A stretch of 44,426 bases of DNA from Desulfamplus sp. Lineage in GTDB: Bacteria; Desulfobacterota; Desulfobacteria; Desulfobacterales; Desulfobacteraceae. The stretch's first letter is position 1. Every line of letters begins with the position of its first letter. The position numbers and the translations under genes were made by a program. The stretch is taken from the NCBI GenBank assembly GCA_015232935.1, contig JADFYT010000002.1:1-44426 (forward strand), read 5' to 3'. This document shows positions 1 to 44,426 of the stretch, piece after piece. The notes beneath the pieces are model-generated. The model had not been told where the DNA came from and ran no database searches. It saw only the letters and a list, made by a program, of their open reading frames with translations.

Positions 1-411
1 TCCTCTGGAACGCTTGCCTGCTTCAACCAGATCAGGTCGATAGACAAAAAGCACAATAAAGACAATCACTCCCATGGATATGGCATAAATATAGCCAAAG
101 CCTGCCATCGCAGAGCTTGGACTGGGTGTTATCAGCATGTTAAAGTTTCTTTCTGGCCTGCCAAGATGAAGAAGCAGTGGCAAAGTGGCACAACAGAGAA
201 ACGCCAGGGCAAAAAGAAGAGAAAATCGTGCCACAGGCTTAAGGCTTTTGATATCAAAAAGGTAGTATAGGGCTGCAATGACAAATGCTCCGTCAACAAG
301 TCCTGTAATGTAGGGATAGAGCACGATCATCATGCTCCAGTGAACATGAAGATCATTTGGAAGAACATAGTTGGATATGAGCATGGATGCTCCGTAATTA
401 ACTGTATCCAT
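1..411 (-). CDS. NrfD/DsrP-like integral membrane subunit (partial; truncated by the window edge)
   Basis: Reverse-strand frame from ATG at 411 reads MDTVNYGASMLISNYVLPNDLHVHWSMMIVLYPYITGLVDGAFVIAALYYLFDIKSLKPVARFSLL..., with hydrophobic helices and an 'LGRPERNFNML' segment typical of NrfD. It lies downstream of an Fe-S subunit. Confidence 0.75.
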   Translation of the reverse strand, partial: MDTVNYGASMLISNYVLPNDLHVHWSMMIVLYPYITGLVDGAFVIAALYYLFDIKSLKPVARFSLLFALAFLCCATLPLLLHLGRPERNFNMLITPSPSSAMAGFGYIYAISMGVIVFIVLFVYRPDLVEAGKRSRG

Positions 412-540
412 AGTTTACCCCTTTGCTCCTGATAGGTTTTCTGCCCGTTATTTGACTAATGAAAGCAGGTGGAACAGTGTGAGATATCGGTTTGGCTTGG
501 ATGATGGTTATTCTATTGGCAGCAGCAGTTCTGTTATTCA

Positions 541-1368
541 TCATATTACCTCCAGACGCTGACCCATATAATATAAAGCCGGCCATGTGCCCATGGACTG
601 CTTGAGAACAGTCAGCACTCCAGGTCCTTTGAGGATTTTATAAACTTCGGATTGTTCATCATTAAGGCTTCCAAACTTTCTGGCTCCGGTAGGACACACC
701 TCTACACATGCTGGAAGAAGACCTTTTCTGATGCGGTGGTAACACCAAGTGCATTTTTCGGTGATTCTTGTTACAGGATGAAGGAATCTTGCTGAGTAGG
801 GACATGCCTGGATACAGTATGCGCAACCTACACACCGGTCGTTGTCCATCAAGACAAATCCGTCAGGAGATATGAAGGTTGCCCCGACAGGACATACCTG
901 AGTGCATGGAGGCTCTTTGCACATGTTGCAAAGTTTTGGAACAAAAAATGTGTCTCGGGCATCTACAGGTATATCGTCACGGGGCTTCTGGTAACCATCA
1001 AGGCCGCCATCAGGACAATCCACATAAACCTGGTCGTCAAAATCTTTTATATAACGCTCCACCCAGGTGCGGTAGTTGCCATCAGGAACCTGATATTCCC
1101 GCTTGTCCGCGACACAGCAGGAGCCGCATCCGATGCATCTGGTTATATCCACGATAAATGCAAATTTTTGGTTATGGATATCATATCGCCTGTTTTTTAT
1201 TCCGGGGATCTCTTCAGGCAACTCTCCCGAAGGAAGTCCCTCCTGAAAATTGATCCCATCGCCATCCATGGGAAATACCAGGAAAAGAGAGCCGGCAATG
1301 GTCCCGCCGAGCACCTTCTTGACAAAAGATCTTCGATCCATCTCCTGGGGTGGCTCTACCATTTTCAT
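541..1368 (-). CDS. Tat-exported 4Fe-4S ferredoxin-type subunit (DsrO/HmcB/NrfC-like)
   Basis: Twin-arginine N-terminus DRRSFVKKVLGGTIAGSLFLVFP; several Cys clusters (CIGCGSCC, CNMCKEPPCTQVCP, CVGCAYCIQACPYSARF, CTWCYHR...CVEVCPTGAR). Confidence 0.9.
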   Translation of the reverse strand: MKMVEPPQEMDRRSFVKKVLGGTIAGSLFLVFPMDGDGINFQEGLPSGELPEEIPGIKNRRYDIHNQKFAFIVDITRCIGCGSCCVADKREYQVPDGNYRTWVERYIKDFDDQVYVDCPDGGLDGYQKPRDDIPVDARDTFFVPKLCNMCKEPPCTQVCPVGATFISPDGFVLMDNDRCVGCAYCIQACPYSARFLHPVTRITEKCTWCYHRIRKGLLPACVEVCPTGARKFGSLNDEQSEVYKILKGPGVLTVLKQSMGTWPALYYMGQRLEVI

Positions 1369-1901
1369 GATTCTGCCTCCATCAATCCTGTTATCTTTTT
1401 GGCTTCATTAATATACTTAAGCGGGGCGTGGACGTGGTGACACTGATTGCAGGTGTGTGTAACCTTCACATTCTGTTTTGCAAGGTGGTCAGGCATCCCG
1501 ACTGTCTTTATTACTATGGTCGATCTTGCCTTGATTTCAGTGTTATGACACCTTAAACATAGCGTGGTTATCTCCTGCCCTTTTTTGACAGGAAGGGTTC
1601 CGGTCTTTTTCTTGTCTGTTATATGATCTGAATATGTACCGTGGCAGAATTCGCAGGAGATGGTCGTGTGATCGCCCTCAAGGTGAATGGTCGCCTCATA
1701 GGGATGGCATCCAAAGCATGACGCATTAGTGCCATGCCTCACAGCTCGTCGAGCCTCCTCATCAATGGCATCTGCTCTGTATGCTCCGTAAAGGCCAAAG
1801 GATTCTGGTATAAACCTGGCTTTGAGAGCCAGTCCAGCCCCTGCCATGGCCACGATACTTACCATTACCACAATAAGATGCAACGCGTGTTTTGACATCA
1901 C
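1365..1901 (-). CDS. Membrane-anchored multiheme cytochrome c (4 CxxCH motifs)
   Basis: N-terminal hydrophobic anchor; CFGCH, CEFCH, CLRCH, CNQCH; overlaps the downstream Fe-S gene by 4 bp. Confidence 0.88.
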   Translation of the reverse strand: MMSKHALHLIVVMVSIVAMAGAGLALKARFIPESFGLYGAYRADAIDEEARRAVRHGTNASCFGCHPYEATIHLEGDHTTISCEFCHGTYSDHITDKKKTGTLPVKKGQEITTLCLRCHNTEIKARSTIVIKTVGMPDHLAKQNVKVTHTCNQCHHVHAPLKYINEAKKITGLMEAES

Positions 1902-2067
1902 AAAGTAGCCTCCTGTAATATGGGTCAGTTCCGGGATTTTGTATGGTTTTATTTAGATTTTATAGTTTGGTTCAGAATGTATAGCCATATCAGGATGGAT
2001 TAATCAAGGATAATTTGAGGGCACTTTTTTATATAGCGTGCGTATTTTGTGCTACTGTTATTAATGC

Positions 2068-3114
2068 TCAGAGGTTTGTGCCAACGTTATCTTTTATGGC
2101 ACACTTGAAGATGTGGATGGCTGCCATAAGATCAAATACAGCCATGCCGACTGATTTGTATATGACAGTTCTGCCTCTCATATAGTCTGAGGCTCCATAG
2201 TCTCCATGACTTTTGCTGAATTTTGATGCTTCTTTGGATTTTGTCTTTTTTAGTTCAAGAAGAAACTGACCAAGGCTTGTCACCTTTTCTGGAGATATCC
2301 AGCCATGCTTAAGAGGATTTATGAGATCTCCTGATTCATGAATGGCATGGCTTGTATCCATGAAGATGGAGTCTGCAAGCATAAAGGCAGATTTTGGAAT
2401 CTCTTGCATATCAGGCGTGTATGAGCCTATTGCAACTATGCATTTGCCATCAAGAAGTGATGGTTTGTCAGGCAGTACCGGTCTGGCAGATGATGTCGCC
2501 AGAATAACGGTACCGGATTCTTCAAGAAGCTCTTCAACGGTTGCGGCATGCCTTAGTTCTGTCCCCTCAAGGTGAGGTCTGAGCAGCTCGATAAAGCCAG
2601 GCACTTTTGAAGAGTCCCTGTTATGGATATAGACGGTTTCAAGAGGGTGGCCGGTTATCTCGATATGAGCCTCCGCCGCAAAAATAATCTGATGAAAACC
2701 CTGTACTCCTGATCCTACAAGCCCTGCCGTATTGGAGCTTAAAGATGCAAAATATCTGGTTCCAAGCCCGCCCACAGCACCTGTACGGATTGCAGTCAAT
2801 GTCTGGCCGTCAAGAATGGCAACCGGTACTCCGGTTTTGGCATCATTTAGCACAACAATGCCGTTGACAACAGGATTTGCTGTTCCCCGGTTTTCTGGAA
2901 AAACAGTGACAAGTTTAGTGCTGAAATACTCCTGCCCAAAGCAGGGCATCAGAAGGAGTGTCTTTTTGTCGTGTGAGAGATGTGTTCTCGGAGGCATATT
3001 TACTTTTTCGGTCTCAAACAGAGACATTGCCTCTTCCATCTGATCCATAAGTTCTTTTCTGACCAGACATGACTCGATATCGGTTGCGTTCAAGAAAAGC
3101 ATAATTGCCTCCAT
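2068..3114 (-). CDS. Ornithine cyclodeaminase / mu-crystallin family protein
   Basis: Family-like segments: 'LDGQTLTAIRTGAVGGLGTRYFA', 'AGLVGSGVQGFHQI', 'GKCIVAIGSYTPDMQEIP', 'GRTVIYKSVGMAVFDLMAA'. Confidence 0.88.
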   Translation of the reverse strand: MEAIMLFLNATDIESCLVRKELMDQMEEAMSLFETEKVNMPPRTHLSHDKKTLLLMPCFGQEYFSTKLVTVFPENRGTANPVVNGIVVLNDAKTGVPVAILDGQTLTAIRTGAVGGLGTRYFASLSSNTAGLVGSGVQGFHQIIFAAEAHIEITGHPLETVYIHNRDSSKVPGFIELLRPHLEGTELRHAATVEELLEESGTVILATSSARPVLPDKPSLLDGKCIVAIGSYTPDMQEIPKSAFMLADSIFMDTSHAIHESGDLINPLKHGWISPEKVTSLGQFLLELKKTKSKEASKFSKSHGDYGASDYMRGRTVIYKSVGMAVFDLMAAIHIFKCAIKDNVGTNL

Positions 3115-3256
3115 AAACAGCCACTCATCAGACTACCCGCGGAATTTACTTTTTATCCCTTGCAATCAAAAGAAGCAAAATGCATTTTTTGCGGGAAAAG
3201 TCTATTGAATGTCCAGATTTTGATAAATACTGTAATGAATTCGTAAAAATAAAAAA

Positions 3257-3287
3257 ACCGGCATAAATTATAAAATTTTATGCCGGT
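3257..3287 (-). terminator. Rho-independent terminator downstream of tRNA-Leu
   Basis: Perfect 11-bp inverted repeat ACCGGCATAAA (3257-3267) / TTTATGCCGGT (3277-3287). On the minus strand it is followed by TTTTTTTATTTTT. Confidence 0.85.
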
Positions 3288-3312
3288 CATATGTTTTTTC
3301 AATAAAATCTTT

Positions 3313-3399
3313 TGGTGCCGAAGGGGAGACTCGAACTCCCACAAACATGCGTTTACTAGTCCCTGAAACTAGCGCGTCTACCAATTCCGCCACTTCGGC
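3313..3399 (-). tRNA. tRNA-Leu (anticodon CAG), CCA encoded
   Basis: Reverse complement GCCGAAGTGGCGGAATTGGTAGACGCGCTAGTTTCAGGGACTAG...GGGAGTTCGAGTCTCCCCTTCGGCACCA. Acceptor stem pairs, a long variable arm is present, and the anticodon loop is TTCAGGG. Confidence 0.95.
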
Positions 3400-3509
3400 C
3401 TCTATGTATAACAATCCAGAAAAAGGATTGCTTTGAAGTTTTAGGTGGTTTATATATATGCGTTTCAGGGCTTTGTCAAGCCTATTATTCTAAAAAAGCA
3501 AAGGTACTT

Positions 3510-4451
3510 ATGGAACTGATAGAAGATATTGATAAAATTGAAAAACCTTTTAAAAATGCGGTGGTTACAATCGGCAATTTTGATGGTGTGCACAAGGGAC
3601 ATCAAGCCCTTTTTGATAAAGTCATGGAAGAGTCTGATTCAATATCAGGAACATCTATTGCCATAACCTTTGAGCCTCACCCTTTGAAGGCACTTTCGAA
3701 AAAAGCCCCGCCCCTGATAACAAGGAAAGATCAGAAAGTCGAGCTTATTTCAGCATCAGGTATTGATAAACTTATATGCATCCCGTTTACCAAAGAGTTT
3801 GCAGCCATATCAGCTCAGGAGTTCATTGATCATCTGCTTATTGATAAAATCGGGATGAAAGTCATTGTAGTCGGGCCTGATTACTCTTTTGGAAAGAACA
3901 GGGAAGGTTCTATTGATTTTCTTTTAAAAGCAGGTGAGGACAAGGGCTTTAGGGTGATTGTTCCTGACTGGGTTAATGATCCAGAGGCGACTGACGGGTC
4001 TGAAAAAGACAGAATCAGCAGCACCATGATCCGGAACCTTGTAATGGACGGGCGGGTTGATGAGACAAAACGGTTTCTTGGAAGGCACTACCAGATCAGG
4101 GGCAAGGTTGTTAAGGGCAGGGAGAGAGGGGGCAGCAAACTCGGGTTTCCAACGGCAAACATAAAACTTCATGATGAGCTGTGCCCCAGGATGGGGGTCT
4201 ATGCGGTGACAGTAGAAACAGCAAAGGGAAACTTCAAAGGCGTTGCCAATATTGGCTACAGTCCGACCTTTGATGATCATCTTTTTACTATCGAGGTTCA
4301 TATTCTTGATTTTTCAGCCGATATTTATGGTACAAGAATCAGGGTCAATATGATAAAGCGTCTCAGAGACGAAAAAAAGTTCGCATCTATTGAAGAGTTG
4401 TCAAACCAGATTCGTTCAGATATTGAAACTGCAAGAACAATATTGAAGTAA
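3510..4451 (+). CDS. ribF: Bifunctional riboflavin kinase / FAD synthetase
   Basis: '[16 protein letters not shown]', '[15 protein letters not shown]', '[10 protein letters not shown]', '[16 protein letters not shown]', 'GVYAVTV...[11 protein letters not shown]'. Confidence 0.95.
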
Positions 4452-4470
4452 TTTTTTAAAAAAACAAAGT

Positions 4471-5208
4471 ATGAAATCAAATATGACAATATTAAAAATT
4501 CTGGAATATCCTGATCCGTTTTTGCTTCTCAAGGCAAAGCCGGTCGAAAATATAGACAAAGAGACCATGCGGCTCATCAAGGACATGGCGGAGACCATGT
4601 TTAATGCTCCGGGTGTAGGGCTTGCGGCACCACAGGTAGGAAGTGACAAGCGGATTATTGTTTATAATCCAAATGCACAGGCGGCGGAAAGAGCTTCTGA
4701 CTCATCAAGCTCAAGCTCTTCAAGTTCACCAAACCCTGCTGGTTCATCAAATGATTCAGATCAAGATGATCATCCACAGTTAGATAAAGATGGTTCCAGG
4801 AGAAAAAAAATCGGCAACGAGAGTTCAGACAATGACCATCCGGGTGAGCCTGAGGAGAGCTGTTCTTCTCAGACTGCTAACAGGAAAAGCAACATGGAGA
4901 GCATGGAAGAGTATAGAGCCATAATAAATCCTGAAATCATCGCGGCCTCGGGTTCTTTGATATCGGAAAACGAGGCATGTCTTAGTGTTCCTGACTATTC
5001 TGCCGATGTAAAGCGTTTCAGTAAAGTTACGGTAAGGGGATTGAATATGGATGGTAAAAAAGTTCAGTTTGATGCTGAGGATATTGCGGCCGTTATTATG
5101 CAGCATGAGATTGATCACCTTGATGGTGTCCTCTATATCGATAGAATCAGCATGTTAAAGCGGAACATGTATAAAAAAAGAGTGAAAAAAAGGTTGAAAA
5201 ATAGTTGA
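4471..5208 (+). CDS. def: Peptide deformylase with a large low-complexity insertion
   Basis: Motifs [29 protein letters not shown]; a Ser/Asp/Asn-rich segment of about 75 aa lies between motifs 1 and 2. Confidence 0.93.
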
Positions 5209-5227
5209 CTCCAAAAGGCAAAAAAAC

Positions 5228-6292
5228 GTGAACAGACCATTTAATATAATCTTCATGGGAACTCCTGATTTTTCAGTTCCTGCCCTCAAGTCTCTGGCAA
5301 GGCGCAGACCTCTGGCACAGCATGTTCCTGCCCGGGAATCTCAATCTGATGATAGTTGCCGCAAAGTTGGTACTGTTCAATCAGGAGGGCGTGTAAATGA
5401 CAAAGAGAGTATAGATGACCGCCAGATCAAATATAATATAAGCCTTGTAATCACTCAGCCAGACAGACCCAAAGGCCGCGGTAGAAAGATGATGCCACCA
5501 CCTGTAAAGCAGGCTGCTTTGGAACTCGGTCTCGAGGTGTTTCAACCTGCAAGCATGAAGGGTCAGAAGATCACAGACAAACTTGCTGCCCTTAAACCTG
5601 ACTTTTTTGTTGTTGTGGCCTTTGGGCATAAACTTGGCAGGGAGATTCTTGATATTCCATCTATTTACCCAATCAATATTCATGCATCACTTCTGCCTGA
5701 CTACAGAGGTTCTTCCCCGATTCAGGCAGCTATTATGAACATGGATAAAATATCTGGCATTACCACCATGATTATGGATACAAAACTGGATACCGGAGAT
5801 ATTCTGCTAAAAGCCACAACCTCTGTTGCTGATGATGATACAGGCCAGACACTCCATGACAGGCTCTCTTTGATAGGTGCGGATCTTATTGTCAGGACTC
5901 TTGATGCTGTTGTAGAAAACAAGATAGTGCCGCAGCCACAGGACCACTCCAAAGCAACCTATGCCCCGATGCTTAAAAAAGAGGATGGAAGAATTGACTG
6001 GTGCAAAGAGCCTGAACAGATATCGGCACATGTAAGAGCCATGACGCCATGGCCAGGTGCATTTACCTTTCTCAATGGCAAGCGGATCAAGGTTGTGTCT
6101 GTCAAGCCGATGGATCTCAAGGCTGACCTTCCCGCGGGCACAGTGTTCTCCTGCGACTGCAACGAGATTCATGTGGCTGCCGGCAGCAGATCACTTGCCA
6201 TTCTTGAACTCCAGGGGGCATCGGGCAAATGTCTGTGTTCCGAGGATTATCTTAGGGGCAACCGCCTTGATACAGGAGAGTGTTTTCTGTAG
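5228..6292 (+). CDS. fmt: Methionyl-tRNA formyltransferase with an N-terminal-region insertion
   Basis: 'IIFMGTPDFSVPALKSL', 'VITQPDRPKGRGRKMMPPPVK', 'NIHASLLPDYRGSSPIQAAI', 'TTMIMDTKLDTGDIL', 'MTPWPGAFTF'. Confidence 0.95.
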   Translation: MNRPFNIIFMGTPDFSVPALKSLARRRPLAQHVPARESQSDDSCRKVGTVQSGGRVNDKESIDDRQIKYNISLVITQPDRPKGRGRKMMPPPVKQAALELGLEVFQPASMKGQKITDKLAALKPDFFVVVAFGHKLGREILDIPSIYPINIHASLLPDYRGSSPIQAAIMNMDKISGITTMIMDTKLDTGDILLKATTSVADDDTGQTLHDRLSLIGADLIVRTLDAVVENKIVPQPQDHSKATYAPMLKKEDGRIDWCKEPEQISAHVRAMTPWPGAFTFLNGKRIKVVSVKPMDLKADLPAGTVFSCDCNEIHVAAGSRSLAILELQGASGKCLCSEDYLRGNRLDTGECFL

Positions 6293-6351
6293 CCAGTCAG
6301 CAATCTACTCCAATAATTATAACTTGCTCGATTAATAAATCATGATGGTTT

Positions 6352-6436
6352 CGTAAAAAGTCTTCAATAAGCATTTTTTTGTGTAATAATCCTCTGATTT
6401 TATTGGACGCAGATTCTGGCAAATTGACTTTTTACG
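6352..6436. repeat. MITE-like element with 11-bp perfect terminal inverted repeats
   Basis: CGTAAAAAGTC (6352-6362) and GACTTTTTACG (6426-6436) flank 63 nt of non-coding sequence between fmt and rsmB. Confidence 0.55.
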
Positions 6437-6443
6437 AGGTCAT

Positions 6444-6517
6444 CAATCATGGTTTGTCATTACTGAAGATCACGGAGATTCAATCGTGATTTGTCATGCC
6501 ATTCAAACACGGAGATT
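6444..6517. repeat. Two tandem 37-bp degenerate repeat units
   Basis: CAATCATGGTTTGTCATTACTGAAGATCACGGAGATT (6444-6480) and CAATCGTGATTTGTCATGCCATTCAAACACGGAGATT (6481-6517); equal length, conserved ends. Confidence 0.6.
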
Positions 6518-6525
6518 AAACCATT

Positions 6526-7911
6526 TTGGAACAAGACCCCCGCTACATCTCGCTTTTGATTCTTACAGAAAACAGTCGGACAAGACGGCCTCTTGATACA
6601 ATTCTTGACCAGTTCACCCCACAGCTTGATACACTTTCAAAATTAGACAGATCCCTTGCCAATGCCATTATTTACGGAACTCTGAGGTGGCAGGGATATC
6701 TTGACTGGATAATCAGGCCATTTTCAGACAGAAAAATAGAAAATCTTAAAACAGAAATTATCTATATACTTCGTATAGCAATGTTTCAGATCGCGTTCAT
6801 GGACAGAATCCCTGTCTCGGCTGCGGTCAACACCGCTGTCAATTCGGCAAAAAGGATCTCTCACCAGGGGGTTGCCGGTTTTGTCAATGCGGTACTCAGA
6901 AAAGCGTCCGCAGGGTTCAGGGACGTACAGTTTCCTGATGCAGTAAAAGAACCTGATCTTAACATCTCGGTAACCAGATCCATGCCTCTGTGGGTTGTCA
7001 GAAGATGGATAGACAGGTTTGGTTTTGACAAGACCTTGACGCTGTGCGATACCATTAACAGTGTTCCCCCTGTCACGATACGCACCAATACACTGAAGGC
7101 TGAAAGAGATGCCCTGATTTCAGGACTTGATCCTTGTGTTGACCATATAATTGCCACACGTTATTCCCCGACCGGAATCTCTTTTACAAAGCTGTCCATG
7201 CCAATACATGAAAGCCGGCAATTTATAGATGGCTGTTTTCAGGTGCAGGATGAAGCTGCCCAGCTTGTAACCATGATGCTTGATCCTCTTCCTGGTCAGA
7301 AAATACTGGATGCGTGTGCAGGTCTTGGAGGAAAGACAGGCCATGCCGCTCAGCTTATGAACAACCAGGGCATCATAGTTGCCTGTGACACTGATCCACA
7401 TAAACTTGCAAGCCTTGAAAAAGAGATGATCCGGTTAGGAGTTGATATTGTTCAGACCATGTGCATTGATATTCTTAAAGTTGATTCAAATGATTTTTCT
7501 TGTATAAATCAGGATGCAGACGGCTCTGGCATTCTTTTTGACAGGGTGCTTGTTGATGCACCATGCTCGGGAATGGGGGTTATAAGACGAAATCCTGACG
7601 CGAAATGGAAGCGTACAAAAAAAGACCTCGCACGCCTTGGAATCAGACAGGAGAAGATGCTGCTCAGTGTGGCTGATCTGGTAAAAACTGGCGGCACCCT
7701 TCTTTATGCGGTCTGTTCATGTGAAACAAGGGAAAATGAGGATGTGGTGGAAAACTTTTTAAAGCAAAGACCTGATTTTACAGTCCATAAACCCGCAGTT
7801 GAGCATAATCCCGTATTGAAAAGAGCGTTGACAGAAAAAGGATATTTCAGAACATATCCAGACCATATTGAAATGGATGGCTTTTTTGCCGTAACTATGC
7901 AACGCCAATAA
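6526..7911 (+). CDS. rsmB: 16S rRNA m5C967 methyltransferase (TTG start)
   Basis: N-terminal NusB-like region ('LANAIIYGTLRWQGYLDWII'), 'DACAGLGGKTGHAAQLM', 'DRVLVDAPCSGMGVIRRNPDAKW', 'LLYAVCSCETRENEDVV'. Confidence 0.92.
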   Translation: MEQDPRYISLLILTENSRTRRPLDTILDQFTPQLDTLSKLDRSLANAIIYGTLRWQGYLDWIIRPFSDRKIENLKTEIIYILRIAMFQIAFMDRIPVSAAVNTAVNSAKRISHQGVAGFVNAVLRKASAGFRDVQFPDAVKEPDLNISVTRSMPLWVVRRWIDRFGFDKTLTLCDTINSVPPVTIRTNTLKAERDALISGLDPCVDHIIATRYSPTGISFTKLSMPIHESRQFIDGCFQVQDEAAQLVTMMLDPLPGQKILDACAGLGGKTGHAAQLMNNQGIIVACDTDPHKLASLEKEMIRLGVDIVQTMCIDILKVDSNDFSCINQDADGSGILFDRVLVDAPCSGMGVIRRNPDAKWKRTKKDLARLGIRQEKMLLSVADLVKTGGTLLYAVCSCETRENEDVVENFLKQRPDFTVHKPAVEHNPVLKRALTEKGYFRTYPDHIEMDGFFAVTMQRQ

Positions 7912-7967
7912 TGAAGATCGTTATATCCCTGACCTGCCTGGACAAGCTGGAACCAAAAATCATTTTC

Positions 7968-7998
7968 TGAGTTTCTTGCCAAAGCAACAAGAAACTCA
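7968..7998. other. Intergenic hairpin between rsmB and rpe
   Basis: Perfect 11-bp inverted repeat TGAGTTTCTTG (7968-7978) / CAAGAAACTCA (7988-7998) with a 9-nt loop; no following T-tract. Confidence 0.6.
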
Positions 7999-8072
7999 AA
8001 GACAGAAATCTATCCATTAAAATCAAAGTATAGTTTTATGGAAAACCGTTTAACAGGAGAGAATAAATAACA

Positions 8073-8828
8073 ATGCGAATCATTGCACCATCAATATTAT
8101 CAGCCGACTTTACAAAACTTGGTCAGGAACTCAAAGATGTAGAGAGTGCCGGTGCTGACTGGATACACATTGATGTGATGGATGGGCACTTTGTCCCCAA
8201 CATAACTTATGGACCCATAATCGTGGAGGCGTGCAAGAAAGCAACTGCTCTTGCGTTAGATGTCCATCTGATGATTGAAAAACCTGATCTTATGATCCCC
8301 GAGTTTGTAAACGCGGGAGCGGATCTTATCTCTGTACACGCTGAAGCGTGTACTCATCTTCACAGAACTATTCAGTACATAAAATCATTTAAGAGTGCAA
8401 GATGTGCAAATGAAAATCAGAATAATGAAGGTAGCTATAACAATGCAAATAGCCACAATGATGGAGATAGTGCCAAAAGCAGTGTCGAGCCAGAAGAGAA
8501 TTATGTAAAAGCGGGAGTTGCCCTGAATCCTGGCACTCCTTTGAGTGCCGTTGAATGGGTGATTGAAGAGGTTGATTTTGTTTTGATCATGAGTGTTAAT
8601 CCGGGATTCGGTGGCCAAAAATTCATCCCTTCAAGCCTTGAGAAGATAAAATCGCTTGCAGTCATGATAAAAGACAGAAATTCAAAGGCAATCATCCAGG
8701 TAGATGGCGGAGTAAGCCCCAAAACCATTTCCAGGATTGCCGATGCCGGAGCGACATCATTTGTTGCAGGGTCAGCCATATTCAACTCTTCTGATTACAA
8801 GGAGACCATAGATGCGTTGAGGGATTAG
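8073..8828 (+). CDS. rpe: Ribulose-phosphate 3-epimerase with an internal Asn-rich insertion
   Basis: '[14 protein letters not shown]', '[19 protein letters not shown]', '[10 protein letters not shown]', '[17 protein letters not shown]', '[11 protein letters not shown]', 'FVAGSAIF'. Confidence 0.95.
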
Positions 8829-9065
8829 TCTTTTGTTAAAGTTTACAATGTCAGGTGTGGTTTTTGAATATTTAAAATGCACGGAGATATTTTATTTTAT
8901 GATATAGCAAGAAAGTTAATTGATGCTCAAAAAGAGAAAAAATTTTATACAGAGTTGCCAACAATAAATGAAATCTTTGATTATCCTCTAATTATTGGAG
9001 TGTAACATGGTCAGGTTAGCTGGTTTCAGCTATCGAATAATTATACTGTTAGAGTTGAGCCAGAC

Positions 9066-9974
9066 ATGCAGATACCCATAGAAAAATATCCGGCTTATCT
9101 GGTAGTTTCTGCTACTGTTATGGAGATCAGTCCTCTTTTGAGCCGATCGACAGTATTGTCAGAGAGCATGACTCCTTCAGGAGCAAGAACAATCAAGGCA
9201 AGAATCGGCAACACTGATTTTCATTCGGTGGTAACAGGCCCTGGAGTTATAAATACAGCACATGGCCTTACTGTTTATCTGGAGCGGTATGCTTGCCATC
9301 AAAAAGGGAGTGATGAAGATAGAGATAATAATCCTCTGCTTGACATCAAAAAGTCAAACTTAAATAATCTGCTGATTATCCAGACCGGCATTGCAGGATT
9401 TTTTAAAGACTCGGGCCTTGAAATGGGGGATATTGCTGTGGCAACCTCTGAAACCTATATTCATACTGGTGTAAACAGGGAAATCTCATCCTGTTCCTCA
9501 TCTTGTTCCAGCTATCCACATGATCCACTTCCATTCGATCTTCTCCCGAACCGCCCGATGAGTCGCCAGGGGCATTTTGAATTTGACAGCAACATGATCC
9601 GGAAATCATGTGCAACTATAGAAAAAGGCTTGACTGACTTCTTTTTTTCAGCCAGCTCCCGGAGATGGACAAATCAGAATCAAAGTAATCCTTTCTGTCT
9701 CATGACAGGCAATTTTATTACAGTGTCAGCCATCACATCAACCACTGAACATGCTGACCTGCTTTACAATGCATTCAACTGTCCTTGCATGGAGTCAATG
9801 GAGGGGGCTGCATCAGCCCATATAGCAGCTCTTTACAACCTTCCTTTCATTGAGATCAGGGCAGGCTCAAATCCTGTGGGAATCAGGGATAAAAAAAAAT
9901 GGGACATACCTTTGGCCTGCCTGAACGCATCTTTTGCTCTGGAGGCACTTCTTGAAAAAGGAGAACTATCTTGA
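9066..9974 (+). CDS. mqnB: Futalosine hydrolase-like nucleosidase (menaquinone via futalosine) with two insertions
   Basis: 'VVSATVMEI', 'TGPGVINTAHGLTVYL', 'IIQTGIAGFF...LEMGDIAVATSETY', 'CMESMEGAASAHIAALYNLPFIEIRAGSNPVGIRDKKKWDI'. Confidence 0.82.
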   Translation: MQIPIEKYPAYLVVSATVMEISPLLSRSTVLSESMTPSGARTIKARIGNTDFHSVVTGPGVINTAHGLTVYLERYACHQKGSDEDRDNNPLLDIKKSNLNNLLIIQTGIAGFFKDSGLEMGDIAVATSETYIHTGVNREISSCSSSCSSYPHDPLPFDLLPNRPMSRQGHFEFDSNMIRKSCATIEKGLTDFFFSASSRRWTNQNQSNPFCLMTGNFITVSAITSTTEHADLLYNAFNCPCMESMEGAASAHIAALYNLPFIEIRAGSNPVGIRDKKKWDIPLACLNASFALEALLEKGELS

Positions 9975-11215
9975 ACACTGACAACAATAATGAGGCTAAA
10001 TCAGATGAAAACCTTAATCTCACCGAGACAGAAGCAGAAAACAGCCTCAACAGCAATACAGAATCAAAAACAGATGCCAGTTGCAAAAGTACAAAGCCCG
10101 GAACAGACAATGATCTTGATGGCACGAAATCAAAAGTAGATGACAAGCTCAATATAGCCCAATATTTTCTGTTTATCCTTATAACTGCATCGCTTTTTCT
10201 CTGCTGGAAGATGATGCAGGGCTATATGGATCCTTTGATCATTGCCATTATTCTGTCAGTCCTGACACATCCTATATACGAATGGATCAGATTAAAATGC
10301 AATGACCGCAAAAACCTTGCGGCATTTATATCATCCGTTCTTTTGATCATGGTGATTATTGTCCCGCTGTTTCTGGTTTTTTCGGCGGTAATACGTCAAG
10401 GCATCATTTCGGTAAGTGCCATAAACAGGTGGATCGCGGATGGAAATATTGAGAGAGTTGCCCAGACTCCCATGATATCTCACTCATTGAATCTTTTGCG
10501 TGAGCAGATGGATGGGACTCTGTTTAAAGGCGTTGATTTTCAGTCCCTGATGGTAACTGTTTCATCTTATGCGGGCGAGCTTATGATGAATCAGAGCAAG
10601 TACCTTATAAGCAATATATCCTCAGTGATTGTAAAGTTCTTTCTGATGACCTTTATCTTTTTCTTTGTGATTCAGGATCAGAAAAAGATATTTGACTATA
10701 TCTTCCACTTAAGCCCTCTCTCCTCTACACATGAGAAGATTTTGATTGAAAAGATAAAAGCTGTCGCAAAATCGGCTCTTCTGGGCACTTTGGTGACGGC
10801 AATATCACAGGGGACAGCCGGAGGGATTGCGTTTGCGATATGCGGTCTGCCTGGTTTTTTCTGGGGGGCTGTGATGGCCTTTGCATCCCTTATACCCTTT
10901 GTCGGAACTTCTCTTATCTGGGGGCCTGCCGTTATCTGGCTGTTTCTTTCAGGTTCATGGCCATACGCTCTTTTTCTTACCATCTGGTCTGTTTTTGTGG
11001 TAGGAACCATAGATAATGTTGTCCGCCCTCTTTTCATGAAAGGCTCTGCCGGCATGGGGACGCTTCTGATATTCTTTTCAATCATTGGGGGTCTGAATTA
11101 TTTTGGAATAACCGGTCTTCTGTATGGCCCTATGATATTTGGATTGACAATTGTTTTGCTTTATATTTATGACCTTGAATTTCATGATTTTTTGAAGCAG
11201 CAGGATGAGATATGA
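9971..11215 (+). CDS. AI-2E/PerM family transporter with a long acidic hydrophilic N-terminal tail (TTG start)
   Basis: Multiple TM helices; '[19 protein letters not shown]', '[55 protein letters not shown]'; overlaps neighbouring genes at start and stop. Confidence 0.85.
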
Positions 11216-13503
11216 AAAGCAAAGAAGATGACAAGCACGAATCAGAACTGGAATCTCTCAAAATTGAGCTTCAGGAGCTAAAGGCCAAGTTCATGGAGCA
11301 CTCCGTCCAAGCAGAGAATGCAATCAAGGCAAAAGGGGAGTTTCTGGCCAACATGAGCCATGAAATCAGGACTCCGATGAACGGAATCATCGGCATGATG
11401 CACATTCTTATGGACACCCCGTTGACACAGGAGCAAAAAAAATATGCGGGGCTTGTTTTCTCAAGTGCCAATTCTCTTCTATCCCTGATTAATGATATTC
11501 TTGACTTTTCAAAGATTGAAGCCGGCAAACTTGAATTTGAAAAGAGAAGTTTTGATCTTCAGGTTACCATGGAGGATATCAATGCCGTGCCCGCAATCCA
11601 GGCAAAGAACAAGGGGATTGATTTTGCATTTACAATGGCACCTGATGTCCCAAGACTTCTTAAAGGTGACCCTGGACGGTTGCGTCAGATAATGAATAAT
11701 CTGACTGGAAATGCCATAAAGTTTACCGAAAGCGGCGGCGTTACCATAAGGATTGATCTTGAGGATGAGACAGAGATCAGTGCCCGGCTGAAATTTTCCA
11801 TTGATGATACCGGTATAGGTATTCCTCCTGATAAAATAGGCAGATTGTTTGAGGCTTTTCAACAGGCTGATGCTTCCACAACTCGCCAGTTCGGAGGTAC
11901 CGGACTTGGCCTGTCTATCTCCAAAATGCTGGTTGAGCTTATGAATGGTTCCATAGGCGTTGAAAGCGATGAACTTATAGGCAGCACATTCTGGTTTACT
12001 ATAGAGCTTGACAAACAGAGACCTGAGGATATTTCTGAAATGGATTTCAATATGTCATTTGCCGGCAATCTTGCGAACCAGCGAGTGCTCATTGTCGGGG
12101 ATGACCTTGCAGCATGTCACTCTCTTCGGGAAAATCTGATAGCTCTTGATATCAGGACTGACGGGACAGACAGTGTTGATGACGCACTTGAAAAACTTGT
12201 AACTGCCTGGGTAGAGAAAGATCCTTTTAAGGTAGTTCTTGTCGATATCCAGAGTGGCAGCATAAACCCCGAAACTCTTGGAATAAAGGTCACTGAAACT
12301 CCTTGTCTCCAGGATGTAAAATTAGTCCTTGTTACGGCAACTGGTAAAAAAGGGGATGCAAAACGGTTTGAGGAGTTGGGGTTTTCAGCATATATCAGCA
12401 AGCCTCTGGATCTGGATCTTTTGAATGACTGCCTTAAAGCAATAATGTGTCAGCAGGCCAACCCCTCTACCGGGATTCATCTGCCTATCATCACAAGACA
12501 CTCTATCGCGGAAAACAAGAAACACCTTAAAAAAATTCTTGTGGTGGAAGACAATGAAACCAATATGATTGTGGCAAAAACACTTTTGTCAAAGCTCGGG
12601 TATAACGCTGATGAGGCGTTCAACGGCAAAGAAGGTGTGGACAAAGTCCGGTCAACCCATTATGATATTGTCTTCATGGACTGCCAGATGCCTGTCATGG
12701 ATGGATTCAGTGCGACAAGGCAGATTCGGGAAATTGAGAGGGCAGGAATACACATCCCCATTGTAGCCATGACTGCCAATGCCATGAAGGGTGATAAAGA
12801 GAGATGTATTGAGGCTGGGATGGATGATTTCATCTCAAAACCTGTTGATCCTCAACAGCTTGCCCAGGTGATAAACAAATATATATCTCTAAAGGCGTTA
12901 ACTGCCAGTATCCCGAATCAATCTGGATATCCAGGGCCTGTTTACCATGCTTCAGGTTTTGATGGACATTCTGAGTGTGCCGAGAACTTTTCTGAAGGTT
13001 ACACTCATCATCAATCAAATGATCGTAAGGTATCAGACGAGAGCCAAATGACAGATTGGACTCGTGCTGGAGATGAGTTTCAGACGGCAGATGATTTTCA
13101 GGAACCTGATGAGCATCATGATATAATTGAAAAAGATGAGAAACCTGGTGAAACCTCAGCGTCAGAACCACAAGTTTTTGACAGATTGGCCATGCTCAAA
13201 AGATTTGGAGATGATGAAGAGACCGTATTATTGATTATTGATGCTTTTATTGAAGAGGCCCATGACATAGCTGCTTCTCTTGATAAGGCTGTAAATAGCG
13301 GTGATGAAGAGGCTATAAAGGCACTAAGCCACGCTTTAAAAGGATCGTCTGCAAATGTTCATGCAATGCTGCTTAACATCAAGGCAACCGAGATGGAGAT
13401 AACCGTAAAAAAAGGAATCATGAACCGCACACCTTCACTTCTGGAAGAGATAAAAAATGAGTTGAAACTGTTCACTGACTTTGTAACTACTGGCCATGTA
13501 TGA
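11212..13503 (+). CDS. Hybrid sensor histidine kinase with REC domains and a C-terminal HPt domain
   Basis: '[19 protein letters not shown]', '[23 protein letters not shown]', '[17 protein letters not shown]', '[14 protein letters not shown]...[16 protein letters not shown]', '[14 protein letters not shown]'. Confidence 0.93.
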
Positions 13504-14687
13504 GGGATTCAATGATTGATATAAACACTATGTCAGTTCTTATCGTTGATGATATGAAAAGCATGAGGCTTTCCATACGTAATATGTTTAAACAACTGCG
13601 TCTCGGCAGCAATATACGTCATGCTGAAAATGGCCGTGAAGCCCTTAAAATACTGGCGGAGGTTCCTGTTGACATGGCGGTAATAGATTGGAACATGCCC
13701 GTAATGAACGGCATTACGCTTCTTAACAATATAAGGAATACCAAAAATCTTCGTGATATGCCTGTCATTATGATTACAGCCGAGGCAGAAAGAGATATTG
13801 TGCTTAACGTAGCTGAATCCGATATTGATGCCTATCTTCTAAAGCCTCTTACCATGAAGTCCCTGGAGGAAAAGGTTAAAACGGTCATTCATTCCGCAAA
13901 CAATCCGGACAAGGCAACTGTTCACCTTTATAATGCAAGGGATTTTGAAGAGGCCGGAGATATAGACAGTGCAATTGAAGAGACACGCCTTGCATTGCAG
14001 GAGAGACCAAAAGCATCCAGAATTTTAAGAAACCTTGGACTTCTTTATGATAAAGCCAATAACGACAAGATGGCAGAAAAGTGTCTTCAAAAAGCTGTTG
14101 CAGTTAACAGGGAGGATGATGTATCAAGGTTTCTGCTGGTCGATTTCTATCTTAAAAGGAATGATCTTGCAAGTGCGGTCAATTACTATGAGCAGGCCAG
14201 AGTTCTGGGTTCACAGATAATTTCCAAGGGTGTCGAGATCGGTGAGAGACTGATTGAAAGAGGAATGGTCTCTGAAGCGGTAAGTATATTTACCCGAGTG
14301 ATGAAGAGTTCAAAAGACACGCTTTCCATCAAGGATAATGTGGTGAATATCTGTATTGAGCATGGTGAGTACGGATATGCCAAACAGCTGCTGGCTGACC
14401 TTATTGGTGATCAGCCGGAACGGGTTGACCTGAAACTCAGGGCGGCACGGCTCTATGCAAAGATAAACGAGCCAGACAAGGCATTGGAATATTATGAAAC
14501 TGTTAACAGTGTTGCCAAAATTGACAAGGATTTGACAACCCAGGAGTTCATTGATGTAAAGATTATGCTTGCAAGGGCATATATTGAAAAAAACAAGCCC
14601 TTTATTGTAGAGCAGTATCTGAACCAGATACTTAAACTTGACCCCAACCATGCTGTTGCACTGGAACTAAGGAGGCAGAATGCTTGA
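13500..14687 (+). CDS. Response regulator receiver domain fused to TPR-type repeats
   Basis: '[19 protein letters not shown]...[17 protein letters not shown]...VIMITAEAE...DAYLLKPL' followed by helical TPR-like repeats; overlaps the kinase gene by 4 bp. Confidence 0.9.
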
Positions 14688-14858
14688 TTCATACCTTTCA
14701 ATCTGTATGCAAACCCCTTAGGAATGAGTCCGAAATAACATTCCCATTTTAAAATCCATATACGACGTCCTTCAGTCCCGGTGTATTCTGAAATGAGCAA
14801 GTAAGTGAGTTCTGCAGCAAGGCTGTTTTTAAAAAGATATTTTTTTGATCTAAACGAA

Positions 14859-14921
14859 CATGGTCGGATGGGAAGCCGGCCACCCCCAAGCATGAAAACC
14901 GTAATGTGTTTTCACGGTAAA
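14859..14921 (+). repeat. Dispersed intergenic element, copy A (upstream of parA)
   Basis: CATGGTCGGATGGGAAGCCGGCCACCCCCAAGCATGAAAACCGTAATGTGTTTTCACGGTAAA; hairpin at 14891-14916; resembles copies B and C. Confidence 0.65.
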
Positions 14922-14988
14922 TTAGAGATATATTCTGACTAAGGCGTTGTGAATATTTACCAGTAACTCCTATAAAAGTAATAAGTTT

Positions 14989-15747
14989 ATGACAAAAATA
15001 ATAAGTGTAGCAAATCAGAAGGGCGGAGTCGGCAAAACTACTACCGCTGTTAATCTTGCAGCCGCTCTCGCACAAAAAGACAAAAAAACATTGATCGTGG
15101 ATTGTGACCCTCAGGCCAATGCCACAACCGCAATAAGAATCAACAAGTCCTCTCTTGACTACTCGTTGTATCACGGACTCATAGGAGAGGCTCAGATGGT
15201 TGATATAATTCAGCCTACCGCCATGGAGAATCTTATGATTGTCCCTTCAAATGTTGAGCTTATAGGATTTGAAGTGGAGATGATGTCAAGCAAGGGAAGG
15301 GAGGAAATTCTAAAAAAGCTCCTGGCCACGGTACATGAGGATTTTGACTATTTTGTTATTGATTGTCCTCCATCTTTAAGCCTGTTGACCCTTAACGCCC
15401 TTACAGCCTCGGATTCTGTTGTTATACCTCTGCAAAGTGAATTTCTTGCCCTGGAAGGAGTCGGCCAGTTACTCAAAACCATCAAACTTATCAAGCAGTC
15501 ATTTAATCCCGGATTGAAAATTGAGGGGATACTCATGACAATGTTTGATAAAAGGACAAATCTTTCGAGGCAGGTTGCTCAGGATGCTGAAGGATACTTT
15601 AAGGAGATGATTTTCAAAACCAGAATTCCAAGGTGTATCAAACTTGGAGAAGCTCCAAGTTATGGTATGCCTGTGATTACCTATGATCCATCTTCTATTG
15701 CCTCCTTGAGTTATCTGGCACTTGCAGAGGAGTTGATTACAAGATGA
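14989..15747 (+). CDS. parA: Chromosome partitioning ATPase ParA/Soj
   Basis: 'IISVANQKGGVGKTTTAVNLAAAL', 'LIVDCDPQANATTA', 'DYFVIDCPPSLSLLTLNAL', 'GILMTMFDKRTNLS'. Confidence 0.94.
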   Translation: MTKIISVANQKGGVGKTTTAVNLAAALAQKDKKTLIVDCDPQANATTAIRINKSSLDYSLYHGLIGEAQMVDIIQPTAMENLMIVPSNVELIGFEVEMMSSKGREEILKKLLATVHEDFDYFVIDCPPSLSLLTLNALTASDSVVIPLQSEFLALEGVGQLLKTIKLIKQSFNPGLKIEGILMTMFDKRTNLSRQVAQDAEGYFKEMIFKTRIPRCIKLGEAPSYGMPVITYDPSSIASLSYLALAEELITR

Positions 15748-16631
15748 CCATCAATGCGAAAACAGGAGCTGGAAGGAGAACCGGCCTTGGCAGAGGAATA
15801 TCCGCCCTGATTCCCGACCTTGATACTCTGGATGAAAATACCGGCGGTTTTTTCATGTGCAGGACAGATGATATAGTACCCAACCGCTTTCAGCCCAGAA
15901 CCTCTTTTTCAGAAGAGGAGCTTGAAAGGCTTACAAACTCAGTTATTGAACAGGGTATTCTCCAGCCTCTTCTTGTCAGAAAACAGAAGCAGGGGGGATA
16001 TGAACTCATTGCCGGAGAGAGGCGGCTTCGTGCCGCAAAGCGTGCGAATCTTGACCATGTCCCTGCGATTGTCAAGGATCTTACGGATGAGCAGATGCTC
16101 GAAGTCTCCATTATTGAAAATGTTCAAAGATCTAACCTTAACCCTCTGGAAGAGGCAGATGCCTACCACAGACTTATAAGTGAATTTCAATATACCCAGG
16201 AGATGGTGGCTCAGAAGATTGGAAAAAACCGATCTACCATTGCAAATTTTCTCAGACTCAGGGCATTGCCTGAGCCTGTTATGCAAAGCCTTGCAAATGA
16301 GGAGATATCAATGGGACATGCCCGTGCCATACTTGGTGCCGGCAGTGCGGAACAGCAGATAAAAACCTGGCAGATCGTAGTTGCAAAAAGCCTCTCTGTC
16401 AGGGCAACAGAGCATCTTGTGAAAAAAAATAAATTTCAGTCAGAATCCAGACAGAACTGTTCACACGCTCATGATATGGATTATATCAAAACCGTCTGTT
16501 CTGACCTTACACGTAAAATAAGCTACCCCGTATCCATCAGAAAGACAGGTGAAAAGGGCAGGGTTGAGATATTTTTTAAAGACAGCAAGGAATTTGAACG
16601 TATTATTGAACTGCTCAACAATGTGCCATGA
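15744..16631 (+). CDS. parB: Chromosome partitioning protein ParB/Spo0J
   Basis: 'GLGRGISALIPD', 'IVPNRFQPRTSFSEEELERLTNSVIEQGILQPLLVRK', 'YELIAGERRLRAAKRA', 'IIENVQRSNLNPLEEADAY', 'MGHARAIL'. Confidence 0.95.
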   Translation: MTINAKTGAGRRTGLGRGISALIPDLDTLDENTGGFFMCRTDDIVPNRFQPRTSFSEEELERLTNSVIEQGILQPLLVRKQKQGGYELIAGERRLRAAKRANLDHVPAIVKDLTDEQMLEVSIIENVQRSNLNPLEEADAYHRLISEFQYTQEMVAQKIGKNRSTIANFLRLRALPEPVMQSLANEEISMGHARAILGAGSAEQQIKTWQIVVAKSLSVRATEHLVKKNKFQSESRQNCSHAHDMDYIKTVCSDLTRKISYPVSIRKTGEKGRVEIFFKDSKEFERIIELLNNVP

Positions 16632-16685
16632 GAATGGCTCTGTAATTCCCACCTTATTCAATTTCCAGGTAACACATAAAAAACA

Positions 16686-18677
16686 ATGAAAATTACCATC
16701 GCGAAAACAGCCGGGTTCTGCATGGGGGTACGCAGGGCGGTGGATATGGTATTGGACGCTGCCAACAAGACCTGCGATCCTATCTGTACCTATGGTCCCC
16801 TGATTCACAACCCTCAGGTTCTTCAAATGCTTGAGGAAAAGGGCATTCCAACCATTAACAAAATACCTGAAAAGGGTGAGGGAACAGTTCTTATCCGTGC
16901 CCATGGAGTGCCTCCTCAGGAGCAAAAAGCACTTAAAAATGCGGGGTTCAGGGTTATCAATGCCACATGCCCCAGAGTAATACGAGTTCAGACCATCATC
17001 AGAAAACATGCTGCAAAAGGCTTTGTGGCTATCATAATCGGAGATCAGGATCACCCTGAAGTCAAGGGGCTTATGGGGTATGCCCAGACTGTAAATGATG
17101 TAAAAGACAAAATTGGAAATGATGGACAGCAGGCGTGTGTCAGTGATGTAAAGAGCAGGTGCTCAAGTAATGAAAATGGCAGGAGTGCCAGTGATGGAAA
17201 GGACAGGTCTGGAGTTTATGGACAGGAGAGCTGTGGCTACACTGTATCAACAATTGAGGAGCTTGCCGTGCTGCCGGGATTTGACAAGGCAATCATTGTT
17301 GCTCAGACCACACAGGATACGGTTCTGTACCATGAGGTAAAAGAGTGGATATCACAACATTATCCACATTATAAAATATTTGACACCATATGCGACTCAA
17401 CAGAAAAGAGGCAGGCAGAGACACGAAGAATTGCCAAAGAGAGCGATGTTGTTGTTGTCGTTGGCGGCAAGGATAGCGGTAACACCCGTCGTCTTGCCCA
17501 GGTTGCCGCAGAAACTGTATCTAACAGGCCGAACAAGGCCTCTTTTGCTGTACATATTGAGGATGTGTCAGAACTTGACATGGGACGTATCTCCTGGGCT
17601 CACTCCATTGCCATCACGGCAGGAGCCTCAACCCCGAACTGGACTATCAACCAGACACTCAGATCTATTGAGAATGAACTGGAAAAGGGGAAAAATTCTC
17701 CAGTAGCCTTTATGAGGAGAATCAGAAATTTTTTGTTGAGAAGTAATTTAATCCTTTCCGCAGGGGCAGGCAGCCTCACCTACGCCTGCTCAAAAATCCA
17801 GGGAATTGACCACAATCTGATTCATGCCTTTATCTCAATGTTATACATTCTTTCCATGCAGATTCTGAACAACCTTTTTTCCATCAAATCAGATAAGTAC
17901 AATAATCCTGAAAGAGCCGAGTTTTATGACTCCAATAAAGTGGTGCTTGCTGTTGTGGCAATTATCAGCGGTGCGGCTGGCCTTTGCCTGTCATACACAA
18001 CCGGAATATTGTCATTTGTACTTCTTTCTTTCATGAGTCTGCTTGGTCTTCTTTACAACCAGAAAATTTTTCCTGACTTTTTTCCCTCGTTCTATTTTCT
18101 GGAACGCCGAATCACGAGGATAAAGGATATTCCAGGATCAAAGACCATCCTTATTGCAGCGGCATGGGGAACTGTTACATCCTTGCTGCCGGCACTGTCA
18201 ACTACCGGACAAAGTGTTGTGCTGGAAAATTCCGGTAGTATCACAATGACAGCTTCCGGAACCTCCATACTCCAGATATTGCTGGCAACCCTCACAGGAA
18301 TCTCGTTTATCATTCCGTTTGTTTTTTCTACCTCTATTGTGTTTGCACGTACAGCCTTTTTTGCAATTCTGGAAATCCAGGGCGATCGTATAACCGGCAA
18401 GGAGACAATTCCAATTATTCTGGGAGAAAAAAAGAGTCTTGAACTGATTCGCAATATGTTGCTGCTTGCATTTGCAACCCTTTTTATTTCTGGCCTGTCC
18501 GGTTTTGTCTCAATGTCAGGCATGCTCATTGCTTGTATCCCGTTATCAATACTTTATGTTATAAAATCGCATGAAAAAGGGAAAATTACTCCTGGTATGG
18601 ATCTGGAACTTATAATTGAATCCCATTTTCTTGTTGCAGGCATAATGGCAGTTTTTTTAAATCACTCAGGAATTTGA
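16686..18677 (+). CDS. ispH: IspH (HMBPP reductase) fused to a C-terminal UbiA-like membrane prenyltransferase domain
   Basis: IspH motifs: 'AGFCMGVRRAVD', 'TYGPLIHNPQV', 'RAHGVPP', 'ATCPRV', 'DHPEVKGLMGY', 'VAQTTQD', 'TICDSTEKRQ', 'SGNTRRL', 'TAGASTPNW'. From about aa 341 the same ORF continues through several TM helices with UbiA-like 'ILNNLFSIKSDKYNNPERAEF' and 'LEIQGDRITGKETIPIILGE'. Confidence 0.9.
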   Translation: MKITIAKTAGFCMGVRRAVDMVLDAANKTCDPICTYGPLIHNPQVLQMLEEKGIPTINKIPEKGEGTVLIRAHGVPPQEQKALKNAGFRVINATCPRVIRVQTIIRKHAAKGFVAIIIGDQDHPEVKGLMGYAQTVNDVKDKIGNDGQQACVSDVKSRCSSNENGRSASDGKDRSGVYGQESCGYTVSTIEELAVLPGFDKAIIVAQTTQDTVLYHEVKEWISQHYPHYKIFDTICDSTEKRQAETRRIAKESDVVVVVGGKDSGNTRRLAQVAAETVSNRPNKASFAVHIEDVSELDMGRISWAHSIAITAGASTPNWTINQTLRSIENELEKGKNSPVAFMRRIRNFLLRSNLILSAGAGSLTYACSKIQGIDHNLIHAFISMLYILSMQILNNLFSIKSDKYNNPERAEFYDSNKVVLAVVAIISGAAGLCLSYTTGILSFVLLSFMSLLGLLYNQKIFPDFFPSFYFLERRITRIKDIPGSKTILIAAAWGTVTSLLPALSTTGQSVVLENSGSITMTASGTSILQILLATLTGISFIIPFVFSTSIVFARTAFFAILEIQGDRITGKETIPIILGEKKSLELIRNMLLLAFATLFISGLSGFVSMSGMLIACIPLSILYVIKSHEKGKITPGMDLELIIESHFLVAGIMAVFLNHSGI

Positions 18678-18766
18678 GTCAGACATTAATTGCAGCCAAG
18701 CTGCTTATGTTCGTACTCAGGAATTTGAGTCAGACACTAATTGCAGCCAAGCCGCTTATGTTCATC
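18665..18766. repeat. 51-bp tandem duplication spanning the ispH-ubiA stop codon
   Basis: CTCAGGAATTTGAGTCAGACATTAATTGCAGCCAAGCTGCTTATGTTCGTA (18665-18715) followed by the near-identical CTCAGGAATTTGAGTCAGACACTAATTGCAGCCAAGCCGCTTATGTTCATC (18716-18766). Confidence 0.92.
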
Positions 18767-18773
18767 AAACTGG

Positions 18774-18835
18774 CATGGCCGTTTTTTTTGGGGATACCCC
18801 GAATCATGAAAATCAGAATACATTTTCACGGTAAA
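18774..18835 (+). repeat. Dispersed intergenic element, copy B (upstream of the DUF342 gene)
   Basis: CATGGCCGTTTTTTTTGGGGATACCCCGAATCATGAAAATCAGAATACATTTTCACGGTAAA; hairpin at 18805-18830. Confidence 0.65.
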
Positions 18836-18880
18836 GCATGTTGCAAATATGCGGCAGTATCAGAGTAAGGCACAAAAAAT

Positions 18881-21046
18881 ATGTCAAATATAAACATAAT
18901 AAAAGGCCTTGGTCTCACTGTAGGAGAGCTTGCTGTAAAACAGGCATTAATTACTTCCTCCGATCTTGAAAAAGCTGTAAGGATATGTGCCGACCTTGAG
19001 AACAGCCATGACGCTATTCCTGAATACCTGGTTGCCCAGAACCTTGTCTCTCAAAATGACTGTGAAAAGCTGATAGCGTTTGTCAGGGCAATGAAGGCAC
19101 GAGGCAAGGATATCAGGTTTGGCAATATTGCGATAGCAAAGGGATTTATTACACAATCCATACTTGAACTTGCTCTGGAGGAACAGTCCTCACTTTTTAA
19201 AAACAGGAAAAAATACACTCTTCTTGGCGATATCCTGGTTGATGCGGGAATGCTTACATCCCAGCAGAGAGATGTCATTCTTCTTGAACAGAACCGCCAC
19301 TCATCTGGCAGTGATGACTCCTCTGGTCAAGATAAAAATGGCGAATTTGACTCCGATGTCTTGCCGGCTGATGAAAGTAGCTTGCTTCAAGGTGCCGCAC
19401 CAGGTTCTTCGCGTGATTCGCTTCATAAGCACTTTGCACAATCTGAAGTGTTTCCATCTGGAATAAGACTAATTATCAAGGGTGACGGCAATGCTGCATA
19501 TCTTTTTAAAACAAAAGGTTTTAATAAGGAGATAAGCATAGGCCAGATAAAGGAACTTCTTGCGTCCCGTAATATTATACACGGTATTGCTGACAATAAC
19601 CTTATTCAGAAATTTATTGATTCTGATATTTTTTATTCAAAACCCTTTAAAATAGCTGAGGGCAATGCCCCTGTACAGGGAAAGAACGCCTCTATTCAGT
19701 ATTTCTTTACAAAAAATCGCTTAAAGGCAGGCACTATCCGTGAGGATGGCACTATCGATTTTCGTGAGAGAGGGAATATTCCCCAGGTTGAAAAAGGTGC
19801 TGTTCTGGCTGTAAAGAGAAATGCAGTTGAGGGTAAAGTTGGCAAAAATATATTTAACGATACTGTAAGGGTCATGCCTACCCGCGACATCAGGTTGAAA
19901 CCTGGCAAGGGAACGTTTCTTTCGCCAGACAAACTAAAGGTTATTGCATCTGTATCTGGACATCCCAAGCTTGCTTCAGATGGCACTATTTATGTCTATG
20001 ACACTTTTGTTGTTGAAAAGGATGTGGATTTTGAGACTGGTAATATCGATTATCACGGAGATGTCACTGTCAGGGGGTGCATTCAGAATGGATTCAAGGT
20101 AAGAGCCAACAACGTCCGTGCCACAGAGGTTGATGGTGCTACTATCATAGCACAGGGTAATGTGACCATTGAACAGGGGGTCAACGAATCAAGTATCTCT
20201 GCTCAGGGATCTCTTGGTGCAAAGTTCATTCAGAACTCCAGAATCTCATGTGTCGGGGATGTAACAACGGAAAAAGAGGTTGTGGAATCAAACATTGAGT
20301 GCAGTGGCACCTGTAATATCAAAGGGGTTATAATATACTCAAGAATATCATCCAAAATGGGTCTTTACGCGAGACAGATAGGGATGGAAAAGGCCCCTCC
20401 AAGCACCATCAGGGTTGGTACAGATACTTTCGCTGAAAGATCTTTAAAGAAGCTGCAACAGGATATTGCAGAGAAAAAAGAGTCTGAAGCGATGTTTATA
20501 GAAAATATATCCAGACTACGACAGGAAATTGAGGATGTTGAGGGTAAAATTGTTCGTTTGACCGCAATTAAAGAACGTTATGAAGACGAACGAATGGATC
20601 TTTTATCGTCTATATCGTCTATGGACACTAATCAGGATATAGAAAAAATAAAGAAAATGCAGTCTGAACTTGATCGTATTGTTAAAAACAGCACGGAAAC
20701 CAGCCGTAAACTTGCCATGTGCCACGAAAGCATCAGGGCAATCAGGCAGACTATTGCAGATACAGAACAGAAGAAAAAAGAAAATTTGACGCAGATCAAG
20801 GAGCTTTTGAAGGAAAAAGATACTCTGGTTGAATGGGTGGAGAAAAATCCTGGTATTCCAATGGTCAAAGTAGAGGGAGATATCATGGCAGGCACACATA
20901 TTTTTGGAAGATATTCTGAAGAGACCATTAAATCGAGCGTCAAGGCAGTAGTAATCAAGGAGGATCAGGTAAGCCGTTTTGGCAGAGACAGTTTTGGCAG
21001 GGAAAATGAAGCCAATTTGTGGAAAATGTATGTTACAAAGATATGA
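18881..21046 (+). CDS. FapA/DUF342 family polymerising protein with an N-terminal extension
   Basis: 'EDGTIDFRERGNIPQVEKGAVLAV...GKNIFNDTV...VYDTFVVEKDVDFETGNIDYHGDVTVRGCIQNGFKVRANNVRATEVDGATIIAQGNVTIEQGV' beta-helix region followed by coiled coil. The N-terminus has repeated 'LITSSDLEKAV' / 'FITQSILELAL' / 'MLTSQQRDVIL' motifs resembling GspE-N-like repeats. Confidence 0.8.
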   Translation: MSNINIIKGLGLTVGELAVKQALITSSDLEKAVRICADLENSHDAIPEYLVAQNLVSQNDCEKLIAFVRAMKARGKDIRFGNIAIAKGFITQSILELALEEQSSLFKNRKKYTLLGDILVDAGMLTSQQRDVILLEQNRHSSGSDDSSGQDKNGEFDSDVLPADESSLLQGAAPGSSRDSLHKHFAQSEVFPSGIRLIIKGDGNAAYLFKTKGFNKEISIGQIKELLASRNIIHGIADNNLIQKFIDSDIFYSKPFKIAEGNAPVQGKNASIQYFFTKNRLKAGTIREDGTIDFRERGNIPQVEKGAVLAVKRNAVEGKVGKNIFNDTVRVMPTRDIRLKPGKGTFLSPDKLKVIASVSGHPKLASDGTIYVYDTFVVEKDVDFETGNIDYHGDVTVRGCIQNGFKVRANNVRATEVDGATIIAQGNVTIEQGVNESSISAQGSLGAKFIQNSRISCVGDVTTEKEVVESNIECSGTCNIKGVIIYSRISSKMGLYARQIGMEKAPPSTIRVGTDTFAERSLKKLQQDIAEKKESEAMFIENISRLRQEIEDVEGKIVRLTAIKERYEDERMDLLSSISSMDTNQDIEKIKKMQSELDRIVKNSTETSRKLAMCHESIRAIRQTIADTEQKKKENLTQIKELLKEKDTLVEWVEKNPGIPMVKVEGDIMAGTHIFGRYSEETIKSSVKAVVIKEDQVSRFGRDSFGRENEANLWKMYVTKI

Positions 21047-21097
21047 TACTGAAAATTGATCTTGCTATAAATATGACTGCTGAGTCATGTTTAGATC

Positions 21098-22630
21098 CTA
21101 AAGCTTTCGGTATTTGTATTCAAGTGCTTTTTTGATTATGCCATCTGACCAGGCTTGAGTGCAAGAGGCAAGGATATGGGTATAGGTTCCAAAAACATTA
21201 TCTTTAAAGAATCCATCTTTCCTGGCAATAATTCCTTTGCCTCTGATCATGGAAAATGCCATATCTTTTTCTTTATAGTCTATATTTGTTATATGTGAAT
21301 ATCTGAACTCATGCCCTCGAATGATCTCTCCTACCTCAAAAAAAGGATTGGCATTGACCACTTTAACCTCAGTATAACCGTGTCCTACAGGTCTTTTTGA
21401 AAGTCCGAAAGCAAGTGGCAGGATATTGGCCATGGGATAGACAGTGCCATCAAGTGTAAGGCTTGTCCCAAGAAAAATAAGACCACCGCATTCAGCATAG
21501 ATTGGCAAGCCTTTTTGAGCAAGAGCCTTTAATTCACTTTTGAATGTGGTGTTATCAGCAAGCTGGGCAGCATGGGTCTCAGGAAAACCACCACCCATGT
21601 ATATGGCATCTACCTCAGGCAGACTCTTTTGAGCAAGAGGGCTGATAAGTTTAAGGATCGCCCCTTTTTCTTCAAGTATCTCAAGATTGTCAGGATAATA
21701 GAACTGAAAGGCCGAATCGCGTATAATACCAATTACAGGCCTGTCATAGTTATCCGAGACAGGGGCTTTGGAAGTAACAGGAGCTTGGCAGGGAACAGGA
21801 GCTTGGTCAGTACTCTCGCCTTGCAAACAGGATCGAAGGTCTAACGCATTAGAGCCGGAAGGAGAATCAGAATTATCTGTGGCAGCAGACTCATCTCTAT
21901 CTCGTTTAAATAAAAGCTGCTCTTCAGAAAATCTGACGCATGCCTGGTACAAGGCTTTAAGGTCAATGCACGAGTTTGCAACCTTTGCGGCAGCTTCAAT
22001 AGATTGGTTTGCAAGAAGGTGTTCCGCAGATGGGACAAGACCCATGTGTCTTTCCGGGAAATCGTCAGCACCAAGTTTGGGAACCGAGCCAAAGACCGGT
22101 ATGTTGCAAAATCGCTGAATATTATCTCTTACCTTGTCTTCATGGCGTTTTCCAGCTACCTGATTCAGAATGACACCCATTATGTGGACATGGGGATCAA
22201 AATGGATGCACCCCATTAAAAGGGCTGCCATGGTTCGGGTGCTTTTTGTACAGTCAAGAACAAGCAATACAGGAAGGTTCAAAAGCTTTGCTATTTCAGC
22301 AGTGCTTGTGTGGCCATCAGTATCAATGCCATCATAAAGGCCACGATTACCCTCTACTATGGCAATGTCAGCAAGAGATGAATTTTTTAGAAAGGATTGT
22401 TTGACCTGGGCAGGTGTACAGAGGAAAGTGTCAAGGTTATAGCAGGGCCTGCCGGCTGCCTGTGCAAGCCAGCCGGCATCAATATAATCTGGACCTTTTT
22501 TAAAAGGAGCAATATTAATATCGATATTTCGCCATGCAGCCGCAATCCCAAGGGATATAACCGTTTTGCCGGTTCCCCCTTTAAGTCCGGCAATTACGAG
22601 TCCGGCGATTATTTTATCATTACACTGCAT
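21098..22630 (-). CDS. cbiA: Cobyrinate a,c-diamide synthase family protein (CobB/CbiA; DsrN-like amidase in dsr context)
   Basis: 'VIAGLKGGTGKTVISLGIAAAW', 'FKKGPDYIDAGWL', 'EGNRGLYDGIDTDG', and class I glutaminase segments 'AIYMGGGFPETHAAQLADN' and 'PIYAECGGLIFLG'. Confidence 0.93.
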   Translation of the reverse strand: MQCNDKIIAGLVIAGLKGGTGKTVISLGIAAAWRNIDINIAPFKKGPDYIDAGWLAQAAGRPCYNLDTFLCTPAQVKQSFLKNSSLADIAIVEGNRGLYDGIDTDGHTSTAEIAKLLNLPVLLVLDCTKSTRTMAALLMGCIHFDPHVHIMGVILNQVAGKRHEDKVRDNIQRFCNIPVFGSVPKLGADDFPERHMGLVPSAEHLLANQSIEAAAKVANSCIDLKALYQACVRFSEEQLLFKRDRDESAATDNSDSPSGSNALDLRSCLQGESTDQAPVPCQAPVTSKAPVSDNYDRPVIGIIRDSAFQFYYPDNLEILEEKGAILKLISPLAQKSLPEVDAIYMGGGFPETHAAQLADNTTFKSELKALAQKGLPIYAECGGLIFLGTSLTLDGTVYPMANILPLAFGLSKRPVGHGYTEVKVVNANPFFEVGEIIRGHEFRYSHITNIDYKEKDMAFSMIRGKGIIARKDGFFKDNVFGTYTHILASCTQAWSDGIIKKALEYKYRKL

Positions 22631-22654
22631 GGAGTTTAAGGGCTTAATTAAGAT

Positions 22655-22912
22655 TTAAGCTTCGCCCTCAGAACCGTGTTGTTTTCCAGCACCTTTAAGC
22701 CCGTACATGGTAGTACTGCCGCTTGACCAGTATTCAAGAACTCCATCTGTCACCATTTTATTGACCACTTTCTTGATCTCTCTGAGTTTATCATCAGGAA
22801 AAATATCTTGAAAATCATTAAAGTAAAACTTTGATTTGTTTTTTGATTTTTTTGTCATAAAATCAACAACAGCTTGGGTTGCGGCTTCTTTGTTGGAGAG
22901 AAGTTCACTCAT
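22655..22912 (-). CDS. dsrD: DsrD, small protein associated with dissimilatory sulfite reductase
   Basis: 85 aa, immediately downstream of dsrB, with DsrD-like 'FYFNDFQDIFPDDKLREIKKVVNKMVTDGVLEYWSSGSTTMYGLKGAGKQ'. Confidence 0.93.
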   Translation of the reverse strand: MSELLSNKEAATQAVVDFMTKKSKNKSKFYFNDFQDIFPDDKLREIKKVVNKMVTDGVLEYWSSGSTTMYGLKGAGKQHGSEGEA

Positions 22913-22999
22913 GGTTATTTCCCCTTTTTAGTTTTTAAAAAATAGCGTAAAACCTCAATCTCTTCAGGATAGGGTTTGTTCACTTATTTAAAGCATAAT

Positions 23000-23039
23000 A
23001 GCCGAAGTGCCTTTGTGTATTCTAACAGGCACTTCGGCT
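23000..23039 (-). promoter_or_regulatory. Strong hairpin in the dsrB-dsrD intergenic region
   Basis: 13-bp perfect inverted repeat AGCCGAAGTGCCT (23000-23012) / AGGCACTTCGGCT (23027-23039), 14-nt loop; no U-tract on the transcript side. Confidence 0.8.
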
Positions 23040-23086
23040 GATATTAATCTCGGTTCATCAGATCCATATCACTTATTTAAACAGGA

Positions 23087-24235
23087 TTAGAATTTGAACT
23101 GAGTTGACTGACGCCATGACATATATGCCTGCTGACGGAAGTCATCAATCAAGTGGTGGGTAAATTCAAGCTCACATTTCTCAAAAAATTTCTCCCATCC
23201 GATTCTCTCTGCCCAGTCACCAAGACGCTCATATTTGTTGGCACCGTTAGCGTAGGCATTTACCATCTTGGTAATTGCATCGGTCATTGATGGCCATCTT
23301 GGCATCTCATTTGGAATAAATGCAACAACAACTTTGGAGAATTTTGGATCGCTGATTCTGTTGGAAACTTTTCCACCAGCCATAAGAACAATTCCATCAC
23401 CCTCTGTATCGGCAAGCGGAAGCGATGGGCACATGGTGTAGCAGTTACCACAGAACATGCAACGCTCATTCTTGATCTCAACAGACTTAACCTCTGTTCC
23501 GTCAGCTAATTTCACTTTAGAAGGTTTGATAGCAGCTGTTGGACATGAAGCAATAGCAAGCGGAATTTCGCACAGCTTGTCAAGATACTCATGGTCAATC
23601 ATTGGTGGTTTTCTGTGATAACCAAGAATAGCGATATCAGAACAATGAACAGCACCGCACATATTCAGACAGCATGCCATGGAGACACGAAGCTGGGCTG
23701 GCATTCTCATTTTCTGAAAATCTTCAAACAGAACGTCCATGGTAGCTTTTACAGTACCAGATCCATCTGTCGCGGGTGTGTGACAATGGATCCATCCCTG
23801 GGTATGAACTATGTTGGTGATACCGGCACCAGTTCCTCCGATCGGAAACTTGAAGCTTCCACCCGGGAACTTGCGGCTCTTGAGATCATTCTTAAGTGGT
23901 TCTACTTTATCTTTGGAATCAACCATGAACTCAATATTGTTTCTGGTTGTAAAGCGAACATGACCATCACAGTGTTTGTCAGCAATGTCACAGATTTCGT
24001 TGATGTGTGTTGTGCTCATCAGACGGGCACCACCAACTCTTACTGTATAAACTTCGTCACCAGACTCTCCAACATGAACCATAACACCTGGCTCAAGTAT
24101 TTCGTGGTGTGACCATTTGCCTTTATTTTTTGCAATCACTGATGGGTAAAACTCATCATATTTTCTCGGGCCGATGTCAGTGATTCTGTTTTCCATCGGT
24201 TTTTCTGGATTATAACCAGATGATACAAATGCCAT
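23087..24235 (-). CDS. dsrB: Dissimilatory sulfite reductase beta subunit
   Basis: '[38 protein letters not shown]', '[12 protein letters not shown]', '[16 protein letters not shown]', '[16 protein letters not shown]'. Confidence 0.98.
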
Positions 24236-24251
24236 TGTGATTCTCCTTCCC

Positions 24252-25577
24252 TTATCTCAGATGGTGTTTTCTGTATTCGACAACGTCACGTTCCCAGCCA
24301 CCGGTAACCTCATCCTCTTTCCAGAAGATATAGGGGTTAGTTCTTGGATATGCCACATGCTGGGGCTGTGCTTTGATTCCTGTCACTTCAAGAAGTTTCT
24401 GGAATCCCTGACGCATGATCAGCTCACCAAGTCTCTCGCGGTTTTTGCCCTCTTCCATCCACCAATCCCATACGTTTTCAATAACTTCTGTAATGGCTTC
24501 GTAGTCATTGTCAGCATTAACTTCAACAAAAGGAACAAGCAGAGAGCCCATCTGAGCACCATCAACGATTGGAGCCTTGGCACCTACAAGAATGGAGCAT
24601 CCTCTATCATCACCAATTCTCAATGCTCTTGGCATGGTGTTGATGCAGTGCATGCAGCGGGTACAGTTAGAGTTGTCAATCTTAAGGGTTTTGTTCTCAA
24701 ATTTCATGCATTTTGTGGGGCACAAGGCAATTACTTCTTTTTCGATATCAAACTGACCCCAGTCTCTGCCTTTATGAGCTCCGGCATTTGCAGGATATGC
24801 AGCGTCATTTTCAACATATTTATTAACCGCGTCCTGATCAATTTTTATTGCATCTCTCCATGTGCCGATAAAAGACATGTCAGAACGGGCAATTGAAGCT
24901 ACGCATCCATTGGGGCAAGCATCCATTTTAAATTTGAACTTGTAAGGGAATGCAGGACGGTGCAGCTCATCTTGATAGTTGTTGGTCAGGAAATGACACA
25001 GTGCATTTGAATCGTAGCATGCATACTGGCATCTTGAAGAACCAAGACAGTCAGCAGGAGTACGCAGGTTTGAGCCTGATCCGCCAAGATCCTGATTCAG
25101 ATTGTGTGTCAGTTCATAAAAAATTTCTTCAAGCTGGGGTGTGATAGTACCAAGAAGAATGATATCACCTGTGGCACCATGCATATTGGTAACACCACTG
25201 CCTCTCATATCCCAGATTTTTGTCAATGCTCTGAGAAAGTCGGTTTTGTAGTATTTGCCGCAAGGCTGAGCAATTCTCATTGTATGGAAATGCTCAACAC
25301 CAGGGAAGAGTTTGGGCTGATCGCAGTATCTTCCGATTACGCCACCGCCGTAACCAAAAACACCAACAATACCTCCATGTTTCCAGTGAGTTCTTCCATG
25401 TTTATAAGAAAGTTCAAGAACGCCAAGAAGATCCTCTACCGTATCCTGTGGCATTTGGAATTCGACACCTGCTTCATTCTTAGCTCTGACTTCAGCCTGT
25501 TGCTTCAGATCAGAAACAAAACTCGGCCATGGGCCAGATTCCAACTGATCCAGTAAAGGAGTTTCATGTTTTGCCAT
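24252..25577 (-). CDS. dsrA: Dissimilatory sulfite reductase alpha subunit
   Basis: '[11 protein letters not shown]', '[25 protein letters not shown]', '[28 protein letters not shown]', '[19 protein letters not shown]', '[23 protein letters not shown]'. Confidence 0.98.
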
Positions 25578-25613
25578 TTACTTACCTCCGTTAAAAGTTA
25601 AATTACATTTTCT

Positions 25614-25629
25614 CGGTGAAATTTCTCCG
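25614..25629. promoter_or_regulatory. Near-palindrome just upstream of dsrA (candidate operator)
   Basis: CGGTGAAATTTCTCCG, 7 of 8 base pairs symmetric, about 36 bp upstream of the dsrA start. Confidence 0.35.
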
Positions 25630-25807
25630 TGGTCTATATGTCCAAGGTTCAACTTCATTCAATAGTCATGCTTCACAGCTATCTATCTTAAAAGATGACC
25701 TTTAGTCAGGTCACCATTGGTTTTTAGACAATGATTGTTGATCTTGACTCTCGCGGTTTTTTATAAAAACACCACTTTTAGTTGCATTGTAAGTGTTCCA
25801 AGAGTTC

Positions 25808-25821
25808 ATTATTTAAATAAT
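25808..25821. promoter_or_regulatory. Perfect 14-bp AT palindrome in the dsrA upstream region
   Basis: ATTATTTAAATAAT, in the 303-bp gap between dsrA and the next gene. Confidence 0.3.
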
Positions 25822-25880
25822 CACTGTTCCTATAAGATTTCTATGAAGTATTGTCAATAAAAAAGCATTTTTTTCCCATT

Positions 25881-27380
25881 TTATGAAATATGCGGGATGT
25901 AGCTACGAATATACTGGAATAATGCCTCTGAATGAGATTCAAGTTTTTTCCGTATAAAATGAGTTTCAGGGCTATCAGGGTGCAATTCGTCTGTCATAGC
26001 AAGAAGAATAGTGTATAGATTTTTATGGGTGAATTGTATTAGATAGGATTTGAATGCATCGTTGAAAGAGGGCTTGAAGAGTTCACCAAAAGGTTTTTCA
26101 GCCTTTTTTATGTTTTTTGACAAGGTCGCGTTGTTTGACAGGTTCGTTGTTGTCTTTTTCTTCTCAAGTGCCCTGAAGAAGCCATTTAGCATGAAAGGTA
26201 TGACTTTGGCATCAACCATACAGTAGTCACCGGTTCCGTCAATCCGGTCTATACGCATTCTAAGTGTAAGATTGAGGAAAAACAGAAGAAGTCCCTTGTA
26301 CATATCTTCTGTTTTGTCGCTGCCTGAATCATTACAGGCTCCTTGCTCATGATTGCTCATTTTATTTTCAGTGCTACCATCAGCAACATCACCACCACCA
26401 CCACCATCACTTTTATTCTCCTCATGATAATTTTCTGGGGAGACATCAGTCTCTACAATAGCATCGTAACTCCTGACCGTAATCAGTTTTACATCAAATC
26501 CCTGTTCCGTTGGCCTGGTAATAAAATCACCTGCCGCATGGTGCCAGTGGGAAATATGCTCAAAGGTTTCAATATTGTAAAAGTGTGTGAGGATTTCAGA
26601 GGCTTTTTCATAAATTTCAAAGCATGCAGGGCTTGCGATGGTTGAAACGCTGCCATCACCATTCCACAGGTGAAGGTTGCAGGATTCGTCATTGTCAGTG
26701 CTTTTTGTCAGATGGAACTCTTTATATCCATCAAACCAGGTAGCCAGAAAAAAAGCGATCCCCATCCCTCTGCATGACATTGTTTCAATCTTGAATACTG
26801 TGGGAAGAGAGTTGTTTTCATCCAGTTCGTTCAGATGTTTCAGAAGATTGTATTCGTTATTAACAAGAGCAAGTCCGGGGGGAGATATCGCAGTATTTAG
26901 AACAAACGTAAGCGGCTCATTATATTCAGCTAAACCTTCAATCTCTTTAATCGAGACTTCAACTCTGGCTGGATGGTAAAAAGCACCATGTTTTTCAAGA
27001 TAGATGTCAATTTTGTCAAGAACTATTGGATTTATGTGAAAGTATTTTGAGATATCTGTAATTACAAGACTTTCGTTATTAGTTGTGCCCGTCAGGAGAT
27101 GGCTGTTATCAAGAAATTCTATTGGATTATCAAGGGACTTTACTGGATTATCAAGAGGGGCTATTGGATATTCCCTGTTCAGAATAAATCTTACCCCATC
27201 TTGCAATGCCTGGTAATTTTCGGACTGGATGAATTTTTGTGCCTGTTCAAAATATTCATGGATCAGTATTCCGTCTGAACCCTTTCCTGTTATGGGCATT
27301 TCCCACAAAGGAGAATCTTCTGTAATCACTCCTGGCAATCCTGAAATATGATATCGAAATGCTGGGCTTGAGTTTGTCAT
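25881..27380 (-). CDS. Conserved-looking protein of unknown function upstream of dsrA (distant phosphotransferase/kinase-like fold possible)
   Basis: 499 aa ORF; internal low-complexity Gly/Asp/Ser-rich segment; weak 'HISHWHHAAGDFITR' and 'MRIDRIDGTGDYCMVDAK' patterns. No firm family recognised. Confidence 0.7.
   Translation of the reverse strand: MTNSSPAFRYHISGLPGVITEDSPLWEMPITGKGSDGILIHEYFEQAQKFIQSENYQALQDGVRFILNREYPIAPLDNPVKSLDNPIEFLDNSHLLTGTTNNESLVITDISKYFHINPIVLDKIDIYLEKHGAFYHPARVEVSIKEIEGLAEYNEPLTFVLNTAISPPGLALVNNEYNLLKHLNELDENNSLPTVFKIETMSCRGMGIAFFLATWFDGYKEFHLTKSTDNDESCNLHLWNGDGSVSTIASPACFEIYEKASEILTHFYNIETFEHISHWHHAAGDFITRPTEQGFDVKLITVRSYDAIVETDVSPENYHEENKSDGGGGGDVADGSTENKMSNHEQGACNDSGSDKTEDMYKGLLLFFLNLTLRMRIDRIDGTGDYCMVDAKVIPFMLNGFFRALEKKKTTTNLSNNATLSKNIKKAEKPFGELFKPSFNDAFKSYLIQFTHKNLYTILLAMTDELHPDSPETHFIRKKLESHSEALFQYIRSYIPHIS
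27111..27173. repeat. Three 21-bp degenerate in-frame tandem repeats
   Basis: AAGAAATTCTATTGGATTATC / AAGGGACTTTACTGGATTATC / AAGAGGGGCTATTGGATATTC; encode the repeated LDNP peptide (LDNPVKSLDNPIEFLDN). Confidence 0.75.
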
Positions 27381-28058
27381 CTATTTTCTGTACAGGGCAA
27401 GCTCTTGTTTCATGGCATCGGCGACCTTGAATCCTAATGACTCAGCCTTGTCACAATGCAATATTGCCAGGTCGTAATCTTTTTGTTCAAGGTATGCTAC
27501 TGCCAGATTATTGTGGGCAATAGGGAATTCAGGTTGAACCTTAACAGCTTCCAGGTTTGCCTTTATGGACTCTTCAATCAGTCCTTTCATAAGGTATGCG
27601 TTTCCAAGAGTTGTGTATGCCTGTACAAATTTTGCATTATGTATAATGGCTTTGCGAAGATTTTTTATGGCAAGGTCAAGTTTCTCCTCGTCCTCTTTTT
27701 CATCTTTGCCATCAATCAACTGAAGAAGCACAAAACCAATATTGGCATAACCCTCTGCAAAGCCTGCTCTTGCTTTTGTAGCATACTTGTTGTATCTTAG
27801 GCAACCCTCAAGGTCATTTCTCTGGAGGCAGATACCTCCAAGTAGCACATATGCTTCAGCAAGCGACGGGCTGCATTCAACAGCATCGTGAAGAGCATTC
27901 TCTGCGGCGTCATACTCCTGCTTTCCCATCAGGGCTACGGCAAGGTTATAGTGTGTTGTTCCACATTCGGCGTTACCTTTGAGTTGCATACGCAATTTTT
28001 CAATATATTCATCAGAATTTTTTGGTTTTGTTCTTTCTGATATTTTTTCTTCTGTCAT
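27381..28058 (-). CDS. TPR-repeat protein (start reassigned to MTEEKISERTK)
   Basis: 'AECGTTHYNLAVALMGKQEYDAAENALHDAVECSPSLAEAYVLLGGICLQRNDLEGCLRYNKYATKARAGFAEGYANIGFVLL...' TPR pattern. The longer ORF (to 28193) runs into repeat copy C, so the internal ATG at 28058 is preferred. Confidence 0.85.
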   Translation of the reverse strand: MTEEKISERTKPKNSDEYIEKLRMQLKGNAECGTTHYNLAVALMGKQEYDAAENALHDAVECSPSLAEAYVLLGGICLQRNDLEGCLRYNKYATKARAGFAEGYANIGFVLLQLIDGKDEKEDEEKLDLAIKNLRKAIIHNAKFVQAYTTLGNAYLMKGLIEESIKANLEAVKVQPEFPIAHNNLAVAYLEQKDYDLAILHCDKAESLGFKVADAMKQELALYRK

Positions 28059-28147
28059 TATGTACTGATCCTTAAAAACCGTCTTTGATATATATTTAGG
28101 AAAACAGGATGATATCCAAACAGGATCATCCTTTATGAATAGACATT

Positions 28148-28205
28148 CATGGCCTTTGTGTGGCCACCCCGAATCATGAAAACAAGAATGCATTTTCGTG
28201 GTAAA
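28148..28205 (+). repeat. Dispersed intergenic element, copy C
   Basis: CATGGCCTTTGTGTGGCCACCCCGAATCATGAAAACAAGAATGCATTTTCGTGGTAAA; hairpin at 28175-28200; matches copies A and B. Confidence 0.65.
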
Positions 28206-28374
28206 AAAGGCATTCTATTTTTAACAATCCCTTCTGTCAAGGTAAAAATAAACCTCGTAAAAGCAATAGAGTTCCTTGAAAACCGGACTTTACTCCTTTG
28301 ATTCTACTGTGGATGAGAAGTCAGTTTTGCAGGCGGTCTGATGTACGGGATTCCAAATCTGTTGTGATGTTACA

Positions 28375-30915
28375 TCATTTTACCATAAAAGATACGCTCT
28401 CTTTGGAGTTTACGGTTCCCGCGACATCAATCAATTCTGCGGAAACCATGTGATATCCTCTCTGGATTTTCCATTCAAGGGCATGATTGGACTTGAATCT
28501 GCTTATCCTTGAGTTTTCTTGTTTTTCCTGTTCTGAAAGGCTGTGGTTTCTATTTTCCGGTTTTGACCTTTTAAACCCGTTTTTGTCAAGAACCTCCTGT
28601 CCGTTAACCATCCATTTTAAACGCATGTCAGGAGGTATTCCGGTCACCTTGAACTCCATATACTCAAGTTCATCAGGAATCCTTGGATCCATTGCGACTT
28701 CAAGCCCGTTAACAGGATTTATAAAATAAAACGCCGGCTTGTTTTTTATGTTTTTGAAATCTTTATGATTTCCACTTTTGTAAGTATCACAATTTTTTTT
28801 TGTATCTGAAACGCTATTGTGTTGTTCAGGATCCATACTCATGGATATGCTGCTTGTAGAGCCGTCCATATCACAGTAAGCATGCATATCGCAGGATTTG
28901 GATATATGTATTTTTGACGCTCTTTCCGAAACAAACCATTCTGTTTTTATTGCACATTGAGATTTTTCTGCGATGCAAGGCTTTTCTTTTATATGTTCAC
29001 AATGTCTTTCTTTTATATGTGCAAGACATATATCCTTTTGAGTCAGCCTTGGGCTCATATAAAGGGGCATGTGTTCATCAGTGCCTTTCATGCGGTTTAA
29101 CTCTGCAAACAGACTTCTAAGCACAATAGCAGGGCCTCGTGAGCCGGTAAGTTCAATTGTGGCAGAACCATCAAGATTACCCATCCAGACTCCGGCTGTA
29201 TATCGGCTGTTATATCCCATTGCCCAGGCATCCTTGTAGTCGCTTGATGTGCCGGTTTTAACAGCGGTCTGAACCGGAAAATTAAGAATATCCCCTTCTC
29301 CGAACTCAAGTTGTCTGGAGCCCGGATCAGAAAGGATATTCCCGATAATTGATGCCGCCTCTTCTGAAAAAACAGCGATGGAAGAATCGTAAAAATTTTC
29401 TCCTTTAAAATCACAAAAAGGGGTAAGGGGAATAAACCTGCCTGAGTTTGCAAGTACGCTGTATGCCTGTACCATGTCGTACAAAGAGACCTCTCCATTG
29501 CCAAGAGCAAGGCCATCTCCATAGAAATCAGGATGGCGGCCAAGGGTTGTAATGCCAAGCAGCTTGAGCTTTTCAAGATACTCTTCAACCCCTGTGAACC
29601 GTATTGTTTTTACTGCCGGAATGTTAAGAGAGTTGCCAAGAGCGTTTCTCAGGGTAACGTTTCCGTAATGGATGCGGCTGTAGTTGTGATATGTATGAAT
29701 TCCAGCCCCTACAGGCTCTTGCAGTGGAGAATCGTCAATAAGGATTGCCGCACTCCAACCCTTTTCCAGAGCAAGTGCGTATAAAAAAGGCTTCATGGCA
29801 GAACCTGGCTGACGTGGAGTATTGACCGAATCAATATATTGAGTGCCAGATCGGGTATTTTCGCTTTTGAATTGCATACCTTGATCATCAAAGGCAGAAC
29901 CTACCGCCCAGGCCAGTATCTCGCCTGTGCCATGCTCGGCAATCAGCACCGCTGCGTTAGCCACGTTATGGCTGTCAAGATTTTCAAGGGCTGTTGCCAG
30001 GATTTTCTGGACTTTGTTTTGAAGCATTTCGTCAAGAGAAGTTCTGATATCAGGCTTGGCCCTGTCACTAAAATGGGCTGCCTGAAGATTTTTGTAAACA
30101 TGGCGTACAAAGTGGGGGGCATCTACATAAAGATCGGGTCGTTTCAGATCAAAAGACAGCTCTTTTAGCTGAATCCACTGAGTCTCTGTCAAAAGCTTTG
30201 CTGATATTGCCCGTTGTGCAAGTCTTTCAAGCGGGCGGTTTATTTCATCAGGATTGTTATAAAGATCATATGCCGAAGGTGCCCTTACCAATGTGGCAAC
30301 AGCCAGAATCTCTTTGGGACTTAATGTCTCAAGGCTTCGATCAAAATAGAAGCGTGATGCCTGCACAACTCCGCGTCTGTTTGATGCGTACGGCACTTGA
30401 TTGAGGTAAAATTCCAGAATGTCTGATTTTGAGTTGCTCATCTCTAATTTGCAGGCTTCAAACCCCTCAATCCACCTTGACCAGATGGTTCTTTTTCTGG
30501 GATGTATCATTCGGATGACCTGTTCGGTTATAGTGCTTGCACCTCTGACTGCCCTGAATGCCATAATATTCTGCATAAGTGCGTGGATTCTTGCTGACCA
30601 GTCTATTCCATTGTGGTCATAAAAACGGCGATCTTCGGAAAGAATAAATATCTTTTGAATCAACTCGGGTATCTCGTGCAAAAGAACATGGTCGCTTTGA
30701 TTCCAGTGAGTTGCATAGGTGGTGTTGAGCGGGACTCCATTTCTGTCAATCAGCAGTGGCTGGGCAATGGTGTCAGCCATCATAACCTTATGGCTCAAGG
30801 ATGCGGGAAGAGGCAGCATATCGATATATGTTATGAAGCATAGGATGATAATCGATGTGCCAGTCAGCATCAATGCAATTATTGTAAGTTTATGTCTGCT
30901 CAATCGTGCTCGCAA
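28375..30915 (-). CDS. pbpC: Penicillin-binding protein 1C-like transglycosylase/transpeptidase
   Basis: 'LSEDRRFYDHNGIDWSARIHALMQN...RGASTITEQVIRMI', 'EFYLNQVPYASNRRGVVQASRFYFD', 'RQPGSAMKPFLYALALEKGW', 'VKTGTSSDYKDAWAMGYNSRYTAGVWMGNLDG'; C-terminal PBP1C-like 'NPVNGLEVAMDPRIP' domain. Confidence 0.92.
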   Translation of the reverse strand: MRARLSRHKLTIIALMLTGTSIIILCFITYIDMLPLPASLSHKVMMADTIAQPLLIDRNGVPLNTTYATHWNQSDHVLLHEIPELIQKIFILSEDRRFYDHNGIDWSARIHALMQNIMAFRAVRGASTITEQVIRMIHPRKRTIWSRWIEGFEACKLEMSNSKSDILEFYLNQVPYASNRRGVVQASRFYFDRSLETLSPKEILAVATLVRAPSAYDLYNNPDEINRPLERLAQRAISAKLLTETQWIQLKELSFDLKRPDLYVDAPHFVRHVYKNLQAAHFSDRAKPDIRTSLDEMLQNKVQKILATALENLDSHNVANAAVLIAEHGTGEILAWAVGSAFDDQGMQFKSENTRSGTQYIDSVNTPRQPGSAMKPFLYALALEKGWSAAILIDDSPLQEPVGAGIHTYHNYSRIHYGNVTLRNALGNSLNIPAVKTIRFTGVEEYLEKLKLLGITTLGRHPDFYGDGLALGNGEVSLYDMVQAYSVLANSGRFIPLTPFCDFKGENFYDSSIAVFSEEAASIIGNILSDPGSRQLEFGEGDILNFPVQTAVKTGTSSDYKDAWAMGYNSRYTAGVWMGNLDGSATIELTGSRGPAIVLRSLFAELNRMKGTDEHMPLYMSPRLTQKDICLAHIKERHCEHIKEKPCIAEKSQCAIKTEWFVSERASKIHISKSCDMHAYCDMDGSTSSISMSMDPEQHNSVSDTKKNCDTYKSGNHKDFKNIKNKPAFYFINPVNGLEVAMDPRIPDELEYMEFKVTGIPPDMRLKWMVNGQEVLDKNGFKRSKPENRNHSLSEQEKQENSRISRFKSNHALEWKIQRGYHMVSAELIDVAGTVNSKESVSFMVK

Positions 30916-31053
30916 TTTACCGTAAAAATGTCTATTATTTTTATAATCTCAATAGAGTTGACTAAAGAAGCAAAACAGGTTCATAATATCCAAACAAACT
31001 AAATAATGAAAGATATGTAAATAAAAAATAGCAAAGGGCATGGAACACTCAAT

Positions 31054-32406
31054 ATGACAGAGTCAGAACAGCGAAAATATTATATTGAAAACAAGAAATT
31101 AACCCTTCTTGTTAATAATCTTGCATCCAATATGCCTGGCACTGTTATAAACAGCCTTATTATATCTGCGGTACTTTGGAAAATTATTCCATCCAGCAAG
31201 GTTTTTGTGTGGGCTTGTGCCAATATTGTTTTCGTGATTATCCGTTATACAGGACTTGTGCTATACCGCAGAGGTGTCAGGTCTGAGGATATCACTTTCT
31301 GGAAACGGCTGCTTTTTTTCTCGTTTCTGGTCTCAGGCCTTCTTTTTGGTTCTTGTGCCATATTTCTTGTTGATCCCGCAAGGCCTGAATATACTGTATT
31401 TTTATATTTTGTACTGGGTGGCATGGTTGCGGGAAGCCTTGGATCATACCACAACCATCTTCCTGTTTTTTTTGTATATTCCAGTACTGTATTTCTTGTC
31501 CCGACTATAGCTATCTACAGCTTGAACACCACTATAACCACCAATATATCAATCCTGGGAATTGTTTTTTACCTGCTGTCGTCTGTTAATGCCAGAAAAA
31601 TGAACACTGACCTGAGTGAATCTTTGGCACTTCGCTATGATAACAACCTGCTTATAAAAAATCTTCATCTGGAAAAAAAGAACACAGAGCTTCTCAATGC
31701 CCAGTTGATGGAAAAAAATCATGAGCTCAAATCTCTGACACGAATTGATCCTTTGACAGGTCTTAAAAACAGGCGCTACCTGTTTGAGGAATTCACCCCG
31801 CAGAATACCAGAATCATGGAGAAAAAATGGCTTGAAATTCAGGGTAAAAACAAGCGGTCACCATCAGATCAGTATGGATATGGTATTTTTATGCTTGATA
31901 TTGACAAGTTCAAGCTGGTTAACGATAACTTTGGCCATGATTCGGGCGATATGGTTTTAAAGCAGTTCAGCTCAAGGCTTACTGAAAAAGTCAGAAATGA
32001 TGATGTGGTTGCAAGGGTAGGGGGCGAAGAGTTTATTATTGTTCTTACAGATACTGATGAGATGTATCTGGCTCAATTTGCTGAAATAGTAAGAAGCCAC
32101 ATTGAGTCTTCCACGTTCAATATAACTCAGGGAAGATCTATAAATATAGCTACATCCATAGGATTTGTTTTCTACCCGTTTTTTCATCATTTTCCAATGA
32201 GGATGAGTTTTGAGCAGATGATCTCTCTTGCTGACAAAGGGCTTTATCATGCTAAACAGAACGGAAGGAATATCAGCGTAAGGGTACGCTGCACAGAGCA
32301 TGAGAGCAATGATGCCGGAATTGTTGATAAAATAGCTTCAAATACAGCCAATGCCATTGAAAACGGGTTGATTTACTTCGAGATGTGCTCTGCCAGGCCT
32401 TCATGA
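31054..32406 (+). CDS. Membrane-bound GGDEF-domain diguanylate cyclase
   Basis: N-terminal TM helices; 'DPLTGLKNRRYLFEEF', 'GIFMLDIDKFKLVNDNFGHDSGDMVLKQFSS', 'ARVGGEEFIIVL', 'ADKGLYHAKQNGRN'. Confidence 0.92.
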   Translation: MTESEQRKYYIENKKLTLLVNNLASNMPGTVINSLIISAVLWKIIPSSKVFVWACANIVFVIIRYTGLVLYRRGVRSEDITFWKRLLFFSFLVSGLLFGSCAIFLVDPARPEYTVFLYFVLGGMVAGSLGSYHNHLPVFFVYSSTVFLVPTIAIYSLNTTITTNISILGIVFYLLSSVNARKMNTDLSESLALRYDNNLLIKNLHLEKKNTELLNAQLMEKNHELKSLTRIDPLTGLKNRRYLFEEFTPQNTRIMEKKWLEIQGKNKRSPSDQYGYGIFMLDIDKFKLVNDNFGHDSGDMVLKQFSSRLTEKVRNDDVVARVGGEEFIIVLTDTDEMYLAQFAEIVRSHIESSTFNITQGRSINIATSIGFVFYPFFHHFPMRMSFEQMISLADKGLYHAKQNGRNISVRVRCTEHESNDAGIVDKIASNTANAIENGLIYFEMCSARPS

Positions 32407-32492
32407 AAAAAACAAAATGTAAGATATTTATGACAAGAGATGAAGGATACCTACATTTCAACATATTGGTCTTGTTGAGGATTTAATATATT

Positions 32493-33341
32493 ATGAGTTC
32501 TTTTGAGGAAAACAGCAAAAAATCTGCCATTGAGTGGCATGAAAGATATTCAGAGAAAAACATCAATATAACCTTTTTGGGTTCAGAAGAGCATTTTGCA
32601 CATGTCATTGATCCTGTTCACGATCTTCTTGCACAACATCAATCTGTACTATCTGAAGCGATCCGTGGTGCCCTTTCCACTCTTGAAGTACCTGTTGAAC
32701 TCAAGCTCTATGTTGCAGGGCAGTGTCCCCATTGCCCTGGTGTGATACGTGCCCTTGTTCCTCTTGCGGCAGAGTTTGAAAAAATCCACTTGACCATAAT
32801 TGATGGAACCATGCACGCAGATCTCGCATCCTCGGACAGCATAATGTCAGTGCCATCTGTTGTCCTGGACAACGGCTTTAGATGGACAGGTTCTGTTAAT
32901 CCCGAAGAGATTGCAGATATTATCGCCAACCGTGATCTGTCAAATTTGAGCACATCTTCACTCAAAACGATACTTGAAGAGGGAAAAGCCCGGTGGATCG
33001 CCCGTCAGATGCTGGATTGCAAAACCATGTTCCCGGGATTTACAGCCCTCATTACCCATGAAACCTGGTCGGTTCGGCTGGGTGCAATGGTTGTTCTGGA
33101 GAGTATTGCGGAACAATCTCCTGAACTTGCCTTGACCATTGCCCCTGAACTTCTTGGCCGGTTTAGCGATATCGCTGATACTCCAACTCAAGGAGATATC
33201 CTGTACGCACTGGGGGAGATTGGCGATGAGTCTGTAAAAAAGCAGATAACCGGATTGATGAACCGTATAAGCCATCCTGAAGTTATGGAGGCGGCAAAGG
33301 CGGCTGTAGAGTCCATTGAATCAAGATCGGCAATCTCGTAA
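32493..33341 (+). CDS. Thioredoxin/glutaredoxin-like domain (CPHCPG) fused to HEAT-like repeats
   Basis: 'VELKLYVAGQCPHCPGVIRALVPLAAEFEKIHLTIIDG...SVPSVVLDNGFRWTG', then 'WSVRLGAMVVLESIAEQSPELA...GDILYALGEIGDESVKKQI...EVMEAAKAAVESI'. Confidence 0.8.
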   Translation: MSSFEENSKKSAIEWHERYSEKNINITFLGSEEHFAHVIDPVHDLLAQHQSVLSEAIRGALSTLEVPVELKLYVAGQCPHCPGVIRALVPLAAEFEKIHLTIIDGTMHADLASSDSIMSVPSVVLDNGFRWTGSVNPEEIADIIANRDLSNLSTSSLKTILEEGKARWIARQMLDCKTMFPGFTALITHETWSVRLGAMVVLESIAEQSPELALTIAPELLGRFSDIADTPTQGDILYALGEIGDESVKKQITGLMNRISHPEVMEAAKAAVESIESRSAIS

Positions 33342-33357
33342 AAGTCATCTCCCCTGT

Positions 33358-34167
33358 TTATCCCAGAGCAACATCCAGAGTCATCATGACCGCAAAGCCT
33401 ATCATGGCACCTATTGTTGCAGCATCACTGTGTTTGTCTGACTTGCCTTCCGGAATAAGCTCTTCTACCACAACATAGATCATGGCTCCGGCAGCAAAGG
33501 CAAGTGCGTATGGCAAAATAGGACGCATGGTCAGTACCGCGTAGGCACCAACAACACCCGCAACAGGTTCAACAATACCGGACATCTGACCATACCAGAA
33601 TGCCTTCATTTTGGAGAACCCCTCTCTTCTTAAGGGGACAGATACAGCCGCTCCTTCGGGAAAATTCTGTATCCCGATGCCTATAGCCAGTGCAATGGCA
33701 CCTGCCAGTGAGGCAGACGGAAATCCTGATGCAGCCGCACCAAAGGCAACTCCCACTGCCAGACCTTCGGGGATGTTGTGCAGTGTAATTGCAAGTACCA
33801 GCAGTACACTTCTCTGCCAGCTTGTTTTTACACCTTCGGCATCAGAGGTTTTCATACCGGAATGAAGATGAGGAAGGGTTTTATCAATCACCCATAAAAA
33901 CAGCCCTCCAGAAAGAAAACCAATCAGGGGTGGAACCCAGGGGATCATTCCGATCTCTTCTGCCATAGATATTGATGGTGATAGCAGAGACCAGAAACTT
34001 GCGGCGATCATTACGCCCGAGGCAAACCCGAGCATACCGTTAAAGATCTCTTTTTTGATTGTAGTAAAAAAGAAAACTACAGAGGCTCCCAATGCGGTTA
34101 CACCCCATGTAAAACATGTGCCTAAAAGTGCCTGTACAACCGGATCAATTCCTTTGAACCATTCCAT
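33358..34167 (-). CDS. ZIP family divalent metal transporter
   Basis: '[20 protein letters not shown]', '[21 protein letters not shown]', '[23 protein letters not shown]', '[17 protein letters not shown]'. Confidence 0.93.
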
Positions 34168-34200
34168 TTTTTTTACATCCCTTCCTTAACTGTATTTTTG

Positions 34201-34614
34201 TTAAAAATCATTTTTGTTTTTATGCAAACGTACCGCAAAAACCCGGCTGCGGAGAGATTCGTTGCAGCCTCCCCAGAACTCAAGTCCGTGGCGGAAGTCA
34301 AACCCCCATGCTGTCTTGCGGTTATCTGGATATTGATGATCCCTTTTCTCTCCAGACCACACCCACAGCCAGGATGAGGATGACGGTTTTATTTTACAAT
34401 TACTTGGTACTGACTTGTCATACAGATCTTTCAGTTCACAAAGCATCGGCATCCTCCAGCCCCCTTCGTCCAGTCCCAGTTTTTTTACCCATTCGCTTGC
34501 CTCATACCAGTTGATATCCTGATCAGGGCCAAGGTGCCATTCCAGTTCTGAATGATTTGGATCCTGAATGATGTCAGGTGTATTTTTTACCCTTGATTTC
34601 ATTTTTCTAACCAT
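34201..34614 (-). CDS. DUF1566/Lcl-domain-like small protein
   Basis: 'DINWYEASEWVKKLGLDEGGWRMPMLCELKDLYD...WLWVWSGEKRD...AWGFDFRHG...RSRVFAVR' pattern. Confidence 0.75.
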   Translation of the reverse strand: MVRKMKSRVKNTPDIIQDPNHSELEWHLGPDQDINWYEASEWVKKLGLDEGGWRMPMLCELKDLYDKSVPSNCKIKPSSSSWLWVWSGEKRDHQYPDNRKTAWGFDFRHGLEFWGGCNESLRSRVFAVRLHKNKNDF

Positions 34615-34650
34615 AGCTCATTGAATTTTCTCAAGTTGAAGATAGTGAAC

Positions 34651-36474
34651 TCAGACTTTGACTCTCATTTGGCGTGCCAGACTCCAGACCATAAAGGCAA
34701 TAAGGCCAACACCTGCAATCAGCACGCTCCACAGAAGCCACTTTTTCCAGGGAAGAGGCGGAGGTGGTCTCTTTAGTGCTGCCTCTCCACCAAGGATAAC
34801 TGGCTCTCCATGAGCCGCACCGGAAATCTCTTTTCTGTCGATTGCCTTTAAAATCATATCTGGTATGCCCTGATCTCCGCTATTTTTCAACTCTTTAGCA
34901 CTTCCATACGCAAGAGTATAAGGAGGATTGCCTCTGGCCAAGAATAAAATCTCATGTGGCCTGAATCCGAGCTTCAATACTGGCGGATACGCCGCTCTAT
35001 CCAGCCCCGCACCATCCTGACTTACTTTAATACGCCATAGTCTGTCAGAAGTGGCGGGAAAGGTAAATACTGGATTTGCAAGTTCGCTTCCCTCTTCTGG
35101 TACAGAGTCTCCTGAAAGAGCAGAGTCTCCTGAAAGAGCAGAGTCTCCTGAAAGAGCAGAATCTCCTGAAAGAGCAGAATCTCCTGAAAGTGTTCTTTTG
35201 TCTGAAAGTGTGGTTTTTCCTGTTTTCAAGGCATAAAAAACTCCCTCACACCTGTATTGCCATTTGCTGCCTTGATCCAGAGCAGATTCGACCGTTGCCC
35301 TGATAATGCTGTTGCTCTGGTTAAATTTAACCTGCACAGCATCTATCGGGAAAAAACCGCCAGAGTCAAAAAGGATCTCCATCCGGCTGTTCGGGCTGAA
35401 ATTGCCGTTGGAAATCTCTCGCCATTTTCTTTTTTCTCTCCTTGCAGACTCGGTTGATATAGCTGTAATTTTACTCAAAACCGCACCATTGGTTGAATCC
35501 TGTTCAGATGCAGGCCATGAGATACGAAGATATCTATACTTTCCTGGATATTTAATTGCCGCACCTCCTGATTCATAATTTTCAGGGTCATTATTTTTAT
35601 AGGGTTCTGTATCTTCAATGGCTATATGGTTTTTATAGATCAGGTTGCCCGCAAATTGAAGTTTTGCAAGGCTTTTTTTTGCTATGTAGTTCCAGTGTTC
35701 AAGATCATTACTTCCCTGGAGTCTGACATTGATCACAAAGTGGTCACTTCCTCCGCTCCATTCAAATTCAAGCGTATGCGGATACGGTTCTATCCTGCCC
35801 ACATCCATAAGGTATCCTGTGATATTCTGACTGGAGAATTTGTCAGGTTTTGCCTGGCCTTGCCCTGCATTATCTGTTTTTGCTGAGCCATTTTGCTCTC
35901 TTGATGAGTTGACCCGGATAATAGTTCCATCGTCATTTTGTATGACGCTCATGAAAAAATCACCTTCTTTTGTAGTCCTGTTTTCGTTGTAAAGAGGGAA
36001 AAAAGGCGGATCACTCTTTTTGTCAGGTCTCGCTGTCTGCTCATCAGTCATGGAATCATCAGGCAGAAGGCGATCAGGAGCAGTATGACCGGAACTTTCT
36101 TTATAAGCCGGGGTTTCTTTATAATAGGATATCTCTTTGCGGTTCAGAAAATGGGGCAATATCTCTGCATTTGAGTTGAAAATACGGATATCAGCCAGAT
36201 CCTGATGCACAACCTCCTTGTAAACGGCATCGGGAATCTCCATTTTATAGATAGCTCTGTTGCCTGTTACATCAAGATTTAAACCATATGCAAAATCTGT
36301 CGGAACAAGGGATTGGGCATTGGCATATGGCACTATGATAAAGGTTTCCGTAATTGCTATTGCAGCCATAATCGTCAGCATGATTTGAAGTATTGAAGCC
36401 GCTCTGGAAAATCTTGTGGTTCCGGAAAATCTCGTGGCTCTGGAGAAGCTCATGGTTTTGAACAACGACATCAT
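34651..36474 (-). CDS. DUF3999 family protein
   Basis: N-terminal signal; 'LVPTDFAYGLNLDVTGNRAIYKMEIPDAVYKEVVHQDLADIRIFNSNAEILPHFL', C-terminal TM; partner of the DUF2339 gene immediately upstream. Confidence 0.8.
   Translation of the reverse strand: MMSLFKTMSFSRATRFSGTTRFSRAASILQIMLTIMAAIAITETFIIVPYANAQSLVPTDFAYGLNLDVTGNRAIYKMEIPDAVYKEVVHQDLADIRIFNSNAEILPHFLNRKEISYYKETPAYKESSGHTAPDRLLPDDSMTDEQTARPDKKSDPPFFPLYNENRTTKEGDFFMSVIQNDDGTIIRVNSSREQNGSAKTDNAGQGQAKPDKFSSQNITGYLMDVGRIEPYPHTLEFEWSGGSDHFVINVRLQGSNDLEHWNYIAKKSLAKLQFAGNLIYKNHIAIEDTEPYKNNDPENYESGGAAIKYPGKYRYLRISWPASEQDSTNGAVLSKITAISTESARREKRKWREISNGNFSPNSRMEILFDSGGFFPIDAVQVKFNQSNSIIRATVESALDQGSKWQYRCEGVFYALKTGKTTLSDKRTLSGDSALSGDSALSGDSALSGDSALSGDSVPEEGSELANPVFTFPATSDRLWRIKVSQDGAGLDRAAYPPVLKLGFRPHEILFLARGNPPYTLAYGSAKELKNSGDQGIPDMILKAIDRKEISGAAHGEPVILGGEAALKRPPPPLPWKKWLLWSVLIAGVGLIAFMVWSLARQMRVKV
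35103..35192. repeat. Five 18-bp tandem repeats inside the DUF3999 gene
   Basis: CAGAGTCTCCTGAAAGAG x3, CAGAATCTCCTGAAAGAG, CAGAATCTCCTGAAAGTG; encodes the minus-strand peptide repeat (LSGDSA)n. Confidence 0.95.
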
Positions 36475-39400
36475 TTTGATCCTTTCTGATCATCAGGCGG
36501 AAGGGGAGAGATGTAGCCAATAAGCAGCATCAGGCCACCTACTGCAAGAAACGAAATAATCCTTGCAACGGTTCTGATGCCTGAAAGATCAACAGTAAAG
36601 AGTTTCAATACAAGCAGTCCAAGCAGGAAAGCTCCGCAAAACCACATCTTTCTTCTGCCGGTTCTTGTGGCAAAGGCAGTTATAAAAAGAGCCATCACAC
36701 CCCAGAGAATTGATATGGCAGCCTGAAAAATAACAGAATCGGCAAGATCACGCAGGTCAAAAGGAATATCAAAGTAAAAATGGACAATGCGACCCGTAAC
36801 AAAGTTAAGCCAGATAAAAGCAAGCGTCAGGATGATAACCTTTTTGCTTATTATTCGCCTGACTTCATCTTTCTTCTCTTTTTCTTTGTTTTCAGAATAT
36901 GAGGTTCTACTCCATGGTGCTGAGGATTCTCTCGATGGATCAGGGGATTCTTTTAATGGATCTTTGGATTTAGCACCGCTATCGGTGTAAGGCAGACCAA
37001 TCGTCCAGCCAGCAAGAACTGTCAGAGCAAATATCTGGGAGAGTTCAAGCGGGTTTGCGACAGGAATGTATGGCACAAATACAGGATCACCATGATAAAA
37101 ATTACTCCACAGAATCCACAATATCAAAAAAAATGCCGGAATGGTGATGCCTTTCCCGAAATAGTATCCCGCGTGTTTTCCAACCGGCCATTTTAAAAGA
37201 GATCCTTTGCGAACAAGAAACAGGATAAAAAGAGCCGGTATAACTCCCCAGCAGATTTTTGACCATATAATCAGGTGGGAATATGGAATAGTCGGGTGGC
37301 CAGATGGATTTACGAACTGTCTGACAGCCCATGCTGCCTCATGCGAAAGGATAAATATCAGAAGCCACATGGTCACAAGATGAGACCAGGCAATCAGCTT
37401 GAGTTTCAGAGAAATAAATCCGGTTTTAAGATAGGCAAATTTTTTGCTGTTGTTTTTATTCTTTCTGCTGTTGTTTTCATTTTTTTCGATATTTTTTTCA
37501 TTCAGATATTTGTCAAACTGCCACAAAAGGCCATACTGAACCGCAAAAGATACCACCCAGCTCACCGCTCCCCATTTGGCAAAAAGATGGGAGCTGCCGT
37601 AAAGGTCAAAGAGTCCCAGTGCAAGTATGCATATCATCACGGGCAAAAAGAGCGTCATTGCACCCAGAAGGTTCTTCCACTTCAATCTGACGGAAATGAC
37701 GGATAGAATCTGGCAGCTTACGGCACAGTAAAGAAGAAATGCGAGATATTTATGCAAAGAGTAATATTTATCCAAGGCTGTAAAGTGGTGGTCAATTTCA
37801 TTTGCCCCGCCTCCAAACCACCAGGCAACTCCCCACACAAGAAGTGGAATGTGAAAATAGCACTCCCAGCTTCTGAGTCTTGTCTCTATGTATGACTTTC
37901 CCACGATCTCGGTAGATTGAGAACAATTATGACCGGTCTTGGACACGTTAGAAGAAGCAGTATTGTTCCTGGCAGAGATGTAGGAATGGATATAGTAAGA
38001 TGAAAAAAGGCCGGCAATGCTTATAAATATAGCTCCTATATATATCTGGTTGAAAAAGATCATACCCGATGAATGCATTGTATGGGAAACGGCACCTGAA
38101 TAATATTGATGCACAGAATTGTAATGGGAAAAAAGATTGCTCAAAGAGTGCGACAGATAAAAGGGATGGTTGTGGCCGGCAGAGATAAACGCGACACCCG
38201 CACCCAACTGGAGAAGTATGCCAAAAAGTCTGGCGAGCAGGCGATTCTGGCGTGTTCCTACCCAGATCATCGCAGCACCCTCAAGTGCCCAGACACTTGA
38301 TGTCCATCTGCCATCCAGTGCAAGCGGAATGGCAAGGCTTCCAAAAACAACGCCCATTGCAAGAAATGCCTCGGTGAGCATTCGCATCCCATCCACAAGG
38401 CGGTTCCACAAGAGTGTGGCCACAATGATGTAAAATAATCCCAGACCCAGTGCACTTATTGCAAGTCCATACTCCATATGTCGTACCATAGTGCTTTGCA
38501 GCCCAAAGGCAACTACAGGAAGGCCAAAGACTATAGTTCCGTCAATAAATCCTTTGAGTTTAGGGGGTTGTTGATGTGCAAAAAGAAAAGAGATGGTGAC
38601 ATAAAAGAGAAAAAAGAGGATCAGGAACGGTTCTGTCGTTGAAAAAAATTCAGGTTTATAATATTTGCCGCCCCAAAGTGAACATATGACAAAGGTAAAC
38701 GCAAATCCGACAAGGTTTAGTTCTCTCCACGCCTTGAACCACGCAATCCCAAGAATTCCACAGTTGAGAATGGCATAATAGGAAAACAGCGTCACATGGC
38801 TGCCTCTGCCGGTGGACATAAGCACTGGAGCGATAAATCCGCCTATAATTCCTGATACTGCAAGGGATCTGGCATCTTGCATGACAGCCAGAGCAGCGGA
38901 AAAAGCCACTATCACTATCATAATTACAAGAGAGAAGGCAGTCGGCAGAAGGTGATACAGCTTTGATGCTGCAAAGATAGTAAGATAGAGTATCCCGATA
39001 CCGCCACCCTGGAGCACGAGCCCATAGTTTCTGGATACCTTGTTCTTCATTGACCAGCCAGTTACAAGCATGGCAAGTCCACCTGCCGCAACAGCTATCA
39101 ATCTGAGCTCAACAGGAAACATATTGTGCTGGGCAGCGTACTTGAGCAGGAAAGCGACGCCAAAAAAAACAACTATTATACCTGTTTTAAGGACCACGTT
39201 TCCGGTTGTGAAAAAGGCTTTTATATAGTCAGTAATGGTTTTGAGATGACTGGAAGTGACTTTGTCATCATTGGAAGTCGTTTCGAGATGGCTGGAGCTG
39301 GTCTGATCTTTTTTCTGGTATTTTGCATCTGTTATATTTTCACTCCTGCCATGGCTTTCATTTTGTTGTGGTTCAGAAGAACTCTTTTCCTGATCCAAAA

Positions 39401-39779
39401 AGAGCTGTTGCTGATCAGAAAAGCCCTGTTTTAATGCAGAAGTATCGTATTCTTTTGAAGTGGTATCGTGTTCTTTTGAAGGGGAGGCCTGCTCTTTTGA
39501 ATGAGTATCGTGTTTATCTGGTTTGACCTCATCAGAACGGGAATGAATCTTTGAAGGCAGGGAAGAAGGTTGTGTTTTTTCTGATGCAGCCCGTTCCAAA
39601 GAGGCAACGCGTCTTCGTAAAGAGAGAATTTGGGCAAAAAAGAGACCAAGCACGAAACCAAAGATATGGTTGCCGGAATAGCGGGGGATCATACCGGCAA
39701 GAATGGCAAAAACAATACCCAGAAAGATATATCGCATAACAACCATTCCTGTTTTGTAATGTAGTTCAGGAATGGACAC
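36471..39779 (-). CDS. DUF2339 family polytopic membrane protein
   Basis: 1102 aa with many TM helices; 'FFGVAFLLKYAAQHNMFPVELRLIAVAAGGLAMLVTGWSM', 'LQGGGIGILYLTIFAA', 'DARSLAVSGIIGGFIAPVLMSTGRGSHVTLFSYYAILNCGILGIAW'; Ser/Lys/Glu/Asp-rich linker of about 110 aa after the first TM region. Confidence 0.85.
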   Translation of the reverse strand: MSIPELHYKTGMVVMRYIFLGIVFAILAGMIPRYSGNHIFGFVLGLFFAQILSLRRRVASLERAASEKTQPSSLPSKIHSRSDEVKPDKHDTHSKEQASPSKEHDTTSKEYDTSALKQGFSDQQQLFLDQEKSSSEPQQNESHGRSENITDAKYQKKDQTSSSHLETTSNDDKVTSSHLKTITDYIKAFFTTGNVVLKTGIIVVFFGVAFLLKYAAQHNMFPVELRLIAVAAGGLAMLVTGWSMKNKVSRNYGLVLQGGGIGILYLTIFAASKLYHLLPTAFSLVIMIVIVAFSAALAVMQDARSLAVSGIIGGFIAPVLMSTGRGSHVTLFSYYAILNCGILGIAWFKAWRELNLVGFAFTFVICSLWGGKYYKPEFFSTTEPFLILFFLFYVTISFLFAHQQPPKLKGFIDGTIVFGLPVVAFGLQSTMVRHMEYGLAISALGLGLFYIIVATLLWNRLVDGMRMLTEAFLAMGVVFGSLAIPLALDGRWTSSVWALEGAAMIWVGTRQNRLLARLFGILLQLGAGVAFISAGHNHPFYLSHSLSNLFSHYNSVHQYYSGAVSHTMHSSGMIFFNQIYIGAIFISIAGLFSSYYIHSYISARNNTASSNVSKTGHNCSQSTEIVGKSYIETRLRSWECYFHIPLLVWGVAWWFGGGANEIDHHFTALDKYYSLHKYLAFLLYCAVSCQILSVISVRLKWKNLLGAMTLFLPVMICILALGLFDLYGSSHLFAKWGAVSWVVSFAVQYGLLWQFDKYLNEKNIEKNENNSRKNKNNSKKFAYLKTGFISLKLKLIAWSHLVTMWLLIFILSHEAAWAVRQFVNPSGHPTIPYSHLIIWSKICWGVIPALFILFLVRKGSLLKWPVGKHAGYYFGKGITIPAFFLILWILWSNFYHGDPVFVPYIPVANPLELSQIFALTVLAGWTIGLPYTDSGAKSKDPLKESPDPSRESSAPWSRTSYSENKEKEKKDEVRRIISKKVIILTLAFIWLNFVTGRIVHFYFDIPFDLRDLADSVIFQAAISILWGVMALFITAFATRTGRRKMWFCGAFLLGLLVLKLFTVDLSGIRTVARIISFLAVGGLMLLIGYISPLPPDDQKGSK

Positions 39780-39899
39780 GGTGCATCAATCAATACTTCG
39801 CAATCAAAATACCGTGTCCCTGTTTTATCAGACTGCTTTTTTTCAAAATATTTTTTCAACAGCCTGTCCGCAAACGAAATGATTTATCGTGATGAGATT

Positions 39900-42008
39900 T
39901 TATATGGCTGAAACAAGACTTTTTGTCTGTTCGACAATATTTGCGGTACTTATGCCATACTCTTCAAGTACCTTTTCTCCCGGGGCGGAAGCACCAAACA
40001 TGTTAATTCCGATAACCTTGCCGCGATCTCCGACATAACGCTCCCATCCCATTGTAATACCGGCTTCCACGGCAAGCCTTGCTTTGATATCTCCAGGCAG
40101 GATTCTTTCGCGATATGGTGCAGGGGCTTTTTCAAACAGCTCCCAGCTTGGCATGCTTACGACTCTTGCATGAATTCCCTGTTTTTCAAGCTCGACTGCG
40201 GCATTGACGCAAAGATGAACTTCAGAGCCCGAGGCAATCAGGATTATGTCTATATCTTGTTTGTCAACGCCTTTGGCATCACTCTCGACTTTGGTTCCTT
40301 CATCGCTATTGGTATCAGCCTCGATTTTGGAACTTGTCCTGGTCTTTATACCATCTGCATCCTTCAGAATATATGCTCCATAACGCAGAGATCCGTCTCT
40401 TCCGGTGGGATCTTTCTCCAGAACCGGAAGATTCTGGCGGCTTAATATAAGTGCCGTAGGTGTATCAAGAGTTGCAAGGGCTATTCTCCAGGCGTCTGCT
40501 GTCTCGTTTGCATCGGCCGGGCGGATAACATTAAGGCCTGGAATGGCCCTTAAAGACGCCAGATGTTCAACCGGCTGATGGGTGGGGCCATCTTCTCCAA
40601 CAGCCACGCTGTCATGGGTAAATACATAGATCAGGGGCAGTTTCATAAGAGAGGCGACTCTTACAGCGGGTCTGACATAATCTGCAAACACGAGAAAGGT
40701 TCCTCCATAGGGGCGGATACCGCCATGAAGATACATGCCTGACATAATCGCACCCATTGCGTGCTCTCTGACACCGAACCTTATATTTCTGCCGTCATAA
40801 GAACCTTTTTGAAAGTCGCTGAATCCTGAAAGATACGTGTTGTTGGACGGGGCAAGATCAGCGGAACCACCCATGAGAACCGGCAGGTTTTTCGCGATGG
40901 CGTTGAGTACTTTTCCGGAGGCGGCCCGGGTTGCAATGGGTTTGTCTTTTGGCGAGAACAGAGGAATTTCACTGTCCCAACCTTGCGTCAGATAGCCGCT
41001 TACAGCATCCGCAAATGCTGCTGCAAGTTCAGGGAATTCTGATTTGTACTCGTCAAAAATATCCTGCCACGCCTCTTCCTGAGCCTCTCCTTTTTTTACG
41101 GTTTTGCGACATTCATTGATCACCTCATCAGGTACGTAAAAATCCTTGTCCACAGGTACTCCGTAAAACTCTTTTACCAGTCTTATCTCATCTGCACCAA
41201 GAGGAGATCCGTGTGCTCCGCATGTACCCTGTTTGTGCGGGCTGCCATAGGCAATTTTGGTAGTGACCTTGATAAGGGTTGGTTTGTCTGTCTCTTTTTG
41301 TGCAGCTTCAATTGCAGCGGCAATAGCATCTGTATCATTTCCGTCAGGAACAGATACCACATGCCAGTTCATGGCTTCAAATTTTGCTTTTACATCCTCT
41401 GTAAATGCAATTGCGGTACTTCCTTCAATGGAGATCGAGTTATCATCATAAAGACAGACAAGTTTTCCAAGCCCTAAATGGCCCGCAAGCGAAACAGCTT
41501 CTGATGCAACACCCTCCATCAGATCGCCATCTCCGCACATTACATAGGTAAAGTGATTGATCAGCTCTCTTGTCTCTGTGTTGAACCTTGATGCCATGTG
41601 ACGCTCTGCCATAGCCATTCCAACCGCGTTGGCAATTCCCTGACCAAGAGGGCCTGTTGTGGTCTCAACCCCTGGTGTGTGGCCAAACTCAGGATGGCCT
41701 GGAGTACGGCTGCCCCATTGCCTGAAATTTTTAAGATCATCAAGCGTGAGTCCGTATCCATCAAGATAGAGCATGCTGTAAAGCAGCATGGAGGCGTGTC
41801 CTCCTGAAAGGACAAATCTGTCGCGGTCAACCCAGGCGGGATTTGAAGGGTTGTGCCTCATATATCTGTTCCATAGTACAAATGCAGTGGGGGCAAGTCC
41901 CATTGGTGCACCAGGGTGTCCGGAATTTGCCTTCTGGATGGCATCTATTGAAAGTGTTCTTATTGTGTGAATACATAGTTGTTCAAGGTCTTTGGTGGCA
42001 GCAGCCAT
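39900..42008 (-). CDS. tkt: Transketolase
   Basis: '[28 protein letters not shown]', '[17 protein letters not shown]', '[17 protein letters not shown]', '[14 protein letters not shown]', '[29 protein letters not shown]'. Confidence 0.97.
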
Positions 42009-42071
42009 TTTTGTCTCCTGTTTTTGCGGTTGTTTAGATTTTGGTATAGTTTTTGATATAAAAAATCTGTT

Positions 42072-42863
42072 TTAATTAATGCTTTCTGTCATATCTAAAG
42101 GGTTGATTCCGTATTTTTCCAATATTTTTACATGCTCTTCAGTGCTTTTAAACTCCAAGAGTGTTTTTGAAAAATCATCACATAATTTTTTAACATCACT
42201 GGCTTTTGAAAAACCCACATACAGTTTCTGGGTATGAATCGGGGGGACAAGGAATCTGATTTTATCTTTTACTCCCATTTGTGACGCATATCCGGTTATA
42301 ACAGCCTGATTTTCAGCCGCCAGTTCATGCCTTCCGCTCATAAGTTTTCTGATGAGCATCTGAGGATTATGGGCAAGGTCTTTTGTAAGGTAATCCGCCT
42401 TATCAAAAACTTCACCGTAACTGAATCCTGCAATGACTCCTATGCTGTAGCCCTTTAAATCCTGATAAGATCCGTTGAAGTTAATATCAGTATCTGTTTT
42501 TGTAAAAAAAACGGTTTTTGAAACACTTATATAGGTATCTGGAAAATAGGCGTACTTTTCTCTTTCAGGGGTTTTCAAAAGAGATACAAGAACATCTGCC
42601 TGGCCATATTCAAGATTGCTCAAACATCTTTTCCATGGATATTTTGCAAATTCTGCCTCCATGTTCATCTTTTTAAGAACTGCCTTGAATATCTCTATCT
42701 CAAATCCAAGAGCCTCTCCATTTTTCTCATATGTATATGGAAACCAGTCTGTATATACGACTTTCACCCTGTTGGTCTGGCTGTCAATTTGATTGTATAT
42801 TGTATATGTAACAAGAAACGCAATAAGAGAGCTTGCAATAATCTTTTTTTTAAATATATTCAT
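42072..42863 (-). CDS. Periplasmic substrate-binding protein, amino-acid ABC/SBP_bac_3-like
   Basis: Signal anchor then 'VVYTDWFPYTYEKNGEALGFEIEIFKAVLKKMNMEAEFAKYPWKRCLSNLEYGQADVLVSLLKTPEREKYAYFPDTYI'. Confidence 0.85.
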   Translation of the reverse strand: MNIFKKKIIASSLIAFLVTYTIYNQIDSQTNRVKVVYTDWFPYTYEKNGEALGFEIEIFKAVLKKMNMEAEFAKYPWKRCLSNLEYGQADVLVSLLKTPEREKYAYFPDTYISVSKTVFFTKTDTDINFNGSYQDLKGYSIGVIAGFSYGEVFDKADYLTKDLAHNPQMLIRKLMSGRHELAAENQAVITGYASQMGVKDKIRFLVPPIHTQKLYVGFSKASDVKKLCDDFSKTLLEFKSTEEHVKILEKYGINPLDMTESIN

Positions 42864-42898
42864 GGCAAAAATGCCTTGTTACAGTGTCCTTAAGGAGT

Positions 42899-43768
42899 TT
42901 AAAGTGCTCTCATATGCTCGGGTCTGAGTCGAACCTTACCTTGCAATGCCTGAGCGATCAGAGCAAGGGTTTTCTCCTTGTCCTGTGGAAGATTTGCCCT
43001 GATTGGCAGGTAGTTTGATGCGTGGTTGGCATGAAAAAGACCAGATGTCAGATTCGTTGTTGCAATCATGGTTCCAAGTTCGGTGAGCATCTCATCAGGC
43101 GTGATAAGCTCGAAGTCTCCATTCTGGTATTCGGTGTGCATCCTGGTTCCTGGTATCAGCATCAGGCTTAATGCCCCGACATATTCAGGATCTATGGCGG
43201 AGAGCACCCTTCCTGTCTCTGTTGCATGGATATTTGATCGTTCTCTGCCCGCAAGTCCAAGAAGAACTGTAATCGAAAGTTTGATCCCCGCACTTCTTAT
43301 CTTTTTGCCCATCTCAACCATTTTGATAGAGTCAGCTCCTTTGTCTACACGCCTCAAAGTTACGTCATCACCTGTTTCAAGCCCCATGTAGGCAATCTTG
43401 ACTCCAAGTTTTCGCAGCTCTTTGAGTTCATCCAGCGTTTTCATCTTGATGCTCTTTGTGTTTGCATAAAGCCCGATCCGCTCAATCCAGGGCAGTCGTT
43501 CGTTTATCCTCTCAAGAATCGGCACAAGCCTTTTTTGCGGGATTATAAGAGCATCTCCGTCACAGATAAAAAGCCTTGTCTGGCGTTTGCAGTATTTTGC
43601 CGCAAACTCAATATCCTCAAAAATCACGGGATCTTTTTTTATGGTAAAACGTTCTCCCTTGTATGCCCCGCAAAAAGTGCATTTGTTGTGAGAGCATCCG
43701 ACCGTAACCTGTAACAGAATACTGTTTGCTTCACTTGGTGGTCTTATAATATTTCCTTCATAATGCAT
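42899..43768 (-). CDS. Radical SAM protein
   Basis: 'LLQVTVGCSHNKCTFCGAYKGERF' (CxxxCxxC), 'RLFICDGDALIIP', 'KIAYMGLETGDDVTLRRVDKGA', 'MLIPGTRMHTEY'. Confidence 0.9.
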   Translation of the reverse strand: MHYEGNIIRPPSEANSILLQVTVGCSHNKCTFCGAYKGERFTIKKDPVIFEDIEFAAKYCKRQTRLFICDGDALIIPQKRLVPILERINERLPWIERIGLYANTKSIKMKTLDELKELRKLGVKIAYMGLETGDDVTLRRVDKGADSIKMVEMGKKIRSAGIKLSITVLLGLAGRERSNIHATETGRVLSAIDPEYVGALSLMLIPGTRMHTEYQNGDFELITPDEMLTELGTMIATTNLTSGLFHANHASNYLPIRANLPQDKEKTLALIAQALQGKVRLRPEHMRAL

Positions 43769-44426
43769 AATGTTTTCTTAAATTCCTGTGTTAACGTTTT
43801 TTAAAGAGATAAAAAGAAGTATCTGTCCATAGAATACCCGTCCATTAATTTAACTGAAACTATTTTAAAACACAATAGTTCTAATAACACTGCTCGAGGT
43901 GGAGCTTATTGTTGTCGCAACCTCATTTTTTTGGAGATTCCCTCAAAAAAAGTGTCAACTGCTTTTGAGGTGATATCAATGATGCCGAATATCAAGTATG
44001 AAATTTAGAGTCTGTCCGATTTAATCAGGCTGCCTTTTCCCTTTGATCACACTCTTTTGCTACACCAGCGTTCAATTACAGGTTTTGACGTTATCTACTC
44101 AAAAATGCCAAAAAATTTACAAATTTTGTCCCTGTTCAGATTTGAAGCTTCTAATAACAGTTAACAATAATCATGCCCATTGCAGGTAAAATGGTACTTC
44201 ATACACATGTATTGGCAAATTCAGGGTTGTGGCATCTTTTTTGCTATTTTTTATGATTAACAGGTTTTTATTCAACAGGTGGGCATGTTTCATATCATCT
44301 TAAAAGTAGTTTAGACTTTTTTTGAGAAAATTCCCTAAAAACGGGAATGAGGTTAAAGAAAGTGCAAACCAGCAAATGAAACATGCCAACAGGTTTCATC
44401 TGTTTTTCAGAAGAGAAAAACTCAAC

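Follow-up and report, generated by a model that had tools for sequence, protein, structure and literature searches.

The window analysed here is a stretch of 44,426 nucleotides from one contig of a draft Desulfamplus genome of 2.88 Mb (a MAG, 64% complete). It carries a gene in which an N-terminal IspH (LytB) is joined, in one chain, to a C-terminal UbiA-like membrane domain (Table 1). The uninterrupted 663-codon ORF of the original prediction was confirmed; the coordinates given with it, 17706-18677, hold for the UbiA half (residues 341-663), but the whole fusion extends over 16686-18677 on the forward strand.

Table 1. Positions of the fusion gene, its domains and motifs, and other genes discussed in the text
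Feature	Position	Strand	Basis or remark
ispH-ubiA fusion gene	16686..18677	+	663 aa, single ORF; one open frame across family and phylum
IspH (LytB) domain, 4-hydroxy-3-methylbut-2-enyl diphosphate reductase, residues 1-330	16686..17675	+	Pfam, Foldseek, active-site residues
Low-complexity insert in IspH, residues 141-179	17106..17222	+	pLDDT <50; alignment
UbiA-fold membrane domain (predicted), residues 341-663	17706..18674	+	Pfam, AlphaFold2, PDB fold matches
Degenerate first Asp motif NNLFSIKSD	17868..17894	+	N395 kept, S399 at D72 position, D403 at D76 position
Fused-family signature IKDIPGSKT, loop preceding TM5	18117..18146	+	Alignments
Second Asp motif AILEIQGD	18363..18386	+	E563 at D198 position, D567 kept
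parA and parB	14989..16631	+	NCBIfam; conserved upstream neighbours in Desulfobacteraceae, context only
FapA-domain gene	18881-21046		PF03961, PF20250; downstream neighbour
mqnB	9066-9974		Futalosine hydrolase model
def (peptide deformylase)	4471-5208		In-frame insert
rpe (ribulose-phosphate epimerase)	8073-8828		In-frame insert

The IspH half is complete, as predicted. It matches PF02401 (LYTB) over residues 3-328 (5.2e-79, 265.7 bits, cut-off 24.5) and TIGR00216 with 240.1 bits (cut-off 187.85), and its top Foldseek match is the IspH structure 3dnf (E 1.9e-19). The Fe-S cysteines C12, C95 and C236 and the substrate residues H41, H73, H123, E125, T208/T209, S264, N266 and S315 are present and invariant across 45 aligned fusions. 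The fused gene is the only PF02401 gene found in the 64% complete MAG, which also encodes IspG and a polyprenyl synthase, and it is the sole ispH in all 40 good fused genomes checked; where two ispH rows appeared in each of two Desulfamplus genomes, they represent one frame in pieces, split by an insert. Given that the fusion is the only ispH found, it very likely has the predicted HMBPP reductase activity, and the IspH of this organism is probably essential. The low-complexity insert in the IspH of the window is Ser/Asn/Asp-rich, in frame and, among the aligned sequences, confined to Desulfamplus, with lengths that differ between close relatives. Similar in-frame inserts were seen in def and rpe, each breaking the family match into two stretches; all three genes encode conserved housekeeping enzymes.

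The prediction of a UbiA-like second domain was likewise upheld. PF01040 matched residues 362-626 when the whole chain was searched (9.1e-13, 48.5 bits, cut-off 34.2) and the UbiA half alone at 1.1e-11, while NCBIfam gave weak matches to several prenyltransferase models and nothing stronger. Since PDB sequence searches with the UbiA half or its profile returned no real match, we relied on fold comparison. AlphaFold2 gave a pTM of 0.80 for the whole chain, a model in which the relative placement of the two domains is not reliable (no inter-domain error given), and 0.89 for the UbiA half. The best PDB fold match of this half was ApUbiA (4od4, TM 0.76 by target length), followed by DGGGP synthase (7bpu) and AfUbiA (4tq4), and the UBIAD1 chain of the complex formed with HMG-CoA reductase (8djk chain B) appeared lower down. 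The fold alignments to the archaeal UbiA proteins have 11-17% sequence identity. On these models, the second half of the fusion has the UbiA fold, contrary to the possibility, raised beforehand, that it does not.

In AfUbiA, Mg is bound by N68, D72, D198 and D202. GPP no longer binds to the N68A and D72A mutants and binds 45-fold and 21-fold more weakly to D198A and D202A, respectively; Y139 is needed too, and E. coli MenA with equivalent mutations loses all or nearly all function (PMC4106721). We assigned the corresponding columns from a sequence alignment in which identity with known UbiA proteins is low but both motif blocks are gapless. By this alignment, the window protein retains N395 (N68), D567 (D202) and Y457 (Y139) and has S399 instead of D72 and E563 instead of D198. 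The canonical first Asp motif (the N68 and D72 equivalents) is thus represented by N395 only, and ExxxD (E563, D567) stands where the second would be DxxxD. Both motifs quoted in the original prediction were found, N395-N-L-F-S399-I-K-S-D403 and E563-I-Q-G-D567; the first is indeed atypical in having S399 at the first Mg-binding Asp, but the N at its second position is not unusual in itself, since crystallised ApUbiA has it too (NNIADLDID).

Of 155 fused-domain sequences, 147 have the equivalent of N68, 151 that of D202, 152 that of Y139, 60 that of D72 and 64 that of D198. We separated from these a 63-row set comprising the loci of a named-genome scan plus the window, nearly all from Desulfobacteraceae. 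Within it, Asp occupies the D72-equivalent position in none and the D198-equivalent in four, whereas all four ligands are retained in 29 of the 92 sequences outside the set, so the degenerate site, as read from the alignments, is a trait of the family and no quirk of the window's genome. At this alignment level it is shown that the window's lineage has lost two of the Asp positions that serve as first-shell Mg ligands in the classical site. The D76 position carries Asp in 62 of the 63, Glu stands at the D198 position in the window's genus, and QGDRxxGKET, N395 and Y457 are strongly conserved in the fused domain. The Asp of the family may have shifted by one helical turn, from the D72 to the D76 position, where it might compensate for the lost D72 and give an altered yet active site. 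A degenerate ligand set is no proof of inactivity, since human UBIAD1, with the motif NTYYDFSKG, is enzymatically active although it lacks the third Asp, the D76 equivalent (PMC9314443). One unfused relative that the profile picked up (G112:C6, L132) is simply another UbiA, with canonical motifs. L201 marks an extreme of the degeneration series: its IspH carries a C-terminal membrane domain in which neither a UbiA motif nor a Pfam match can be recognised; the UbiA domain is extremely decayed in L131 as well.

The IspH-UbiA fusion is of old date and widely distributed within its phylum. A search with the UbiA half gave matches in 78 of the family's 86 genomes (41 of the 42 good ones; 13 of the 14 genera), for the most part within open frames of about 560-665 aa, and eight of the nine other genomes of the genus carry the fusion in one frame of 589-665 aa. 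With an alignment of the UbiA half as query, matches were found in 146 of 394 genomes sampled from the phylum (102 of 245 genera), nearly all in frames of at least 567 aa, and a search among relatives, all within the phylum, gave matches in 321 of 388. The named-genome scan returned 67 loci, almost all from Desulfobacteraceae; the few distant fusions (L095, L097 and L098) came from Desulfobulbales-like genomes. A sequencing error between the domains had been put forward as grounds for refutation, and the idea that misassembly or a frameshift artificially joined two genes has next to no probability: the same open frame recurs in hundreds of independent genomes, which refutes it, and nothing was found in its favour.

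Pairwise dN/dS values were 0.09-0.32 for the UbiA half and 0.07-0.23 for the IspH half, showing that both halves are under purifying selection and that the UbiA half is constrained. Genomes without the fused domain mostly encode a plain IspH of about 280-350 aa, and no stand-alone remnant of the UbiA domain was found in them at the search threshold. In the IspH tree (a quick tree, with some rows on long branches), eight plain Desulfobacterales sequences group with fused ones in a clade of 24 rows (SH-aLRT 96); judged by the starred branches, the tree as a whole requires a minimum of three state changes. Given this nesting of plain IspH within a fused clade, the phylogeny shows an ancient fusion whose UbiA domain was later lost in several Desulfobacterales. 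By eye, the gene downstream of ispH in the plain-IspH genomes L210, L212, L215, L216 and L217 often reads like ribosomal protein S1, an order that mirrors the known IspH-RPS1 fusions, and in two Desulfobacterales without the UbiA domain (L203 and L208) ispH is followed by polyprenyl synthase-like and dxs-like genes.

In Desulfobacteraceae, the fusion gene follows parA-parB (neighbour clusters present in 59 and 52 loci of the family), and a FapA-like gene often comes after it. The FapA-domain protein downstream in the window has an MshE-type cyclic di-GMP motif, and a relative of its gene directly follows the fusion in about 40 Desulfobacteraceae loci. Outside the family, the fusion often comes after a tlyA-like gene, with dxs ahead in some cases; ftsY and similar genes were also encountered. 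Inspection of the neighbours of the fused loci found no conserved acceptor-pathway gene.

Quinone prenylation is the commonest role of UbiA proteins, and the original prediction linked the fusion to menaquinone synthesis through mqnB. This link proved weak. The mqnB gene (114 bits to the futalosine hydrolase model, just under the equivalog cut-off) does lie within the window, as do ORFs that read by eye like dsrA and dsrB, but five genes and about 6.7 kb separate it from the fusion downstream, of which it is no conserved neighbour. The window's genome also has a separate UbiA-family gene, on contig C82, with complete NxxxDxxxD and DxxxD motifs and all classical ligands (E 1e-31 to ApUbiA), next to a gene reading like UbiX; at least one further UbiA-family gene was present in all 40 good fused genomes tested. 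Judged by its motifs, this separate gene is a better candidate for quinone prenylation than the fusion. With the degenerate site added to this gene and to the context of mqnB, we rejected menaquinone synthesis as the main role, and a menaquinone-synthesis prenyltransferase coupled to IspH is very improbable. An active prenylation step also appears less likely than originally assumed, given that in this lineage the fused domain is predicted to lack residues that AfUbiA and E. coli MenA cannot do without.

We propose that the cell's IspH is tethered to the cytoplasmic membrane by its C-terminal UbiA-fold domain, which would keep the fold and part of the diphosphate site and would no longer be a canonical Mg-dependent prenyltransferase in Desulfobacteraceae; we put the probability of this reading at roughly 0.5. 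IspH would then make IPP/DMAPP at the membrane face. The cavity and a partial diphosphate site (N395, D403, E563, D567, Y457 and the family-specific PGSK loop) are probably retained, and the most likely task of the domain would be to hold IspH at the membrane; it may in addition bind an isoprenyl diphosphate, for example reporting its level to IspH. A stronger version, drawn by analogy, would make the domain in Desulfobacteraceae a pseudo-prenyltransferase: by binding a prenyl diphosphate it would control how active or how stable the attached IspH is. We consider this version unlikely.

Some observations argue against the proposal. The strong conservation of QGDRxxGKET, N395 and Y457 looks, in the alignments, like retained chemistry, and roughly one in three members from outside the family retains the complete set of four ligands. 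Both also favour a true bifunctional enzyme, with an active UbiA prenyltransferase and an altered metal site, as hypothesized by Rao et al. 2015; it would perhaps take its DMAPP donor directly from IspH, or use a longer prenyl diphosphate produced close by. The near-universal Asp at the D76 position and the Glu at the D198 position in the genus agree with such an enzyme, AfUbiA has been crystallised with DMAPP bound (4tq4), and the dxs and tlyA neighbours of other lineages fit an MEP-pathway unit. However, the D72 equivalent is lost across the family set, a substitution that leaves AfUbiA unable to bind its donor, the UbiA domain was lost several times, and no conserved acceptor-pathway gene adjoins it, so that we regard a bifunctional enzyme as a tentative and rather doubtful alternative. 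Repeated loss would also suit a relic that serves as a hydrophobic anchor only, without a ligand, as would the extreme decay in L201 and L131. Such a bare anchor would have no need of specific polar residues, yet these are among the most conserved positions, and the low dN/dS over the UbiA half speaks against it too; it therefore seems improbable. Returning to the tethered IspH, the combination of a sole IspH, family-wide ligand loss and repeated clean domain loss makes the question of function directly testable, with ligand-lacking fusions, four-ligand fusions and sister lineages with plain IspH available as comparable lineages.

As an architecture the fusion is known, and the window adds a further member. 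In the passages of Rao et al. 2015 considered here (PMC4746011), 47 IspH-UbiA fusions are described from Desulfobacterales, with a UbiA part of type PT_UbiA_5; they share with the window protein the domain order (IspH N-terminal, UbiA C-terminal, one chain) and the sulfate-reducing Desulfobacterales as hosts, and the coupling of precursor supply to prenylation is already hypothesized there. A text search of a limited literature collection found no later functional study of the fusion. Rao et al. credit the UbiA part with two DXXXD repeats, whereas the classical ligand positions are largely substituted in the window's family, which tempers that statement. Relative to those passages, the present analysis adds the sole-copy ispH, the separate canonical UbiA, the degenerate site and the domain losses.

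Compared with ApUbiA (4od4/4od5), AfUbiA (4tq3/4tq4) and DGGGP synthase (6m31/7bpu), the window's UbiA half has the same predicted fold and the same position of both Asp motifs, but these archaeal proteins carry the Mg ligands, of which it keeps only part. In the IspH-RPS1 fusions (PMC4746011), IspH is likewise the N-terminal partner in one chain; there the partner is ribosomal protein S1, which is soluble, and here it is a membrane protein. The UBIAD1-HMG-CoA reductase complex (PMC9314443, PDB 8djk) likewise brings a UbiA-fold protein into physical union with a reductase from isoprenoid synthesis, although that system consists of two separate animal proteins and works through regulated degradation, whereas the fusion is one chain. 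Sensing of GGpp has been reported for UBIAD1-HMGCR (PMC9314443), and for the fusion it is a possibility only. If the UbiA domain senses prenyl diphosphates, it would provide a feedback point in the MEP pathway, and a pseudo-prenyltransferase acting on IspH would correspond, in bacteria and within one chain, to the UBIAD1-HMGCR feedback loop, but on the other isoprenoid pathway.
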